The position numbers were made by a program, and so were the translations under genes. From a virus: a stretch of DNA of 64,000 bases. Where the stretch lies: the IMG/VR virus record IMGVR_UViG_3300008267_000027, positions 23,175 to 87,174 of that record; one strand, written 5' to 3'. Position 1 is the stretch's first letter, and every line of letters starts with the position of its first letter. Positions 1 to 64,000 of the stretch are shown one piece after another. A model generated the notes under the pieces. The model was not told the DNA's origin. It saw nothing but the letters and a program-made list of their open reading frames with translations, and made no database searches.

Positions 1-21
1 TGGCACAGCATTGTGCATTAA
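1..21 (+). CDS. 3' end of an upstream gene (partial)
   Basis: Only six codons and a TAA stop are visible, reading WHSIVH. The next gene starts nine bases later on the same strand, which suits the tight packing of this operon. Too little is left to say what the protein is. By position it should be another virion gene of the same plus-strand block. Confidence 0.35.
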   Translation, partial: WHSIVH

Positions 22-30
22 TTAATTACA

Positions 31-864
31 ATGACTGAATTAAAATATAAAACATTTAATCAACTTTTAAGTGAGGTGTTAATTGATTTTTACACTTTTA
101 ACTTAGAGGGTATGATTGATCCAGCTCAGCTTATTAAAGTAACTTTAAGAGTTAACTATGAGTTGGGTCTTAGAATTCATAAATCTAAAGATGTCATACT
201 AGAACTTGATCATGGTAAATGTAAATTACCAGATGATTTTTATGTTTTAAATTATGCTAATCTTGTAGGTAAATATACTGTACAAGACCCAGTTATATCA
301 GGTTCTCACGTAGAAGATGTTATTTTAGAGACAGTTCCTGAAAATGGTTCATGCTGTAAAGTGAATGCGTGCAAATCAAGTTGCGGTCAATATTATAACT
401 TAGTTCAAAGTTTAAGATCTGAAGTAAGAACTTATGAGGAGTTTTATCCTTTACAAGTTGGTAAGGCTAAGGTAGTATCTGAAGATTGCCCAAATCTCCA
501 AGTTAAGTCTACAAATCAAGCACAAATTAGAGATGGTTTTATTTTTACTAATCTTAATGAAGGTAAAATCCATATGAACTATATAGGTAATATGGAAGAT
601 GATGAGGGTAATTTGTTAGTATTAGATCACCCTTTGATTAATGAATTTTATGAGTATGCTCTAAAACAAAGAATTTTAGAAAACCTTTTAATCAATGGTG
701 AAGATGTAACATCAAGAGTTCAACTTATAGAACAAAGAATGAGAGCTGCTAGAAATAATGCACTATCTCTAGTAAACACTCCAGACTATGCTGAAATGCA
801 AAAACTTTGGGAAACTAATAGAAAAGCAATGTATGGAAAATACTACAACATGTTTAAGCGATAA
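31..864 (+). CDS. Probable virion tail/ring (head-tail connector) protein
   Basis: This 277-residue soluble protein has no signal peptide or membrane segment. A short cysteine-rich patch (CCKVNACKSSC, about residues 109-119) lies mid-protein, and the C-terminus is helical and charged, ending in YYNMFKR. It lies directly upstream of a zincin and a giant tail protein. In crAss-like virions the genes before the large tail (muzzle-type) protein encode ring or tail-stabilising proteins, so a ring/tail-completion role is inferred from order and size rather than from a recognised motif. The end overlaps the next gene by 32 bases. It could instead be another neck or tail component. Confidence 0.5.
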   Translation: MTELKYKTFNQLLSEVLIDFYTFNLEGMIDPAQLIKVTLRVNYELGLRIHKSKDVILELDHGKCKLPDDFYVLNYANLVGKYTVQDPVISGSHVEDVILETVPENGSCCKVNACKSSCGQYYNLVQSLRSEVRTYEEFYPLQVGKAKVVSEDCPNLQVKSTNQAQIRDGFIFTNLNEGKIHMNYIGNMEDDEGNLLVLDHPLINEFYEYALKQRILENLLINGEDVTSRVQLIEQRMRAARNNALSLVNTPDYAEMQKLWETNRKAMYGKYYNMFKR

Positions 865-1234
865 ACCTGCAAAATACTCTAAGAGTATAAAATTGCCAAC
901 ATACAATTGTGAGCTTATGGTTATAATTACCAGTAAGCTAAAAGATGATGCAACTAAGATATATAAAAAATATAAGATTAAAGATGATGATGAGGATGGT
1001 GAAAGTGAAGGAATAGTTATTAGTCCAGATATAGATAAGTATTTTTTAATGATTGATTTAAAATACCTATCTCATAATACACTAGCCCATGAGATATATC
1101 ATGCTACAGTGAGAATAACAGAGGATAGAGGTATTGTAGAAGAAGAAAGTCAAGCATGGTTATGTGGACATCTCACTGGTGTTATATATAAATTTTTAGA
1201 TAAAAAGACATTGACAATTAAACATGGCGGATAA
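833..1234 (+). CDS. Small zincin-type metallopeptidase
   Basis: A 133-residue protein if started at the ATG at 833; an in-frame ATG at 788 would give 148 residues but a longer overlap with the upstream gene. The motif HEIYH (H86, E87, H90) is a classic zincin HExxH, followed by the acidic stretch IVEEESQAW, whose glutamates could supply the third zinc ligand. A run of acidic residues (DDDEDGESEG) lies before the domain. There is no secretion signal, so it probably acts inside the host or during virion maturation. Its place between two structural genes suggests processing of virion proteins, but that is inference. The last 11 bases overlap the next gene. Confidence 0.7.
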   Translation: MENTTTCLSDKPAKYSKSIKLPTYNCELMVIITSKLKDDATKIYKKYKIKDDDEDGESEGIVISPDIDKYFLMIDLKYLSHNTLAHEIYHATVRITEDRGIVEEESQAWLCGHLTGVIYKFLDKKTLTIKHGG

Positions 1235-4200
1235 CACACAAAATACTAATACTAACACAACTAACAGTTTTAATAAAGGATTAATAAAAGATCCTGCTGA
1301 TAGTTTTGTTGGAGAAGGTTTATGGACACATGCAAGAAATGCTGTTAATAATTCTACAGAGGGTCAGCTAGGATTATTAGGTAATGAACCTGCTACCACT
1401 CTTTGTAAGTATGTACCTTATACAATAATAGGTTCTATATATTTAGGTGGGGAAGACTGGATTATATTTTCAACAGACAACTTTAATTCAGAGATAGGTA
1501 AGTTTAATGAGAAAGATTGCACATATTCTAAATTAGTAAACGCTCCTTGTTTAAACTTTAAAACTTCTAACTTAATAAAGGCTGCAGTAAAATCTAATTT
1601 TGATTGCACGAGTTCTGTATACTGGGATGATGGTATAAACCCCACGAGAGTTTTAAATGTAGATAATATTCCATATAAAGAAAAACCTAGAAAGAATACA
1701 GGAACAGAATGTTATGTAGCAGAATATACTACTGATTTAGATTGTGAAGCCTTAAGACTTGCACCATTATTAAAAACACCTTGCGTTAATCTTTCAAAGG
1801 GGAAGACTGGCGGTATAATGCCTAATGGTTCATACCAAGTTGTAATAGCTTATTCTATTAACGGTATTAAAGTTACTGATTACTTTTTACCATCTAACAT
1901 ACAATCTTTGTTTAGTCACTCAGATGTGTCTGGATCATTAGAGGTTGAAATAGAAAGTATAGATGAAGATTTTGATGAGTTTGAACTTGTAGTTATTAGT
2001 TATGTAAAAGAGAATATTACAGCTAGAAAAGTTGGGAACTATTCAACAAGAACTAAAAAAATATTCATTGACAAACTGGATGCTGCAGCTGTTGTAGTAG
2101 GTGTAGATAGGATACCTTTAAGAACACCTTCTTATGAAAAATCAGATGGACTATATGATTTAAATGATTACTTGATAAGAGTGGGTATATACACCAAACC
2201 TGATTTTAACTACCAACCTCAGGCTAACAAGATAGAAGCAAAATGGGTTGCTGTAGAAGTTCCTTCAAATTATTATGTTAAAGGAGGTAATGAAGTATCT
2301 TATTTGAGAGATGAAGTGTATTCATTTTTTATTAGATGGGTGTATAACACTGGTGAAAAATCAGCAAGTTATCATATTCCAGGAAGAGCTTCTCAAGGTA
2401 GAGATACATCTAATGCAGGTGGTACTGATGCAATAGAAACAAGAGAGGGTGGTGGACTAGTTAAAAAATGGCAAGTAAGTGATACATCTAAAATTTTAAA
2501 TAAGTCAACATCTACATTAGAAGGTGTTGGTACTATTGTAGCACAAGGTGAAATGGCTTACTGGGAAAGCACAGAAAGATACCCAGATAATAATCCTGCA
2601 ATATGGGGTGATTTGTGTGGTAAACCTATTAGACATCATAAAATGCCTGATAACAGCACCACTCATATTTATAATCTTGAGAATGATGCTATAGTATTAT
2701 TAGGTGTAAAGTTTGAGGGTATTACACATCCATTAGATAATGATGATAATCCAATATCATCTATAGTAGGTTATGAAATACTAAGAGGATCTAGAGAAGG
2801 TAATAAAACTGTTATTGCTAAAGGACTTCTTAGTAATATGGCAGAGTATGATATTGATCCTGATGTATCAAGTAGAAAAGGTTTATATGCAAACTATCCT
2901 TTTAATGATCTTTCTGCAGACCCTTTCCTATCTAAGAAACCTGTAAAGGGTGGTTGTGAAGGTAAAGGATATACATCAATGGGAAGTTTTAGAAATGACT
3001 TATTTAGCTTTCACTCCCCAGATACACAGTTTAGAGATCCTTTCTTAAACCCATATGAATTAAAAATACATGGTGAAGTTTTTGGAACAGTGGAAGGTAG
3101 CTTTAGTCCTGTATATAGACATCCACAACATAAACTCATAAAAGACTTTGCTGTATTTTGTGCAGCTATTATAGGTGTTGGTGTAGGTATACTATCTATT
3201 AAAGGTAGAACTACAACAGGAACAGCAAAAGATCCTAAAAGAAGTCTTGATACAGGTTTAACAATGACAATTGGTGGTTTTGCAAATGGTCAATTAGTTA
3301 ATACTCCATTAGGAGGATCATTAGGTGAAGGTACAATTAATACTTCTCAGACAACTGAACAACTTGTACCTACTGAAAATAGAACTTTGATGGCAGCCCA
3401 AGCTGCATTCACTTTTACATACTTTATGGGAGCTGGTATGGATGAGGCGTTAAGAACAATAAGATTTATGCTTCCTTATCAGCAGTATGCTTATCAATAC
3501 AATGCTCATGGATTATATAATAACTATATAACTCCTACTCCTGGAAATATTAGACGTAAAGTTGTAGATGCTCAATATATTAATCCATATATTCAAGATT
3601 TTGGACCTACTGAAAGAATTAATAATCTATTTAGAAGTCGGTTTGTAGCTTTAAGAATAGAAGATACATTAGAGAACCCATCCACAAAAGACAACTCTAG
3701 AGTTACTATTGGTATGCTTTCTCAATGGGATAATCCTACAAGACCTTTTTCAAGAACAACATCTTCACACTATAGTTCTCTTAAAATACAATTACCTAGT
3801 CAATATGGACAACTTGATGGTATAATGCAAGTACCTGTTTCAGGATGCACATATTACACTTCTGGTGAAAAAGATATAAGATATACTTCTCCTGTATTGT
3901 TTGGAGGAGACACCTACATAAACAGATATACTGAAAAAAATGCATTCTTTTTCTTTAATGACTGGTTGATGGGACAACCTGATGGTTTTACATATGACTA
4001 TATGCAGTATGTAAATGTCCCCTATCCTAGATATTGGATGGATAGCAGTGATTATGATTCTTCTAGATTAATTGCTCCATTAGCTAAGATAGCAGTTGGT
4101 GTATTTGGAGGAGCTGCATTAGGACAACTTATAGGAAATATAATTCAAAATGCAGCAAGTAGTGCAGCAGGAACTATTGGAGGAACTGCAGGTAATATTG

Positions 4201-6023
4201 TAGGAACAGCTACAACAATTGGTGGTGTGGTAGGTGGGTTAGCAATGGGTACTATTTCTTTAGCAGATTGGAAAAGTCAAGTGTTAGCTAATGACTATTT
4301 TCATTTAGACAGAAGAAAATCAGATTGTACAGGTAAAGTTGGATTCGGTGTTAGAGATGCATTCTTTTATGTATTTGCTAATGGTGTAAGAGATTTCTTT
4401 GTAGAAAGTGAAATTAACTTAGCACAGAGAGACTGGGATGAAGAAACAGCTAGACGTCACTATGATCAATATACCTATACAGATCTTAAATCATTATTTA
4501 GAAGTGATATTATAAAAGCAGGTAACTACTATAAATATGATTATAGTTTGTCAGCTAATAGAATGTTTAACAACTTTATATCTTGGGGTAACTTGGTTCC
4601 TAGAGATTTTGATCCACTAGTCTCTGAAAAATGTTTTTCATACTATCCATCTAGAGCAATATACTCACTACCTACACAGGATGAATTAAAGAGAGATAAT
4701 TGGAGATTCTTCTTAGCTAATAACTATTATGATTTTGGTAGCACTGTTACCACAATAAAAGGAGTTAACCAGTCTGGTGCTTTAATTCTTTATGCTGATG
4801 CCTCTCCAAATCTATTTGCTGGTGTGGATCAACTACAAACTAATAATGGAATTAAAGTTACAATTGGTGATGGAGGTCTGTTTGGTACACCTATGCAAGC
4901 TACTAGTAATGCTGAACATCTTTATGAATATGGAGCTTGTCAATCAGTGTATGGAGTTATAAATACACCTGCTGGATTATTCTGGATAAGTCAGAATCAA
5001 GGTAAGGTGTTTCAGTATGGAGGTCAAGGAGCACTTAAAGAGATTTCTAGAAACGGTATGAAGTTTTGGTTTGCTAAGTATCTACCTTCACAACTACTAC
5101 TTCAGTTCCCAGATTTTGAACTTAAAGATAATATTGCATCTGGTGTAGCTGCTTCATTGACATATGATAATGTAAATGACATTTTATATGTTTGTAAAAA
5201 AGACTACGTAGTTAGAGATGAGTATAAGGCAAATGTTGTATATGATGGTGGTAACAGATTTAGATATTTAAATCAACTTATATACTTAGGAGATAGTAGA
5301 ATTTTTGAAGATGCAAGTTTTACAATCAGTTATGATGTAAAAACAGAAGCATGGATAAGTTTCCATGACTGGCATCCTGATTTTGTAATCCCTTCTAAGA
5401 GACACTTCTTAACAGTTAAAGATAAAGGTATATATAGACATAATGATAGATGTGATTTATTCTGTAATTTCTATGGTGTAGATTATCCATTTGAAGTGGA
5501 GTTTGTATCTCAAACTGGTCAGACAGTAACTACAATGAAAAATGTAGAGTATCAGTTAGAGTGTTACAAATATGATAAGACATGTCAAGATAAAAACCAT
5601 ATACTAGACTATAATTTTGATAGGGCTGTTATACATAATACAGAGCAAAGTTCTGGTGATTTGAAGTTGGTCCTTAGACCTAAGAATGATCCAATGTCTA
5701 TAATAGACTATCCTATTATTAAAGCTAATAATATTGACATTCTATATTCTAAAGAGGAGAATAAATATAGATTCAACCAGTTCTGGGATGCTACAAGAAA
5801 CAGAGGTGAGTATAAAGAAAACTATACACCTATGTGGCAAACAGCTGCAAATGGTTATGACAAAGTATTAAATGAAGCATATCACAATTATCAAAGATCA
5901 TTAACCCAACATAAAAAAATAAGACATTATTTAAATAAGATTTTGTTGAAGAGGATGAAGTGTGATGATGTTAAAATGTTATTTAGATTGTCTAATGCTA
6001 AAGTTACAAATTCATTTAGATAA
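1224..6023 (+). CDS. Giant tail protein (muzzle-type / tail-tube closing)
   Basis: A 1599-residue protein, rich in aromatic residues and predicted beta structure, as in large tail-hub or muzzle proteins. Two hydrophobic glycine- and alanine-rich segments stand out: residues about 638-662 (FAVFCAAIIGVGVGILSI) and a longer one at about 950-1016, with repeated GG, IGG and VGG steps. They could be membrane-inserting or buried helices exposed on DNA ejection. No enzyme motif was seen. Its size and position, after a ring-type gene and before cargo-type genes, match the muzzle gene of crAss-like phages. That assignment rests on gene order, since no domain was matched. The stop overlaps the next start as TAATG. 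Confidence 0.6.
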   Translation: MADNTQNTNTNTTNSFNKGLIKDPADSFVGEGLWTHARNAVNNSTEGQLGLLGNEPATTLCKYVPYTIIGSIYLGGEDWIIFSTDNFNSEIGKFNEKDCTYSKLVNAPCLNFKTSNLIKAAVKSNFDCTSSVYWDDGINPTRVLNVDNIPYKEKPRKNTGTECYVAEYTTDLDCEALRLAPLLKTPCVNLSKGKTGGIMPNGSYQVVIAYSINGIKVTDYFLPSNIQSLFSHSDVSGSLEVEIESIDEDFDEFELVVISYVKENITARKVGNYSTRTKKIFIDKLDAAAVVVGVDRIPLRTPSYEKSDGLYDLNDYLIRVGIYTKPDFNYQPQANKIEAKWVAVEVPSNYYVKGGNEVSYLRDEVYSFFIRWVYNTGEKSASYHIPGRASQGRDTSNAGGTDAIETREGGGLVKKWQVSDTSKILNKSTSTLEGVGTIVAQGEMAYWESTERYPDNNPAIWGDLCGKPIRHHKMPDNSTTHIYNLENDAIVLLGVKFEGITHPLDNDDNPISSIVGYEILRGSREGNKTVIAKGLLSNMAEYDIDPDVSSRKGLYANYPFNDLSADPFLSKKPVKGGCEGKGYTSMGSFRNDLFSFHSPDTQFRDPFLNPYELKIHGEVFGTVEGSFSPVYRHPQHKLIKDFAVFCAAIIGVGVGILSIKGRTTTGTAKDPKRSLDTGLTMTIGGFANGQLVNTPLGGSLGEGTINTSQTTEQLVPTENRTLMAAQAAFTFTYFMGAGMDEALRTIRFMLPYQQYAYQYNAHGLYNNYITPTPGNIRRKVVDAQYINPYIQDFGPTERINNLFRSRFVALRIEDTLENPSTKDNSRVTIGMLSQWDNPTRPFSRTTSSHYSSLKIQLPSQYGQLDGIMQVPVSGCTYYTSGEKDIRYTSPVLFGGDTYINRYTEKNAFFFFNDWLMGQPDGFTYDYMQYVNVPYPRYWMDSSDYDSSRLIAPLAKIAVGVFGGAALGQLIGNIIQNAASSAAGTIGGTAGNIVGTATTIGGVVGGLAMGTISLADWKSQVLANDYFHLDRRKSDCTGKVGFGVRDAFFYVFANGVRDFFVESEINLAQRDWDEETARRHYDQYTYTDLKSLFRSDIIKAGNYYKYDYSLSANRMFNNFISWGNLVPRDFDPLVSEKCFSYYPSRAIYSLPTQDELKRDNWRFFLANNYYDFGSTVTTIKGVNQSGALILYADASPNLFAGVDQLQTNNGIKVTIGDGGLFGTPMQATSNAEHLYEYGACQSVYGVINTPAGLFWISQNQGKVFQYGGQGALKEISRNGMKFWFAKYLPSQLLLQFPDFELKDNIASGVAASLTYDNVNDILYVCKKDYVVRDEYKANVVYDGGNRFRYLNQLIYLGDSRIFEDASFTISYDVKTEAWISFHDWHPDFVIPSKRHFLTVKDKGIYRHNDRCDLFCNFYGVDYPFEVEFVSQTGQTVTTMKNVEYQLECYKYDKTCQDKNHILDYNFDRAVIHNTEQSSGDLKLVLRPKNDPMSIIDYPIIKANNIDILYSKEENKYRFNQFWDATRNRGEYKENYTPMWQTAANGYDKVLNEAYHNYQRSLTQHKKIRHYLNKILLKRMKCDDVKMLFRLSNAKVTNSFR

Positions 6024-8956
6024 TGAGAAAAGACTCACCCTTATTAGCTTTTTATTATGATAGACTTCCATCTAAGAAAGAAGGTGGTCCTGGAGATGGA
6101 ATATTTGATTCTGTAGTAAGTAAGTTAAATCCATTTAATTGGGGAGTAACAGACTATAGTAAATCTGGTTCATTTAAAAATGCTTATTCAGCAGCATTAA
6201 AGAATAATGAAAAGGAGTTCATGTATAATAATAAAAGGTATAATACTAATTATAAAGGTACAGAACAGCAACAATTATCAGCTACAGGTATTACAAACAA
6301 TCAAAGAATGAATCAAAATGTTTTTAGGAAAGCTCTTAGAAACATTGATCAAGGAAGTGGTAGTGAGGATGTTGATGAAGGTTATAATGGATATCCTAAT
6401 CCTTTTAATGCTCTAGGAGATTTGCTTGCTGGTAAAAAATATAATACTCAAGATGATCCAGAGCAAACAGATATGCTTAATATTTATGCAGGTGCCCCAC
6501 AAAAAAATAACACATTAGGTGTTAGTAGGTATAAACCAACTAAGATAAAAGAAAATAATGCATCAACCTACTATAGAGTCAATCCATTAAATAATAAAAT
6601 GCCTAATCAATTGACTCAAGAGCAATTTGATTATGTATTAAAGAATAAAGCTTTTAGTGATTATCTTCCAAATTTTAACAGTTATGTAGATGAGCAAGGA
6701 AAACCGCATAACAACTATAGAGGTCTTGGTACTTTTACTATTGATGCTGGAAAAGATGACAGGGGTGATTATATTTCATATTATGACAAATGGGATTTAA
6801 ATCCATTTAGTTCTGGAAAAAATGCACCTGATTTATCATTAGGTGTAGGTAAACCTTATGAAATTTATGATAGAATATATTATAAAGACTATGGAAATGG
6901 GGTTAAAAAAAGAATGTATTATAATGATAGTGAACTAAGTAATTTAGATTTCAAATCTAAAAATTTTGATACTAAAGCCTTACAGAGAGAGTTGGCAAAC
7001 AGAGGATATAATCTATCTAAATCTTTTATTAAAGATGATGAGGATTATGATGGGATACTTGGTGAAGAAACCAAAAAAGCATATTTAGATTGGAAGTCTA
7101 AATATCAAACTCCTAAAAAAGAATATGGAGGTATTACAAAATACGGACCTGGTGGTATGACTAAAGATCCTAATAAACCTTATTCTAAATCTAATCCAGA
7201 GGGATATGTTAGTTTAAAAAATAATCGAGACTGGTTTGATAGTCATGCTAATTGGACTAACACTGGAAATCCTGAGTGGGATGCTAAAGTTAGACAACAG
7301 ATACTAACAGGTAGATTTGGACTTGATCCTAAATCAGGTGCATTAATAAAGCTTGATAAAAATGAATGGGTTAATGTTCCATCAGAATATAAAAGAGAAG
7401 CTACAGATACTAGACAATGGACACCTGAACAAAAACAACAATCTTGGGAAAAGAAAGTTAAACCTCAAATAGTACAAAGTACTAAAGACTTAATTACTAA
7501 TCCAGTGATGATGGCACCTGGTGCTATACTTACAGGAGGTATGGCTGCAGGTATTCCTGCTATATCTAGAACAGCAGCAGCTGTTGTGCCTGCTTTAGAA
7601 ACATCAATAGGAGGTATACCAGGACTTACAGCAGGTAATCTTATTAATGCAGGGTTTGCATATCAAGGTGCTAAAAATTTACCTAATGTAGCAAGTGCAT
7701 GGAAAGATGTAGCTAATAAACCTACGTGGGGTGGTGTAGGAAATGCTTTAGGTCAAACAGCACTTACAGCAATAGATATCTTACCTTTTGCTAGTACAGC
7801 TGCTAAAGGTATCCCTAGCGTAATGCAAGATGTCAATCAAGCCGGTAATTATTTAACAACACAAACTCCTTTAAAGAGTACATATAAATTAAATCCTTGG
7901 GCATTTAAACCTCAAGAAGGAATGATGTATAGAGGTCTTGGACAAGAAGGAATGGAAGATGCTATTCAATCTGGTGTATTTAGACCTAAGCAACATGGTT
8001 ATGCAGAAGGTAGATCTTTAGCAGAAAAGGTCACTACACCTAAACAGTTTGGTAGTACATTTTATGCTCCTGCTGAAAGATTTGGAGTGGTTGAAAATTA
8101 TGGACCTAGTTACTTAGCAGAAGTTCCTTTTGAAGGTAATGAGTTTGCCAGAAGATATGGAAGAAAAGATTGGAGTTGGAGTACACCTAGACAAATACCT
8201 ATTGAGGAAGGAAGAATACTACAAAAAAATTGGCTAAGAGGATATAAAGAAGTTCCTAAACCTACATCTTTAAGTTCTACTGTAGAAACACCTAGTAACT
8301 TAAGTACTATTAATTTAGAAAGGGGAAGTCCTAAATCTAAATCAAAAATGTATAAAGCTAGTGAAGTAGTTGATGACCCTCACTTTAACATTAAAAAAAT
8401 ATTTAGAGGGGATAAAGAAGTTCCAAAAGAGATTAAGATTGTCGGAAAATCTGGAGATTGGACAGTTAATAAATCTAAAGATGGAACCTATTATTTTAAT
8501 GCTTCAATGTCTAATCCTTTAGAGTCAGGAAAAGCAATGTTAAAAATAAATGAGTTATTACCATCTAAATCTACGATATTAGAACCAAACAGTTTAAGTT
8601 TAGATTCATATAAAAATGTTTTAAAACTAGGGAAAAGACCAGGTTGGAAAATGGAATTTGAAAATTATATACCCTTAAATCATAGTGCAATACATGATAA
8701 AAGTTTAGCTGATAAATTTGGGTTTACTCCTGATGCATACACTGTTCCTTTTGAATCATTAGAAGATGCTAATAAAGCTTTAAAAGAAGTAAACGCAATG
8801 TTAAAAAAACAAGGAATTAATTATGAGGCTGATGTCTTTTCTAATGGTATTGGATTATATGGTATAAAAATACCAAATTTTAAATTAACTAGAGGCTATA
8901 AAAAGGGTGGTAAAGTAAATCCTTTACAGCAATTCTATATGAGTAAAATTAGGTAG
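6023..8956 (+). CDS. Virion/cargo protein with peptidoglycan-binding and ART-like domains
   Basis: This is a 977-residue multidomain protein. Near residue 20 it has the motif GGPGDGIFDSV, echoed in the next gene. Around residues 315-360 the sequence LQRELANRGY..DGILGEETKKAYLDW matches the peptidoglycan-binding domain 1 pattern. A hydrophobic stretch follows at about 490-550. Residues about 635-720 resemble an ADP-ribosyltransferase fold: YRG (R637), an ST pair (S678-T679) in GSTFYAPAERF, and possible downstream acidic residues; this reading is tentative. Y-GG and GPGGMTK steps occur after the wall-binding domain, and the C-terminus carries KKGGK. It sits between the giant tail protein and a peptidase protein, so delivery through the cell envelope with the genome is likely. 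Confidence 0.6.
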   Translation: MRKDSPLLAFYYDRLPSKKEGGPGDGIFDSVVSKLNPFNWGVTDYSKSGSFKNAYSAALKNNEKEFMYNNKRYNTNYKGTEQQQLSATGITNNQRMNQNVFRKALRNIDQGSGSEDVDEGYNGYPNPFNALGDLLAGKKYNTQDDPEQTDMLNIYAGAPQKNNTLGVSRYKPTKIKENNASTYYRVNPLNNKMPNQLTQEQFDYVLKNKAFSDYLPNFNSYVDEQGKPHNNYRGLGTFTIDAGKDDRGDYISYYDKWDLNPFSSGKNAPDLSLGVGKPYEIYDRIYYKDYGNGVKKRMYYNDSELSNLDFKSKNFDTKALQRELANRGYNLSKSFIKDDEDYDGILGEETKKAYLDWKSKYQTPKKEYGGITKYGPGGMTKDPNKPYSKSNPEGYVSLKNNRDWFDSHANWTNTGNPEWDAKVRQQILTGRFGLDPKSGALIKLDKNEWVNVPSEYKREATDTRQWTPEQKQQSWEKKVKPQIVQSTKDLITNPVMMAPGAILTGGMAAGIPAISRTAAAVVPALETSIGGIPGLTAGNLINAGFAYQGAKNLPNVASAWKDVANKPTWGGVGNALGQTALTAIDILPFASTAAKGIPSVMQDVNQAGNYLTTQTPLKSTYKLNPWAFKPQEGMMYRGLGQEGMEDAIQSGVFRPKQHGYAEGRSLAEKVTTPKQFGSTFYAPAERFGVVENYGPSYLAEVPFEGNEFARRYGRKDWSWSTPRQIPIEEGRILQKNWLRGYKEVPKPTSLSSTVETPSNLSTINLERGSPKSKSKMYKASEVVDDPHFNIKKIFRGDKEVPKEIKIVGKSGDWTVNKSKDGTYYFNASMSNPLESGKAMLKINELLPSKSTILEPNSLSLDSYKNVLKLGKRPGWKMEFENYIPLNHSAIHDKSLADKFGFTPDAYTVPFESLEDANKALKEVNAMLKKQGINYEADVFSNGIGLYGIKIPNFKLTRGYKKGGKVNPLQQFYMSKIR

Positions 8957-9002
8957 TCTGCTAAAAATTCAGTAAATTTAAATATAAGGTAAATAATAAA
9001 TT

Positions 9003-11393
9003 ATGTATAGTTTTTTTGATTATCAACCACAAATGGCTTATGGAGGATCTCCTCAAGGTCAAGATCAACAACAGCAGATTATGCAGGTTGTACAGGCATA
9101 TGCTCAAGCTACAGGTACACCTGTTGAGCAGATTGTAGCTCAGTTACAGAAGATGCCTCCTAAACAACAACAAGTCACTCTTCAAAAGATGGTTGCATCT
9201 TTACAAGGTGCTGATAATCAATCTGATATGCAACAACCACAACAGATGGGATATGCTGCTGAAGGTATTGAAGTTGAAGATGGTCCAGGTGATGGTGTAT
9301 TTAGTACTCTTGCAAATGCAGCAGGTTCTGCTTGGAATAAAGCAAAGCAAGTTGCAGGTAATACATACAGAGGTTTTGCAAGTGGCGATTTTCCAACTAT
9401 TGCAGGTACAGTGTTAGGTGGTCCATTTGGAGCTATTGTTGGTTCTAATTTACCTAGTAATGTAAAAGGACTTACCAGAATGGCAGCTGCAAGTATGGGT
9501 TATCCTAATAATAATCCTTTTTTGCAAAAGTCTGACTTTACAAAAGCAGAATTAAAAGCAATGAGGGATGCTGCAATGCGTGCTAAAAAAAGAACAGGAG
9601 CATCTCATGGAGGTACAAGATATTCTGATTATGGAAAAGGTTATGGTAACCCATGGGGTGATAAAATGCGTTTGCTAACTGACCCAAAGAGAACAGCTCA
9701 AACATCTATTGGTAGGTTTACTTATGATGTAAATGGTAATGATGTGAATCTATCAGATCAATATAATTTTTATGGTAAAGACCAAGGATCACTTCCTGCT
9801 AGATTTATTAACTCTTTAGATAAATTACTTCCAGCAAATGACCCACGTAGAAATATAAATTTTAATATTACTTCTGAAGATGTTAAAAAAAATGGAGGTT
9901 TATATAAAGCTTATGAAGGTGTATCTGTTGTAGATTATTTAGCAGGTAGAGGTCAAGATTTTTCTAAAGAAGCTAGAAAAAAACTAGCAGCTGAAAAAGG
10001 TATTAAAGATTATGACTTTTCAACAGATAAAAATTTAGAGTTGCTGCGTTTGCTACAGAGTGAAGAGTCTGGTACTCCAGCAGCACCTGTTAGAAAGATT
10101 ACTAAAACAGGAAAAGCTCCAGAAGTTAGTCCAGCTAGTGGGAAGTTTGGAAGTTATAATCCAGCAAATAATAAAATACAATACTCTCCAGATGGAAATA
10201 GAGCAGTAGTAAGTGAGTCTAAAAAACCAACTGTTACATCTACAATGACAGAAGGTCAAAGAACTGCTGCTATGGTTAAGGCTGGAGATATGTATACACC
10301 ATCATGGAAAAAAACACCAGCAAAATTACCTAGTAAAACAGCTGCTAAAAAAGAAGCTGTTGAAAAATCTAAGAATATATATACCACTCCTTATGGAGCA
10401 AACTATGTAGATTTACAACAAGCTTTTGGATTAGATCCTTTTAGTAAAGAAGGAATACTTAAAGCTCAAGAACTTACTAGAAGTAATCCTAAAACAAGGA
10501 TAGTATGTACAGCTGCAGGATGTTCAGAAATAGCAGTTGATGCAGCAGAAGCTTTCGGGTATGATTTTAATAGAGGTAATGCATGGGACTTAGCTAATCA
10601 AAATAAAGTGTTAGCTCAAAATCCTATTTATGCAAGTCAAATAGGTAAGGGTATACTACCTGATCCTAGATCATACACTTCTCCAGCATCTGTATATCAA
10701 AGACCTGGTTCTATTATAGGACTTAATCGTATAAATAATAGAGCTGCTGGTGATAGAAATGATTCTTATGACTATGCTGATCAAACTGTATATCCAGGTT
10801 CTAGAGGATATGAACACGTAGGATATATGATAGATCAGAATACAATGCTTCATGGTACAGGAGCAGGTAAAGATCATCCTGCATATTATGTGATTGACCC
10901 TAGTGTAGCTAATGGTGTACAACTACCAGGATATGGTAGTTACCAACCTGTTGAAGCTATCGCACCTAGTACAAAAAAAGGTTTTTGGTCATCTGCTAAA
11001 AATTTATTTGGTTTTCAAAATGGTGGTTACTATACTAACAAAGAAGGTAAGAAAGTTAAAGCTAAAGGTACAGGTACAAACCAAGGTAATGTTTACTTTA
11101 AACAAGGTGGTATGCCTTGCTATGAGTGTGGTGGTGCTTATGCATATGGAGGTGACATCATCCCTAACTATATGAAAGAAACATCTCCGATGTATAACTT
11201 TGGAGGATACTTTCCACAAGGTCCTAGATTTAATGATGGTGGACAGACTATGGATAATACTATGATGGGTATGATTAATGTATTCCAACATGGTGGTCAA
11301 CATGGTGGAATAGTGGTTGGAGAAACATATGATGCTACACCAGAGCTGCTACAAAAATTATCAGAGGGTGGTTACACTTATGAACTTGTATAA
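9003..11393 (+). CDS. Virion protein with NlpC/P60-like cysteine peptidase domain and GG repeats
   Basis: A 796-residue protein. The first 80 residues are rich in glutamine, followed by GPGDGVFSTLANAAG, a copy of the motif in the upstream gene. Residues about 465-650 look like a papain-fold NlpC/P60-type amidase: candidate cysteines C502 and C507 (VCTAAGCSE), then EHVGYMID with H605 and MLHGTG with H617. The C-terminal 130 residues contain repeated aromatic-x-x-GG units (FQNGG, FKQGG, YECGG, YAYGG, YNFGG, FQHGG). The end, EGGYTYELV, resembles the end of the next protein. A local cell-wall opening role during infection fits, with the repeats perhaps a packaging or assembly tag. Which cysteine is catalytic is uncertain. 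Confidence 0.6.
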   Translation: MYSFFDYQPQMAYGGSPQGQDQQQQIMQVVQAYAQATGTPVEQIVAQLQKMPPKQQQVTLQKMVASLQGADNQSDMQQPQQMGYAAEGIEVEDGPGDGVFSTLANAAGSAWNKAKQVAGNTYRGFASGDFPTIAGTVLGGPFGAIVGSNLPSNVKGLTRMAAASMGYPNNNPFLQKSDFTKAELKAMRDAAMRAKKRTGASHGGTRYSDYGKGYGNPWGDKMRLLTDPKRTAQTSIGRFTYDVNGNDVNLSDQYNFYGKDQGSLPARFINSLDKLLPANDPRRNINFNITSEDVKKNGGLYKAYEGVSVVDYLAGRGQDFSKEARKKLAAEKGIKDYDFSTDKNLELLRLLQSEESGTPAAPVRKITKTGKAPEVSPASGKFGSYNPANNKIQYSPDGNRAVVSESKKPTVTSTMTEGQRTAAMVKAGDMYTPSWKKTPAKLPSKTAAKKEAVEKSKNIYTTPYGANYVDLQQAFGLDPFSKEGILKAQELTRSNPKTRIVCTAAGCSEIAVDAAEAFGYDFNRGNAWDLANQNKVLAQNPIYASQIGKGILPDPRSYTSPASVYQRPGSIIGLNRINNRAAGDRNDSYDYADQTVYPGSRGYEHVGYMIDQNTMLHGTGAGKDHPAYYVIDPSVANGVQLPGYGSYQPVEAIAPSTKKGFWSSAKNLFGFQNGGYYTNKEGKKVKAKGTGTNQGNVYFKQGGMPCYECGGAYAYGGDIIPNYMKETSPMYNFGGYFPQGPRFNDGGQTMDNTMMGMINVFQHGGQHGGIVVGETYDATPELLQKLSEGGYTYELV

Positions 11394-11395
11394 AT

Positions 11396-13360
11396 ATGAA
11401 AATTAAAGTAACAGGTAGAAAGCAGTTTAGTTATAAGAATTCTATACCTAAAGCTATAGATGGACTTTTTGTAACTGATACAACAACTATCAATCCTACA
11501 GATATATCTAAAGAACCAACCACTCCAGGTAACTTTTATGTATATGGTCCTAATGGTGAAATCTTTGGTGAAAAAGATTCAAGTGGTAATATTGTAAAAA
11601 ATTATTATCCTCAAGGTTATCCTGGATACTGGGATGCTGAATCTCAACCAGCACAATCTTCTTTTTCTTCTGGTTTTGTAGGTATGCCTGAAACATCAGG
11701 GTCTTTAAGTTTTCCATCATTTAAACAATCTATTGCTCAAAGTGCTCCAGGTAAATGTCCAGATGGACAAAAGAAAAATCCTTTGACAGGGATGTGTGAA
11801 CCAGCTCCTAATTTTGGAGGTAGTAATTTTCCTCAGATTAAAAGTAATTTAGGTCAAGGTTTTGTAAGAAATCCTGAAACAAATTTGTATGGAAAACCTG
11901 CTGATACATTTCCAAAAACAACTAAAACTACAACATCTCCTGTAAAAAAACCTACTAATAAAAAAGAATATAATCCTCTTATAGGAATATCTAGAGCATC
12001 TATGGTAGTTGGTGGAATGGGTTTGGTTAATAACCTTATCCGAGAATCACAAGAACAGAGAGATTATAAAGATTACATGCGTAGATTAGGATCTACAGAT
12101 GCTTCTAATCCTGTTGTAAAGAACGCTTATAGTAGAGGTAGAAATGTAATGAACACTCCAGCTGGTGCAGACTATGCTCCTAACATGATGACTCCTGTAC
12201 AGTTTGCAGGAAGACCTGTATCAGAATTTGCAGGGTATCCTGTATTTCCATATAACCAATATGGTAAAGATGGTTTATTAGTTGCAGCAGAAGGTGTAAA
12301 TTTTGCAGAAGATGTTTTAGGTTTACCATCTATGGTAGAAAATCCAGACATGTATAGAGAGGTTAATATACCAGAACTCAGTGCTCCTGAACTAGCACCT
12401 CCCTCAACTCCAAGTCAACAGCAAGCTGAATCTCCTGAATTAATATCTGAAGCACCTAGTGAAGTAGCTGCTGCTCCAGAATCAGGATATATGATGCCTG
12501 TTAAAAACTTTAAACTAACTAGTGGATTTGGTTCTAGAAAAGCTCCAATCAAGGGTGCATCAAGTGATCATAATGGTGTTGATTTAGCAGTACCTTTTAA
12601 CAGTGATGTATTTGCTCCAATGGATGGGGTAGTTCAAAAAATATACTTTAATGATAAAGGAGGCAAACAATTAATAATTAAACATTCTGATGGTACTACA
12701 TCAGGATTTGCCCACTTAAATGATTATAAAGTTAATATAGGCGACAGAGTTACTAAAGGTCAGATTGTAGCATTATCTGGTAACACAGGTAATTCAAGTG
12801 GACCACATTTACATTTTACATTTAGAAATGCAGATGGTAATATTGTAAACCCATTAGATTATTTTAATATTGATGGAGGAAATGCACAACATAAAGGGTT
12901 ATCTAATTATGATCACAATAACCCAGGTAATATACATATAGGAGATTTTGCTAAAGGGTACGGTGGTACAAAAGGAAGAAAAGATGGTGATGGATATGTT
13001 GCTGTTTTTCCAAATCCTCAAGCTGGTATGAAAGCTATGGAGGATTTAATCTTTAGTCCTAGTTATGCTAACTTAACCATATCTCAAGCTAGAAATAAAT
13101 GGGTTAATGGTAAACCTACAGTTTCTAGTTCTAGCACTCCTTATATTGTAAGTGCTTTAGGTGGTGATTATAGAGTTGCTGATTTAAGTCCAGCACAAAG
13201 AAAAAAACTTATTTCAGAATTTGTAAAGTGGGAAGATCGAAAAGTGTATAATAGATATAAAGAACAAGGATTAGTCTTTAAAGAAGGTGGTGAATATGAG
13301 TTGGATGATGATGAAATAAATTATATATTAGCAAACGGAGGTACTGTAGAGTATCTTTAA
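11396..13360 (+). CDS. Virion-associated M23 peptidase (peptidoglycan endopeptidase)
   Basis: A 654-residue protein whose residues about 370-490 form a clear M23 (lysostaphin-type) zinc peptidase: GFGSRKAP, H392-x3-D396 (HNGVD), FAHLNDY, and the H471-L-H473 motif in GPHLHF. The family cuts peptide cross-links in peptidoglycan. About 160 further residues (YDHNNPGNIHIGDF..) resemble C-terminal modules of phage wall-degrading proteins, perhaps a second glycan-active or binding domain; this is uncertain. The N-terminus contains CPDGQKKNPLTGMC and proline-rich linkers. The tail end, INYILANGGTVEYL, mirrors the end of the preceding protein. Two bases separate it from the upstream gene, so co-expression is certain. 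It likely acts at genome entry rather than lysis. Confidence 0.8.
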   Translation: MKIKVTGRKQFSYKNSIPKAIDGLFVTDTTTINPTDISKEPTTPGNFYVYGPNGEIFGEKDSSGNIVKNYYPQGYPGYWDAESQPAQSSFSSGFVGMPETSGSLSFPSFKQSIAQSAPGKCPDGQKKNPLTGMCEPAPNFGGSNFPQIKSNLGQGFVRNPETNLYGKPADTFPKTTKTTTSPVKKPTNKKEYNPLIGISRASMVVGGMGLVNNLIRESQEQRDYKDYMRRLGSTDASNPVVKNAYSRGRNVMNTPAGADYAPNMMTPVQFAGRPVSEFAGYPVFPYNQYGKDGLLVAAEGVNFAEDVLGLPSMVENPDMYREVNIPELSAPELAPPSTPSQQQAESPELISEAPSEVAAAPESGYMMPVKNFKLTSGFGSRKAPIKGASSDHNGVDLAVPFNSDVFAPMDGVVQKIYFNDKGGKQLIIKHSDGTTSGFAHLNDYKVNIGDRVTKGQIVALSGNTGNSSGPHLHFTFRNADGNIVNPLDYFNIDGGNAQHKGLSNYDHNNPGNIHIGDFAKGYGGTKGRKDGDGYVAVFPNPQAGMKAMEDLIFSPSYANLTISQARNKWVNGKPTVSSSSTPYIVSALGGDYRVADLSPAQRKKLISEFVKWEDRKVYNRYKEQGLVFKEGGEYELDDDEINYILANGGTVEYL

Positions 13361-13370
13361 ATAGTAACAT

Positions 13371-15668
13371 ATGAAAAAAAGAGTAAAAATTATTAAAGCT
13401 CCAAGTGGTAAACCATCTGTAGGTGATCAAATGGGATATGGATTATACAGAGGTCAAGGTGTAAGAGACTTTGAATCTTTTCCTACTGGAGATCCTGATT
13501 CTCAAATTAGAACTGTTTATCCTCAGTCACCGAGAAGTGAAGCTAATATAGAAGTTGAAGGTGGTGGTAAAGGTAAAAAAGGTGAGAAGATCATTGCAAA
13601 AGATGGTCTATCCATATTTGATATAGTTGGAAATAGACATAGTAAGGGAGGAGTTCCTGTTAAAGCAGAGCCTGGAAGTTATGTTGTTTCAGACTTTATT
13701 AAAGCTCCTAAAAGTATGCAGGCTGAAATGGGTTTTAATGTAAAATCTAATAAAGGAAAAGATAACACATGGGCTAGAGTTTTAGAATCTAAAGTTCCTA
13801 CTAAAGATTATAACAGACTGTCTCAGATATTAAAAGATGCAGCTGCTGGTAAACCTATTGATAAGTTTGAATTAGCTACAGCTAAAGCTAAGATGGGTGT
13901 ATATCAGGATTATGTATCTAAAGCTGCACTTGGTAACGAACTTACTAAAGCACAACAGGGTAAAGATTTTAGTATTCCTCAAATAGGTATGCCTGCTTTA
14001 CAAAAGATGTACCCAGAGATTGCTGAAAGAATGATGGGTGAACAAGACCAAGAAAGTCCTTCTGAAGATCAACAAGAAATGATGGAGTATGGTGGTTCTT
14101 ACTATGGACTACCTAAAGCATTAGAAGGTCAAGATATTATTCCTTGGTTAAAGGGTAAAACTAAAGCTGGATCATTCACACCTACTAAACTATCTAATGC
14201 TTTTAATAGACCAGATTCATATATACAAGATTGGGCTCAAATATTAGGTATGAATGTTGATGATTTGAGAGCAATGGATAATAAAGATGTACAATCATTA
14301 ATATATGATTGGAGTCTTCAAAATAATCCTGACGCTATTAATCAAATGTGGAGAAAGTATGGATTAACCAATCAAGGTAAAAAATATAAAGATTTAGTTG
14401 CATTAACTCAAAAAAATAAAAAAGGAAATCCTTTATATACTTTTGGTAAAGATTTGTCACCAACAGAATTAGCTGCTCTTAAAAAAGCTTACACTGATAA
14501 TTTATTTGGAGCACGTCAATTGGATATTCCAAGAGAAGAACCTATAATACCTATTAAACCACCATCTTTTACAGATGATATAACTCCTCCTGAGCAAGAA
14601 CCAGAAACACCAACACCTCCAGCACAAGGTATGAAATGGTTTTGTAGTCCTGTGACAGGTCAAGCTACACCTGTACCAGCAGATTTAGCTGGAGGGTCTA
14701 CAACCTATTATAATACTAAAGAGGAGGCTGAAGCAGCTTGTGGTAAAAAAGAACAATCTAATGATGGTGGTAAAGAAACTAAAAAAGAAGATCCTCAATT
14801 TGTTAAACAACAACTTAACAATATAGGATTATATCCTCAAGATGTTTTTAATACAGCTAACGCTCTTCTTAATCAGTATGCCTATCCTACAATAGGACCA
14901 TTTGAAGGTAGATATAATCCTATTTATATGGACCCTGCTTTTACTAGTACAGAGGCTGCTGATAGACTTATACAGTCACAGGGAAGGACTGCTATGGAAG
15001 ATGCTAGTCTTTATGGCGCTAGTCCTCAAGCTCAGAATGCAAAACTCGCTCAGATAAATGCATCTGTTTTACCAGCAATGATTCAAAATAGAATGCAAAC
15101 TAATGCTCAAAATGTACAAACAGATATGGCGACTAGACAGTTTAATGCACAAGTGGCTAACCAAGCTGCTTTACAAGATGCTGCTAGGTCTACTAGTTTG
15201 TATGATAAAACAGCAAAACTAGCTATGAATAAAGCTGAGGAAAAAGTTAAAGGTAGAACAAAAACTAAAGATGCTATTAATAAAACAATTACTAATTGGG
15301 GTAATGCAAAGTTAATGAGTCAACTTTTTCCACAGTATGCTTTTAATCCTTCAACATATGATGCATTTTTTAAAGGTGGTAAAGGATACAATGATGATGT
15401 ATCAACATATGGAAGAACTGCTGGTATGAACAATATGTCTGATTATGCTTCTTTATATAAACAAGGATTAGCTGCTGCTAGAGATCAAGCTGGTATAACA
15501 GATCCTAAAGAGGCTCATGAGGCAGCTATGAAATTTATCAGTCCATATTTTAGATCAACTGCAAGAAACTCTGATGATGATGATGCATCTACATTTATGA
15601 ATGCTGCAATGAGAGTTAGTAAAGATGGAGGAATGTTCATACCTATTTACCAACTAGGAGGTTGGTAA
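13371..15668 (+). CDS. crAss-like virion/cargo protein with GNRHSKGG domain
   Basis: A 765-residue protein with a basic N-terminus (MKKRVKIIKAPSGKP). A domain around residues 75-140 contains FDIVGNRHSKGGVPV followed by GSYVVSDF, a pattern I associate with large Bacteroidota phage virion proteins, without a known function. Then comes a proline- and acid-rich linker near residues 395-420 and a cysteine pair (WFCSPVTG..EAACGKK). The last 270 residues are helical and rich in alanine and glutamine. EYGGSYYG, KDGGMF and the terminal LGGW continue the aromatic/GG pattern of the neighbours. It closes the virion block and is followed by a hairpin. It is probably packaged in the capsid or tail. Confidence 0.55.
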   Translation: MKKRVKIIKAPSGKPSVGDQMGYGLYRGQGVRDFESFPTGDPDSQIRTVYPQSPRSEANIEVEGGGKGKKGEKIIAKDGLSIFDIVGNRHSKGGVPVKAEPGSYVVSDFIKAPKSMQAEMGFNVKSNKGKDNTWARVLESKVPTKDYNRLSQILKDAAAGKPIDKFELATAKAKMGVYQDYVSKAALGNELTKAQQGKDFSIPQIGMPALQKMYPEIAERMMGEQDQESPSEDQQEMMEYGGSYYGLPKALEGQDIIPWLKGKTKAGSFTPTKLSNAFNRPDSYIQDWAQILGMNVDDLRAMDNKDVQSLIYDWSLQNNPDAINQMWRKYGLTNQGKKYKDLVALTQKNKKGNPLYTFGKDLSPTELAALKKAYTDNLFGARQLDIPREEPIIPIKPPSFTDDITPPEQEPETPTPPAQGMKWFCSPVTGQATPVPADLAGGSTTYYNTKEEAEAACGKKEQSNDGGKETKKEDPQFVKQQLNNIGLYPQDVFNTANALLNQYAYPTIGPFEGRYNPIYMDPAFTSTEAADRLIQSQGRTAMEDASLYGASPQAQNAKLAQINASVLPAMIQNRMQTNAQNVQTDMATRQFNAQVANQAALQDAARSTSLYDKTAKLAMNKAEEKVKGRTKTKDAINKTITNWGNAKLMSQLFPQYAFNPSTYDAFFKGGKGYNDDVSTYGRTAGMNNMSDYASLYKQGLAAARDQAGITDPKEAHEAAMKFISPYFRSTARNSDDDDASTFMNAAMRVSKDGGMFIPIYQLGGW

Positions 15669-15671
15669 ACC

Positions 15672-15697
15672 TTATAAGTTTAGTTTTAAACTTATAA
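15672..15697 (+). terminator. Hairpin, probable intrinsic terminator
   Basis: Ten paired bases (ttataagttt / aaacttataa) enclose a six-base loop, four bases after the stop of the 765-aa gene, and are followed by tatttttc. The stem is AT-rich, so it may be only a partial terminator. It marks the break between the virion block and the cargo/polymerase block. Confidence 0.5.
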
Positions 15698-15705
15698 TAT
15701 TTTTC

Positions 15706-15723
15706 AGTATATTATATTATATC
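15706..15723 (+). promoter_or_regulatory. AT-rich promoter-like element before the cargo/RNA polymerase block
   Basis: The run AGTATATTATATT (15706-15718) just before the 980-aa gene is repeated base for base at 56334-56346 in the divergent intergenic region. The gap between genes is only 59 bases and also contains the upstream hairpin. If used as a promoter it would give a very short leader. The assignment rests on recurrence and position, not on a known consensus. Confidence 0.35.
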
Positions 15724-15727
15724 TATT

Positions 15728-18670
15728 ATGGCAACATACTTACAAGACGGTGTTGGTTATTTTCCTGATGAACAATTGTTCACCCCAGATTATAACATTA
15801 TTATGAGGGTTTTGCAAACAAAGCAAACCCAATATGATTCAGCGTTTAACAAACTAAAAAGCATTCAGAATTCAATACTGAGTGCTGATTTATTAGCAGA
15901 TGACACCAAAAAGAAAAGAGATGACATTTTAAAAAATGCTGAAACTGCTCTTAAAGATTTACCTACTATTGACTTAAGTCTTCCTCAAAACTATACAGCA
16001 GCTAAAAATATTTTTCAACCTTTTTATGATGATAAAGATATCTTAGCTGATATGCTTTATACAAAAGAATCAAAATCTAATCTTCAGTCTGGTATGGCAT
16101 TGCAAAATGATGCTAAAGAAGAAAACAGAAATAGATACTGGTCTCAAGGTGTTCAATACATATATGATGGTATGGAAGACTTTAAGAATGCTACACCTGA
16201 AGAAAGAAGAGGTATGCGAGCTAGACGTTATGTAGCTAAACCTAATGTTGATGATGGTATTTTAAAAATGTTCCAGGAAGGTAAAATTAAAATGTCTGTT
16301 GATAATCTATCTGGGCAAGCTAAATATACAGATGAAAATGGTAAACAACTTCAACTACCATTAATGAATCTTTATATGAGTATGGCTGAGAATGATCCTG
16401 AAGCTTTAGAAGGTTTTAAGGTGATGGGTTCTGTAGAAAGAAGTAGATATATAAGAGAAAATACTGATAGATTAGGTGGTCGTAAACAAGCTGCAGAAGA
16501 CTTTGATAGAAAAATGGTATCTGATTATAAAACTAATAAGCAGTTTGAAATAGATAAAATTAATGAATCTCTTTTGGTTTTAAATACTAAAGTAGATTCT
16601 TGGAAGAAAAAAGCTGACGCTGGACAATTGTTAGCAGCTGATGCACAACAAGCTGCTGCAGATATTGCACAAAGAGATAGACTGCAGAATGGTCTCAATA
16701 CATCACAGAGTCAATTTAATAATGCTGAGGAAAGAATTATGGGTAATCCTACAGCACACTTGGGAAATATATATTTAACTAAAAATGCTAAAGATTTAGC
16801 TACAGCTCTTTCACAATTTGGAAGTAGAAAGATTGATGTTAATCCTATATATGAAAAATTTGTTTTTCCTAAAGAACTAGAGCTATACAAGCATCAGTTA
16901 GCTAAGGATATGGAAAAAGTTAAAGCTGATGAGCAAATTAGAGTAAAAGGTGCTGAAGCTGATATTAAAAATGAATATGGTGGTGGAGGTTTTGGTGATG
17001 GTACATCATCTACTACAACAGGTGGTACAACAGGTGGAGGAGCTGGTAGAAAACAATTAGACATACCATTTGCTGAAGATATTAAAAGCGGTGCAGGTAT
17101 CCCTTATGTAGATAGTGCTGGGCAAGCTGATGCATATAAACAACAACAGAAAAAAACAGAAACTATTGTAAATGAGCTATCATTTAATAAGCTTAGATTT
17201 TTAGAGTCTGTTTTAAGTTCTAATGAATTTGTTGATTCAAAAGGTAAACCTATTCCTTATAATAAAAGAAATACTCTTCTGCAAAACGGTACAGAGCTTG
17301 ATGGTTTATATAAAAAAGCATTAACTAAATACAATACTTGGGTGGATACAAAAGACTCAAGAATGTATGGTGTTTTAGATTTAAAAGAAAAAGTTGAAAA
17401 CTTAAATAATGTTTGGAGTGCATCTATTGAATTTAGAAAACAAAAACTCACTGAAGTATCTAACATGATTGCTGGTGAGAAAGTTTCTGAAGATGGATAT
17501 GTCTACAAAAGTATATTAAAAGATGGATTACTTCCTGGGGAAAATCCTACAGATAAAAATGATTTCCTTAAAAGAATTCAATCTAGTAAAGAGTTTAATG
17601 CTAAAGTTACTGAAAGATACGCACAAGAATTAGCAGAGTATCAAAAGAATACTATGCTTGCTCCTGTTAATGCTATATATGGATTAAGAACTTTATTTAG
17701 CGGTGGTGTCCCTACAAAGGAAAAAGTAAGAACGGAAATGCTTTCTGATCTAGAAGATAATTATTCTAAGTATGTAAATGACGTTAAAATTAGATATAAT
17801 AAATTTGGATATAATTACTATGCTGCACAGACAGGACAAGAGGGTGGTGGTGCGTATGGTAGAATGATAACTTATCAAGGTAAGAATGAAGTTAAAGGTG
17901 AAAAGGCTGATGTTTATACTGAAGATTTATTTACTAAAGTTATAAGTACTAATGAGGGGGATGATGAGGCTATTAAAGTTAGTACTCATACTACAGATGC
18001 TGATGCTGAGATTGAAAATGATGAAGATATCAAATCTATTCTTACAGGAAGAATTAAACAAGATTTATTTACAGCAATAAGATCTGGTAAAGGTGCAGAC
18101 TTAGGAGGATATAGTATAGGTTTTTCTGGCGTAGCTAATAGTGATCCATCTTTTCATAAGTACACTATAAAGTTTGATCAAGATTATATTAATAAACTTT
18201 CAGAAACAAAAACTAAAGTGGGGGCTGGCATAAGTAATGATCAAGCTAAAGCTTTAATAAATGGTATAGACATCTTTGTTAAATCTGATAAAGATAATTC
18301 ATTAATGTCAAGAGAGTCTACACTAGGTGAGGTTGATATACTATTGGGAGTAAATGGTGTAATGAAAAAAGAAATTGTACCAGGATATGGTATTGATATT
18401 GAAAAACTTTCAACTGGAGGTTATAAAGTTACAACAAATTATAAAGTTGTTACAAAAGATAATTTAAGTGGAAATCCTACATCTCAAGAGCAAATAATAC
18501 CAGAAGGTAGAGACATTACAAATATCTACTATGAGACTTTAAGAGGACTAAGATCATTGTTTGATAACACTCAAAAGAGAGTGGAAGAAATGCAGACAAT
18601 TAGTAAAAATGATCCTAAGAATAAACCTGTTACATATCAAGAACTTTTAGAAATGTCTAGAAGTTTTTAA
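15728..18670 (+). CDS. crAss-like virion cargo protein
   Basis: A 980-residue, largely helical and charged protein. Its N-terminus (DGVGYFPDEQLFTPDYNIIMRVLQTKQ, then ADLLADDTKKKRD and LSLPQNYTAAKNIFQPFYDD) matches my recollection of a protein family encoded beside the giant RNA polymerase in crAss-like genomes. A glycine/threonine-rich hinge near residues 417-440 (GGGGFGDG..TTGGTTGGG) divides it in two. No catalytic motif is visible. It heads the three-gene block that also encodes the polymerase, 27 bases upstream of the latter, which suggests that it is co-packaged and ejected with it. The scaffold or chaperone role for ejected proteins is inference. Confidence 0.6.
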   Translation: MATYLQDGVGYFPDEQLFTPDYNIIMRVLQTKQTQYDSAFNKLKSIQNSILSADLLADDTKKKRDDILKNAETALKDLPTIDLSLPQNYTAAKNIFQPFYDDKDILADMLYTKESKSNLQSGMALQNDAKEENRNRYWSQGVQYIYDGMEDFKNATPEERRGMRARRYVAKPNVDDGILKMFQEGKIKMSVDNLSGQAKYTDENGKQLQLPLMNLYMSMAENDPEALEGFKVMGSVERSRYIRENTDRLGGRKQAAEDFDRKMVSDYKTNKQFEIDKINESLLVLNTKVDSWKKKADAGQLLAADAQQAAADIAQRDRLQNGLNTSQSQFNNAEERIMGNPTAHLGNIYLTKNAKDLATALSQFGSRKIDVNPIYEKFVFPKELELYKHQLAKDMEKVKADEQIRVKGAEADIKNEYGGGGFGDGTSSTTTGGTTGGGAGRKQLDIPFAEDIKSGAGIPYVDSAGQADAYKQQQKKTETIVNELSFNKLRFLESVLSSNEFVDSKGKPIPYNKRNTLLQNGTELDGLYKKALTKYNTWVDTKDSRMYGVLDLKEKVENLNNVWSASIEFRKQKLTEVSNMIAGEKVSEDGYVYKSILKDGLLPGENPTDKNDFLKRIQSSKEFNAKVTERYAQELAEYQKNTMLAPVNAIYGLRTLFSGGVPTKEKVRTEMLSDLEDNYSKYVNDVKIRYNKFGYNYYAAQTGQEGGGAYGRMITYQGKNEVKGEKADVYTEDLFTKVISTNEGDDEAIKVSTHTTDADAEIENDEDIKSILTGRIKQDLFTAIRSGKGADLGGYSIGFSGVANSDPSFHKYTIKFDQDYINKLSETKTKVGAGISNDQAKALINGIDIFVKSDKDNSLMSRESTLGEVDILLGVNGVMKKEIVPGYGIDIEKLSTGGYKVTTNYKVVTKDNLSGNPTSQEQIIPEGRDITNIYYETLRGLRSLFDNTQKRVEEMQTISKNDPKNKPVTYQELLEMSRSF

Positions 18671-18697
18671 TTAAAAATTTTCTTATCTTTATATTCT

Positions 18698-21600
18698 ATG
18701 GCAGATAATCAAAATCTAAGTGACAATTTAGTACCTAGTACAGAATCAAGTCTTTTAAACTATGGACCTGATCTCCTACCTGTAAACGACCTACCTAAAG
18801 TTCCTTCTTATGAAACTCCTGCTATATCAATGCAGGATGGGGCGGATCCTTTTGCTGATTTGTATACAGACTTTGATAAAAAGTTTAATCAGACTTTAGC
18901 TAAAACAGATTATGCTAAGCAGGGTGCTGTTACAGAATTCCCTGCAGAGAAAATGCAGTTTGAAAAATGGTACCAAAGTTGGGACTATTCTGATAAAGGA
19001 TTTATTCCATGGAGGGATAACCAAGATGTTTATGATTCTGATACTAACACTTTTAAAGAATTATATAGAGCAACTCACTATATGGGTCCTCTTTTTTTTG
19101 ATGGTTTTATGTCTGGTTTAAGGACTATCCCTGATTTAACAGAAGGATTATTTACTGGTAATTGGGATGCATTTTTTAATGTAGATGAAATAGGTGCAAT
19201 TAAACAAGAAAGAGCTTATAGGATGGGTACATCTACAGCAGGTGGACTATCTACATTCGCTACTGGTTTAGGTATTGCTGCATCTAATATGGCAGGTACT
19301 CTTATTGAAGCTCAAGCTGAAACAGCATTATTAGCATTTATTACAGCTGAATCAGGTGGTGCTACTGCAGAAGTTACTCTTCCTGCTATAGGTATGAAAT
19401 GGACAAAAGTTGGTGCTACTATAGCTAATGGTTTTAAGAATATATCTAATGCTACAAAGATTTTTAAAGATGCTGATAAGATGAGAGATGCTTATAGATC
19501 TTTTAAACTTGGAGAGGCAACATGGACAGCAACCAAAGGTTTAGGTAAGTTTTTAAACCCAGCTAGTAACATGGTTGAATATGGTGTTAAACTATATAAG
19601 GGTGAAGAAGCTTTTTCAGCAACTAAAGGTTTTGGTGCATTCTTTAGAGATTTTCAAGAAATGAAATTTGCGTTAGGCGAAGCAAAACTAGAGGGTGGTA
19701 CAGGAGAATTACAATTAAGAGATGAGCTTGTAAATGATTACATGTCTAAAAATGATGGTAGACTTCCTGATTATGACACATCTATTAAAATAGGAGAAGT
19801 AGCAAAACTTAATGGAGATGCTATTACAAAAACAAACCTACCTGTAATATACTATTCTAATAGAATAGGTTTTGGAAACTTATTTAAAGGTGTACCAGGA
19901 TTAAACAAACTAATGGCTGAGTCAGAATCATCCATGTTTAAGTATGTAGATTTTGACACATTTAAAGATGAGTTTGTAAAGAACATTGGTGGTACGAGCT
20001 TTAAAAAAGCTTACAGATCAGGGATTGCTGGGTTAGCTAATTACACAAAGGCTAACTTTATGGAAGGTATACAAGAATCACTTCAAGATGTAATATCATC
20101 ATCTTCTACAGAATATTATAAAAAACAATTCTTTAATCCTTCATACGGTGGATTACAGGTTATAAAAGGAGATATACTGAATGCTTTTGGTCAACAAGTA
20201 AGCGGTCAAGGTTTGTCTACATTCTTAGGTGGATTTGTAATGGGTGCTATTCCAGGTAGTGTAATGGGAGGTGCTGCAAGAGCTCAAGGACTATATTACA
20301 GACTTACCAATAAAGAAGGTTGGGCTGAATTTAAAGCTAAGAGAGAAGCAATGGTTGATGACTATGTAGCTCAACTTAATCAAGTGTATAAAGATCCTTT
20401 AAAGTTTTTTGACTTTGAAATGATTAATGCAGGTCGTCAAGGAGAATTTGCAAAGTTCATGTCACAAGCTACACTAAATAAGAATGACAAAAGTTTTTAT
20501 GATATAAAAAATGAACAGGCGTTTGAACATCTGTATACAGTTTTAAGAAGTGGTAAACTAGAATTATTTAAAGATAGAATCAATACTATTAGTAAACTTA
20601 AAGATGAAGAACTTAAAGAAGCTTTAGGTTTTGATGTAGAAGACCCTAATGTTTTAAGACAGAGGATTCAAGACATCAATAAAAAGATAGACTATATACA
20701 AAAGAGATATGAGATTAGTCAGGAAAAACTAAAGAATCCTATAAATCTAAATGGTCTCAAAAAAGATACTCCTGAGTATGCTAATGCTGCATTACAGTTT
20801 ATAGCTTTTGAAGATGCTAGAAAGCAAGCAATATTTGCTGGATATTCTTTTGATAGAAATGCTGAGAGAATGGCATCTATACTTAAAGATATAAATGATG
20901 TTAAAGTATTATCTAAAACAAGTTTCTTAGATTTTAATATTTTAACTAATCCTTCTTTCTATAATAAAGAAATTGAATTACTGCAAAAAGAGATTACTGA
21001 AAATAAAAAGTCAGATGACCCATCTATTAAAGAATTAGCTAAACAAAAACAACTTAGACTAGATGCTTTAAAGAAATGGAAGTCTGCTATGATTTCTAAA
21101 GGTGCTTATCCTTTTATAACTAAAAATGTTGTTGATCCTGTTACAGGTAAGAAAGTTAAACAACAAGAAGTTAATCCCCAACATGAAGCTTTTAGAACTA
21201 AAGCACAAGAAGCTTTTATAAATTATGCTGAGAGAGAAGGTGAACTAGTAGATGACTCAGTGCTTAAAGATGGGGTTAATGAAGCTTTCACTAAGTTTAT
21301 GGACTATCATGCTCTTTATCAAGAGCAACCTAATTTGATGAAGTCTGTTAATATCATGGCAGACCCTCAAAGCTTTTTAAACTTATATGAATCTCACTTA
21401 GATGAAATTAAAAAAATATATTCTGATAGAGATAATATTCTAAGAGAGTCTATTCAGAAAGCTTTAAGTATTACAGATGAGAATAATCTAATAAACGAAC
21501 TAGCTAAACTTGGGTTTGTAGTTGATCCTAAAGATCCAAATAAATACTATAAAGTATCAGGTGATACATTTGAACTTGTAAAGAAAGGATCTAAAGAAGA

Positions 21601-24600
21601 AAAAACAATCAACACTTTTATAGAAGACTATAAAAAAGCAACAGAGAAAAAAGCTAAGGAAAAGGAAGCTGCTAAGAAAAAGGATGAGGGTGAAAAGGGT
21701 AAAAAAGAAGAAGGTAAAAAACCTACTCCTCCTGTAAAGAAAAAGACTGAAGAAGAAACTAAGGAAGAAGAACCTGAAGAAGAGGATCTACCAGAAGAGG
21801 AAACTGAAATGGTAGAAGAAGGTACTTATGACCCTGAAGCTACTTATATAAATGACTACTTTAAAATTCCTTTAAGAAAAATAAACTACAAGATTAAGTG
21901 GGCTGACAATGGTCAAATAGCATATGCTACATGGAGTTTTGTAGGTTCTAAAGAAGCACCTAATGTTGAAAGATCTGTAAATACAATACAAGACTTAGAA
22001 GAGATTCTCAGACTTAAAACTTTAATGGATTACCTTACTAAAGTTCAAAAGGTTTATAAGGTTGAAATTACTGATACAGAGGTTTTAACTTATGGAAGAC
22101 CTGGAAGTAAACAACAATCTAAAGAGTATAAATATACAGGTGTAATACCTGCTATATTTTCTAAAACAGAAGAAGTTCCATTCTTTTATGATTTACTATC
22201 AGAAGACGCTAAGTATGATTTTGATAATGACTTTTTTACAGAAGAAATTACCGATTTAGAGGATAAAAATAAAAAAGATTTTGAGGAGATTAGAGTGTTA
22301 GTTAAAAGCGGAATTAATGATGTTCTTGATTCTGTTAGAAAAGCAATTGCTGATAAAACAGCAGCAATGAAAGAGGTGCGTACTGTAGATCAGAAGTTTA
22401 TTACATCCTCTACTAATATGGTAAAAATATTTACCATGAAAGATGAGACTAGAGAAAATATGCAAAAGGCTGTTTTCTCTATGAGCAAGGATGAGATAAA
22501 AAGTAAAATGACTGGTAAGATTGAAAAGATTAAACCAGGTGCACCAGAGGTAGTATTTGATAAAACTAGAAATAAGGTAAGACTAAGAGTATTACGTCAA
22601 AGTCCTGCTGTAGCTTCAACTATTTTAGTTGATGGTAAAGCTATAGGCTATCCTACATATCCTGATGTTTACACATTTGAAATTGATGGTGTTATAAAAA
22701 CTGCAAATGAACTAACTAAAAAAGAGTTTTATTTGTTTGCACAAGATACAGTTAGCTATGAAGACTACATGGCAAACTATAATACCAGCATGTCTGTGTA
22801 TAATGCGTTTGCTGATTTATTAGATGATAATAAATCTGTTCAAGTTACTAATGAAGATCTTCAAAAAATATTTGATATCACTCCTGTATTTGGAGATTAT
22901 GCTTTTACTAAGAATAAGATTACCCTATCTAAGTTGGAGAAGAATGGTACTAAACTAATAGGAGTAATTGATAAAAATAATGTAGCTGAAGCTATTGTTC
23001 CTGGTAAGAGTCTTACTGAGGTTGCAAATAATCGTGCTATTATAAATAACTATATAAATACACTAGAGACAGATTCTGCAACTGGTGAAATAAAAAAGTT
23101 TACAAATCAAGGTAGATATATTGCAGTGTATACATTACCTAATGGTAAACCTGCATTTGTTGAAGTTACATCTGCTAACTTAGAAGAAGATGGTTTAGAT
23201 ACAGTGTTTTCTGATATAGCTGAGAGACTTCAAAAAACATATAATGAAAATGTAGTAGCTGATAAGTCTGGTAAAATTGAAGAAGTAAAAAATAAAAACT
23301 TCAATCGTGGGTTTGATACCTTCACTGAAGAGAGTGGTAGAATGCCTTTCTATATTGCTATACCACAAAATCCTCAGAAACCAGATGCTCTATCTTATAA
23401 TATAACTCTTACAGTGACAGCTAATGGATCGTTAGTTGTTCAGTTTGTTAACACACAAAGTAAAGATAAAGAATATCACAAAGCGTATGTTGAAGTTAAA
23501 TATGATGAGAAGGGTAATCCTGACATTGAAGACTTTAATGATATGCTTAGTAAGGTTAATGCAGAGATTGTTAATTATAATGGTGATAATAAAGAAGCAG
23601 ATCTTCCAATATTAAAAGCTGAATATTTTAAAGAGTCTATCCCTAAAGCTGCTAAGTTTAGTGATATGGCTGAACAAGTGACTAATGTTTCTGAGAATAT
23701 TTTTCAGAACACTCACATGATATTCACTCCTGCATCAGAACTTACACCAGATGTAGATGCTGCAAGCAGAAAGACTGGTAAGAAAACAACTATAAAAAGT
23801 TCTACTACTGAGGATCCTCTTTTACCAGTTTTAAGTATTGATGTCTTAAAAGATTTAAAACAAGCAATACTAGACGCTAAAAATATAACTGATTTAGAGG
23901 ATATGTTTGAAGAAGCTATGACACCTTCTTCTGAGGCTGATTTTGAAGCATGGGTTAATGTAAAAGAAAATATTGAGTTTATTCAAAATGACCCAAGTAT
24001 ATTAGCTAAAATTCAATCTGCAAAGAGTCAAAAAGAATTACAAGAAATTTCTCTTAGATATTCTCTTTTAGCTTATTTAGATGCTAAGATAAAAGAGATT
24101 GAAGGTGCTCAACCTGCTGAACCCCCTAAAAAGAAAAGAGGTGGTCTTGGATTAAGTGGTATTAAAGTAGATAAAAATAAATTAAGACAACAAGCAGCTA
24201 GTGAAAATGTAGAGGATAAAGATACAGAAGAAGAAAAGAACTCTGGTAAGATTGCAACTACCTCTGATAATAAAACAGCTCAAGAGATTAATGATCAATA
24301 CTTACAAGATAAAGCTGAGCTAGAAAGTAAGTTTGTTAAAAATAGTGTTGTTACAGATGCTGTAGAATATGATAAAGCTATTACAGAACTAGAGAAGCAA
24401 TTTAAAAAGGACATTGAAAGTCTAAAACCTAAGAGAGTACCCAGACTTAAAATAGTTGATAGAGCTGAATTTGATGATGTATCTGTAGAAGATATAGATA
24501 AGTTTAGGTTGTGGATGAAAAAAACACTACCTACTATTGATGTAGATGCTGATATGGTAGCTGAGAATCTAGTAAACAATCGTGTTGTTGTTGGTAGATT

Positions 24601-27600
24601 TTTAGCATATGTAAAGATGACTGCTAACGGACCAGAAATAAAAGGTAGTATTCAAACTAGTAAAGAGGCTGCTTTTAAATATCATGAAGCTTTCCACGCA
24701 GTATTTAATTTGTTCTTAACTGATGAACAAATAGATAACCTATTAACTTTAGCTAAATATGAAGTTAATAAAAAACTAAAGAGTGAAGGTAAAGTGCTAT
24801 CTGAGGAAGTTGAAAAAATGAGAGATGAGCATCCTAGTTATGCTGAAATGTCTACTGAAGAATTAACAGACAGATATTTAGAAGAGTATTTAGCAGATGA
24901 CTTTGATACATTTAAGATGGATCAATCTGCTCCTGGGATACTTGGTAAGATTAAACAAGTGTTTGCTAAGCTACTAGACTTTATTAATTCATTATTAGGA
25001 AGACAATCTGAATTAAAAACTTTCTATAAAGAAATTGACAAGGGTAAGTTTGCTAATGCTAATGTTCAAAGTAATAGATTTACTAAAGACTTAGCATTAA
25101 ACAATAATCCTGTTATTGAGAAATACAAAATTAAATATGGATATAAGGCTATAGAAACTCTTAATGGAGAAACTATAATGACTCCTCAATATGTTACTGA
25201 ATCAGATTCACAAAGAATCATAGGAGCTGTAGTTAATTCATTCTTACATCGTACTGCTAAAATGCCTGAGTATAATAAAGCTAGAGTACTTGATGGTATT
25301 TTAGAAGATATGATGAAACTATACCAAATAGGTCCAAAGTATAATAATCTATCTATAGATAAACTTAATAGACTTAGAATGTTCAGAGATATCTTTACTA
25401 GCTCAGAAGCTAAAGAAGATATTAAAAAGAATGCAAACGTGTTCTTAGATTTAATGGGATACACTCAAGATTTAGAAGATGATACAGAATATGAAAATGC
25501 TTTAGAAGATGAGGGTGAAAGAGCTACAACAGAAAAGTTTGGTGAAAAATTTGCTCAAGGTGGTTTTAAATCATTCTCTAAATATGCTAGACAATATATT
25601 CAATCAACCACTTATGAAAAACAAGATGAGTTTGGTAATCAGTATTTAGATGAACAAACTCAAGAACCATTAGCATTTGGTGTTAATGCTGGCGTTATTT
25701 ATAATGGTATGGTTAAGTTGATGAGTGGCGTTACTACAGAAGAGAAGTTTATACAAAGACTTATACATTTTAAAAATGCTGCTAGTGAACAAACTGTAGC
25801 GTTTATAAATAAATTCTTAGAAGATACAGGAATAAATGAAGAGTCTGATTACACCCCTGTTAAAAATAAGAGATTATTTAATGCAATCTATAAACCATTT
25901 ACATTATTTAATGTAAGCTATAGAAGTTATTTAATTGATCCTAAAACTGGTAAGTCTAAGAGTATCCGTGCTAATATGAGAGATGCTGCTAGTAATCAGT
26001 ATAATCAATGGCAAAACAACTTTAATAGCAACTACCAAGACCAGTGGACTGAGAAAAAACAGAAAAGGGTATTAGAGTTGATGACCAGTATTAATGATGG
26101 TTTAAAAGGAGAGTTTGCAATAACAGAAGAAGAGTTTTTAGAAAAAGCAAAAGAACTAAAAGAACTTGAAAGACTTAGTGGTATTAAAATAGTATTTGAA
26201 TATTATAAGTATTCAGCTTTAGCTACTCTTAGAGAAAACAGTAAAAGAACTGCATCACCATTAACTAAAGAACAAATAGACTTTGTTAAATCATTTGAAG
26301 GTGTTCCTGTATTACTTTCAGAAGATATATCTGAAATAATGATTACTTTAGGTAAAAAAGAAAGTCCTTTTATTACGTTTGACGATGTTGTTGTAGATAA
26401 TACACCAGCTGGTCAAGAAGAAGATAATAACTATGATTCAGATGAAGATGAACCAGATGAAGTAGTTAGTGATGAGGACAAAGCTGATGATGCTGTTAAG
26501 TATGAAAAGCAGATGAATAAAGGAAACAGGAGTAGACTTATGCGTATAGCAGAAGGTAACTCTATGTTTGATGAAACTGTTCTATCATCTTCTTGGTTGA
26601 ACTCTGAATTTGAAACAGTATCTTCCCACCAATTGCCTAACTTTCATTTAGCTTATTTAGAAGATACAATTAAAAATCCAGCAGCTTTAGAAAAAAAGAT
26701 AATGGAGGATCCATTCTTAATGGATAGTTATATAGGTCAAGAAATTCTAAATAATGGTGAGTTTAGACAAATGCTAAACAGACTTCGTATTGATCGTATA
26801 GATGGTATCACTGCTAGAAAACTTACAGAACTTCAAGATGGAACTGTATTAGCTAATACTAAATTACAAGTTAACAAACGTGATGGTATTACCTATGGTA
26901 AATTTCAAGATAGAGAATTCTTATTAACAAACATGTTAATGTATCTTGAAGATAATGAAGTTATACGTAAAGCAGGTGGTGAAGAAATAGTAGCTAGTAG
27001 ACATCTTATTCGTGTAATTGAATCTAAGAATACAGGGGATACTATTAACATGCCTGTTATCAGTGCAGTAGTTGGTAAAGGAAATAAACTAAGACTATCT
27101 GAAGAAGCAGAAAAAATTTGGATGCAAGAGTTTATGGCTGAGTTTAACAGAATAAACAGAGTGTGGAGTGAAAGAAATAATCCTGAAAGAGATATCATAG
27201 ATAATTATAATGACTTTGATAATCCTAATAGTCAAATGAGAGGTGTTAAGTTTAGAACCTTTGAAGACTTTTTAGGACCTAAGATGGAGGAGTATAGAGC
27301 AATAGCTATGAGTGATAATCCTGTCTTAAATGCAAGACAGAAAGATCAGCTTGTAAAAATATTTAATGAATACTTATTAGGTGATGAAGAAAATGGTGGA
27401 ATGGTTGATGAGTTTATTTATATGCTAGATGATGCTGGTATTATTAAAGTGATGCCTGGTGGTAAGATTATGAATAAAATGTTACCTGCAGAGATATACG
27501 GTGTAAAAATGAAGAACCCTACAGATAGGATGAATAAACTGTTTTTAGGTACTGACTTCAAAGCTAATCTTGCTCAGATCTTTATTAATGATTATTTGAA

Positions 27601-30600
27601 TACAATCTCAATTAATAAATTATACTATGGTGATCAGGCAATGAGTCTTATTGATTTTGTTGACTCTGTTAAACGTGCTGCTGGTGCTGCAGGTTCTGGA
27701 CACCATATGGCTACAAGTTTGATAGATGAAAGTCTTGGTATAAATCATTCTCATCAGAATTCTCATGCTATCACTCATATTGATCCTATATATGAAGGAA
27801 AGTATTCTAAATCTAAAAAACAAAAGTGGTCAGATGGTCAAACTTGGAGTACTGTAAAAACAGCTAGGTATAATGCTTTTGGTTTAGGTAGACTTGATGA
27901 ATACAAAGCTCAGATATTTGATAAGCTAGAAAGAGGTGTTCCTCTCACTGCAGAAGAAATCTTTGGTATAAATGGTACTATTGAAAACAATGCTCAGCTT
28001 AAGGTTGAGAAACTTGTATACTTTGATGGTAAACAATATATCAAAACCTCTGTATTCTTCTTAACAAAAGAACTCACTTCTCAACTTAAACTATCTGCTA
28101 AAAGAAAAATTGATGCTTTATTAGCTAAAGCAGCTGAGAGTAAACTTACTGAGAAAGAGTATTTAGAAGAAGCATATGCTTTACAGAGAGATAACAATAA
28201 CTGGATAGCTCGTCCTGGTCGTGAAATACTTCATAACAAAAGAGTTGAGATGGAGAAGTTTCAGGATGAAAATGCTACCACTGTATATTCTTTCCCTGCG
28301 TCAGCTTCTAAAATGATGAAGAGAAATGTCTCTCAGTCATTAGAAGACTTTGCTGTTTCACAAAAACAAGCTTATAAACTTGATAATAGATACATGCGTT
28401 TACAGTTGGAGAATACTACCAATAAGAAAGGTGGTATTAATGATTCTACTCAGATGCAAAATATCATTGATGCTGAACAAAACCCTAACACTAAAGTAAC
28501 ATATAAAGGTGAATCAGGAGTTAAGGTTAAAGATGTTATTAAAGATTACCAAGAAGCTCTAGCTCAAAAAGCTAAGGTATCATATCTCTTAGCTCGTAAT
28601 AGTATTTTCTCTTTTGAAGATGCATCTAAAGAGTTTGAAGTTTCTGTAAAAGGTGGTGAGGTAACTCCTAAGCTTGCTAAGTTTCAGAAGAAGGCTATTG
28701 AAAACTTGAAAAAGAGTGGTGCATCTCAACAACTTCTTGAGTTCTTTGAACTGCAAAAAGATCCTGAAACAGGAGAAGAGACTCCATCATATGACCTTAA
28801 TAGTCCATATACTAGAAAAAAGTATGAGCAGTTATTCTTAGCATACTTTAGAAAAGATGTTTTACAACAGCGTACTCCTGGTCAAGCCCTTACATTAACA
28901 TCAGACTGGGGAGCTTACCCATTAAAGAGAGCTAAAAGAATTTTAGATGGTAAGGTGGTTGAATGGGAAGTTGTAAGAGTGGATCAACAAGAGGTTAGTG
29001 GTAAAGAGTACAGACCTATGTCTGACAGAGAAAAACTAGAGAATAAAGTTAGTATAGAAGAAGGTCAACTTACTGATGAAGAAAGATATGAAATGTTTGT
29101 ACGTGGAGAAAAAATTCCTAGTGGAGTAGATGACTATGAGTTTTTCCATAAGAGCATAGATGATGTTACAGAAGTTGGTCAACTGTTTACTGACAGATTA
29201 CGTCACAACTGGCCTGTATATGATGAAGCAGGAAACGTCACAGGATATAAGAGTGAGTTTATGATGCCTCATCATTTTAAAGAGAGTATGGAAATTGGTC
29301 CAGATAATGAACTTCCTCAAGACATTCTTGAAGCATTTGCTGCTCGTATCCCAGGTCAGGATAAACACTCTGCTGCTAGTTTAGATCTTGTAGACTTCCT
29401 ACCTGCACACTATGGTTCAATGACAATGCTTCCTAGAGAAGTAGCAGAGATCTCAGGTGCGGATAATGACGTGGATAAGGCATATACACAGTTCTCTGAT
29501 TTTTATGTAAAAAGAGACAGAGAAGGAAACCCTGAGTTTATAAAATATGGTACTGCAGTTGAAGATGCTGATAGATTTGTAGAGTTTTTCTTATGGAACA
29601 TTGCTAATAATAAAAATCTAAACAGTGAAATTAGAGATATAAAAGAGGGTGATGAAAACTATAAGAAAATAAAAACTCTATTAGATAAACTCTATATAGC
29701 AAAAGAACACATCTTAAATTATAAAAAAGCTGGTCAAGAGTATTTAGAAGAGCTTCATCAAGTGGATAGAGCTATTACGTTTATGTCTAAAGTAGATAAC
29801 TTAGATGAAACCTCTGATGCTTTAGAAGAAGATTATATACTAGCTGAATATAATAAAGTAAGAGGTCGTGCTGCTGAATTTGTTAAAGAAAGAATTTTAA
29901 AACTAGATGATTTAATTTCTGATATAACAAGAGAAGTTAGAAGATCAGGTAGTAATATATCTGTGGTTAAAAACAGAATAAATGAGGTTAAGCGTGAAAA
30001 ACTTTTAATAGAAAGAGTTATTCAGATGGAAGCTATGGAGAATTTAAATCTTCCAACTGATGTTGAACAATTCTTAGACTTTGAAGATAACCTAAATGGT
30101 GAAGTTAATATTGGATCACTTAACAATACTATACTTGAAGCTAAAAGAGTTCTACTTACTAATGATTACATGCAAGAAGATGACAGAGCATTTGAGGTAG
30201 CTGATCAGGGTGTTCTTGAAGATCTTGAAAAAGATAAAGATATTGCTCCATATACAACTCCAGATAGCACAATTGATAATGATAATTATGTAGGTAAAAC
30301 TTTAGCACAGCGTAATAACAAAGAAGGTTCTAGAAACATTGGTTCTGTGGTAAATGGTCAGATGTCTAATTTATTCTTAATGAAGAATAATGTTAAATTT
30401 AGACGTAAAGATGCAGATAAAGCAAATCAAGTTTACATACTTTCTATTGATGGTACTGAGTTTGATACCTATGCTAATGAGCGTAAAGCACTGATTACAG
30501 ATGACTATGAAGTTGTACCTAACTTTAAGAGTAAGAAAACTAGACGTGTAATGAATGCTGGTTCTGGATATGTATCAGTAATGACGGATAATGCTAAAGA

Positions 30601-33600
30601 TAGACGTTCTGCTAAGTTTAACCTTAATATTAATGCAGCAGCTATAGCAATGGATTTAAATGGTAGAGGAATCCCTGATAAACTTATAGCAGCATTAATG
30701 TTGAATAGAAATGTTAAAGCATATTATAATAAACTTAAGGATGAGAAGTATGCTATCAATCAAAGTGAACAAAGAACATCTAAGAAAAAGATAGCTGCTG
30801 AAATGATGGAGTCTTTAATTAAAAAAGCAGGTGGTGATAAAGCTGAGATTAAACCTTTAACAGCAAGGATGATTTTAGATGGTATTAGTAATCCTACGCC
30901 TGAAACAGACTTGTCTATATTTCATCACTTTTTAAATATAGAAAAACAATCTAAAGCTCATGGTGTACTTGCTCAGATTCTTAAATTGACCAAAGGACCT
31001 ACTGCTGATATGAATGATTGGGATAGTTTGATAGCTGATGCTTATACTTATCTAGGTGTGGGTATGACAAATGAACAGTTTGAAAAGTCTGATATACCAT
31101 TTGATGTTAGAAAATTGGTATTAGAATCAAGTCCTGTTATAGCAATGTATTGGAAGATTAATTCTCAAATACATGATGAAATAGGAAAAACTGTTTTGAT
31201 ATCACGATCTAAAATATTTAAGGCTGCTAAGAATGCAATATTAGGTCAGATGCGTATCCAGTATTCTTTAGCTGAAAAAGTGGAGTCAAAACTAGAGAAC
31301 ACTCTTATAATGTATTTTGCTTTAAGAGGTTATATAAAAACTCTTAGAACATATGATGATGAGCTTCTAACCGTATTAGATAACAATCTAGTGTATGGTA
31401 CACACAAAGGTTCTGAAAATATAACAGATATAATTAAAGAAGCTAGAAGAAATAATCCTGATAACTACTTGATTAATAAGTATTTAAGATTAACACCTAA
31501 AACAGTAATGCAGGGTGGTAAAGAGATTATTAATAAGGACAATAAGAAAAAGATTCATACACTTGAGCCTTCTACATATGGAGTGTTAGATGATTATATG
31601 ATGCAAAAGATCCATGATAGTTTTATGGATTTATATGAGAAGGATAGAAAAGCAGCACTCTCTATATTTGCTTATAGTATTATTAAAGATGCTACACTCT
31701 TTTCTCCTAATGGTATCATGCATATTTTCCCACCACACTTGTTTAAAGAATTGATGGGAGATGTAATGTTTAATGTAGGTACTATATTTAAGAAAGATAA
31801 TCTTGAAGAGTATTTATCTCAGGGTAAAAAAGCTAGAGATTTTGCAAACTTATTTGATGGTACATTTAAAGAAGTTGTTGCAGACTTTATGGAAGGATAC
31901 TTGAGACACGTTGAAACAAAATATCATTTAAAGACTTTCAATGTGTCATCTCCTGAAGTAACCGATAAAAAAAATAAGAAGAAAGAAGAAGAAGAAAAAG
32001 ATTTACCTATTAGATTTACTGTGGATGAGGTTGGTAAGTTAGATAGAAATCAAATAATAGTTGATTTGTTTACTAATGTTAAACCTACAAAAGTTAAATA
32101 TAAAAAGAAAGCTGAAGAAGATCCAGATTCTGATGAAGAGTCAAATGTAGAAGAATCTTCAAAAGCAAAATATAAATTAGATGCTAAAGCTAAAAAACAG
32201 CTTGGAGATAATATCAAAGCTTTAAAAAAATTCCCTTATAGTTTATTTGTAACAAATGATGATCAGGGTAATATTGGTTTACAACTTCCTTATTCTTTTA
32301 AAGTAAAAACAAGAAAGGGATTTGATGTTTATGTTCTTCAAAATATAACTAAGATATCAGATCAAGATAAGATGGAGAATGCAAGACTTGCTGATGTTCT
32401 TACAGATAATTTTAATATTGTTGCACCAAGGGCTATATACAAACTTGTAGAAGCTGAAGGTGCATACGGTACCACTCCTATAGGTAGAGTTTTTGGTGAG
32501 GTTCCTACATACAGCAGTATTAATGATCCAGAACTTATAGCAGCTGAAAAGAAAGCTCTAGAAGAAACTCCTACTGAAGAAGTAGAAGAAGATGATGAAG
32601 AGTCTGATTTAGATGTAAGTAGTCCTGATAAACCTTTAAAAAGACCATCTAATGTAGATGAAGAAGAAGAACCTATGGCTCAAAAAAGAGATATATCTTT
32701 TTTGAAATCTAAAGGAATATCAGTATCTTTGAAAGGGGGTGAGTATATTTATAAAAAGAATGGTAAAGTTTATGAGTTTAACGGATCTCCTAGAGAACTT
32801 GCTGACTTTTTTGATGAAGATGGTAAACTAAATGAAAAAATATCTGGTAAAAAAGTAGCAGGTGGAAAAGAACTAAAGTCTTCTAAGAAAAAGTTTTATG
32901 ATCCTGCTTACTTTCCAGGTGGTAAAAAAGGTAAAAGAACTGGATACATTCCTACTGTAAGTAAATTACAAAAGATTGAAGATGATGAAATCACTCAAAA
33001 AATGGTTGATAAACTTTTAGAGCAAGATGACATATCTACAATTACTCATTATGATGGTAAGAAGTTTGTTAAATACATTGGCAGTAAGTTCAATCAATAT
33101 GGTATATATAAAACTAAGGTTGAGGGAATGAGTGCTATTAATTTAATCAGATCTGGTATTAAAACAGAAATTAATATTGGAGTTAAAGAACATATCAGAG
33201 ATATTAATGAGCTGTTTGTTATGGAGGATACTGAGCAAAACTCACCTACATTTGGAGAACAAGTTCTTTTACGTGCAGTGACAGCTCCTTATAAATCAAA
33301 TAAGAAAAGCTTTAATGCACATCAAGGTTGGGACAGCTCTGTATGGGAAAACAGAAAAGATATGATTAAAAAATACAATGAGCTTTCTTTTAGATTTGAA
33401 TATGTTGGTGATATAGTTGATGGCGAATTGGTATTACCTGAAGGAACTCCTGTAAAGACAAAAGAGAAAAAGACCACCACTCCTTCTAAAACTGAACAGA
33501 CTAAAAAACCTGTACCAAGTGCATTTAAGAAAGATACATATGAACCAGAGGCTGGGTCTATTCAAGAGACTATCACAAACAGACTTGAAGAAACAATGTC

Positions 33601-34222
33601 TGAGTCAGCTAGAGAAGCAGGGTATCTTAAAAAAGAAGAGTATAAATCTAAAAGAGCTACACAGTTTATTGGTAAAGGTGCCTTTAATAAAAATGATGAA
33701 CCTAGTAGTACAGAGAGATACCGTGAATTGTATGCTGAATATGATTTAGCTAACACTGGAGATTATACATCTGATGATATAATTTGGGTTTCTGTTAATG
33801 GTAATAGAGCTGGTAGAGTTAAAGCTATAGTAGATGGTAAGCTTCAGGGTGAGTATAAGAATATTGATACAGCAATGAAAGCAGGGGCTTCTATTATAAT
33901 GGATACAGCTGAACACTTAGCATCTAATAAGTATAACATTGGTGAAAAAGAAGTTTCAGAGTATCTTTCAGATAATGGATACACCAGAGATGATAAGACT
34001 GGAATATGGACTCCAAAGTCTAAAATGAAAAAAACAGAAGAACCTCCAGCACCTGTTAAAAAATTCTCATTGGGTCTTGGTAAATTAAAGATTGATGTTA
34101 AAGCTTTAAGAGAGCAGGCAGCTACAGAGTTTGTTTCAGATGAAGAGCTTAATAAAGAAAAGTTTGAACCAGGTACTGAAGAAGAAGCTAGAAAAATAGA
34201 TTGTAGTAAAAAGAAAAAATAA
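18698..34222 (+). CDS. Giant virion RNA polymerase polyprotein with internal zincin domain
   Basis: A single open frame of 5174 residues. The RNA polymerase core is recognised at residues 3550-3593: RIPGQDKHS, VDFLPAHYGSM, LPREV, then GADNDVDKAY, where D3589, D3591 and D3593 form the D-x-D-x-D metal site of two-barrel RNA polymerases, as in the crAss-like phage phi14:2 enzyme. A zincin motif HEAFH (H1996, E1997, H2000) sits far upstream. A hydrophobic stretch at about 175-235 could insert into membrane. Lysine/glutamate-rich linkers occur near 981-1044 and 4426-4438. A 20-residue motif at 1817-1836 recurs at 5125-5144. The family enzyme is packaged and ejected to transcribe early phage genes; the protease might cut the polyprotein, which is inference. 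Roles of the remaining regions are unknown. Confidence 0.88.
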   Translation: MADNQNLSDNLVPSTESSLLNYGPDLLPVNDLPKVPSYETPAISMQDGADPFADLYTDFDKKFNQTLAKTDYAKQGAVTEFPAEKMQFEKWYQSWDYSDKGFIPWRDNQDVYDSDTNTFKELYRATHYMGPLFFDGFMSGLRTIPDLTEGLFTGNWDAFFNVDEIGAIKQERAYRMGTSTAGGLSTFATGLGIAASNMAGTLIEAQAETALLAFITAESGGATAEVTLPAIGMKWTKVGATIANGFKNISNATKIFKDADKMRDAYRSFKLGEATWTATKGLGKFLNPASNMVEYGVKLYKGEEAFSATKGFGAFFRDFQEMKFALGEAKLEGGTGELQLRDELVNDYMSKNDGRLPDYDTSIKIGEVAKLNGDAITKTNLPVIYYSNRIGFGNLFKGVPGLNKLMAESESSMFKYVDFDTFKDEFVKNIGGTSFKKAYRSGIAGLANYTKANFMEGIQESLQDVISSSSTEYYKKQFFNPSYGGLQVIKGDILNAFGQQVSGQGLSTFLGGFVMGAIPGSVMGGAARAQGLYYRLTNKEGWAEFKAKREAMVDDYVAQLNQVYKDPLKFFDFEMINAGRQGEFAKFMSQATLNKNDKSFYDIKNEQAFEHLYTVLRSGKLELFKDRINTISKLKDEELKEALGFDVEDPNVLRQRIQDINKKIDYIQKRYEISQEKLKNPINLNGLKKDTPEYANAALQFIAFEDARKQAIFAGYSFDRNAERMASILKDINDVKVLSKTSFLDFNILTNPSFYNKEIELLQKEITENKKSDDPSIKELAKQKQLRLDALKKWKSAMISKGAYPFITKNVVDPVTGKKVKQQEVNPQHEAFRTKAQEAFINYAEREGELVDDSVLKDGVNEAFTKFMDYHALYQEQPNLMKSVNIMADPQSFLNLYESHLDEIKKIYSDRDNILRESIQKALSITDENNLINELAKLGFVVDPKDPNKYYKVSGDTFELVKKGSKEEKTINTFIEDYKKATEKKAKEKEAAKKKDEGEKGKKEEGKKPTPPVKKKTEEETKEEEPEEEDLPEEETEMVEEGTYDPEATYINDYFKIPLRKINYKIKWADNGQIAYATWSFVGSKEAPNVERSVNTIQDLEEILRLKTLMDYLTKVQKVYKVEITDTEVLTYGRPGSKQQSKEYKYTGVIPAIFSKTEEVPFFYDLLSEDAKYDFDNDFFTEEITDLEDKNKKDFEEIRVLVKSGINDVLDSVRKAIADKTAAMKEVRTVDQKFITSSTNMVKIFTMKDETRENMQKAVFSMSKDEIKSKMTGKIEKIKPGAPEVVFDKTRNKVRLRVLRQSPAVASTILVDGKAIGYPTYPDVYTFEIDGVIKTANELTKKEFYLFAQDTVSYEDYMANYNTSMSVYNAFADLLDDNKSVQVTNEDLQKIFDITPVFGDYAFTKNKITLSKLEKNGTKLIGVIDKNNVAEAIVPGKSLTEVANNRAIINNYINTLETDSATGEIKKFTNQGRYIAVYTLPNGKPAFVEVTSANLEEDGLDTVFSDIAERLQKTYNENVVADKSGKIEEVKNKNFNRGFDTFTEESGRMPFYIAIPQNPQKPDALSYNITLTVTANGSLVVQFVNTQSKDKEYHKAYVEVKYDEKGNPDIEDFNDMLSKVNAEIVNYNGDNKEADLPILKAEYFKESIPKAAKFSDMAEQVTNVSENIFQNTHMIFTPASELTPDVDAASRKTGKKTTIKSSTTEDPLLPVLSIDVLKDLKQAILDAKNITDLEDMFEEAMTPSSEADFEAWVNVKENIEFIQNDPSILAKIQSAKSQKELQEISLRYSLLAYLDAKIKEIEGAQPAEPPKKKRGGLGLSGIKVDKNKLRQQAASENVEDKDTEEEKNSGKIATTSDNKTAQEINDQYLQDKAELESKFVKNSVVTDAVEYDKAITELEKQFKKDIESLKPKRVPRLKIVDRAEFDDVSVEDIDKFRLWMKKTLPTIDVDADMVAENLVNNRVVVGRFLAYVKMTANGPEIKGSIQTSKEAAFKYHEAFHAVFNLFLTDEQIDNLLTLAKYEVNKKLKSEGKVLSEEVEKMRDEHPSYAEMSTEELTDRYLEEYLADDFDTFKMDQSAPGILGKIKQVFAKLLDFINSLLGRQSELKTFYKEIDKGKFANANVQSNRFTKDLALNNNPVIEKYKIKYGYKAIETLNGETIMTPQYVTESDSQRIIGAVVNSFLHRTAKMPEYNKARVLDGILEDMMKLYQIGPKYNNLSIDKLNRLRMFRDIFTSSEAKEDIKKNANVFLDLMGYTQDLEDDTEYENALEDEGERATTEKFGEKFAQGGFKSFSKYARQYIQSTTYEKQDEFGNQYLDEQTQEPLAFGVNAGVIYNGMVKLMSGVTTEEKFIQRLIHFKNAASEQTVAFINKFLEDTGINEESDYTPVKNKRLFNAIYKPFTLFNVSYRSYLIDPKTGKSKSIRANMRDAASNQYNQWQNNFNSNYQDQWTEKKQKRVLELMTSINDGLKGEFAITEEEFLEKAKELKELERLSGIKIVFEYYKYSALATLRENSKRTASPLTKEQIDFVKSFEGVPVLLSEDISEIMITLGKKESPFITFDDVVVDNTPAGQEEDNNYDSDEDEPDEVVSDEDKADDAVKYEKQMNKGNRSRLMRIAEGNSMFDETVLSSSWLNSEFETVSSHQLPNFHLAYLEDTIKNPAALEKKIMEDPFLMDSYIGQEILNNGEFRQMLNRLRIDRIDGITARKLTELQDGTVLANTKLQVNKRDGITYGKFQDREFLLTNMLMYLEDNEVIRKAGGEEIVASRHLIRVIESKNTGDTINMPVISAVVGKGNKLRLSEEAEKIWMQEFMAEFNRINRVWSERNNPERDIIDNYNDFDNPNSQMRGVKFRTFEDFLGPKMEEYRAIAMSDNPVLNARQKDQLVKIFNEYLLGDEENGGMVDEFIYMLDDAGIIKVMPGGKIMNKMLPAEIYGVKMKNPTDRMNKLFLGTDFKANLAQIFINDYLNTISINKLYYGDQAMSLIDFVDSVKRAAGAAGSGHHMATSLIDESLGINHSHQNSHAITHIDPIYEGKYSKSKKQKWSDGQTWSTVKTARYNAFGLGRLDEYKAQIFDKLERGVPLTAEEIFGINGTIENNAQLKVEKLVYFDGKQYIKTSVFFLTKELTSQLKLSAKRKIDALLAKAAESKLTEKEYLEEAYALQRDNNNWIARPGREILHNKRVEMEKFQDENATTVYSFPASASKMMKRNVSQSLEDFAVSQKQAYKLDNRYMRLQLENTTNKKGGINDSTQMQNIIDAEQNPNTKVTYKGESGVKVKDVIKDYQEALAQKAKVSYLLARNSIFSFEDASKEFEVSVKGGEVTPKLAKFQKKAIENLKKSGASQQLLEFFELQKDPETGEETPSYDLNSPYTRKKYEQLFLAYFRKDVLQQRTPGQALTLTSDWGAYPLKRAKRILDGKVVEWEVVRVDQQEVSGKEYRPMSDREKLENKVSIEEGQLTDEERYEMFVRGEKIPSGVDDYEFFHKSIDDVTEVGQLFTDRLRHNWPVYDEAGNVTGYKSEFMMPHHFKESMEIGPDNELPQDILEAFAARIPGQDKHSAASLDLVDFLPAHYGSMTMLPREVAEISGADNDVDKAYTQFSDFYVKRDREGNPEFIKYGTAVEDADRFVEFFLWNIANNKNLNSEIRDIKEGDENYKKIKTLLDKLYIAKEHILNYKKAGQEYLEELHQVDRAITFMSKVDNLDETSDALEEDYILAEYNKVRGRAAEFVKERILKLDDLISDITREVRRSGSNISVVKNRINEVKREKLLIERVIQMEAMENLNLPTDVEQFLDFEDNLNGEVNIGSLNNTILEAKRVLLTNDYMQEDDRAFEVADQGVLEDLEKDKDIAPYTTPDSTIDNDNYVGKTLAQRNNKEGSRNIGSVVNGQMSNLFLMKNNVKFRRKDADKANQVYILSIDGTEFDTYANERKALITDDYEVVPNFKSKKTRRVMNAGSGYVSVMTDNAKDRRSAKFNLNINAAAIAMDLNGRGIPDKLIAALMLNRNVKAYYNKLKDEKYAINQSEQRTSKKKIAAEMMESLIKKAGGDKAEIKPLTARMILDGISNPTPETDLSIFHHFLNIEKQSKAHGVLAQILKLTKGPTADMNDWDSLIADAYTYLGVGMTNEQFEKSDIPFDVRKLVLESSPVIAMYWKINSQIHDEIGKTVLISRSKIFKAAKNAILGQMRIQYSLAEKVESKLENTLIMYFALRGYIKTLRTYDDELLTVLDNNLVYGTHKGSENITDIIKEARRNNPDNYLINKYLRLTPKTVMQGGKEIINKDNKKKIHTLEPSTYGVLDDYMMQKIHDSFMDLYEKDRKAALSIFAYSIIKDATLFSPNGIMHIFPPHLFKELMGDVMFNVGTIFKKDNLEEYLSQGKKARDFANLFDGTFKEVVADFMEGYLRHVETKYHLKTFNVSSPEVTDKKNKKKEEEEKDLPIRFTVDEVGKLDRNQIIVDLFTNVKPTKVKYKKKAEEDPDSDEESNVEESSKAKYKLDAKAKKQLGDNIKALKKFPYSLFVTNDDQGNIGLQLPYSFKVKTRKGFDVYVLQNITKISDQDKMENARLADVLTDNFNIVAPRAIYKLVEAEGAYGTTPIGRVFGEVPTYSSINDPELIAAEKKALEETPTEEVEEDDEESDLDVSSPDKPLKRPSNVDEEEEPMAQKRDISFLKSKGISVSLKGGEYIYKKNGKVYEFNGSPRELADFFDEDGKLNEKISGKKVAGGKELKSSKKKFYDPAYFPGGKKGKRTGYIPTVSKLQKIEDDEITQKMVDKLLEQDDISTITHYDGKKFVKYIGSKFNQYGIYKTKVEGMSAINLIRSGIKTEINIGVKEHIRDINELFVMEDTEQNSPTFGEQVLLRAVTAPYKSNKKSFNAHQGWDSSVWENRKDMIKKYNELSFRFEYVGDIVDGELVLPEGTPVKTKEKKTTTPSKTEQTKKPVPSAFKKDTYEPEAGSIQETITNRLEETMSESAREAGYLKKEEYKSKRATQFIGKGAFNKNDEPSSTERYRELYAEYDLANTGDYTSDDIIWVSVNGNRAGRVKAIVDGKLQGEYKNIDTAMKAGASIIMDTAEHLASNKYNIGEKEVSEYLSDNGYTRDDKTGIWTPKSKMKKTEEPPAPVKKFSLGLGKLKIDVKALREQAATEFVSDEELNKEKFEPGTEEEARKIDCSKKKK
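24140..24205 (+). repeat. First copy of an intragenic linker motif in the RNA polymerase polyprotein
   Basis: It encodes LGLSGIKVDKNKLRQQAASE at residues 1817-1836, after a basic, proline-containing linker and about 160 residues before the zincin HEAFH. Eleven of twenty positions are identical in the second copy at the protein's C-terminus. Confidence 0.55.
34061..34129 (+). repeat. Second copy of the intragenic linker motif
   Basis: It encodes LGLGKLKIDVKALREQAATE at residues 5125-5144, about 30 residues from the end of the polyprotein, again just after a proline/lysine-rich linker. It mirrors the copy at residues 1817-1836. Confidence 0.55.
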
Positions 34223-34228
34223 TATATA

Positions 34229-37200
34229 ATGAGTTGTCAAGTAATTAGAAATACAGATACTAATGAGATTGAAAAAGTGTTGGCTCCTAATGGTAAGGAG
34301 TCAATGCTATATAAAGATATCAATAAATATATTACTAGTAAAGAAGAAGCACTTCTTGCTTACGCTCAGATATATACACCAAGTTTTAAAGAATGGTTTG
34401 GTGATTGGGAAGGTAAAGAAGAATCTAAATCTGATCTTTTACTAAATGCGTATAATAATGTAGACATTAGTAATGCAGAAAAAGATGACTATAAAATAGT
34501 AATTAATGATAATCTTTATCTTGATAACTCTGAAGGTAAAGATTCTTATTATGGATACTGGATGCCTATAATGTCAGATGGTGAAGATATAGGTAGAATA
34601 AGATTTGAACAAAAATTAAATGTTATTGAAAAGGAAGGTAAACCTGTAAAAACATTTAGTCCAAATATACAAATTTATGATAAAAGTAATCAAGGAAAAG
34701 GTATAGGTTCAAAAGTACATCTTGCACTTTATAAGTATGTAAAATCTATACACCCTAATGTACCTTTTGTATCAGATGTTCAAAATACAGTAGCTGAAAT
34801 GGCTTTACTAAAATCTTTTGAAAGAGAAGGAATAGTTAAGCAAATAAATCCTATTGGTGAAATTAGTGAAAAATATGGTAACTACTCTGTAGAAAATGCT
34901 CCATTTATATTTAATGATGAGTATTTTAAAAAAGAAACTAAAGAAACATCTGGTATATCACAAGTAGTAGATGAAAATGGTGAACCTAAACTTGTATTTC
35001 ATTGGAGTCCTGTTCAAGGTATTGAAAGGTTTAATCTTGCAGGTATAGGGTCACACTTTGGAACCTTTGAGGCAGCTGATCAAGTGAATGAAGCTAAGTC
35101 TAAAACTAAGTTTACACTCGTTGATGAAGAGATGGGTACAGAGGAAGAAGTAGAAATTAAATCTGAACCTGGAGAATTTTACCCAGCATTCTTAAATCTC
35201 AGAAATATGTCTGAGATTACAGATAAGGGTCAACATACAGAAGAAAAAGATGGTCCTGAAGCAAAAACTTTATTAGATGAAGGTTATGATGGGTTCTTTT
35301 ATACTAATCAGTATGAGGATATTGGATCTACTTCTTATGTAGCTACTGAAGAATCTCAAATTAAATCTTTATATAATAAAGGTGCTTTCTCAAAAGAGTC
35401 TGGTAATATATACGCTAATGTAGAACCTAACGGACAACTTAATGACCCTGTTACAGCTGCTGCTATAAAAGAATTACAAGATAAAGGTTTTTTATCTCAG
35501 ACAGCAGATGGTAGAAGTGGGGCATACTATATATCTAAACCTGGGTCTACAACAACTAAAACAGCTGACCTAATTGATGAGATAACAGAAATAGAAAGCT
35601 TATTAGAATCTAAGAACATTGAGTATAAAAGAATAGGAGATACTATTAGGATATATGGTCTACCTAGGTATAATTATTCTTATAGTTTTGTAAGTTTAGA
35701 TACAGAAGAAGATCAGATAAACAATATAGATGATCTTAAAAAAGAATTAGGGATTAGTGGTAAATCACTTTCTGTAGCAGAATTTAAAGATGTTAACAGA
35801 AGTGTTAAAGCTTTTAATGAACAAAAAGATACAAATTATCTTATAGTATCCGATCAAAATACAGATGGTACAATTACTATTAGGAATATTGTAGAGGATA
35901 AAACATTAAATAGAAGCACTCTATCTGTGACACAAGAGTTGATGGATAGACTCCAGGCATTGTTTCCTGAGATTAAAGTGCAGTATATAAATCAAAATGA
36001 AATAAGTAAATATACTAATGGAAGGTTTACTAATAACGATCCTAGTCTAAACTCTTTTGTTAAAAATGGAGTAGTATATTTAATTAAAGATAGATTTACA
36101 GGAGATATTGTAGTTGAAGAATTCTTACATCCTTTTGTATCATCTCTTATTGCAGATAATCCACAGCTTGCTGATTCTTTATATTCAGAAATATCTAATA
36201 AATATTCTGATATAATAGACATGGTTGAAGACACCTATGTTGATGGTTTAGGATTTACAGAAGAAGACCGTAGAAATGAAATCATAACTAAAGGTTTACA
36301 AAGAGCTTTTTCTGAAAGGCTCCATAAATCCTTCAAGTCTAAAGATAGGACTATGAAAGATTTGATTGAAACCTTTATGGATTGGGTTAGAGATTTAATT
36401 AGAACTATAACTGGTAGAAAGAAATTGTACACAGGGGAACTGTCTACAAAAATGTCTGTTGATGATATTATTAATATGTTGGATAGTAATATTCAGATAA
36501 AACTAGGAAATCTAAATCCTAATGTGTATGCCAATCTATCTCAAGAGAAAATTGATATTTTAAATTATTTAGTAAAGAATGCTACAGCAGAACAAAAACA
36601 GATTGTAGAAGCTTTATTTGATAATGGTATTGTTCATGATGAAGTGGACCACACTTATCAAAAAGTTATACTAGATGAGAACGGTGATATAGAAGAAGTA
36701 ATAGATTATACATCTATGACAACTGCTATAAAAGGTCCATTTGAAGATACTGCGTATGAACTTAATAGAGATATTGGTACTGAGTTTGACTTCATAATGA
36801 ACTCTGTAGTTATGGGTGAAGACTTTAATGTTATTCAACCTCAACTTAAAGTTGTTAATGAAGAAACTGCAGCTAAGTTCTATGACATGATTTCAAATGT
36901 TATAGTTGGTTTAAAATCATCAGGAGCTATTGTTGTTCCTCAAATAGTGGTTGGTTCAGATGCAGATGCTATTGCAGGTAAACTGGATTTACTTATTGTA
37001 GAGCCATCTGGTAAGATGAGAATTATTGACTTAAAAACCAGTGCTACCAATGACGTTAAAAATAACCCTAAAAAGTATAATAAAAAGTATGAGATAGACA
37101 ATGAACAGTCTATGTTAAATGGAGAAAATCTATCTAACAGAGACCTTCATGGTTTACAGCAACAGGGTTATAAAAGAATGATAGAGCTTGATGCTAGACT

Positions 37201-40200
37201 GACTGAATATGAAGTGGAGAGTGTTAAAACATTGCATTATAGATTTGAGATTAATGATGGTAAAGCTGTTAATATAATATATGATGATTTAGTAGATCAT
37301 ACAGATGGTCATTATGATGAATTGTTAAATAAAATTATTCCATCCCAACCTTTAGAAAGAAGTACAGGTCTTTCTTCTAGTCTTTCTGCAGAAGCTGCAA
37401 AACCTGAAAATAAAGAAACAGTTAGAGAAATAAGAGACTTGGTAAAAGATGCTTCTAACATGCTTCAAAAAAGAAGAGAGTTTTACCAAAAAATAAATGA
37501 GACTTCTAAAGGTAAGTTTATTGTTAGTAAAGAATATTTAACAGCATTAGATGAAATAATTGCTACTATTAATGAAGCGGTTTTAACTGGAAAACCATCC
37601 TCTGCATACTATCAATTAGTTAAATATATCAATCAGGATGTCAAAGATAAGTCTAGAACTATTGGGCAGATGACTGATCGATCTGAAAGTCTTCAGTTTA
37701 TGTTAGAGGCGGAAAAAGACCTTATGACATATAAAGATCTATTACTACCTCCTAAATTATATTTAAATAATAAAGTGATTGATAAGCTTGCAAAAGATTC
37801 ATTAAACACTATACAGCAAACTTTAGATCTAATAGATAATCAAGTTCAACAGTTTACAGTAGATTTCGTTGCTAATAATACTAGTAGAAACTTAACAAGA
37901 GAGGAAGTAGAAGGTATTATAAAAGAAGCAGAGGATATTAGCATGCACCAAAGTTTATTTGGTGATCTTTCAACCAGTTCTGATACTATGCTATCAGTTT
38001 TAGATAAAGTTTATAAAAGAAAGCGTCAAGAAGTAATTGACTTTGTACAGAAGTTAGAAATTGAAATTAAAACTGCAGGTAATAAACTAGCATCTTTAAC
38101 CACTGATAAAGATAAGATGTATGACTTTATGATTGGTACTGATGATCAAGGTAATCCTACAGGTTACACTGTAGATAAAATAGGAAAACAGTATTGGTCA
38201 AAGAAGAGAGAAATAAAAAATAAACTTATTGATCCTGAAACTAAACTTAGATATAAATATAGAGATGTAAGAAATCCTAAAACAGCATCAAAAGAAGATA
38301 TAGAATTCAATATGAATTTGAAAAAACTTAGAGATGAAGAAGCTGAGTTTAACAAAAAAGAATATTTAAATGCAAACGGTGAGCTAGTTGATGGTCCATA
38401 TCATAAATATACACAAGAGTTTAAAGAAGCTAGAGCTAAAGTAATGAGACTTAAGATACGTAAAAACTCTTCTGGTGAAGCTACTGGTTTTGAATGGATA
38501 CCTAAAAATGCTGAGTCAAAAGAATTTAAAGATTTTGAAAGAAAGTATTATAGTCAAGAGACCACTTATCTATCACCAAAATATGAGTATGATAAAGCAT
38601 CAAAAACATATATATTTAAAGGTAGAACAGAAGAGGCGTCTGGTAGATTTGTTAAGTCTGAATATGTAGAAGTTAGAGAAATTGCTGAGAATGGTGAGGA
38701 TATGCGTGATGAAAAGTATGTAAATATAATGAATGATAACTCTGAACTAGGAATAGCTAGAAGAGAATATTATCAAACTTGGAAAAGATTATATGGTGAA
38801 CTTTTAGAAAAACTTCCTGATGGTGTAAAGATGAAAACTAGATTACCTGTTATATCTTCTGGAATGATTGCTAAAGCAAAGAAGATGGGAGGAGGTTCTA
38901 ACTATTTTAAAAGTATTTTAAAAGGTGTTGGTAGGTCAATTAATCCGTTCTCTAAATCTACATTCCATCATTCTGTTATACTTGATGAAGATGGTAATGT
39001 TGTAAGTAATATCCCTGTCTTCTATACAAGTGATTTAAAAAGTGAGTATGTTATAGATAAGGTTAAAGAAAAGATAAGAAACTTAAATGAGAGGTGGGCT
39101 AAAAAACTACCAGATGATGATGGTAGTATTTTAACTTATGATGAGTATAGACAAAAACTTGACAAGCTTACTAAATCATTAAAGATAGAACAAGGTAAAA
39201 CATCAGCTAGTGAAATCAGTACTGAAATGACTAACAATCTTGTTCAGTTTGCTGAGATGGCTGAAAACTTCCAGGTGATGAGTGCATTTGAGTCTACTGT
39301 TATTAGCGTACTAAGAACATTAAAAAATAGAAAAGTTACAAAAAGAGATCCAGAAGGTAATTTTATAACAAATAGTTTAGATAAAGCTACTGCTAAGTTT
39401 AGAGGTGATGACTCATTAACAGAACAAAGACTTAGAAAATGGATGGATATGGTGCTCTACAACTCTAAAAATCCATATAGAAGTAGAATGGGTAACTTTG
39501 TTGCAAAGGTTAAACTGTTGATGTCTATTAAAGGTGTGGGATTAAACCCTTTTGGTCAGCTTAATAACCTAAAAATGGGTAATATTAACAATATGGCTGA
39601 AGCTGCTGGGGGTACAATATACAATAAGAATGATTATAAAAAAGCTGTAAAGGCTTTTACTGTTGATTATCTACCTGCATTTTTATCTGCTAAAAAAGAT
39701 TATATACTATCTAGAGGTAAAGATAAAAATGGAGACTATTACAGTATGCCTAAAAGTCTTACCAAATATGATGCGTTAGCTAATAAGTATAGAATGATGA
39801 GAGCTATGCAGAGTAAAGATGGTATTGAAGGGTATGAAGGTAAGACAATGGATATATTATTTATGATGCAGCATGGTGCTGAATTTTCTGTACAGACTAA
39901 GTCTGGAATAGCAATATTAAATAATAAAACATTTACTAATAAAGTTACTGGAGAAAAGATTAGTATATACGATGCTCACTCTTTTGATCAAAAAACAGGC
40001 GAGCTGTACTTAGATCCATCTTTATATGAAGAGACAGATCAAGATAGATATGATATGACTAATCTTATTTATGAAACCAATAAGCGTTTACATGGTAACT
40101 ACGCATGGGAAGATAGAATGGTTATTCAACAAAATCTCATAGGGGAGTTGGTAGCTCAGTTTCATAAGTGGGTGTATCCTTATTGGAGAAGATTCTGGGG

Positions 40201-40819
40201 TAAAGCATATCATGATGAAAATTTAGGTGAAACAGAAGGTATATTTAATTCATTCTATAAGCTTAACAAAGCAGTATATGATATGACCAAATTAGAAGGA
40301 GGCTTTTGGAAAGGTATTACTAAGAAAAAAACATTTACAGAAGCATGGGCGACTATGAGTGATTATCAAAAGGCTAATATGTCAAGATTGTTAGGATATA
40401 TGGCATTTTATATGTTATCATTATTAATGAAGCATTTGTGGAGCTTGCTTGCAGATGAACTTGCTGATGATGATACAGGTGAAGATCATCCAATAACTAC
40501 TAAACTTGTTAACTTCATGGTGTATTTAGATGATAGAACTATGAGTGAGATATCAGTTGCTATTAACCCAACAGAGGTTGGTCAGTTCATCAAAAACCCA
40601 GTAGCTATTGTAGGTTTTGTAGGGGATGTTTGGGATGCTCTTAGTGAAAGTGCTCACTTTATATTACCTCCTTATGGAGAAGAAGATGAGGTGTTCCAAA
40701 GAGGTGTTAATAAAGGAGAGTATAAATGGAGAAAAGAGTGGGGAGATGTACTACCTTTCTTCAGCACTATTAATAAATGGGACAGTTTTGAAGAACTTAA
40801 AGATTTCTATATTAAATAA
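34229..40819 (+). CDS. Polyvalent protein: GNAT-like, ART-like, degenerate zincin and PD-(D/E)xK modules
   Basis: A 2196-residue protein starting six bases after the polymerase gene. Residues about 52-62 carry FKEWFGDWEG, a signature of phage polyvalent proteins. A GNAT-like acyltransferase segment follows with the cofactor-loop pattern QGKGIGSK (Q155). Residues about 246-400 look like an ART module: VVDENGEPKLVFHWS, FLNLRN, GYDGFFY, then ESQIKSLYNKGAFS. VVEEFLHPFV (residues 628-637) resembles a zincin whose first histidine is now E630. A PD-(D/E)xK nuclease fold shows GKLD (D920), IIDLKTS (D934, K936) and QQGYKRM (about 978-984). The long helical remainder ends with a hydrophobic segment, YMAFYMLSLLMKHLW. 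Such proteins are thought to be injected to modify or protect against host factors. Confidence 0.7.
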   Translation: MSCQVIRNTDTNEIEKVLAPNGKESMLYKDINKYITSKEEALLAYAQIYTPSFKEWFGDWEGKEESKSDLLLNAYNNVDISNAEKDDYKIVINDNLYLDNSEGKDSYYGYWMPIMSDGEDIGRIRFEQKLNVIEKEGKPVKTFSPNIQIYDKSNQGKGIGSKVHLALYKYVKSIHPNVPFVSDVQNTVAEMALLKSFEREGIVKQINPIGEISEKYGNYSVENAPFIFNDEYFKKETKETSGISQVVDENGEPKLVFHWSPVQGIERFNLAGIGSHFGTFEAADQVNEAKSKTKFTLVDEEMGTEEEVEIKSEPGEFYPAFLNLRNMSEITDKGQHTEEKDGPEAKTLLDEGYDGFFYTNQYEDIGSTSYVATEESQIKSLYNKGAFSKESGNIYANVEPNGQLNDPVTAAAIKELQDKGFLSQTADGRSGAYYISKPGSTTTKTADLIDEITEIESLLESKNIEYKRIGDTIRIYGLPRYNYSYSFVSLDTEEDQINNIDDLKKELGISGKSLSVAEFKDVNRSVKAFNEQKDTNYLIVSDQNTDGTITIRNIVEDKTLNRSTLSVTQELMDRLQALFPEIKVQYINQNEISKYTNGRFTNNDPSLNSFVKNGVVYLIKDRFTGDIVVEEFLHPFVSSLIADNPQLADSLYSEISNKYSDIIDMVEDTYVDGLGFTEEDRRNEIITKGLQRAFSERLHKSFKSKDRTMKDLIETFMDWVRDLIRTITGRKKLYTGELSTKMSVDDIINMLDSNIQIKLGNLNPNVYANLSQEKIDILNYLVKNATAEQKQIVEALFDNGIVHDEVDHTYQKVILDENGDIEEVIDYTSMTTAIKGPFEDTAYELNRDIGTEFDFIMNSVVMGEDFNVIQPQLKVVNEETAAKFYDMISNVIVGLKSSGAIVVPQIVVGSDADAIAGKLDLLIVEPSGKMRIIDLKTSATNDVKNNPKKYNKKYEIDNEQSMLNGENLSNRDLHGLQQQGYKRMIELDARLTEYEVESVKTLHYRFEINDGKAVNIIYDDLVDHTDGHYDELLNKIIPSQPLERSTGLSSSLSAEAAKPENKETVREIRDLVKDASNMLQKRREFYQKINETSKGKFIVSKEYLTALDEIIATINEAVLTGKPSSAYYQLVKYINQDVKDKSRTIGQMTDRSESLQFMLEAEKDLMTYKDLLLPPKLYLNNKVIDKLAKDSLNTIQQTLDLIDNQVQQFTVDFVANNTSRNLTREEVEGIIKEAEDISMHQSLFGDLSTSSDTMLSVLDKVYKRKRQEVIDFVQKLEIEIKTAGNKLASLTTDKDKMYDFMIGTDDQGNPTGYTVDKIGKQYWSKKREIKNKLIDPETKLRYKYRDVRNPKTASKEDIEFNMNLKKLRDEEAEFNKKEYLNANGELVDGPYHKYTQEFKEARAKVMRLKIRKNSSGEATGFEWIPKNAESKEFKDFERKYYSQETTYLSPKYEYDKASKTYIFKGRTEEASGRFVKSEYVEVREIAENGEDMRDEKYVNIMNDNSELGIARREYYQTWKRLYGELLEKLPDGVKMKTRLPVISSGMIAKAKKMGGGSNYFKSILKGVGRSINPFSKSTFHHSVILDEDGNVVSNIPVFYTSDLKSEYVIDKVKEKIRNLNERWAKKLPDDDGSILTYDEYRQKLDKLTKSLKIEQGKTSASEISTEMTNNLVQFAEMAENFQVMSAFESTVISVLRTLKNRKVTKRDPEGNFITNSLDKATAKFRGDDSLTEQRLRKWMDMVLYNSKNPYRSRMGNFVAKVKLLMSIKGVGLNPFGQLNNLKMGNINNMAEAAGGTIYNKNDYKKAVKAFTVDYLPAFLSAKKDYILSRGKDKNGDYYSMPKSLTKYDALANKYRMMRAMQSKDGIEGYEGKTMDILFMMQHGAEFSVQTKSGIAILNNKTFTNKVTGEKISIYDAHSFDQKTGELYLDPSLYEETDQDRYDMTNLIYETNKRLHGNYAWEDRMVIQQNLIGELVAQFHKWVYPYWRRFWGKAYHDENLGETEGIFNSFYKLNKAVYDMTKLEGGFWKGITKKKTFTEAWATMSDYQKANMSRLLGYMAFYMLSLLMKHLWSLLADELADDDTGEDHPITTKLVNFMVYLDDRTMSEISVAINPTEVGQFIKNPVAIVGFVGDVWDALSESAHFILPPYGEEDEVFQRGVNKGEYKWRKEWGDVLPFFSTINKWDSFEELKDFYIK

Positions 40820-40848
40820 AGAAAGGGAGCTTAATTGCTCCCTTTCTT
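40819..40848. terminator. Bidirectional intrinsic terminator between convergent blocks
   Basis: Twelve paired bases (core GAAAGGGAGC / GCTCCCTTTC) surround the loop TTAATT. The plus-strand stop ends at its left edge and the minus-strand stop lies inside its loop. It serves transcription arriving from both sides, at the border of the virion and replication halves. Short A/T runs flank both sides. Confidence 0.85.
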
Positions 40849-41280
40849 GACTTCAAATGGATGTTTCATTAAGAAACAATCTTGTTCCCATCCCATGTGT
40901 TTTTTAAACCCATTGAGAAAGTCCTGAATATTCTTAGCACCTACAGGATTATGTGAGTGTACACAACATTGTTTTAAAGGTGTATTCATTTTTTGAGAAT
41001 ACTCTACTACAAAGTTAGCACAGTCCATCCCAGTCTTTTCTTTATAAGTTTCATATTCTGGAATCTGAAACCCTTGTTTAGCAAACTGACTATAATAGTC
41101 ATTCATGTGTTCTTCTGCTAAATCATGGTCAAAACTGATAAGATCAGGAATACCGTTTTCTATAATCCATTTAGTAAACTCATCATAGTTTCTCACTACA
41201 TTCCAGGGATGATAACCAGGAAGAGTTTCTGTAGGAGTACGTACATCATCTAGGTAAAGAGCTGTCTTCATGTATTTCAT
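40831..41280 (-). CDS. cREC (cyclic-phosphate-processing receiver-like) domain protein
   Basis: A 149-residue single-domain protein. The N-terminus TALYLDDVRTP and the central LISFDHDLA match the acidic pockets of the receiver-like cREC family, and CCVHSHNPVGAKNI near residue 107 supplies the family's conserved histidine/asparagine motif. The family was proposed by others to act on cyclic phosphates of nucleotides or RNA ends; experimental proof is not known to me. It is the last gene of the minus-strand transcript, overlapping the upstream gene by 35 bases, and its stop lies in the terminator loop. A start at the second ATG (41271) is equally possible. Proximity to a phosphoesterase gene suggests a shared nucleotide-phosphate role. 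Confidence 0.72.
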   Translation of the reverse strand: MKYMKTALYLDDVRTPTETLPGYHPWNVVRNYDEFTKWIIENGIPDLISFDHDLAEEHMNDYYSQFAKQGFQIPEYETYKEKTGMDCANFVVEYSQKMNTPLKQCCVHSHNPVGAKNIQDFLNGFKKHMGWEQDCFLMKHPFEVKKGSN

Positions 41281-41455
41281 TTTGTTTTATAAAATCTGTG
41301 TCAAAGCATTGTATAAAGCTATCTTTCATAACTTTATCTTTTTCATATCTCTTTGTAGGGTAACAATACCATACATCAGTGAATAACCCATGTGATTTAA
41401 ATGCAAACCACTCATAGTCCACTCCAACTATTGCTTTAAATTTACTTCCTATCAT
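41246..41455 (-). CDS. Small hypothetical protein
   Basis: 69 residues from the ATG at 41455, or 75 from 41473. It is aromatic-rich (YEWFAFKSHGLFTDVWYCYP) with no signal peptide, membrane segment or recognised motif. It overlaps both neighbours by 14 and 35 bases, as expected for a real gene in this compact operon. The gene is not recognised; its place between the NUMOD1-like and cREC genes is the only clue. Confidence 0.5.
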   Translation of the reverse strand: MIGSKFKAIVGVDYEWFAFKSHGLFTDVWYCYPTKRYEKDKVMKDSFIQCFDTDFIKQNEIHEDSSLPR

Positions 41456-41678
41456 TTTCTTTTTTACCTGCAATTCTTATTGCAACTTCTTTTTTTAATA
41501 TTGGTGAATATCTTCTATTTTTATTGATAGCTGCATCTCTAACAGATCTATTAGTTAGACCTAACTTCTTAGCAGCATTGCAATAAGAGTTATATATACC
41601 TATTAGTTCTTTTTTTTCTGGATCATAGACTTTAACACATTCATCATTAGATCCAAATGCTTCTATTCTTCCCATCAT
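41442..41678 (-). CDS. NUMOD1-like DNA-binding module protein
   Basis: A 78-residue protein. The segment VKVYDPEKKELIGIYNSYCNAAK, then KLGLTNRSVRDAAINKNRR, fits the NUMOD1 pattern: a short beta hairpin followed by a helix-turn-helix, usually attached to HNH or GIY-YIG homing nucleases. Here it stands alone with a basic C-terminus, so it may be a small DNA-binding regulator or the remnant of a homing nuclease. No nuclease motif is present in it. Four bases overlap the phosphoesterase gene upstream, indicating translational coupling. Confidence 0.55.
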   Translation of the reverse strand: MMGRIEAFGSNDECVKVYDPEKKELIGIYNSYCNAAKKLGLTNRSVRDAAINKNRRYSPILKKEVAIRIAGKKENDRK

Positions 41679-42364
41679 AATTTTAAAATATTTCCAAGTG
41701 AAGTTAATCCTTTATCAAATCTACCATCATCTACACAAGATCCATTAGAGAAGATTGTTTTAGTTTTAGAGTAGTGACTTACTCCTTGATTGTCACAATT
41801 AGGAGAATCATGTATATGTCCAAAGAGCATAAGCTTAAGAGTGTCTCTCATCTTAAAACACTTCTTCATAAGAGCACCATCACCACAAAACTCTAAGTTA
41901 CCATGTCTATCATGAGAAAGATCTCTAACACCCTTAGGTGGACCATGAACTATGAGTACATCAGTGTCTTCAGGAATGTGTTCCCATGTCCTACCAATAC
42001 TTTCTCTACTCTTCATAAATGCCCAGTCACCAAAGGTGGGAGTGTGAGGACTTCCCCAAAACTTTATACCATCTATAACTATCTCTTCATTCTCAAGATA
42101 GATAAGACCGTGATCTTTAAAGTCTTGTCTTTTAACTCTGTTTCTTTCTATACTGGTATCATGATTACCTGCTACATAGATTTTATTCTTTACAGGTACA
42201 TCTTTATACCAAGTTAGGAATGCCCTAACTTCTTGTTCATTCCTAACTACATCTCTGTAGTTAGAACAATCACCACTATGAACCACAACATCTATGTCTT
42301 TAAATCTATCCATAGGAAACATATCATGAAACCCATGCGTATCTGAAATGTGTAGTATTTTCAT
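41675..42364 (-). CDS. Calcineurin-like metallophosphoesterase (MPPED-type)
   Basis: A 229-residue enzyme with all the metal-binding blocks of the family: D8-x-H10 (SDTHG), HSGDCSN, VAGNHD, LIVHGPPKG and FGHIH. The blocks HTPTFGDWAFM and HGPPKGVRDL point to the MPPED1/2-like branch, known for phosphodiesterase activity on cyclic nucleotides and other phosphodiesters. No signal peptide, so it acts in the host cytoplasm. It is three bases downstream of the MazG gene and coupled to a NUMOD1-like gene. The true substrate is unknown; breaking down host signalling nucleotides or trimming nucleic-acid phosphates are both plausible. Confidence 0.85.
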   Translation of the reverse strand: MKILHISDTHGFHDMFPMDRFKDIDVVVHSGDCSNYRDVVRNEQEVRAFLTWYKDVPVKNKIYVAGNHDTSIERNRVKRQDFKDHGLIYLENEEIVIDGIKFWGSPHTPTFGDWAFMKSRESIGRTWEHIPEDTDVLIVHGPPKGVRDLSHDRHGNLEFCGDGALMKKCFKMRDTLKLMLFGHIHDSPNCDNQGVSHYSKTKTIFSNGSCVDDGRFDKGLTSLGNILKL

Positions 42365-42367
42365 ATA

Positions 42368-42697
42368 TTATCTATTATCTCCTGATCCTTGAATTACATT
42401 GCGGGCTCTTCTGTCTAAGAGCTTTTCTATATTTCTTTGTGCAATAGTTTCTAGAGGAACTTCTATATCTCTAGAGAGAGCTGCTATATACCATAGTACA
42501 TCACCAATCTCATCAGCTATTGCTATCTTGGTTTCGGTGCTGCTAAAGTCCCCAGCTTTGTCTCTGATAACTTTTTTAATCTTACCTAGCACTTCACCTG
42601 CTTCATTAGCTAGTCCTAATGCAGGGTAGATTATTTCACTCCCTGCTCCATAAATTGCTGTCTCTACAGCTTTGTCTTGATAGTCTTTAAATGTCAT
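42368..42697 (-). CDS. MazG-like nucleotide pyrophosphohydrolase
   Basis: A 109-residue all-helical protein with the MazG metal site: NEAGEVLGKIKKVIRD followed by DEIGDVLWY, giving the EExxE-like and ExxD patterns. Single-domain length matches phage MazG proteins, which hydrolyse NTPs or dNTPs to monophosphates and pyrophosphate. In phage this may cleanse the nucleotide pool or lower alarmone signals. It lies two bases from the radical SAM gene and three from the phosphoesterase gene, within a nucleotide-metabolism group that also holds dNMP kinase. Confidence 0.85.
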   Translation of the reverse strand: MTFKDYQDKAVETAIYGAGSEIIYPALGLANEAGEVLGKIKKVIRDKAGDFSSTETKIAIADEIGDVLWYIAALSRDIEVPLETIAQRNIEKLLDRRARNVIQGSGDNR

Positions 42698-42699
42698 AA

Positions 42700-43551
42700 T
42701 TAAAATATATATCTAATGTTAGAAAGATCAAAGTATTCAGAATAAAGAGCTTTAAAGTCTTTTACCATCTGAGCTTTTAGTTTATGTTCATATCTAATGT
42801 TATCAGGGGCATACTGAGAATCTTTAGCTTCTTGTATATCTGGTCTCCATAACATCTGGTCTATTACAGGCTCGTTTCTCTCATGCTGAATAACATTGTA
42901 AGTTAAGAAAATACATTCACATTTTACATCTATTCCCTTACTTTTTAACTCCTCAAATAGTTTACGGTATTCATCTAACCAACCATCTGTATAAATAATA
43001 GGGCTAAAGTTAATATGAACTTCCATGCTTTGCTGAAGTCTTGGTATATGAGCTATCCTATCTGTTATACTATCTGTACCTGGTTCTAAGATGTCTGAAT
43101 ACTTCTGAGGCATTAAGCTTACTCTTATCCTATGCTTATCTTTAAATAAAAGAAAATCTTTAGGATAAAACATACTAGGATACTTGGTAGCAAATGTACT
43201 TTTTACATATGGAGTGTAATTGAAATAATTAAATACTTTTTCCCAGTTATAGTGCTTACTCATAAGAGCTACATCTGTACTGCATCCTATGTCTATAACA
43301 TACTTCTTATCATCACACTGATTAGGTACTTTAGGAAACTTTTGTTTCTCTAACCACCCTGTTATAGAATCTAATATCTGTTCTGTATTCTCATTTATAT
43401 AAACTTTGTCGTGGTTGTATCTACCTACATAACAGTAGGACTTCATACAACCCCCTAAACAACCGTAGATAAAATTGGGAGAAACTGCATCTGAGCTTCT
43501 CCCATTATCTCTAGTAGTTAGAGTTTTGGTTTTTTGTTTTATTATCTTCAT
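42700..43551 (-). CDS. Radical SAM protein, spore-photoproduct-lyase-like
   Basis: A 283-residue protein. SPNFIYGCLGGCMKSYCYVGRY resembles the iron-sulfur motif of SplB-type radical SAM enzymes, ending in the CYxGRY seen in that branch. The spacing is C31-x3-C35-x4-C40 rather than the usual x3/x2, and the codons confirm it. Later blocks (IDIGCSTDVALM, RVSLMPQKY, LQQSMEVHINFSP) fit a TIM-barrel with SAM contacts. SplB repairs thymine dimers; this protein could repair phage DNA or modify another substrate, as it lacks independent support for repair. It overlaps the dNMP kinase gene by four bases. Confidence 0.65.
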   Translation of the reverse strand: MKIIKQKTKTLTTRDNGRSSDAVSPNFIYGCLGGCMKSYCYVGRYNHDKVYINENTEQILDSITGWLEKQKFPKVPNQCDDKKYVIDIGCSTDVALMSKHYNWEKVFNYFNYTPYVKSTFATKYPSMFYPKDFLLFKDKHRIRVSLMPQKYSDILEPGTDSITDRIAHIPRLQQSMEVHINFSPIIYTDGWLDEYRKLFEELKSKGIDVKCECIFLTYNVIQHERNEPVIDQMLWRPDIQEAKDSQYAPDNIRYEHKLKAQMVKDFKALYSEYFDLSNIRYIF

Positions 43552-44201
43552 AATATTCCAGCATGCTCTAAAATTGTTTGTACAGTAAATTTAAGAGATA
43601 CTAGGTCTGATACATTAGCTATCTTATAGTCAAACTTCCAGTTATCAAGTCCTGTTTCTGAAGGATGTGCGTTAATAGGTTTTACACCTGGTCTATCTAT
43701 ACGAATAATAATACCATCCTTTTCTTTAATAGCTTTAGCTTCATTCTCAAATCTAGTATCTGTAATAATCCAATTAGGGTAATACCCTTCTTCATCTTCT
43801 ATATAATCAGCCATTAGTGCATTCACCCATGTATTCTCATGTAATCCATTTCTCATACACTCTGTACCAAGCTTTTGTAAAAGATCTCTCACAGTCATGG
43901 GTTGCATCCCTTCGTCACAAGGAGTCCACCATTCTGCACCTAAAACAGTTTTTTTAAAGTCTTGATTTTCAAACTCTTCTCTATCTATACCAGTAAGATG
44001 ACTAGCTATATCTTTGAGTTTACCTGCAAACTTCATTATCTCCCATCCAGATTGGTCTTGTAACCACCACTGGTGTACAGAATAATCATTGCATGCTTGC
44101 TCTATTGTAGTCTCTCCTAGCTCTGTGCAATAAAGATATTGTATAATAGTACCTACAGTGTCCTTTCCAGAACCACTATAACCTGATACTCCGATTATCA
44201 T
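43548..44201 (-). CDS. Deoxynucleoside monophosphate kinase
   Basis: A 217-residue P-loop kinase. The Walker A motif GYSGSGKDT (residues 7-15) has the aspartate typical of T4 gp1-like dNMP kinases. MTVRDLLQKLGTECMR and the WIITDTRFENEAKAI block match the substrate and Walker B regions of that family. It converts dNMPs from degraded host DNA to dNDPs for phage synthesis. It lies upstream of the radical SAM and MazG genes. The 71 bases separating it from the upstream coiled-coil gene contain nothing I can name. Confidence 0.85.
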   Translation of the reverse strand: MIIGVSGYSGSGKDTVGTIIQYLYCTELGETTIEQACNDYSVHQWWLQDQSGWEIMKFAGKLKDIASHLTGIDREEFENQDFKKTVLGAEWWTPCDEGMQPMTVRDLLQKLGTECMRNGLHENTWVNALMADYIEDEEGYYPNWIITDTRFENEAKAIKEKDGIIIRIDRPGVKPINAHPSETGLDNWKFDYKIANVSDLVSLKFTVQTILEHAGIL

Positions 44202-44272
44202 TTTTATAAGAATTTTGGGTTAGAGATAAAATGCAGAGGTAAATATGTTTAAACCATCCTAATACAGTGTTC

Positions 44273-44497
44273 TTACGGATATAAGTTTCTGAGTTTTGTG
44301 TATTTTTCTTGTAGTTCAACATATTGTTTTTTCAAAGATACATATTTATCTGTAATAGTGATCAACTCTTTTTTATAATTTTCTACTTTTTTTTCCATAT
44401 CATTATAATTTTTAATAAGTAGATTATACTTTTCAATATGGGTAAACTCTCTTTTTATTTTTAATAGCACTGTGTGAGCAAATTCTTTATTTTTCAT
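44273..44497 (-). CDS. Small coiled-coil protein
   Basis: 74 residues, lysine- and glutamate-rich, with a heptad-like pattern (YNDMEKKVENYKKEL..LKKQYVELQEKYTKLRNLY) over most of its length. No other motif is recognised. It begins just after the minus-strand terminator at 44519-44544, so it may start its own transcript or be read through at low level. It could be a small oligomerising regulator or inhibitor; this is a guess. Codon use is AT-rich like the neighbours. Confidence 0.5.
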   Translation of the reverse strand: MKNKEFAHTVLLKIKREFTHIEKYNLLIKNYNDMEKKVENYKKELITITDKYVSLKKQYVELQEKYTKLRNLYP

Positions 44498-44518
44498 ATT
44501 GACATTTTTAATAAAAAC

Positions 44519-44544
44519 AAAGGGGAGACTTAATGCTCCCCTTT
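44519..44544 (-). terminator. Intrinsic terminator after the DUF932-like gene
   Basis: Nine paired bases (AAAGGGGAG / CTCCCCTTT) and an eight-base loop. Read on the minus strand it is followed by a T-rich run (gtttttatt). It lies just after the 291-aa gene and divides the replication operon into a polymerase part and an accessory part. Confidence 0.8.
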
Positions 44545-44555
44545 ATTCTGTTGGT

Positions 44556-45431
44556 TTAAAATAAGTCCAAAAGATCTGACAGTTCAGAACTGCGTTCTTT
44601 AGGAATTTCTACTTGTGTTTCTGCATCTACTTCAATCATTTCAAAAGCTTTTTCTGGACCTTCTATAAAAGGAGACTCAGCAAAAGGAATTTCTTGTGGT
44701 AAGAACTCTTCTGTACCTGTAGGTATCATACCAAAGTTTTCAGAAAAGAACTTATGAAGGTCTACATGTCTTTTCATCCAGTTCTTAGGATTGTCTTCTT
44801 TAAAGGCATGTGTAGCATAATTATATAGAGACCATGCGTTATGTTTAGGAACACCATAATCATAAGTGGGATCTTGCATCTCTCTCTTCATAATATTTAT
44901 CTGAGTGGAAGTGATTATCTCATCATGAATAAACATTCTACCCATAAGAGCAGCCATATCAGATGGATGCAAATCTATCTTTTTAAGATGTTCTCTGTCT
45001 TCTATAAGTTTTTCAAATATACCTTTAGCTCCATAAAGATATGTTCTCATGATTTCCATAGACTCAACATCTGCTGTGCCTGTGTGTTTTCTTCTATATG
45101 CACCTAGATCACCACCTACACATCCATTAGAACAAATAAAAACATGAGCACCTACAGCATACTTAAATGATACTGCTTTATTATAACTGTTTTGCCAAGC
45201 TACCATGAGTCCCATCTCTGGATCATTACCAAAGTTTAAATGATACTCTGCTTGACCAACTAGTCCGTCTGTAGAACTTCTATAATGAATTTTAGATACA
45301 GAGAATCCCATTTGATTAAGGATGGTTCTTGTATTTGTATCTACTGTTGCATGTGCTATTGGAGTATAGCTTTCTGTTCTTTCTGGAAGAGATGCTTTTT
45401 GCATTCTCTCCCAGGCTGTTAATGTTTCCAT
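44556..45431 (-). CDS. DUF932-like phage/plasmid protein
   Basis: A 291-residue protein with the central block MVAWQNSYNKAVSFKYAVGAHVFICSNGCVGG, which fits the DUF932 (phage/plasmid-like TIGR03299) pattern: a conserved C-x-N-x-C within a beta region. Helical segments and an acidic C-terminus (ERSSELSDLLDLF) follow. The family is widespread in phages and plasmids and has no settled function. One base separates it from the DNA polymerase gene, implying a replication-linked role. A terminator ends the transcript directly after it. Confidence 0.65.
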   Translation of the reverse strand: METLTAWERMQKASLPERTESYTPIAHATVDTNTRTILNQMGFSVSKIHYRSSTDGLVGQAEYHLNFGNDPEMGLMVAWQNSYNKAVSFKYAVGAHVFICSNGCVGGDLGAYRRKHTGTADVESMEIMRTYLYGAKGIFEKLIEDREHLKKIDLHPSDMAALMGRMFIHDEIITSTQINIMKREMQDPTYDYGVPKHNAWSLYNYATHAFKEDNPKNWMKRHVDLHKFFSENFGMIPTGTEEFLPQEIPFAESPFIEGPEKAFEMIEVDAETQVEIPKERSSELSDLLDLF

Positions 45432-45432
45432 A

Positions 45433-47364
45433 TTAAAATAATTCTAGTTGTTCAAATTTTCGTTTTACAATCTTATCTATGTTATGTATTTCCTTGTAAA
45501 TACTTTCAATATAATAGTCTTCATTGATATTATATTCCTCAAAGGTCTTATCTTCTTTTCTATTAAATATTGTTTGTAACCATCTACCAGACTCTATTTG
45601 TATTTCTCTACCATCTGTTTTATTTCTTTTTATAAGCTTTATACCATCTTTGGAAATAAAATATCTAGATGTTTTTTGCTGCTGCTTTTCTATAATATGT
45701 CCTTCTTCTACACTGACAGCATACAGTTGCCAGTCACCTTTCATTTTTACAGCACCACAATAATCATAAATGTCTCTGTTTTGTTTTAAGAAGTCTTCTG
45801 GTTTAGTACCATTAATAAAATAAGCATAGATAGCTTTAGGAATAATAAGGAAAGACTTGTTCTTATGAAGAATAGCAACCTTCTTCTTTTGAAGGTCTTC
45901 CCACTCAAATCTACCTTTACATTTAGGTTTTTTCTCAGGATCTTTAGGAATAGCAATATAATTATTTACGTCTGCTATAATCATTTTTTTATACTCATCA
46001 TGTTCTAGAGCAAGCTTGGTAAGCTTTTCCCATTCTTCACAAACCTGCATATAATCTTTCTTGTAGCAGTTTGGAATCATCATCTCTAGACCATCTGTAT
46101 TTAGCATAAGAGGTATAGCTCCAGGAATACGCTGAAGAAGCATCTCATAAAGTTTAGTTAGAAGCAATTGACCATTGATGGTAATACTCATAGTAAACTT
46201 TGGATCATACAGAAAACTATTCTCATCATTACTTAAACCATAAGTGGAGTTTAGAATAATCTTGTAAACATAGTTTTTAGGATCTGCTTTAGGTATTTTC
46301 TTTCTTTCATCAAAAAACCATTCATACTGAGTACAAAAAGCTTCTTGAGGAAAGTGTCCTGGAGATAGCTGGTTTCTGATAGCTAGATTAGGATAGAAAC
46401 TAGTAACGTCTGATGTCATTATTGTATAACCATCTAACGCTTCATATACACCACCTTCTTTAGCACCATGAATACCACCTAAACCATAATAAATATCTAT
46501 GCCTTTGTAATGAACCATATGATTAATAGAACCTTTAGTTTCTTTAATCACCTTACCCTTAAAGAACTCCAGAAGTTTTTGAAACTCTGGAGTCTCAAAG
46601 GATATATATGGAAAAATACATTCTCCCAAATAGACTACATCTCTTTCAGTTTTCATCTTCTTAACTTCATGCTTGGGGATACCAAGGTTTTTACTTAAGA
46701 AGTGTGCAAAAAGTTCTTTAGCTATTCTGGTCTCTGATGCAGAAAATAAATTGATACCATATTCTTCACTAAGAGATTTTCTAAGCTCTATTTGTTCTTT
46801 ACTTGCTTCAAAAACTTTCTTAGTAGACTGAACGTCATTAATACAATATCTAATTATAGTTTCTAATTTTTCTATTGTATCAACAGACTCAGTGTGGTGG
46901 TGAGGCATGTCTTCAACATTCTCCCAGTCCATAGAATACTGTATCCATTTAAGACTAGATCTCTTAGCTGCATTATCCCAATGATTCATTTTAAATAGAT
47001 CAATCTGATTGATGAACATTTTCCATTCAGGATAGTCAGCTCTTCTTTCTTCTTGACCATTTATAACATACTGAGCATATTTATAAATGATTTTAGCAAT
47101 TTCATCATTAGTATAGTATTCCCAATCCTTGTAGTTTTCAAGGATATAATGAGTGATTTGAGCATCAAAAGCTAAACCATTATAAGAGATATGCCATTCA
47201 TCTTTCTCTAGATTCTGCTGAATAAATTCTATGAATTCTTCAAACTGACTCTTAGGTGAGAAACGATGAATGACAAATACTCTTCTAGTTTGTTCTTTGT
47301 AATGTTCAAATACTGCAATAAAGCAGTCAGATAAGGTCTCATAGTCCATTACCCAGTGATTCAT
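45433..47364 (-). CDS. Family B DNA polymerase with 3'-5' exonuclease
   Basis: A 643-residue replicative polymerase. The proofreading site shows Exo I D7-x-E9 (MDYETLSD), Exo II in ISYNGLAFDAQI, and Exo III YCINDVQSTKK. The polymerase palm has motif A DVTSFYPNLAIR (D319), motif B KIILNSTYG (K368-G376) and motif C NTDGLE (N422, D424), so the first aspartate of the usual DTD is asparagine. D319 and D424 still supply two metal ligands. Length is short for family B, as in protein-primed or crAss-like enzymes; no protein-priming insertion is claimed. Starts are coupled: it shares a base with the upstream gene. Confidence 0.93.
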   Translation of the reverse strand: MNHWVMDYETLSDCFIAVFEHYKEQTRRVFVIHRFSPKSQFEEFIEFIQQNLEKDEWHISYNGLAFDAQITHYILENYKDWEYYTNDEIAKIIYKYAQYVINGQEERRADYPEWKMFINQIDLFKMNHWDNAAKRSSLKWIQYSMDWENVEDMPHHHTESVDTIEKLETIIRYCINDVQSTKKVFEASKEQIELRKSLSEEYGINLFSASETRIAKELFAHFLSKNLGIPKHEVKKMKTERDVVYLGECIFPYISFETPEFQKLLEFFKGKVIKETKGSINHMVHYKGIDIYYGLGGIHGAKEGGVYEALDGYTIMTSDVTSFYPNLAIRNQLSPGHFPQEAFCTQYEWFFDERKKIPKADPKNYVYKIILNSTYGLSNDENSFLYDPKFTMSITINGQLLLTKLYEMLLQRIPGAIPLMLNTDGLEMMIPNCYKKDYMQVCEEWEKLTKLALEHDEYKKMIIADVNNYIAIPKDPEKKPKCKGRFEWEDLQKKKVAILHKNKSFLIIPKAIYAYFINGTKPEDFLKQNRDIYDYCGAVKMKGDWQLYAVSVEEGHIIEKQQQKTSRYFISKDGIKLIKRNKTDGREIQIESGRWLQTIFNRKEDKTFEEYNINEDYYIESIYKEIHNIDKIVKRKFEQLELF

Positions 47365-47753
47365 TACTCAGTTATGATTTTAGGAGTTTCTAATGTAGTA
47401 ATATATTGATCGTAGTTGAAAGTTTCTTCATTAAGAGCGTTTGCTTTAATAAATGCTCTGATTTCATCTTTCTCATGTATAAAATATTCCCAAGGAGTAG
47501 CAAGTTGTACTCTTTGCATTTTAGCTTGAGATCCATCAGATCCTTTACCAGTTTGTCCTGACGGATTACCATTCTCATCCAGTCTTTCTAACATAGTGAA
47601 GGTGTCTCTTGTAGACTTACCAAGGATAGCTAGAGCTTCTAACTTAGGCATATAGATTGCTTCGTTAAAAGGACAGTCTGCATGCAAAGGAATAAGACTA
47701 AATGTTTTGTCACCATTTGTAGCTGTGGTGTACAGCATCATTGTTTTTTCCAT
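47364..47753 (-). CDS. Conserved crAss-like small protein next to DNA polymerase
   Basis: 129 residues beginning MMLYTTATNGDKTFSLIPLHADCPFNEAIYMPK, then KQRV-like ..MQRVQLATPWEYFI.. and an acidic helical end. It resembles a conserved family I have seen beside replication genes of crAss-like phages, with no known function. There is no membrane segment or catalytic motif. Because its stop overlaps the polymerase start, a replication accessory role is likely; that is inference from position. Confidence 0.6.
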   Translation of the reverse strand: MEKTMMLYTTATNGDKTFSLIPLHADCPFNEAIYMPKLEALAILGKSTRDTFTMLERLDENGNPSGQTGKGSDGSQAKMQRVQLATPWEYFIHEKDEIRAFIKANALNEETFNYDQYITTLETPKIITE

Positions 47754-47783
47754 AAGTTTTTTTTAATTTTTACAAATATAGTA

Positions 47784-48341
47784 TTAATTAATGAAAGTTT
47801 CTTTACTAATATCAGGCTTGCTTAAAAGTTCTGAACCATCGATACTTTCTAAAGGAATATCTAAAGCTTCAGCATATATCTCATAATACTCTTCTGGATA
47901 TAAATATGAGTCTATAAATTTACTATACTCACTATCAGAATAATAATCAGTGATAGTTTTTTTAGCAACTTTTGTTAGTTTAGAATACTCACCATTAAGA
48001 AATACTTTCCATTCCCATTCAATATTTATTCTTTTAATATTAAAGACATACATTATTTTATCATCATCTAGAACATGTAAATCTTCAAAATATCTGTTTA
48101 AAAGTAAATATTTTTTTTCTTCTTTTCTCTGATCAGAGTTAGTCATCTTATTAAAAATACATATTAATTTTTTATCAGTAGATTGTATTACTTCTCTACC
48201 GTTATGTATCCAACCAATATAGGTTTGTTCAGGATGAAGGATAGAATCTTTAGGAATGTATAGAAAAGGATAAATAAACAGTTTAGATCTCTGAATATAC
48301 TGTTTATTTATAATTCTTTCCGTAATTATAGATTTTATCAT
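47784..48341 (-). CDS. Hypothetical protein
   Basis: A 185-residue protein rich in tyrosine, isoleucine and lysine, with WKVFLNGEYSKLTKVAKK and an acidic C-terminal third (SDSEYSKFIDSYLYPEEYYEIYAEALD). There is no signal peptide, membrane segment or recognised domain. It is 12 bases from the nuclease gene upstream and 30 from the next downstream, inside the replication transcript. The function is unknown. Confidence 0.6.
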   Translation of the reverse strand: MIKSIITERIINKQYIQRSKLFIYPFLYIPKDSILHPEQTYIGWIHNGREVIQSTDKKLICIFNKMTNSDQRKEEKKYLLLNRYFEDLHVLDDDKIMYVFNIKRINIEWEWKVFLNGEYSKLTKVAKKTITDYYSDSEYSKFIDSYLYPEEYYEIYAEALDIPLESIDGSELLSKPDISKETFIN

Positions 48342-48353
48342 ATATAATTATTT

Positions 48354-49409
48354 TTATAAGATCACCCCATCATCTTTTATAAACTGATAAGGTAGTGTAT
48401 AATCTTTGTTTGTGTAATGATAATCTGCAGTGATTAGAACAGAATGTAGTTCTATCATCCATTCTTTCATAGTATCATCACTAACTAAGAAAGAATAAAC
48501 CTGTTGATTTTTATCTACAACAATAAATCTAAACTCAACTTTATAACCATCTTTTATAAGATCAGCATGTTTGTTATTAACTAGTAATACATATATTGCT
48601 GCTTGAAGACTATACTTATAAAACTTAACAGTTTCTGGAAAATCTGCTAGGGTTTTACTAGTAGTCTTAAAATCATTAACTCTAATTGTTTTACTTATGG
48701 GATCTACCACCATGTTGTCAATAATACCCTTTAGTCCAAATTTAAACTTTTTAAGTTCCATTTCCAAAGGTATTTCATTGTAAACATCAGTTGTTTTCCA
48801 CCATTCATCCTCAGCATTTAAACATAGTAAATCAGATATTTGTTTATTAGTCTTTATCTTTTCTACTATGTCTTTACATTTTTGATACATTTCTGAATCA
48901 ACAATTTGCTTACCTCTGCTTTTAAATAAGAAATCCCAATAGATGTTTGCATCAGGTGTATATATCTTAGCAAACCTTTGTTCATCTGTTTTAAGAGACT
49001 GATGAAGATTCATATCTTTAAGTACATCTATAATTGCATTTTGATAATCAGCAAGAGTTTCTCCTCTGTATGGTTCACCTGAGCTATAAAGTTCAAGATG
49101 ATGAGCATAAACTCTATCTACAACAGTTTTAGTATTATCACTAGGCATCTTACCTGTCATTACTATAAACTGTTCATCAAACTTTTTAGGTTCTAAAAGG
49201 AGACAGTGAATCAACCTTCCTTCTGTAAGATAGGACTCATCTTTAATATCCTTTTCACCTAGAATATACTCTCTATAAAATATTTCTGGACAATACAGTA
49301 GTTTATTAAGACTACTATAAGAGAAGTAAAACTTCTTATCATAAAAGAATATCTCTTCTGATTTTATACCGTCTACAAACTGCTGAGGTGTTATTGTTGT
49401 TGTTTTCAT
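48354..49409 (-). CDS. PD-(D/E)xK nuclease (Cas4/RecB-like exonuclease)
   Basis: A 351-residue protein with the family's blocks in order: FSYSSLNKLLYCPEIFY, GRLIHCLLLEP (the upstream histidine), LKGIIDN (D231), VNDFKTTSK (D246, K248) and SLQAAIYVLLV with the conserved glutamine. This is the RecB/lambda-type exonuclease fold, which processes DNA ends for recombination or host DNA breakdown. Such a nuclease is regular in crAss-like replication modules. It shares one base with the upstream gene and lies between primase-side and polymerase-side genes, so recombination-dependent replication is a reasonable role. Confidence 0.85.
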   Translation of the reverse strand: MKTTTITPQQFVDGIKSEEIFFYDKKFYFSYSSLNKLLYCPEIFYREYILGEKDIKDESYLTEGRLIHCLLLEPKKFDEQFIVMTGKMPSDNTKTVVDRVYAHHLELYSSGEPYRGETLADYQNAIIDVLKDMNLHQSLKTDEQRFAKIYTPDANIYWDFLFKSRGKQIVDSEMYQKCKDIVEKIKTNKQISDLLCLNAEDEWWKTTDVYNEIPLEMELKKFKFGLKGIIDNMVVDPISKTIRVNDFKTTSKTLADFPETVKFYKYSLQAAIYVLLVNNKHADLIKDGYKVEFRFIVVDKNQQVYSFLVSDDTMKEWMIELHSVLITADYHYTNKDYTLPYQFIKDDGVIL

Positions 49410-49708
49410 TATTCCCAGGTTTCTTTAAGTTTTAACATTGCTGCTTCTGATAAGATGATACCAGAAACTTGATTACCACTGATGATGTTATTTTCATCAG
49501 CATACTCTTTATGCTTTTCAACAAATACATTAGCTAAACTTCTCCAGCTATGTTCATCTTCACATCTCCATTTCTTGATATCTTCAGCTCTTCTTTTACC
49601 TAAACTTTTAGCAAGGTCTTTTATATCCTTGTTAATACTTGTTTTCATAACATCTGTATATATAGACTTTATAAGTGGGGTGTCATCTGACTTTTTTTCT
49701 ATTTCCAT
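49409..49708 (-). CDS. Small hypothetical protein
   Basis: 99 residues, charged and helical, with DLAKSLGKRRAEDIKKWRCEDEHSWRSLANVFVEKH and a hydrophilic end. No motif is recognised. The segment containing RSLANVFVEKHKEY could be DNA-contacting, but evidence is weak. It overlaps the 50-residue gene upstream by 10 bases and shares its last base with the nuclease gene, supporting it as a genuine coupled gene. Confidence 0.55.
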   Translation of the reverse strand: MEIEKKSDDTPLIKSIYTDVMKTSINKDIKDLAKSLGKRRAEDIKKWRCEDEHSWRSLANVFVEKHKEYADENNIISGNQVSGIILSEAAMLKLKETWE

Positions 49709-49851
49709 ATTCCAAAGTTTATTAATAATACTCTTATTCTAGTTGCTGTTGACTTATCTGTAGTCATAGCTTCTTCATACTCAAGAAAATCTACAAGAGC
49801 TTTCATTGTAAGCTCTACTTCCATATCATCTTGTTTTACTTCTTCTGCCAT
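49699..49851 (-). CDS. Very small coupled protein
   Basis: A 50-residue frame beginning MAEEVKQDDMEVELTMK and ending LINFGIWK with a TAG stop. It fills the only gap between two neighbours and overlaps each by 10 to 16 bases. The N-terminus is acidic and the rest amphipathic. The function is unknown. Tight coupling makes it a likely gene rather than chance. Confidence 0.5.
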   Translation of the reverse strand: MAEEVKQDDMEVELTMKALVDFLEYEEAMTTDKSTATRIRVLLINFGIWK

Positions 49852-50039
49852 CTTTTTCTTATTTCTTTCCCAAGATCTACATCATTAGGAAACTGGGTGA
49901 TCAAATTGGTTATTGCATTCTCTGTTCTAATCTCTTTATCTTCTAGAGCATCTGCTATTCTTTTAAGTTGATCAGCTATTTCAGGAAGAGTGTGTTCTAT
50001 AAGTTTTCTACCCATTAGGGTCTCATGTAGTTCTGCCAT
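49836..50039 (-). CDS. Small helical protein
   Basis: 67 residues with a likely helical middle (LPEIADQLKRIADALEDKEIRTENAITNLI) and basic end (KEIRKRWQKK). It looks like a small oligomerising helix protein. No domain is recognised. Both ends overlap neighbouring small genes by about 16 bases. Confidence 0.5.
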   Translation of the reverse strand: MAELHETLMGRKLIEHTLPEIADQLKRIADALEDKEIRTENAITNLITQFPNDVDLGKEIRKRWQKK

Positions 50040-50181
50040 CTTCTTTATAAATTTTATCTATTACTTTTTCAAATTCTCTAACATTGCTAAGTCCTATTTT
50101 TTTAATAAGGCTAGTTATGTTAATGGTGGTTTCATCAAAATAAGCTTTTAAAGCTTCCACTTCTTCATTAGTTAGTGTCAT
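50023..50181 (-). CDS. Very small coupled protein
   Basis: A 52-residue frame, MTLTNEEVEALKAYFDETTINITSLIKKIGLSN and onward, stopping at TGA. It occupies the space between two other small genes and overlaps each by 14 to 17 bases. The middle could form a short helix-turn-helix-like pair (SLIKKIGLSNVREFEKVI), which is speculative. No homologue is recognised. Confidence 0.5.
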   Translation of the reverse strand: MTLTNEEVEALKAYFDETTINITSLIKKIGLSNVREFEKVIDKIYKEDGRTT

Positions 50182-50356
50182 CTCTTAAATGTTTAAATTG
50201 TTTCCAGTCTTCTTCTGGTAAATAATTAATTAGATTTTCTATAGGTAGGAACTTAAGGAGTTCTTCTATAGCTTCCACTTCACCACAGTGAATATCTAAC
50301 TCTATTTGTTTATACACTGTTTCTATAAGGTCCTGTTTACTTTTTGGACTTTTCAT
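50168..50356 (-). CDS. Small conserved-looking acidic protein
   Basis: 62 residues from the ATG at 50356 (MKSPKSKQDLIETVYKQ). A longer frame from 50452 is open, but its first 32 residues lie inside the HNH gene and look like shadow coding. The core IELDIHCGEVEAIEELLKFLP..LINYLPEEDW is a compact acidic helix pair that I associate with small phage proteins of unknown role. It overlaps the HNH gene by 20 bases. Confidence 0.55.
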   Translation of the reverse strand: MKSPKSKQDLIETVYKQIELDIHCGEVEAIEELLKFLPIENLINYLPEEDWKQFKHLRDDTN

Positions 50357-50735
50357 CTTGTGTTTTTTTATTATGGCAAACATTACATAGCACTTGAAGG
50401 TTATCAATTTCGCAAAAAAGTCTTTCAACAAAACCAGGAAGATCTTTAGCACTTCTTAGTGTACCAGCAGGAATAATGTGGTCTACATTAATTTCTTTAT
50501 CAGGAAACCAGTTCTTACATTGATTACACTGATACTCCCACTGCTGTCTTTTATTAGGACCCTTATACTTTCTCTTAGCAGCTTGTTTAGCTTGACCTAT
50601 AGGTTTCCACCATCTAGACTTTTGTCTAAGAGCAGATCTAATAAAACTCCAGAAAGCTGCGTCAGTCATAGTGCCAGCATTTCTAGTCTTAGGTGCTGCA
50701 TTCTTTCTAGGTTTTGATGACTTCTTTTTTGCCAT
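50337..50735 (-). CDS. HNH endonuclease
   Basis: 132 residues with a very basic, lysine-rich N-terminus (MAKKKSSKPRKNAAPKTRN). The HNH core reads YQCNQCKNWFPDKEINVDHIIPAGT and then LQVLCNVCHNKKTQ: two C-x2-C zinc pairs around DHI and the final NVCH-N. It is free-standing. It may be a homing-type nuclease or a phage nuclease cutting host or phage DNA. One base is shared with the primase gene upstream. Confidence 0.85.
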   Translation of the reverse strand: MAKKKSSKPRKNAAPKTRNAGTMTDAAFWSFIRSALRQKSRWWKPIGQAKQAAKRKYKGPNKRQQWEYQCNQCKNWFPDKEINVDHIIPAGTLRSAKDLPGFVERLFCEIDNLQVLCNVCHNKKTQDEKSKK

Positions 50736-51709
50736 TAGTTTAGTTTTTTATTAATCAGAGGTATAAGAACACTTAGTGCTTTAGACTGACCATGTGCTTT
50801 TACAGCATCAGCTATGTCTTTTTCCATAGAAAAATACACAAAATCTAAATCATATGTGTCTTTATAAGTCTTCATTGCTTTTATACCTGCCTCATCATTA
50901 TCAAAGATAGTGATTACTTTTTTATACCTTTCTTTTAAATCTTCTATAGTTTCTTTCTTAATAAGAGTGTTTTCTGAGTCTGGTGCAATAACGTCTATTT
51001 TCAAACCTACAGATTTTAATGCAAGAGCATCTTTAAGACTAGAACATATAACTAAGAAGTCATGACCTTCTAGTTGATCAGATCCTTGTAGATAACTACC
51101 AACCTTTATAAACTTATGTTCTTTAACTTTAGGTTGATAAATCTTATATAGAGATCCATCTTTTCTAAAATATCCATACAAAAACAAACCTTTAATTTCT
51201 AGACTCTTTAGTTCACCATCTTCTTCTTTTTCCATCTTATAAGACTCAAGTGGTTTAACATTGTATTTCTCTAATAAACTAGATGGGATACTAAACTGCT
51301 GCCAAAACTTTTTATCTTGAGCACACCATGGTCTTACAACGGTAGATGTAACTTTATATCTACTATGTACTTTAAACTCTGTAAGCTTATGTTCTGTACC
51401 ATTATTTAAAAGCACAAATCTATTATAGTCTTCTACAATTCTTTTAGAAGAGAATTTAAAGTCTTCATTAAATATCTCCTGTACTAATTTTACTGCGCTG
51501 CCACCTTTACCTGTTGAAAAATCTTTAAAGAAATATTTACCATTATAAACAAAGATGCACATGCTAGGCGTCTTGTCTAATGGATTAAATACAGATTTGA
51601 TTTTAACATCTTGACCAGAAAGCTTTTCAGATAGGTTACAATAGTTTTGAAATATCCATGTCTCAGGAACATCTTTAACAGACTGTATAAGATATTTAGT
51701 GGATATCAT
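50735..51709 (-). CDS. DNA primase (DnaG-type, TOPRIM domain)
   Basis: A 324-residue protein. The first 100 residues (SVFNPLDKTPSMCIFVYNGKYFFKDFSTGKGGSAVKLVQ) look like the CHC2 fold of DnaG primases but lack the zinc cysteines. The C-terminal 120 residues hold the TOPRIM fold: FLVICSSLKDALALKSVGL, then VITIFDNDEAG with the D-x-D pair. The canonical TOPRIM glutamate is not in its usual place. Family role: making RNA primers for replication. It lies between the HNH gene and a terminator, separated from the ssDNA-binding-like gene. Confidence 0.8.
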   Translation of the reverse strand: MISTKYLIQSVKDVPETWIFQNYCNLSEKLSGQDVKIKSVFNPLDKTPSMCIFVYNGKYFFKDFSTGKGGSAVKLVQEIFNEDFKFSSKRIVEDYNRFVLLNNGTEHKLTEFKVHSRYKVTSTVVRPWCAQDKKFWQQFSIPSSLLEKYNVKPLESYKMEKEEDGELKSLEIKGLFLYGYFRKDGSLYKIYQPKVKEHKFIKVGSYLQGSDQLEGHDFLVICSSLKDALALKSVGLKIDVIAPDSENTLIKKETIEDLKERYKKVITIFDNDEAGIKAMKTYKDTYDLDFVYFSMEKDIADAVKAHGQSKALSVLIPLINKKLN

Positions 51710-51720
51710 AAAATAAAAAT

Positions 51721-51746
51721 AGGGGATGATATTTAAACCATCCCCT
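51721..51746 (-). terminator. Intrinsic terminator after the 231-aa putative ssDNA-binding gene
   Basis: Eight paired bases (AGGGGATG / CATCCCCT) with a ten-base AT-rich loop. On the minus strand it is followed by atttttatttta. It ends the early part of the minus-strand block, before the primase. Confidence 0.8.
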
Positions 51747-51764
51747 TATTTAGTAATTAATAGA

Positions 51765-52460
51765 TTACAGATTAAAACCTGATGGTGTCCAACCTTCTGC
51801 TTTAGCTGGAGTACTATCCCATCCACCAGCTTCTACTTTAGTTTCAGACTCTGTTTTATCTTCTACATGAACACTGTAATTAAAAGTAGCCACTCTAGAT
51901 GGTGTGGTTCCTGCTAACTCAAAGTTCTTAAAGTTTTTATCATACTTTGGTAGATGTAAACTAAAGTCTTTATTACCATCATCTTTTAGATATGCAGAAC
52001 CTCCAACACACCAGTAGTAGAACTGATCACCAGATAGAATCTTACCAGCTTGCTTAACAAAGTTCTCAATAGTATCAGCTTCAATACCATTTAATTCATC
52101 TCTTTTACCATTAAGGTTAGCAATCTCAACCAAAGATCTTAAGATTTCCATATCTCTATTTCTTTCTTTACCTGCTTTAGTTTGTCCATTTCTATAAGGA
52201 TAAGCTGAGAATCTCACTTTACCCACTTGACCTTTAGCACGTCCTTTATTTGGATTGTCCTTGTCATACATAAAACCTTCAAAGTCAGGACCTTGATCCT
52301 CACCTTCTAGATGCAATACTAAATAAAAAGCTTCAGCATCACTCTTTAGTGGTTGTAAAGAAATGTCTAAGATTTTAGCTGTAATGTTACCTGGTTTAAT
52401 AGTTTTAGGAGTTTTACCAGAACCTCCTGCGCTTAGTTGGATGTCTTTTGTACTTAACAT
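51765..52460 (-). CDS. Putative ssDNA-binding protein (crAss-like replication protein)
   Basis: 231 residues from the ATG at 52460; an ATG at 52511 would overlap the ATPase gene. Beta-rich central region (ITAKILDISLQPLKSDAEAFYLVLHLEG..) with polar loops, and a short C-terminal tail GWDSTPAKAEGWTPSGFNL of the kind by which SSB proteins contact partners, though it is less acidic than in bacterial SSB. It lies between the AAA ATPase and primase genes, where other crAss-like phages carry ssDNA-binding proteins. The OB fold is inferred from this and not seen directly. It could instead be another replication accessory protein. Confidence 0.45.
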   Translation of the reverse strand: MLSTKDIQLSAGGSGKTPKTIKPGNITAKILDISLQPLKSDAEAFYLVLHLEGEDQGPDFEGFMYDKDNPNKGRAKGQVGKVRFSAYPYRNGQTKAGKERNRDMEILRSLVEIANLNGKRDELNGIEADTIENFVKQAGKILSGDQFYYWCVGGSAYLKDDGNKDFSLHLPKYDKNFKNFELAGTTPSRVATFNYSVHVEDKTESETKVEAGGWDSTPAKAEGWTPSGFNL

Positions 52461-52485
52461 GTTTTGATAATTAAAATGTGAATTA

Positions 52486-53169
52486 TTAGTTTTCGTATGA
52501 TATAATAGCATCTCTTACTATTTGTAAGTCATTAGGAATCTCAAATCCTGTAAACATACCTCTTGGAGATTTACATGTATTCTCACCATTATTTTGGGTT
52601 TCAAACACATATCTCATTTCTCCATCTTTATTCTTTTTGACTTTACCAAAGAGAACAATAGAATATAAACCTTCTAATGTAAGCTTATCATCTACAAGTT
52701 TGCCTATAGTTTTAGCTTTCACTTTACGTTTACCTTCTAGATCTGTTGATTCTTCTGCATGAGTGAGATAGAAAACCATAAGGTCATCTCTCATCATTAT
52801 AGGAAGTTTTGCAATGTGAGCTAGTGCAGCACCCATCTGAGTAAATTTGTCAAAGCCTTTTTCTGTAGCTCTGCCAAAATACTCAAATGCTGACATGTAT
52901 TGAAAATCATCAATTACTACATTTTTGATTTCTTTACGCTCATTGTTTATAATTTTAAGAACACTCTCTATATCCTTAGGACTACTTACATTAGCACAAT
53001 TACCTTGTTTAGTAATTAGATCAAATGCAGGATACTTAGTCTTCCATCCTTTAAATGGAAGAGGTTTGTTAGCTACATTGATAATGAAACTTTCTTTAGG
53101 ATTTAAAGACTCAATAGAGGTTGATTTACCACAACCTGATTCTGCAATAATTAATACTGACTGTGCCAT
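52486..53169 (-). CDS. RecA/Sak4-like AAA ATPase
   Basis: A 227-residue single-domain ATPase. Walker A is AESGCGKST (residues 9-17), Walker B is NVVIDDFQYM, and VFYLTHAEES carries a sensor-like threonine/histidine. This fits the AAA_24 / Sak4 group, small RecA-fold recombinases that anneal or load single-strand DNA in phages. It lies one base from the 195-residue gene and 25 from the ssDNA-binding-like gene, and so belongs to the replication/recombination core. Confidence 0.85.
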   Translation of the reverse strand: MAQSVLIIAESGCGKSTSIESLNPKESFIINVANKPLPFKGWKTKYPAFDLITKQGNCANVSSPKDIESVLKIINNERKEIKNVVIDDFQYMSAFEYFGRATEKGFDKFTQMGAALAHIAKLPIMMRDDLMVFYLTHAEESTDLEGKRKVKAKTIGKLVDDKLTLEGLYSIVLFGKVKKNKDGEMRYVFETQNNGENTCKSPRGMFTGFEIPNDLQIVRDAIISYEN

Positions 53170-53757
53170 TTATAAATTGTTTATTAGATTGTTTAACCAT
53201 TGTTTATTACTTACAGGTTTCTTTAAAAGAAGAGCTGCTAAATCTCTAAGTGTCATCTCAGAGTAGTGTACATCCTCTTGCTCTTTAAAGCTTTCTGTAG
53301 GTTGTTTTTTGTTAAGAATAGTGTCAATACTAACTTTTGGTTTTTTAGGTACAGTCATTTGAACTACTCCTGGTGTTGGTTGACCAGCTACTAGTTCAAG
53401 TTCTGAAACAGGAACTAAATAAGTTTCTGAGTTTTTGTTTCTACTAGGGTCTGCAGGAATAAGCTCATATTCACCATCCTTGTAGTAAGGATTGTGTCTA
53501 AGCTTGTACAATACAGGTTGATCAAACAATGGATAGTTTTCACCATTAGTGAGCTCCATATAGATACCGTCTACATGGTTCATTTCTGATGGAAACATAC
53601 TTACCACCATGTCTTCTCTATGTTTAGGAACATAGGCAAACTTGATGTTAAATGCTGGATCAATCAATCCTAGTTTTTTAAAGTTCTGTTCGTTTCTTTG
53701 CTTGAGAGCACTGAGAGCTACTCCTCTGTCAAGCTTTGTTCGTACTTGTGTCGACAT
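53170..53757 (-). CDS. Conserved hypothetical protein of the replication block
   Basis: A 195-residue protein. The N-terminus is basic (MSTQVRTKLDRGVALSALKQRNEQN); the middle is beta-rich with KFAYVPKHREDMVV and YKLRHNPYYKDGEYELIPAD; a proline/lysine linker and a helical end (LRDLAALLLKKPVSNKQWLNNLI) follow. No catalytic motif. It is one base upstream of the AAA ATPase, so a loader or partner role for that protein is plausible. Not recognised from a named family. Confidence 0.6.
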   Translation of the reverse strand: MSTQVRTKLDRGVALSALKQRNEQNFKKLGLIDPAFNIKFAYVPKHREDMVVSMFPSEMNHVDGIYMELTNGENYPLFDQPVLYKLRHNPYYKDGEYELIPADPSRNKNSETYLVPVSELELVAGQPTPGVVQMTVPKKPKVSIDTILNKKQPTESFKEQEDVHYSEMTLRDLAALLLKKPVSNKQWLNNLINNL

Positions 53758-53775
53758 CGTATGTTGTTTTAATTG

Positions 53776-54711
53776 TTAACTAACTGTTTTAGGTGGTGGG
53801 TCTGTTTCATAAAGTTTCATATGTTCAAAGTCTTCTTCAAAGAAACTAAACTGACCAGCTTGACCATTTCTATTTTTAAGATAGTGTACTACAATATGTT
53901 TAGGTTGCACTTGATATTTCTCAGGACCATACACTCTAAGGTTATACTTAGAAGGTCTGTTAATACCTAATACAATGTCAGCATGTTGTAGCAATGCGTC
54001 ACCCCCATAAATATCAGAGTCAAAGATGTAATTACCATAAGTACCTGGTTTTTGTCTTTCTACTGACTCCACTTCTCTATTAAGCTGAGTGAGTACAATA
54101 AACATAACAGGATGCTTCTTAAGATGGGTCATCATCTTTGCTAGATTGTGTAATGTATCAAACTGATCTTTCTCTGATGAAGATTTAGCAACCAACACTG
54201 AGTGATCTAACGTAACAATAAAAGGCATATTATACCTACCTAGACATTCTTCAATCTTAGATTGAATTTCTTTTACAGTCATAGGTTGATCAATAGTCCA
54301 AATATCTTTACTATTATTTTCTTGTGTATACTTAATCGCAGCAGTTAAATCATCATCTGATAATTCACTACTACAACTAGATAGTTGCTTCATGCTTTTC
54401 TTAATAGCTCCTGAGATTTCTCTCATTGCTATAGTACGAGCAATCATCTCAAACTGAAAATCTAAAACACCAAACTTTTGATCAGGATTTAACTTAAATG
54501 CTTCTCTTGTGATAAGATTAGTAAACATAGTTTTACCTGAACCAGGTCTGCCTCCAATGACAATTATGTTGTTCCATTCTAACCCATCCATAGTCACTTG
54601 ATTAACCTTAGACCATGGAGTTTTTATACTTTTTATTTCACCAGTCTTTCTTTTTGTCATGTAGTCCAAAGCTGACTGGTAAGCTTGACTAATGTGAATC
54701 AGATTTGCCAT
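53776..54711 (-). CDS. dnaB: DnaB-like replicative helicase
   Basis: 311 residues from the ATG at 54711 (MANLIHISQAY), one base after the stop of the upstream membrane gene; a start at 54735 is less likely. Walker A is GGRPGSGKT; then VLDFQFEM, the TLDHSVLVAK Walker B, and VLTQLNREVE with the family's glutamine, followed by DIYGGDALLQHADIVLGI. Only the C-terminal RecA-type motor is present; the usual N-terminal primase-interaction domain of bacterial DnaB is missing, as in other phage helicases. It unwinds duplex DNA ahead of the polymerase. Confidence 0.9.
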   Translation of the reverse strand: MANLIHISQAYQSALDYMTKRKTGEIKSIKTPWSKVNQVTMDGLEWNNIIVIGGRPGSGKTMFTNLITREAFKLNPDQKFGVLDFQFEMIARTIAMREISGAIKKSMKQLSSCSSELSDDDLTAAIKYTQENNSKDIWTIDQPMTVKEIQSKIEECLGRYNMPFIVTLDHSVLVAKSSSEKDQFDTLHNLAKMMTHLKKHPVMFIVLTQLNREVESVERQKPGTYGNYIFDSDIYGGDALLQHADIVLGINRPSKYNLRVYGPEKYQVQPKHIVVHYLKNRNGQAGQFSFFEEDFEHMKLYETDPPPKTVS

Positions 54712-54712
54712 A

Positions 54713-54901
54713 CTATTTATTATCAATCTTAACAATAGAGCAGGTAAAGATATACATTTTTGCTGACAATAACAACAAAAATTCTAAAATAAAATACCTA
54801 AATACAGATATTTCTATTAGTAATGTATTCACTATAAACCAGGTGACTATTGAAAAACAAATAGATAGTATTAATCTGTGTACCCAATTAGGTATTCTCA
54901 T
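54713..54901 (-). CDS. Small membrane protein coupled to helicase
   Basis: 62 residues with two closely spaced hydrophobic segments (LILSICFSIVTWFIVNTLL and FRYFILEFLLLLSAKMYIF). Its TAG stop lies one base before the helicase start, so the two are probably translated together. Composition alone cannot exclude a chance AT-rich frame. It could tether replication to the membrane or act in superinfection exclusion; both are speculation. Confidence 0.45.
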   Translation of the reverse strand: MRIPNWVHRLILSICFSIVTWFIVNTLLIEISVFRYFILEFLLLLSAKMYIFTCSIVKIDNK

Positions 54902-54909
54902 AATAAATA

Positions 54910-55230
54910 CTACTCATAGCTGTCTACGAATTTATTAAGCAGATTTCTCTCCTCTTCTGTTAAAAAATCCTCACTTTCATAGTGAGTTGGTAATTGTAAC
55001 CATTTCTCATCTAACAAATCTCCATCATGCATTTTAACATAAACATGATAGCGATAACCATCTGTCTCTGTAACTTCACTAGAGCACTCTAAGCTTTCGT
55101 CTTGTTCAAGAGCTTTCTCTATAACCATTTTAAGTTTCTCTAGTCCTTCTCTATTGCCTGTGATAAAGATATCATCAGACCAATACTTAGAACCAAAAAC
55201 TTTTAAAATAGAGGGTTTTTGTGTATCCAT
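54910..55230 (-). CDS. Hypothetical protein
   Basis: 106 residues. The block FGSKYWSDDIFITGNREGLEKLKMVIEKALEQ is followed by YRYHVYVKMHDGDLLDEKWLQLP, and the end is acidic (FLTEEERNLLNKF). It suggests a small alpha/beta fold. The pattern seems familiar from short bacterial and phage proteins of unknown function, and no name can be given. It is nine bases from the small membrane gene and six from the replication-protein gene upstream. Confidence 0.6.
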   Translation of the reverse strand: MDTQKPSILKVFGSKYWSDDIFITGNREGLEKLKMVIEKALEQDESLECSSEVTETDGYRYHVYVKMHDGDLLDEKWLQLPTHYESEDFLTEEERNLLNKFVDSYE

Positions 55231-55235
55231 AAAAA

Positions 55236-55811
55236 TTAAATTGCACTTGTATAACCACCATCAGGTATTTCTGGTGAGCTGTCTCCATCTAATATCATAT
55301 CGCAATAAGTTGCTAATGTGGATGTAGATGTTTTATCTAAACTACTTTTAAATATAAAATAACCAGATGTCTTCATAAACTTATAACCTTCTGGTTCATA
55401 TTGAGAAACATACTTCTTAGTAGCTTTAAGTATAGTATCCCAATCATATTCATAGTTATTAAAAAACCATATGAATCTTTTTTCTAATTCTTTTATAGGT
55501 GATCTAGAAGGAGAACCTGAAGGTAAGTTGCCTTTAGGAAAAAGTTCTCTATACGCTTCTATATTCTTTTTGTCTAGGTCTGTTAAACCAGTTTTCTTTT
55601 TAATTTTATCGTCATCTACTATTTCATAAGTGCTTTCAAGTTTTACTAAGACATCTTCACCTTTCTTTGTAATTTCTAAGTCATCATTTAAAAAACCATC
55701 TGCTTGTAAAAACCTAGTTTCAAATACTTGATTTATGACATGAGGTTTTTTTCTATTTTTTATACAGTATAAAAGATAGAGTCCATTAGGGGAGATGTTA
55801 AAATCTACCAT
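55236..55811 (-). CDS. Putative replication protein (winged-helix-like)
   Basis: 191 residues from the ATG at 55811; an ATG at 55832 would overlap the DnaA-like gene. The first 75 residues (SPNGLYLLYCIKNRKKPHVINQVFETRFLQADGFLNDDLEITKKGEDVL) fit a winged-helix with a final beta wing. The C-terminal half (KELEKRFIWFFNNYEYDWDTILKATKKYVSQYEPEG.. SGYFIFK) is like that of replication-initiation proteins in phages. It is second in the early operon, after the DnaA-like gene. A role in initiation or helicase loading is inferred. Confidence 0.55.
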   Translation of the reverse strand: MVDFNISPNGLYLLYCIKNRKKPHVINQVFETRFLQADGFLNDDLEITKKGEDVLVKLESTYEIVDDDKIKKKTGLTDLDKKNIEAYRELFPKGNLPSGSPSRSPIKELEKRFIWFFNNYEYDWDTILKATKKYVSQYEPEGYKFMKTSGYFIFKSSLDKTSTSTLATYCDMILDGDSSPEIPDGGYTSAI

Positions 55812-55815
55812 TTTA

Positions 55816-56301
55816 TTAAATAACTTTATCATATTTTTCTTTTAGTTTTTCAATAATATTAACATAAATACACAAATAATTTTGATCATATTTAATCAAA
55901 TCTTCTGCTTTCTTTTCTAAGTGCATTATTGTAGAATGATCTCTATTTAGATAGTTCCCTATTGCAGCAAGTTTAAAACAGAAAGCTCTTGCTATTTTGG
56001 TAAATATAGACCTAGCATCTACAAGTTCTCTCTTTCTACAAGCATTTTTTAAGTCGCCATCTTTTAGTTCATAAGGGTAATTTTGCATAATGATTTGCTC
56101 AATATCTTGTAGATTGACTACTGGATAGTCTTCATCAATATTAATCTTTTCTGTTCCATTAAAGATTTTATGTATATCTGGGTTGCTTAATTGAATTGTA
56201 ATTTTTAAACCAGTTTTATACTTAAAGTCCTTAACAAAGTCTTTTATTAGCTTTTCAGCTAATATGTTTCTGTACTCTAAAGCTGTCATTGTTTTCTTCA
56301 T
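55816..56301 (-). CDS. DnaA domain IV-like replication initiator
   Basis: A 161-residue protein. Residues about 94-145 match the DNA-binding domain IV of DnaA: RELVDARSIFTKIARAFCFKLAAIGNYLNRDHSTIMHLEKKAEDL, including the RDHST signature. The ATPase part of DnaA is absent; the first 90 residues are a different helical region. Known for its domain: it binds DnaA-box DNA at origins. It is the first gene of the minus-strand block, reading away from the structured intergenic region at 56302-56514, its probable target. Whether it brings in the host DnaA or acts alone cannot be told. Confidence 0.8.
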   Translation of the reverse strand: MKKTMTALEYRNILAEKLIKDFVKDFKYKTGLKITIQLSNPDIHKIFNGTEKINIDEDYPVVNLQDIEQIIMQNYPYELKDGDLKNACRKRELVDARSIFTKIARAFCFKLAAIGNYLNRDHSTIMHLEKKAEDLIKYDQNYLCIYVNIIEKLKEKYDKVI

Positions 56302-56514
56302 AAAATTTAAAGTTGGTTATTTATTTGTTTTTTAGTATATTATATTGTAGATAGTTCATAGTAGAACCTTATAGTGTGCCAGGTTATTAACACCTTTTTA
56401 GCAACTATATTTGATCAGCCTGCCTCTCTCAGGGGTTGTCTTTAAGACAGATCAATAACCTGGTGACACTGGTTCTATTATATATTGTATAATTTATAAA
56501 CATGTTTATGTAAG
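56302..56514. promoter_or_regulatory. Divergent control region (candidate origin and promoters)
   Basis: 213 non-coding bases between the DnaA-like gene and the plus-strand fibre/lysis block, the longest gap in the window. AT-rich elements AGTATATTATATTGTAG (56334-56350) and CTATTATATATTGTATAAT (56475-56493) flank a 124-base inverted repeat. One AT-rich element recurs before the polymerase block at 15706. It must hold promoters in both directions. A TATATTTG (56406-56413) resembles the Bacteroidota -7 box, but no fitting -33 box is clear. It is the most likely origin because the initiator gene adjoins it. Confidence 0.6.
56358..56481. ncRNA. Long interrupted inverted repeat; candidate structured RNA or origin
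   Basis: Left arm 56373-56388 (agtgtgccaggttatt) pairs with right arm 56454-56470 through 16 base pairs with one G-U pair and one bulged base. Further out, 56358-56368 pairs with 56471-56481 over 11 more base pairs, a four-base bulge (56369-56372) lying between. Inside, gatc at 56413 and 56450 can pair and enclose two hairpins: CCTG/CAGG with a seven-base loop, and TGTCT/AGACA with a three-base loop. The result is a branched fold about 124 bases long. Whether it acts as RNA or DNA is not decided by the sequence. Confidence 0.5.
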
Positions 56515-56823
56515 ATGAGCGGAACTCCTAACCCAAAAAACTCTATGGCTAATACCATAAAGATATATCTTTTTCCAGCATTAGTTACAATTTTAGCAAC
56601 ACTTATTTGGAGAGATGTTACAGAAATGAGATCTGATATAAAGGCTCTTTTAGCTCAGTCTAACATAGATAAGACTGATATTCAAAATCTTAAAAGAGAT
56701 GTTGATAAGTTAGAACAAGCTGTTTTTCATAAAAAAACAATAGCTCAAAATAGTTTACCCTGGTATATGAATGTTTATTTTAAACCTGAGGAAGAATATG
56801 ATGTTAAGAAGTATTTAAATTAA
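56515..56823 (+). CDS. Small membrane protein with coiled coil
   Basis: 102 residues. One membrane segment (IYLFPALVTILATLIW, about residues 17-32) is followed by a coiled coil with heptad-like spacing (MRSDIKALLAQSNIDKTDIQNLKRDVDKLEQAVF). An internal ATG at residue 11 could also start it. It opens the plus-strand fibre/lysis block. The topology fits an inner-membrane protein with a soluble coiled coil. It may assist holin or spanin action, but the evidence is positional. Confidence 0.6.
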   Translation: MSGTPNPKNSMANTIKIYLFPALVTILATLIWRDVTEMRSDIKALLAQSNIDKTDIQNLKRDVDKLEQAVFHKKTIAQNSLPWYMNVYFKPEEEYDVKKYLN

Positions 56824-56829
56824 TTAATT

Positions 56830-58128
56830 ATGGTAGATGGTCAAACAGTAAGAATATTAGAAAGCATCAACAAACAGCTATGTTGTATTAAAAACAACCA
56901 AGCTGATGGTTTGGATGTTACACTTGCACCTTCTACAGCACAAGATAGCTTTGGAAGACTAAGAGTTTCTGAACCTTTTACACTATTTGACTCAAGCCAT
57001 AGATTTGATGATAACGGACTTTGGGTTACATCCACTGCTACAGATGGAGCAGCTGTATTCAATGCTGATCAAGGACTTGTAGATTTAAATGTTACAGCAG
57101 CTTCTGGTTCTTCAGTTACTAGAGAAACAATTAAAGTGTTTGCTTACCAACCAGGTAAGTCACTCCTTGTTATGAGTACATTTGTAATGTCTACTGCTAA
57201 AACAGGACTTACACAACGTATTGGTTATTATGGAGCTGATAATGGTTTTTATTTAGAGCAAGCTGGGTCAGCAATATCTTTTGTAAAAAGAAGTATTGTA
57301 ACTGGATCTATAGTAAACACTCCTGTTTTACAAGCTGATTGGAATGGAGATAAGTTAGATGGTAATGGTCCTTCTGGTATTACTTTGGATCTAACAAAAG
57401 CTCAGATTCTTTGGATGGATTTAGAATGGTTAGGTGTAGGTTCTGTACGTATGGGGTTTGTAATAGATGGTCAGTTTATACTGTGTCATACATTTCAACA
57501 TGCTAATATATTAGCTTCAACATATATTACAACAGCTTCATTACCATTACGTTATGAGATATTTAATACAGCTGGTACAACTGGGAATAGCACATTAAAA
57601 CAAATCTGTTCCACTGTAATCTCAGAAGGAGGATATGAACTTAGAGGAGCACAATATGCAGTAGGTACTCCAATTGCTTCTCCTATAACATATACTGTTG
57701 CCAGTACTTATATACCAATAGTAGGTTTCAGGCTTAAATCAACAAGACTTGATGCCATTGTAATTCTTACTGCAGTGTCTATATTAGGACTTGGTAATGG
57801 TAAAAATTACTCTTGGAGAGTTGTTCAAGGTGCAACAATTAGTGGAGGTGGTGCATGGGCAACTACAGGAACTGATTCGTCTGTTGAATACAAGTTAGAT
57901 GGAACATCTGCTACAGGTGGTAGAATTCTTGCACAAGGATATGTAAACTCATCTAATCAGGGATCTCCTAGTATTAATATTCTTAAAGAAGCATTATTTG
58001 CAAATCAGTTAGAAAGAAATAGTTTCACTGGTACACCTTATGAGTTAGTATTAGAAGTAGCTATAAGTGATGCAAGTGGTACAAATGGAGTACTTGCTTC
58101 TGTAGATTGGGAAGAAATAAGTAGATAA
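56830..58128 (+). CDS. Virion fibre/structural protein (FGRLRVSEP family)
   Basis: A 432-residue, largely beta protein. The signature DSFGRLRVSEPFTLFDSSHRF near residue 40 matches a structural protein family found in many phages. The following segments (GSSVTRETIKVFAYQPGK, QADWNGDKLDGNGPSGITLDLTKAQILWMDLEWLG) look like jelly-roll strands. No enzyme motif. Its N-terminal coil (VRILESINKQLCCIKNN) may trimerise it. It shares an FGRLR block with the next gene and leads a fibre series, so a capsid or tail fibre role is likely. Confidence 0.65.
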   Translation: MVDGQTVRILESINKQLCCIKNNQADGLDVTLAPSTAQDSFGRLRVSEPFTLFDSSHRFDDNGLWVTSTATDGAAVFNADQGLVDLNVTAASGSSVTRETIKVFAYQPGKSLLVMSTFVMSTAKTGLTQRIGYYGADNGFYLEQAGSAISFVKRSIVTGSIVNTPVLQADWNGDKLDGNGPSGITLDLTKAQILWMDLEWLGVGSVRMGFVIDGQFILCHTFQHANILASTYITTASLPLRYEIFNTAGTTGNSTLKQICSTVISEGGYELRGAQYAVGTPIASPITYTVASTYIPIVGFRLKSTRLDAIVILTAVSILGLGNGKNYSWRVVQGATISGGGAWATTGTDSSVEYKLDGTSATGGRILAQGYVNSSNQGSPSINILKEALFANQLERNSFTGTPYELVLEVAISDASGTNGVLASVDWEEISR

Positions 58129-58140
58129 AATAAATATAAA

Positions 58141-58704
58141 ATGAATCCTACACCTACTGATATTTTTGGAAGACTTAGATGGTTAACTGATAGAATCAAA
58201 AGAATTTTTGGTAATATCACTTTATTAGATCAAAGAGTTACTGCTCTTGAAAATGGAGGCGGTGGAGGAGGAGACCCTCTTCCCCCATCTGTTACACAAA
58301 TTATAGATGGTGATGGTATATCTATAACACCAGCAGAAGGAACAGGCACAGTTACAATATCAACTGTAAATATTCCTTCAGAAGATTCTTTATCATTATT
58401 ATCTGGAATAGAACCTGTTAATCTACCTGTAGGATCAGAAGGATTAGGGGGGTTTTATGCTATAGATACTACAGATGATGGTACAAATATAGGTGGTGTA
58501 ATAGAGTTCCCTGACCCAGCATTATCTGTTGGTAAAGTTATCACCATTATGAACAGAAGCACTTATAATGCTCCTATTAGCAATAATGGATATATGCCTA
58601 TAGACGTTGATGGTAGTCCTGTATTATATGTACCATCAAGCAGTGTTTATGAATTTATATCAACAGCAAATGATTGGTATACAACTTTTACAAGAACCAT
58701 TTAA
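58141..58704 (+). CDS. Short fibre-like protein
   Basis: 187 residues. The N-terminus (DIFGRLRWLTDRIKRIFGNITLLDQRVTALENG) is an amphipathic coiled coil containing the same FGRLR as the neighbour, followed by a polyglycine linker (GGGGGG). The rest is serine/threonine-rich beta sequence, ending in SSVYEFISTANDWYTTFTRTI, a style of tail-fibre head domain. It probably trimerises through the coil. Function: accessory fibre or decoration protein, inferred. Confidence 0.6.
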   Translation: MNPTPTDIFGRLRWLTDRIKRIFGNITLLDQRVTALENGGGGGGDPLPPSVTQIIDGDGISITPAEGTGTVTISTVNIPSEDSLSLLSGIEPVNLPVGSEGLGGFYAIDTTDDGTNIGGVIEFPDPALSVGKVITIMNRSTYNAPISNNGYMPIDVDGSPVLYVPSSSVYEFISTANDWYTTFTRTI

Positions 58705-58714
58705 ATAATATTTT

Positions 58715-58933
58715 ATGAAATTTACATGGAAAGGTTATTGGGAACCTACTCCCAAAGGAATTAGAAAAATGGCTGACAGTTTGTTAGCTGGTGGTATGTT
58801 AATAGCTACTTTTTCTGTACTTAATGATCATCCAAAGTTTGCATTTGCTGTAATGTTGGTATGTGGGGTAGCTAAATTCTGTTCAAATTTCTTTACAGAT
58901 GTTAGAAAATCTAAAAAAAATCAGTCTATCTGA
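58715..58933 (+). CDS. Holin-like membrane protein
   Basis: 72 residues with two hydrophobic segments (LLAGGMLIATFSVL and FAFAVMLVCGVAKFCSNFF) and a lysine-rich C-terminus (RKSKKNQSI), the topology and size of small phage holins. It precedes a spanin-like gene and the endolysin-type gene. Holins form membrane pores for lysis. Its end overlaps the next start by 35 bases. Evidence is topology and position, without family match. Confidence 0.6.
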   Translation: MKFTWKGYWEPTPKGIRKMADSLLAGGMLIATFSVLNDHPKFAFAVMLVCGVAKFCSNFFTDVRKSKKNQSI

Positions 58934-59525
58934 GATATTGATAGTAGTTCTTTTAGTTATTATTCTTTTACAGAGATGTAGTAAGGATCCTGTTGCTGTA
59001 GAACAACCTAAGATTATTAGAGACACTACATGGGTGTATAAGGACAGTACAATTACTAGACAACCTCAGATTATAAAGACCATCACTGTTCCTATAGAGC
59101 AGTGGAATACAGAATACCTACCAGATACTTCTAGTATGGCTATTCTTGTTAAACAATATAATGAGCTTGCTAATAAGTTCTTAGCTCTTAACATCTCTGT
59201 AGATAGCATAGCTGTTGACACTATTGGTAAAGTGTACATCACAGATACTGTTACTAACAATGTTATAAAGAACAGGAAACTTTCTTACAACTTAAAGTTT
59301 CCAACTATAACAAATACAATCATCCTACCTGAACCTAAAAAGACTCAGTGGTATGTAGGAGGAACTATACAGGGTGAACAGGGAGCTATAATAAGTCAGA
59401 TTAATGCTAATCTTCTTATAAAGAATAAGAGAGATCAGATATTTGGTGGTTCTGTAGGACTAAATAACTCTGGTGCATTACAAATAGGACTATCTAGTTT
59501 TTGGAAAATTAAACTTAGAAAATAA
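58899..59525 (+). CDS. Spanin-like or envelope lysis protein
   Basis: 208 residues. An N-terminal hydrophobic segment, SEILIVVLLVIILLQRC, ends in a cysteine without an ideal lipobox. A long hydrophilic region (KTITVPIEQWNTEYLP...) follows, and the C-terminal third looks beta-rich (WYVGGTIQGEQGAIISQINANLLIKNK), possibly an outer-membrane-associated part. Placement between holin-like and endolysin-type genes suggests a spanin role of joining inner and outer membranes in a Gram-negative host. The stop overlaps the next start by one base. An outer-membrane beta protein is the main alternative. Confidence 0.5.
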   Translation: MLENLKKISLSEILIVVLLVIILLQRCSKDPVAVEQPKIIRDTTWVYKDSTITRQPQIIKTITVPIEQWNTEYLPDTSSMAILVKQYNELANKFLALNISVDSIAVDTIGKVYITDTVTNNVIKNRKLSYNLKFPTITNTIILPEPKKTQWYVGGTIQGEQGAIISQINANLLIKNKRDQIFGGSVGLNNSGALQIGLSSFWKIKLRK

Positions 59526-59965
59526 TGAATCTTCCAGCTGCATATCAATGGCTTGCTACAGAAGGTGCTCCTAGACATCTTCTAAAAGCATTAGAACTTT
59601 ATGGTGTTACAGAAACTGTAGGTTCTAAGAATAATCCTGTTATTATGGGATGGGCTAAAGAGCTTGGATTAGAAAAAGTATATAATGCAGACAGTATTCC
59701 CTGGTGTGGGTTATATGCTGCTATTATAATGCATAGAGCTGGTAGACCTGTAGTTGATCAACCACTATGGGCTCTCAACTGGAATAAGTTTGGTGTAAAA
59801 GTGAACCAACCAATGCTTGGAGACATCCTTACATTTTCTAGAACTGGTGGTGGTCATGTTGGTATATACGTAGGAGAAGACAGCATTGCTTATCATGTAC
59901 TTGGTGGTAATCAAGGTGATAAAGTTTGTGTAACTAGAATAGGAAAAGACAGACTATCTTGGTAA
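59525..59965 (+). CDS. Endolysin (CHAP/NlpC-P60-like, TIGR02594 type), C-terminus apparently truncated
   Basis: 146 residues. Core pattern: DSIPWCGLYAAIIMHRAG with the catalytic cysteine after W, MLGDILTFSRTGGGHVGIYVG with the histidine, and YHVLGGNQGDKVCVTRI. This matches the small amidase/endopeptidase family TIGR02594. Members I recall continue for ten to twenty residues past the VTRI block, but here it stops after GKDRLSW, at a place where the adhesin reading frame begins. The catalytic residues are intact, so it may still work. It acts on peptidoglycan after release by the holin. Confidence 0.8.
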   Translation: MNLPAAYQWLATEGAPRHLLKALELYGVTETVGSKNNPVIMGWAKELGLEKVYNADSIPWCGLYAAIIMHRAGRPVVDQPLWALNWNKFGVKVNQPMLGDILTFSRTGGGHVGIYVGEDSIAYHVLGGNQGDKVCVTRIGKDRLSW

Positions 59966-60010
59966 AATAAAAGGAGATAATGATTTTGCTAGATTTGCTC
60001 ATTTAAATCA
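59961..60010 (+). repeat. Anchor repeat copy 1 (GKIKGDNDFARF)
   Basis: A stretch whose first 14 bases (ggtaaaataaaagg) are identical to 63465-63478; similarity continues in translation (GKIKGDxxFARFxHxNxLVD). It is the joining point for adhesins of this cluster. Confidence 0.65.
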
Positions 60011-61631
60011 TTTAGTAGATCAACTCAACGCAGGTGGTGTTGGAGGAGGAGGTGTAACAGAAGTTACATATACAAACCTTCAGTCTTTAATATCTTCAAA
60101 TGAATTATCTCCTGGAACTACATATAAGATTACAGGGTTTAATAAAAATATGCCTACAGCAGGTCCTGATAACCCAAATGGATGGCTTCCTGATGTACTG
60201 TATGATGATGGTACTAATAGTGGAGTGACAATATACATGCAGGCTGTTACTACTAATACATTAGCCACAAGTGGATATGGAGAGTTTTATAATCCTAAAT
60301 ATAATGACCAAACTACTTATAATAATACAGATGGTACAGGTCTTTATAGAATATGGGATGGTGATAATCCAGATCCTTTAGATGTACCTGTTTATGAAGA
60401 AGGTGATATAGTTTTTTGGGGTGGTTATGCATGGGAAAACTTATTAGGTAATGTAGGAACTGCTGTTACAATTGTAGAACTTAATTCTATTGACTGGGAA
60501 AAAATCCCTTATTCTAATACTACATGGTATGAGAAAGCGATAGATGAAATTAAAGTAGATTGGAACAATGGTATAGTAGTAGAAAGATATAATCCAGAAA
60601 ACCAAATAAGAGTAGCATTTAATCCTGATCAGTATTCTTGGTGGGTAGGGTTTGAATCAATAAATAGTTTTGGTATTAAATTATCTCCTATTTCAGCAAT
60701 TTGTTGGGGGTTATATTCTAAAGTTACTCCTGAACAACTTGATAATAATTTTTATGGTATATCAAATATAGAAGCTATTAACAGCCCTGTAGATTTAATT
60801 AATTTTAGAGGCAGTGTATTAGTAAATTTGTATTGTAATCTTGGGTATTTTGCAAGGAATTATATAGGAAAAAATGCATCTATAAGTGAAATAAACATTT
60901 CTCAATGGGGAGATTTATCTAACAATGTAATTATAGATAACTCTTCTATAACTGAAATAACTATAGTAAGTTCAAGTATAGCAGGTAATTATGTTTATTC
61001 TAACTCTCAAATTCGTAGTTCTAATTTAATACATTTCTCTAATATTAATGGAAATATTTTAACTAATAGTTATATTAGATATTGTAATTTAACACAATGT
61101 GAAGGTTTCGGTATAAATGAAAATACCTTAACAAATGGAAATATACAAAATAATATTTTATCAAATGGATCACGTATTCAACAAAACATATTAACAAATG
61201 GTTCTAGTATTTATTTAAATACACTAGATAATTCTTCTATTTATGGTAATATTTTAAATAACGCTTATATCGAAAGAAATACTTCATCTGGTCAATCTTT
61301 TATAGATTATAATGAGTTAAGTGATGATTCTTCTATCCGTAGTAACACAGTGATATCAAGTGTTCTTACGAATTCAAATCTTACAGGTAGTAATACTGGT
61401 ATTATTGCTAATTATTTCTATGATAGTGAATTAGCACTTGCTGGAATTAGTAGTGGTATAGTTACATCAAATTATTTTAATGGAGTTAATGCAAATGCCG
61501 ATTATACATCTGCTACTCACATTTTTGCATATACTTACACTAAAAATATAATATCACGTCCAGATGGCACAGCAAGAATTATTTATTATGATAACTCTAA
61601 TGTTTTGCAAAATGTTGCAGTAAATTCTTAA
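59961..61631 (+). CDS. Receptor-binding fibre / beta-helix adhesin with no ordinary start codon
   Basis: The reading frame is open from 59943, following a TAG at 59940. It begins GKIKGDNDFARFAHLNHLVDQLN, the anchor found again at 63465, but the ATG and first 15 residues seen there are missing. The first ATG in frame is at 60150, giving 493 residues and losing the anchor. After the anchor comes a fibre domain (SLISSNELSPGTTYKITGF), then from about residue 330 a beta-helix of repeats such as NILSNGSRIQQ and NTLDNSSIYG. It would bind the host surface. It overlaps the end of the endolysin, and the join looks like a deletion. Confidence 0.6.
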   Translation, partial: GKIKGDNDFARFAHLNHLVDQLNAGGVGGGGVTEVTYTNLQSLISSNELSPGTTYKITGFNKNMPTAGPDNPNGWLPDVLYDDGTNSGVTIYMQAVTTNTLATSGYGEFYNPKYNDQTTYNNTDGTGLYRIWDGDNPDPLDVPVYEEGDIVFWGGYAWENLLGNVGTAVTIVELNSIDWEKIPYSNTTWYEKAIDEIKVDWNNGIVVERYNPENQIRVAFNPDQYSWWVGFESINSFGIKLSPISAICWGLYSKVTPEQLDNNFYGISNIEAINSPVDLINFRGSVLVNLYCNLGYFARNYIGKNASISEINISQWGDLSNNVIIDNSSITEITIVSSSIAGNYVYSNSQIRSSNLIHFSNINGNILTNSYIRYCNLTQCEGFGINENTLTNGNIQNNILSNGSRIQQNILTNGSSIYLNTLDNSSIYGNILNNAYIERNTSSGQSFIDYNELSDDSSIRSNTVISSVLTNSNLTGSNTGIIANYFYDSELALAGISSGIVTSNYFNGVNANADYTSATHIFAYTYTKNIISRPDGTARIIYYDNSNVLQNVAVNS

Positions 61632-61650
61632 ACAATAAAAACAGTATAAT

Positions 61651-61899
61651 ATGAACACCTTTTTAACTGTAAATCTTCCTTCTAAAGTAAAAGTAAAAGC
61701 ACTTGGTAATAGAGAAGTTGAGATTGACAAAATTGAAATCCATGAACTAGTTGACAGTCCTATTAAGAAAACTGTTGTAGCAATTTGTAGAAACCATCCT
61801 GTAAGAATTAAACTTTGGGAAGGTGATGCATATGATGCTATAGGAGATTGGACTAATCAAAATGTAATAGATAGAGTTCTTGAATTGTATAATACTTAA
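61651..61899 (+). CDS. Small conserved-looking fibre-cluster protein
   Basis: 82 residues. Beta-rich start (FLTVNLPSKVKVKALGNREVEIDKIEIHEL), a charged middle (KKTVVAICRNHPVRIKLWEG), and a helical end (DAIGDWTNQNVIDRVLELYN). No motif recognised. It lies between two adhesin genes, spaced by 19 and 12 bases. It may be a chaperone or small fibre cap; this is a guess. Confidence 0.55.
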   Translation: MNTFLTVNLPSKVKVKALGNREVEIDKIEIHELVDSPIKKTVVAICRNHPVRIKLWEGDAYDAIGDWTNQNVIDRVLELYNT

Positions 61900-61911
61900 A
61901 ATACATGTATA

Positions 61912-62043
61912 ATGAAAAAAAGAGCATTTGTACGGTACAGTAAGCAAGGCAAGATTGTACCTGGTAGTTTGATCCTAACAGGAGGATCTCATCCTTCAGG
62001 ACCATCTACATGGAAAGAAGTTCCAGCAGACTTATGTTGTGAT
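61912..62043 (+). repeat. Adhesin anchor repeat copy A (KKRAFVRYSKQGKIVPGS)
   Basis: It encodes the N-terminal 44 residues of the 302-residue adhesin. The same segment is found at 62992-63126, diverged at DNA level but with near-identical protein, ending in both at the shared gacttatgttgtgat. Confidence 0.8.
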
Positions 62044-62820
62044 ACAACAGCAGGTAAAGATCCTTTTATAATGAATGTTTTAACATCAGAAGGATTTTTT
62101 GAATTCGGTATGAGAGGTTACTCTAATAATACTATAAAAGGTATTATTTATTGGGGAGATGGTACCTCTGAATCATTTGATTTAACAGGAATTAGCAGCC
62201 TTAGTTATTTAAATCATACATATACTAACTGGCCAGAAGAACGTATGGCAACAGTTACTGTGTATTTCACAAGTACTAACGGTTTTAGAAAACTTGAAAT
62301 TGGTACAGGAGATGTAATTGGTGTAATATTATCTGTTTCTGGTTTACCTGCTGCATTTGCAAACAGTGAAATTCAAGAAGTAGATGTTGACTTTAGTAAT
62401 ATTGCTTCTTTAGATGTAAGCAATCTACCTATTCAAAATTTATACGCATTAGAGTGTCAATATTTACGTTATTTAAATGTTAATGGGTGTACAAATTTAG
62501 TTAATACTCAATTATATGGAGATGATTTTGTTATTTTAAATTTTAAAGGTTGTACAGCTTTATCTTACATAGATGTTTATGATAATCCTAATTTAGTACA
62601 TATAAATATTGATGATTGTCCCAATATTATTTCTTTAGATGCTTCTGATTCTGCAATACAAGAGACATCTGTAGATTATTTAATAACAACACTTGATAAT
62701 AACGGTTTAACAAATGGAAGTTTAATACTTAGTGGAGGTACTAATAGTGCTCCATCTGTATCAGTAGCAGGTAATATTACAAGTTTAACATCAAAAGGAT
62801 GGAATGTATTAACTAATTAA
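61912..62820 (+). CDS. Modular adhesin with leucine-rich-repeat-like C-terminus
   Basis: 302 residues. Residues 1-44 form the anchor (RAFVRYSKQGKIVPGSL.. PADLCCD) shared with the 134-residue neighbour. Residues about 150-260 show repeats resembling leucine-rich or BspA-type repeats: LECQYLRYLNVNGCTNL, LNFKGCTALSYIDVYDNPNL, INIDDCPNIISLDASDS. Cysteine in the repeats is typical of such surface proteins of Bacteroidota. The domain would contact a host receptor. No signal peptide, as expected of a virion protein. Confidence 0.7.
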   Translation: MKKRAFVRYSKQGKIVPGSLILTGGSHPSGPSTWKEVPADLCCDTTAGKDPFIMNVLTSEGFFEFGMRGYSNNTIKGIIYWGDGTSESFDLTGISSLSYLNHTYTNWPEERMATVTVYFTSTNGFRKLEIGTGDVIGVILSVSGLPAAFANSEIQEVDVDFSNIASLDVSNLPIQNLYALECQYLRYLNVNGCTNLVNTQLYGDDFVILNFKGCTALSYIDVYDNPNLVHINIDDCPNIISLDASDSAIQETSVDYLITTLDNNGLTNGSLILSGGTNSAPSVSVAGNITSLTSKGWNVLTN

Positions 62821-62843
62821 TAATAATTTAAAACTTATATAAA

Positions 62844-62990
62844 ATGCCTATACGTACATTAACACAAGAAGAACAAGCTGCTAAAGATCTTAAAGAAAAA
62901 ACAGTTGGTGATTTTATTAAAGAAGGTCTAAGCGTTAAAGATGCTAAAGCTGCTTGGGATGCATTACAAGAACAATTAAAAACTAAATAA
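62844..62990 (+). CDS. Very small helical protein
   Basis: 48 residues: MPIRTLTQEEQAAKDLKEKTVGDFIKEGLSVKDAKAAWDALQEQLKTK, too short for routine gene calling. It is charged and helical, with a TAA stop one base before the next gene. AT-rich leader (aaacttatataaa) as for other genes. Its function is unknown; it could be a small fibre chaperone. Confidence 0.5.
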   Translation: MPIRTLTQEEQAAKDLKEKTVGDFIKEGLSVKDAKAAWDALQEQLKTK

Positions 62991-62991
62991 T

Positions 62992-63126
62992 ATGGCTAAA
63001 AAAAGAGCATTTGTAAGATATTCTAAGCAGGGAAAGATAGTTCCTGGTAGTCTCATCTTGACTAGTGGATCATTCCCTAGTGAACCATCTACATGGAGTG
63101 AAATTCCAACAGACTTATGTTGTGAT
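62992..63126 (+). repeat. Adhesin anchor repeat copy B
   Basis: Second copy of the anchor coding segment, with one extra codon after ATG relative to copy A (MAKKRAFV versus MKKRAFV). The translation agrees at nearly every position through TDLCCD. Confidence 0.8.
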
Positions 63127-63396
63127 CTTATCACATTAACATTCACTGTAACTAATCCAGAAATTAATGATGTAACATTAAGATTGTTCTGTAATGGTAC
63201 ACAGATTAATTACTTGTATACACCTAGAGATTCTGAAGCTATGTTAGATATAATTACCATATTAAACAGTACATTTGGTGTATTAGGAACATTCTCTAAT
63301 CCTAGTGGAAACATTATTGAGTTAGTGATGAGTGCTAGTATAAAAACAGCCTTGTGTCCTTCAGGAACCTTATCATTTGACGTTGTAGCAGATTAA
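62992..63396 (+). CDS. Modular adhesin, short form
   Basis: 134 residues. The first 45 are the shared anchor; the remaining 90 form a beta domain (LITLTFTVTNPEINDVTLRLFCNGTQINYLYTP...) unlike the leucine-rich repeats of the copy upstream. Thus the same anchor carries different heads. It may be an accessory fibre or a truncated version whose long head was lost; the beta sequence is complete up to its stop, so truncation is not needed. Confidence 0.65.
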   Translation: MAKKRAFVRYSKQGKIVPGSLILTSGSFPSEPSTWSEIPTDLCCDLITLTFTVTNPEINDVTLRLFCNGTQINYLYTPRDSEAMLDIITILNSTFGVLGTFSNPSGNIIELVMSASIKTALCPSGTLSFDVVAD

Positions 63397-63419
63397 TAAA
63401 ACATTAAAAACTTATAATA

Positions 63420-64000
63420 ATGGCAATTAGAAAATTTAAGCCGTCAAGTCCTGATAGGGCATTAGGTAAAATAAAAGGTGATACAGAATTTGCAAGATTT
63501 GGTCATATTAATAGACTAGTAGATGATGTAGAAACAGGTAAAGCTAATCAGGAAATACACACTCTTGACTATCCTTTTGTATTCTATCCAGAATCTACAT
63601 TATTTAATGCAGGTCCTTTATATCAATATCCTAGTGGTCAAGGTATGGGTCCTATTCCAGCTGTCACTTTAAATAGTTATAGAGTGAGAGGAGTACTTCC
63701 TTATAGTGGAAGTTCTGTTATATCTCAGTATTTAGGTACAATTAAACTCATACCTAATGGTGAATTATTTGGAGGCCCTATTTTATTTCCTGGTAAATTA
63801 ACAGGTATGGTGGCAGCTACAGAAGATGATCTTATTGTTTTTGATCCCACTCTAGATGTTACAACCACCCCTTTAGCAGATGGTGCTCAAATGTGGGATA
63901 TAGATGCTGAAGTCTTTAATACTTTATATGGTGTTAAAGTAATGATGTACAGTTATGGAACACCACCTATTACAGGAGAAATTAACTATGCTCTTGTATT
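63420..64000 (+). CDS. Receptor-binding fibre protein, 5' part (runs off the window)
   Basis: 193 residues are visible from the ATG at 63420; the frame is open to the window edge. MAIRKFKPSSPDRALGKIKGDTEFARFGHINRLVDD is the complete anchor, which is incomplete in the adhesin at 59961. After a short linker comes a beta domain (PVFYPE.. RVRGVLPYSGSSVISQYLGTIKLIPNGEL). This provides the reference for what the deleted gene lacks. The C-terminal head is not in the window. Low-complexity or catalytic motifs were not seen. Confidence 0.7.
   Translation, partial: MAIRKFKPSSPDRALGKIKGDTEFARFGHINRLVDDVETGKANQEIHTLDYPFVFYPESTLFNAGPLYQYPSGQGMGPIPAVTLNSYRVRGVLPYSGSSVISQYLGTIKLIPNGELFGGPILFPGKLTGMVAATEDDLIVFDPTLDVTTTPLADGAQMWDIDAEVFNTLYGVKVMMYSYGTPPITGEINYALV
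63465..63514 (+). repeat. Anchor repeat copy 2 (GKIKGDTEFARF)
   Basis: The counterpart of the repeat at 59961-60010. Its first 14 bases are identical. This copy is preceded by its own start codon and a basic 15-residue leader. Confidence 0.65.

Follow-up and report, generated by a model that had tools for sequence, protein, structure and literature searches.

Which function is served by a long branched inverted repeat lying between two divergent gene blocks of an environmental phage: replication origin, DNA-bound control site or structured RNA? The sequence-only reading of this DNA had left all three possibilities standing. The question bears on a subject about which little is known, the control of transcription in crAss-like and related environmental phages, which are among the most abundant viruses. 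Comparison with relatives points to a hitherto undescribed control RNA as the most likely answer, ahead of a replication origin. The outcome is a putative directional promoter motif conserved in approximately 55 relatives, together with an undescribed structured leader RNA that can be tracked in sequence data.

The gap and its inverted repeat

The stretch analyzed here (the window, 64,000 bp) comprises bases 23175–87174 of an 87,174-bp virus record. When ORFs of at least 60 aa are considered, the gap at 56302–56514 (213 bp) is the largest in the window and the only divergent one; it had been described as the sole large intergenic gap, which is right as to rank and divergence but overstated, as other gaps measure 184, 174 and 161 bp. 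The inverted repeat proposed at 56358–56481, with its stems, bulges, closing gatc pair and two small hairpins, is present base for base, and the assignment of a DnaA domain IV gene beside it is confirmed by a Pfam match (E-values here are approximate). The features of the locus are:

55816–56301, − strand: DnaA domain IV-like DNA-binding protein, 161 aa, divergent neighbor (Pfam Bac_DnaA_C, E 4e-10)
56336–56350, + strand: promoter-like motif TATATTATATTGTAG, which in relatives always faces the rightward genes
56351–56514, + strand: predicted 5' leader of the late transcript running rightward, situated between the motif and the start codon (ATG) of the 102-aa gene
56358–56368, + strand: P1 5' arm (ATAGTAGAACC), pairing with 56471–56481 (11 bp)
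56369–56372, + strand: 4-nt bulge TTAT in the predicted fold
56373–56388, + strand: P2 5' arm (AGTGTGCCAGGTTATT), pairing with 56454–56470 (16 bp, bulged G at 56465)
56389–56410, + strand: large 5'-side internal loop, unpaired in the fold; region of hairpin Ha in class I leaders (defined below)
56411–56416, + strand: P3 5' arm TTGATC, the closing gatc helix, pairing with 56450–56455
56419–56436, + strand: hairpin Hb with a CU-rich loop (CCTG/CAGG, or GCCTCT/AGGGGT in the MFE structure)
56437–56449, + strand: hairpin Hc (TGTCT/AGACA)
56450–56470, + strand: P3 3' arm (56450–56455) and P2 3' arm (56454–56464, bulged G 56465, 56466–56470)
56471–56481, + strand: P1 3' arm (GGTTCTATTAT), pairing with 56358–56368
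56515–56823, + strand: first rightward gene, encoding a 102-aa protein with a hydrophobic N-terminal stretch; travels with the leader

The DnaA domain IV-like region of the 161-aa protein is a helix-turn-helix. Leftward beyond its gene lie replication genes, including a DnaB-like helicase, while to the right of the gap the 102-aa protein is accompanied by a virion structural protein and by genes that, from their sequence, we read as lysis genes; the rightward genes occupy 1–64 kb of the record and the part beyond 79.7 kb. The 161-aa protein evolves fast, with 26–35% identity to most relatives and 71% to one of them, L001. The helicase changes much more slowly, at 74–98% identity in the same close relatives.

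Over 161 nt, the RNA MFE is −47.0 kcal/mol versus −30.9 ± 3.5 kcal/mol for dinucleotide shuffles (z = −4.63; none of 200 shuffles as low), and the 120-nt core alone gives z scores of −4.2 (+ strand) and −4.0 (− strand). By absolute energy the repeat ranks only 12th among the 130-nt neighborhoods of the 87-kb record, since coding DNA is richer in GC and folds more stably; the repeat is distinctive only when composition is taken into account, and by its conservation. Rfam 15 covariance models gave no match above the gathering threshold in the window, and permissive Rfam scans of the leaders of the window, L010, L126 and L143 gave chance-level matches only. ARAGORN found no tRNA or tmRNA cloverleaf, and a nucleotide search of named phages returned no relatives of the gap.

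A directional promoter-like motif

Relatives were fetched by scans with the helicase and the 102-aa protein, and approximately 55 distinct ones contain the same divergent gap. The motif TATATTATAYTG(TAG) or a near copy is present in every relative gap inspected, facing the rightward genes. The pattern TATATTATA[CT]TG has 60 distinct contexts in the fetched loci: 55 are the divergent gap, with the pattern directed toward the 102-aa gene, and three of the remaining five sit 20–33 nt before an ATG in the same direction. A copy with two mismatches at 15708–15722 of the window follows a terminator-like repeat and precedes an ATG at 15728, and another relative has a second motif site, also after a terminator. 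The motif is not a textbook sigma site; from its placement and orientation we read it as a directional promoter, and the sequence that follows it is therefore taken as the 5' leader of the rightward transcript.

Two occurrences are of interest in their own right. At 15667–15728 of the window the copy, GTATATTATATTATAT, follows the terminator-like inverted repeat and lies ahead of a 980-aa gene, an arrangement that suggests a second rightward transcription unit including the giant ORFs. In an apparently unrelated phage contig (L012, positions 7071–7094), an exact 24-mer, TTTGTTTTTTAGTATATTATATTG, precedes a helix-turn-helix gene in a divergent gap; it could reflect a host promoter common to both or a coincidence of AT-rich sequence.

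Conserved pairing in the leaders of relatives

A long stem and a branched module directly follow the motif in nine distinct leaders, all from metagenomic contigs: those of the window, L096, L001, L010, L014, L016, L126, L140 and L143. Their + strand z scores range from −3.5 to −6.9, and for each leader at most one of 300 shuffles reaches so low a value. Five of them (L001, L010, L016, L126 and L143), designated class I, have an alignable inner domain consisting of P3 and hairpins Ha, Hb and Hc, and in each of the five Ha has the form GGTTAA-loop-TTAACC.

The sequence-only reading had proposed examining the same gap in related genomes for paired changes in the stems, and compensatory changes are indeed found. 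In a MAFFT alignment of the inner domain that was not hand-fitted to the structure (A11), 96.6% of cells are paired and 8 of 24 pairs have changed on both sides, versus 2.5 in shuffles (0 of 500 shuffles match); every slide control collapses to at most 47% paired. A hand alignment of five helices across up to nine leaders yields 226 of 228 cells paired and 26 of 28 pairs changed on both sides (0 of 2000 shuffles as high), figures that represent an upper bound because the alignment was fitted to the predicted structures (outer stems), inflating the statistics. The outer stems P1/P2 are largely rewritten with pairing kept (GGTACTGGG/CCCAGTACT, AACCGAGCTA/TAGCTCGGTT, GTTAATCGGGCAA/TTGTTCGGTTAAT). 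Hb keeps its position and pairing in other leaders (GCAC/GTGC, GCAT/ATGC, GTAC/GTAC), and Hc occupies the homologous position as TACAA/TTGTA and the like. Between the window and L096, substitutions affect 5 of 78 paired versus 11 of 41 unpaired sites (p 0.004), and one P2 pair, 56381/56461, has undergone a compensatory A–U to G–C change in L096.

A model of the class I inner four-way domain (R1) scores the five class I leaders at 82–95 bits, values that are not independent because all five built the model, and has one match per carrier genome, always in this gap. R1 does not match the leaders of the window, L096, L140 or L014, so that common descent of the inner module across the nine remains unsupported. 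The window leader is a second class that shares the outer stem and the Hb and Hc positions, and whose inner module is represented by two sequences. A class I motif search of host genomes and elsewhere in IMG/VR returned the known leaders only, and a class II motif search returned L096 only. A kissing interaction between an Ha loop AGUU and an Hc loop AACU could form in three class I members; it is absent from L016 and imperfect in L126, and is not claimed.

As to which strand carries the structure, the + strand z is the stronger in eight of the nine leaders and clearly so in seven. In the window and L001 the two strands hardly differ in how well they fold, and in A11 the G–U cells (4) do not outnumber the A–C cells (4, all at helix ends); for these reasons, the assignment to a + strand RNA rests mainly on the direction of the promoter and on the outer stems.

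An accessory leader exchanged between lineages

The branched leader is accessory: in 36 relatives the leaders measure only 29–99 nt and lack the branched structure, some having a simple hairpin. Every phage that combines a readable gap with a helicase identity of 74% or more to the window possesses it (five phages), and four further branched leaders are scattered in a lineage whose helicase is approximately 37–38% identical, most members of which are without it. Phage L144 resembles L096 to the left of the promoter (72%) with the structure absent. In the tree of the 102-aa protein the window lies beside a short-leader phage, L095, showing that the presence of the leader is patchy.

The two sides of the promoter have different affinities in the window. 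To the left of the motif the window is 83% identical to L001, and its helicase is 97–98% identical to that of L001 and 38% to that of L096. Its leader is 84% identical to that of L096 and 59% to that of L001, the latter being background (shuffled mean 53, maximum 59), and its first late gene, encoding the 102-aa protein, shows 73% nucleotide identity to L096 and 61% to L001. On these identities the window is a recombinant with its junction at the promoter, L001-type to the left and with an L096-type leader and first gene. This mixed ancestry indicates that the leader moves together with the late side rather than with the DnaA-like gene, and a recombination junction at the late promoter suggests a route by which such modules spread. 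That the DnaA-like protein and the gap co-evolve, an idea prompted by how poorly both are conserved next to a 98% identical helicase, was rejected, as the window's leader and its DnaA-like gene come from different lineages.

These histories bear on the proposal that the repeat is a DNA-level control site, i.e. an operator at which the DnaA-domain protein or another regulator would recognize a cruciform or paired binding sites. The divergent gap, the adjoining DNA-binding gene and the near-perfect DNA palindrome arms found in several relatives are what such an operator might look like. It does not, however, predict closely similar structures whose stem letters are rewritten between relatives with pairing kept. 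Moreover, the structure is one-sided, lying after the promoter, it is absent from most relatives with the same gene, and the window's leader does not share its history with the DnaA-like gene. We therefore disfavor an operator as very improbable.

Other sequences occupy the position behind the promoter in further relatives. In L114, L115, L128 and L130, a small membrane-protein-like ORF (MKNWKTTLGGVLAAIG...) replaces the branched leader after the promoter, and the spot thus looks like an exchange hotspot. L147, L152 and L156, with helicases 57–61% identical, have another long leader type (184/175 nt) whose outer stem TATAGACGAAGG is paired to a CCTCGTCTATA-like sequence; fold support for this type is weak. 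In the more distant relatives L229, L235, L242 and L245, the motif ahead of the 102-aa homologue is followed at once by a short hairpin (e.g. TGTAGAG...TTCTACA), so that an mRNA beginning with a hairpin may be a general feature. Near the left end of record L093 (positions 404–759) lies an intergenic region containing a strong hairpin of terminator-like form (CCTTAGTGC...GCACTAAGG) and a small ORF rich in lysine.

The replication origin hypothesis

An origin had been the first suggestion for the repeat, and two observations agree with it: replication genes lie on one side, and the GC skew changes sign at the site. The predicted turning point at ~56.4 kb does exist, as does another sign change at ~40.8 kb; both are explained by gene direction, and since the skew follows gene orientation exactly, the turn is not independent evidence for an origin. 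The gap contains no match to the DnaA box TTWTNCACA and no iterons. The element, a single-copy accessory module that is exchanged between lineages and segregates by recombination from the DnaA-like gene, is missing from the majority of relatives that have this gap. A replication origin at this site is accordingly disfavored, to the point of being scarcely credible. The window also contains an inverted repeat at 40806–40861, between convergent gene blocks, which is probably a bidirectional terminator.

A model for the late leader

A conserved, pairing-constrained structure thus follows a directional promoter-like motif, is optional, and has been exchanged horizontally. The replication and structural/lysis blocks of crAss001 face in opposite directions, and its transcription modules, middle and late respectively for these blocks, follow ORF orientation (PMC8375218). 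By analogy, the gap of the window would divide middle from late genes. Of the earlier suggestion of a structured RNA made early in infection, the structured RNA is supported by the directional motif and the compensatory changes; the early timing is not, since the genes downstream are those for lysis and structure, which are late in crAss001.

The data have led us to propose, with a probability of roughly two in three, that the repeat is the DNA of a structured, swappable 5' leader RNA acting in cis on the late operon, its transcription, start site, late timing and role all being predictions from sequence. Transcription would start at the TATATTATAYTG(TAG) promoter at 56336–56350 and proceed rightward; the first ~125 nt would fold into a closed domain, with the P1/P2 end stem interrupted by small bulges and capped by several hairpins, and transcription would then continue into the late genes, those for lysis and structure. 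As an exchangeable module, the leader would sit between the promoter and the first late gene, with a short leader in relatives that lack it. Its most probable role would be in protecting or processing the 5' end of the late message, which would be very long, and/or in recruiting a host or phage factor via its conserved loops. As the same promoter occurs with and without the leader among these phages, its role can be tested by presence/absence and by leader swap.

Alternatively, the folded domain might be cut from the late transcript, e.g. at the P1/P2 duplex by a double-strand RNase, and act in trans as a small RNA, such as a decoy or an RNA for anti-defence or packaging. A closed domain with paired 5' and 3' ends, a cloverleaf-like three-hairpin module with conserved loops, and an accessory, horizontally exchanged distribution of the kind typical of anti-host functions would suit such an RNA. 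However, no terminator lies behind P1, the only + strand site being inside hairpin Hb, neither Rfam nor tRNA searches gave a match, and the element is always in the leader position, never elsewhere; we regard a trans-acting RNA as unlikely. The odds are likewise against a new, host-directed phage RNA (e.g. one with anti-defence or RNA-polymerase-binding activity) encoded by an exchangeable cassette that follows the late promoter and precedes the first late gene. If this were true, an arms race would rewrite the stems and keep the shape, and the cassette would spread between distant phages sharing a host.

A third possibility is processive antitermination, in which the nascent leader would bind RNA polymerase so that terminators of the long operon are read through. 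The put sites of phage HK022 are a pair of simple stem-loops, RNA antiterminators that act from the leader. There too a structured RNA opens a long phage transcript, and the promoter-proximal position, in front of a long co-directional gene block, is common to all nine leaders. Terminator-like hairpins occur in 7 of the 36 short leaders of relatives versus 1.6 expected; this is a minority, and promoter-proximal terminators were dropped as a general rule. Unlike put, the leader has one long end stem around a branched module, and neither a put-like sequence nor the simple two-hairpin form is evident in it; in addition, the promoter-like site and terminator at ~15.7 kb suggest more than one transcription unit. 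Antitermination of this type is distinctly unlikely, but together with the trans-acting RNA it is to be taken seriously as a rival of the cis-acting leader.

Returning to the cis-acting leader, other structured RNAs invite comparison. Hairpins that stabilize phage and bacterial mRNA 5' ends, or that are processed by RNase III, are likewise long hairpins a few nucleotides from a presumed 5' end; the leader, like the stabilizing hairpins, precedes a polycistronic phage message, and a short hairpin substitutes for it in relatives. It is much more complex than they are, its apical loops are conserved, and it is exchanged horizontally. The packaging RNA of phi29, ~120 nt with hairpin loops and closed by an end helix, is similar in size and end helix, but the leader is missing in most close relatives and lies before lysis and structural genes. 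Ro-bound Y RNAs and YrlA have 5' and 3' ends joined in a long stem and a cloverleaf-like cap, both of which the leader resembles. The Ro/Y RNA idea arose from the TROVE protein encoded by crAss001 (PMC8375218) and was rejected, as no TROVE/Ro protein was found in 21 related records (control positive; records may be incomplete), a result that also weighs against the trans-acting RNA. All these are analogues from general knowledge, and the leader fits none of them as a family.

Relation to crAss-like phages

In the Crassvirales plan, exemplified by crAss001 and phi14:2, oppositely oriented replication and structural blocks form separate transcription modules (PMC8375218, PMC10136315). The block layout of the window is similar, and a structured leader is mentioned in neither paper: the text of PMC10136315 contains no occurrence of 'promoter', 'noncoding' or 'untranslated', and that of PMC8375218 no 'intergenic', with 'non-coding RNA' in one reference only. 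No structured leader in crAss-like phages was found in the searchable, mostly non-subscription literature, which is weak evidence of novelty.

The crAss-like kinship assumed by the sequence-only reading draws support from this layout and from the window helicase, whose best named-phage matches are Crassvirales. Against it, several major structural ORFs of the window, two large ones among them, have no match, and the RNA polymerase motif DxDGD was not found in the giant ORFs. The best matches of the window DNA polymerase are other phages, not Crassvirales. The crAss-like label is plausible on these matches. A first scan of host genomes with the helicase gave no match.

The rightward block of the window also contains a 432-aa virion structural gene (56830–58128) with approximately 66–68% DNA identity over ~1 kb to cyanophage genes (S-RIM50, S-RIM12; phrog_1645), and L001 has a different gene at this place. 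Such a distribution suggests that the 432-aa gene was transferred between very different phages.
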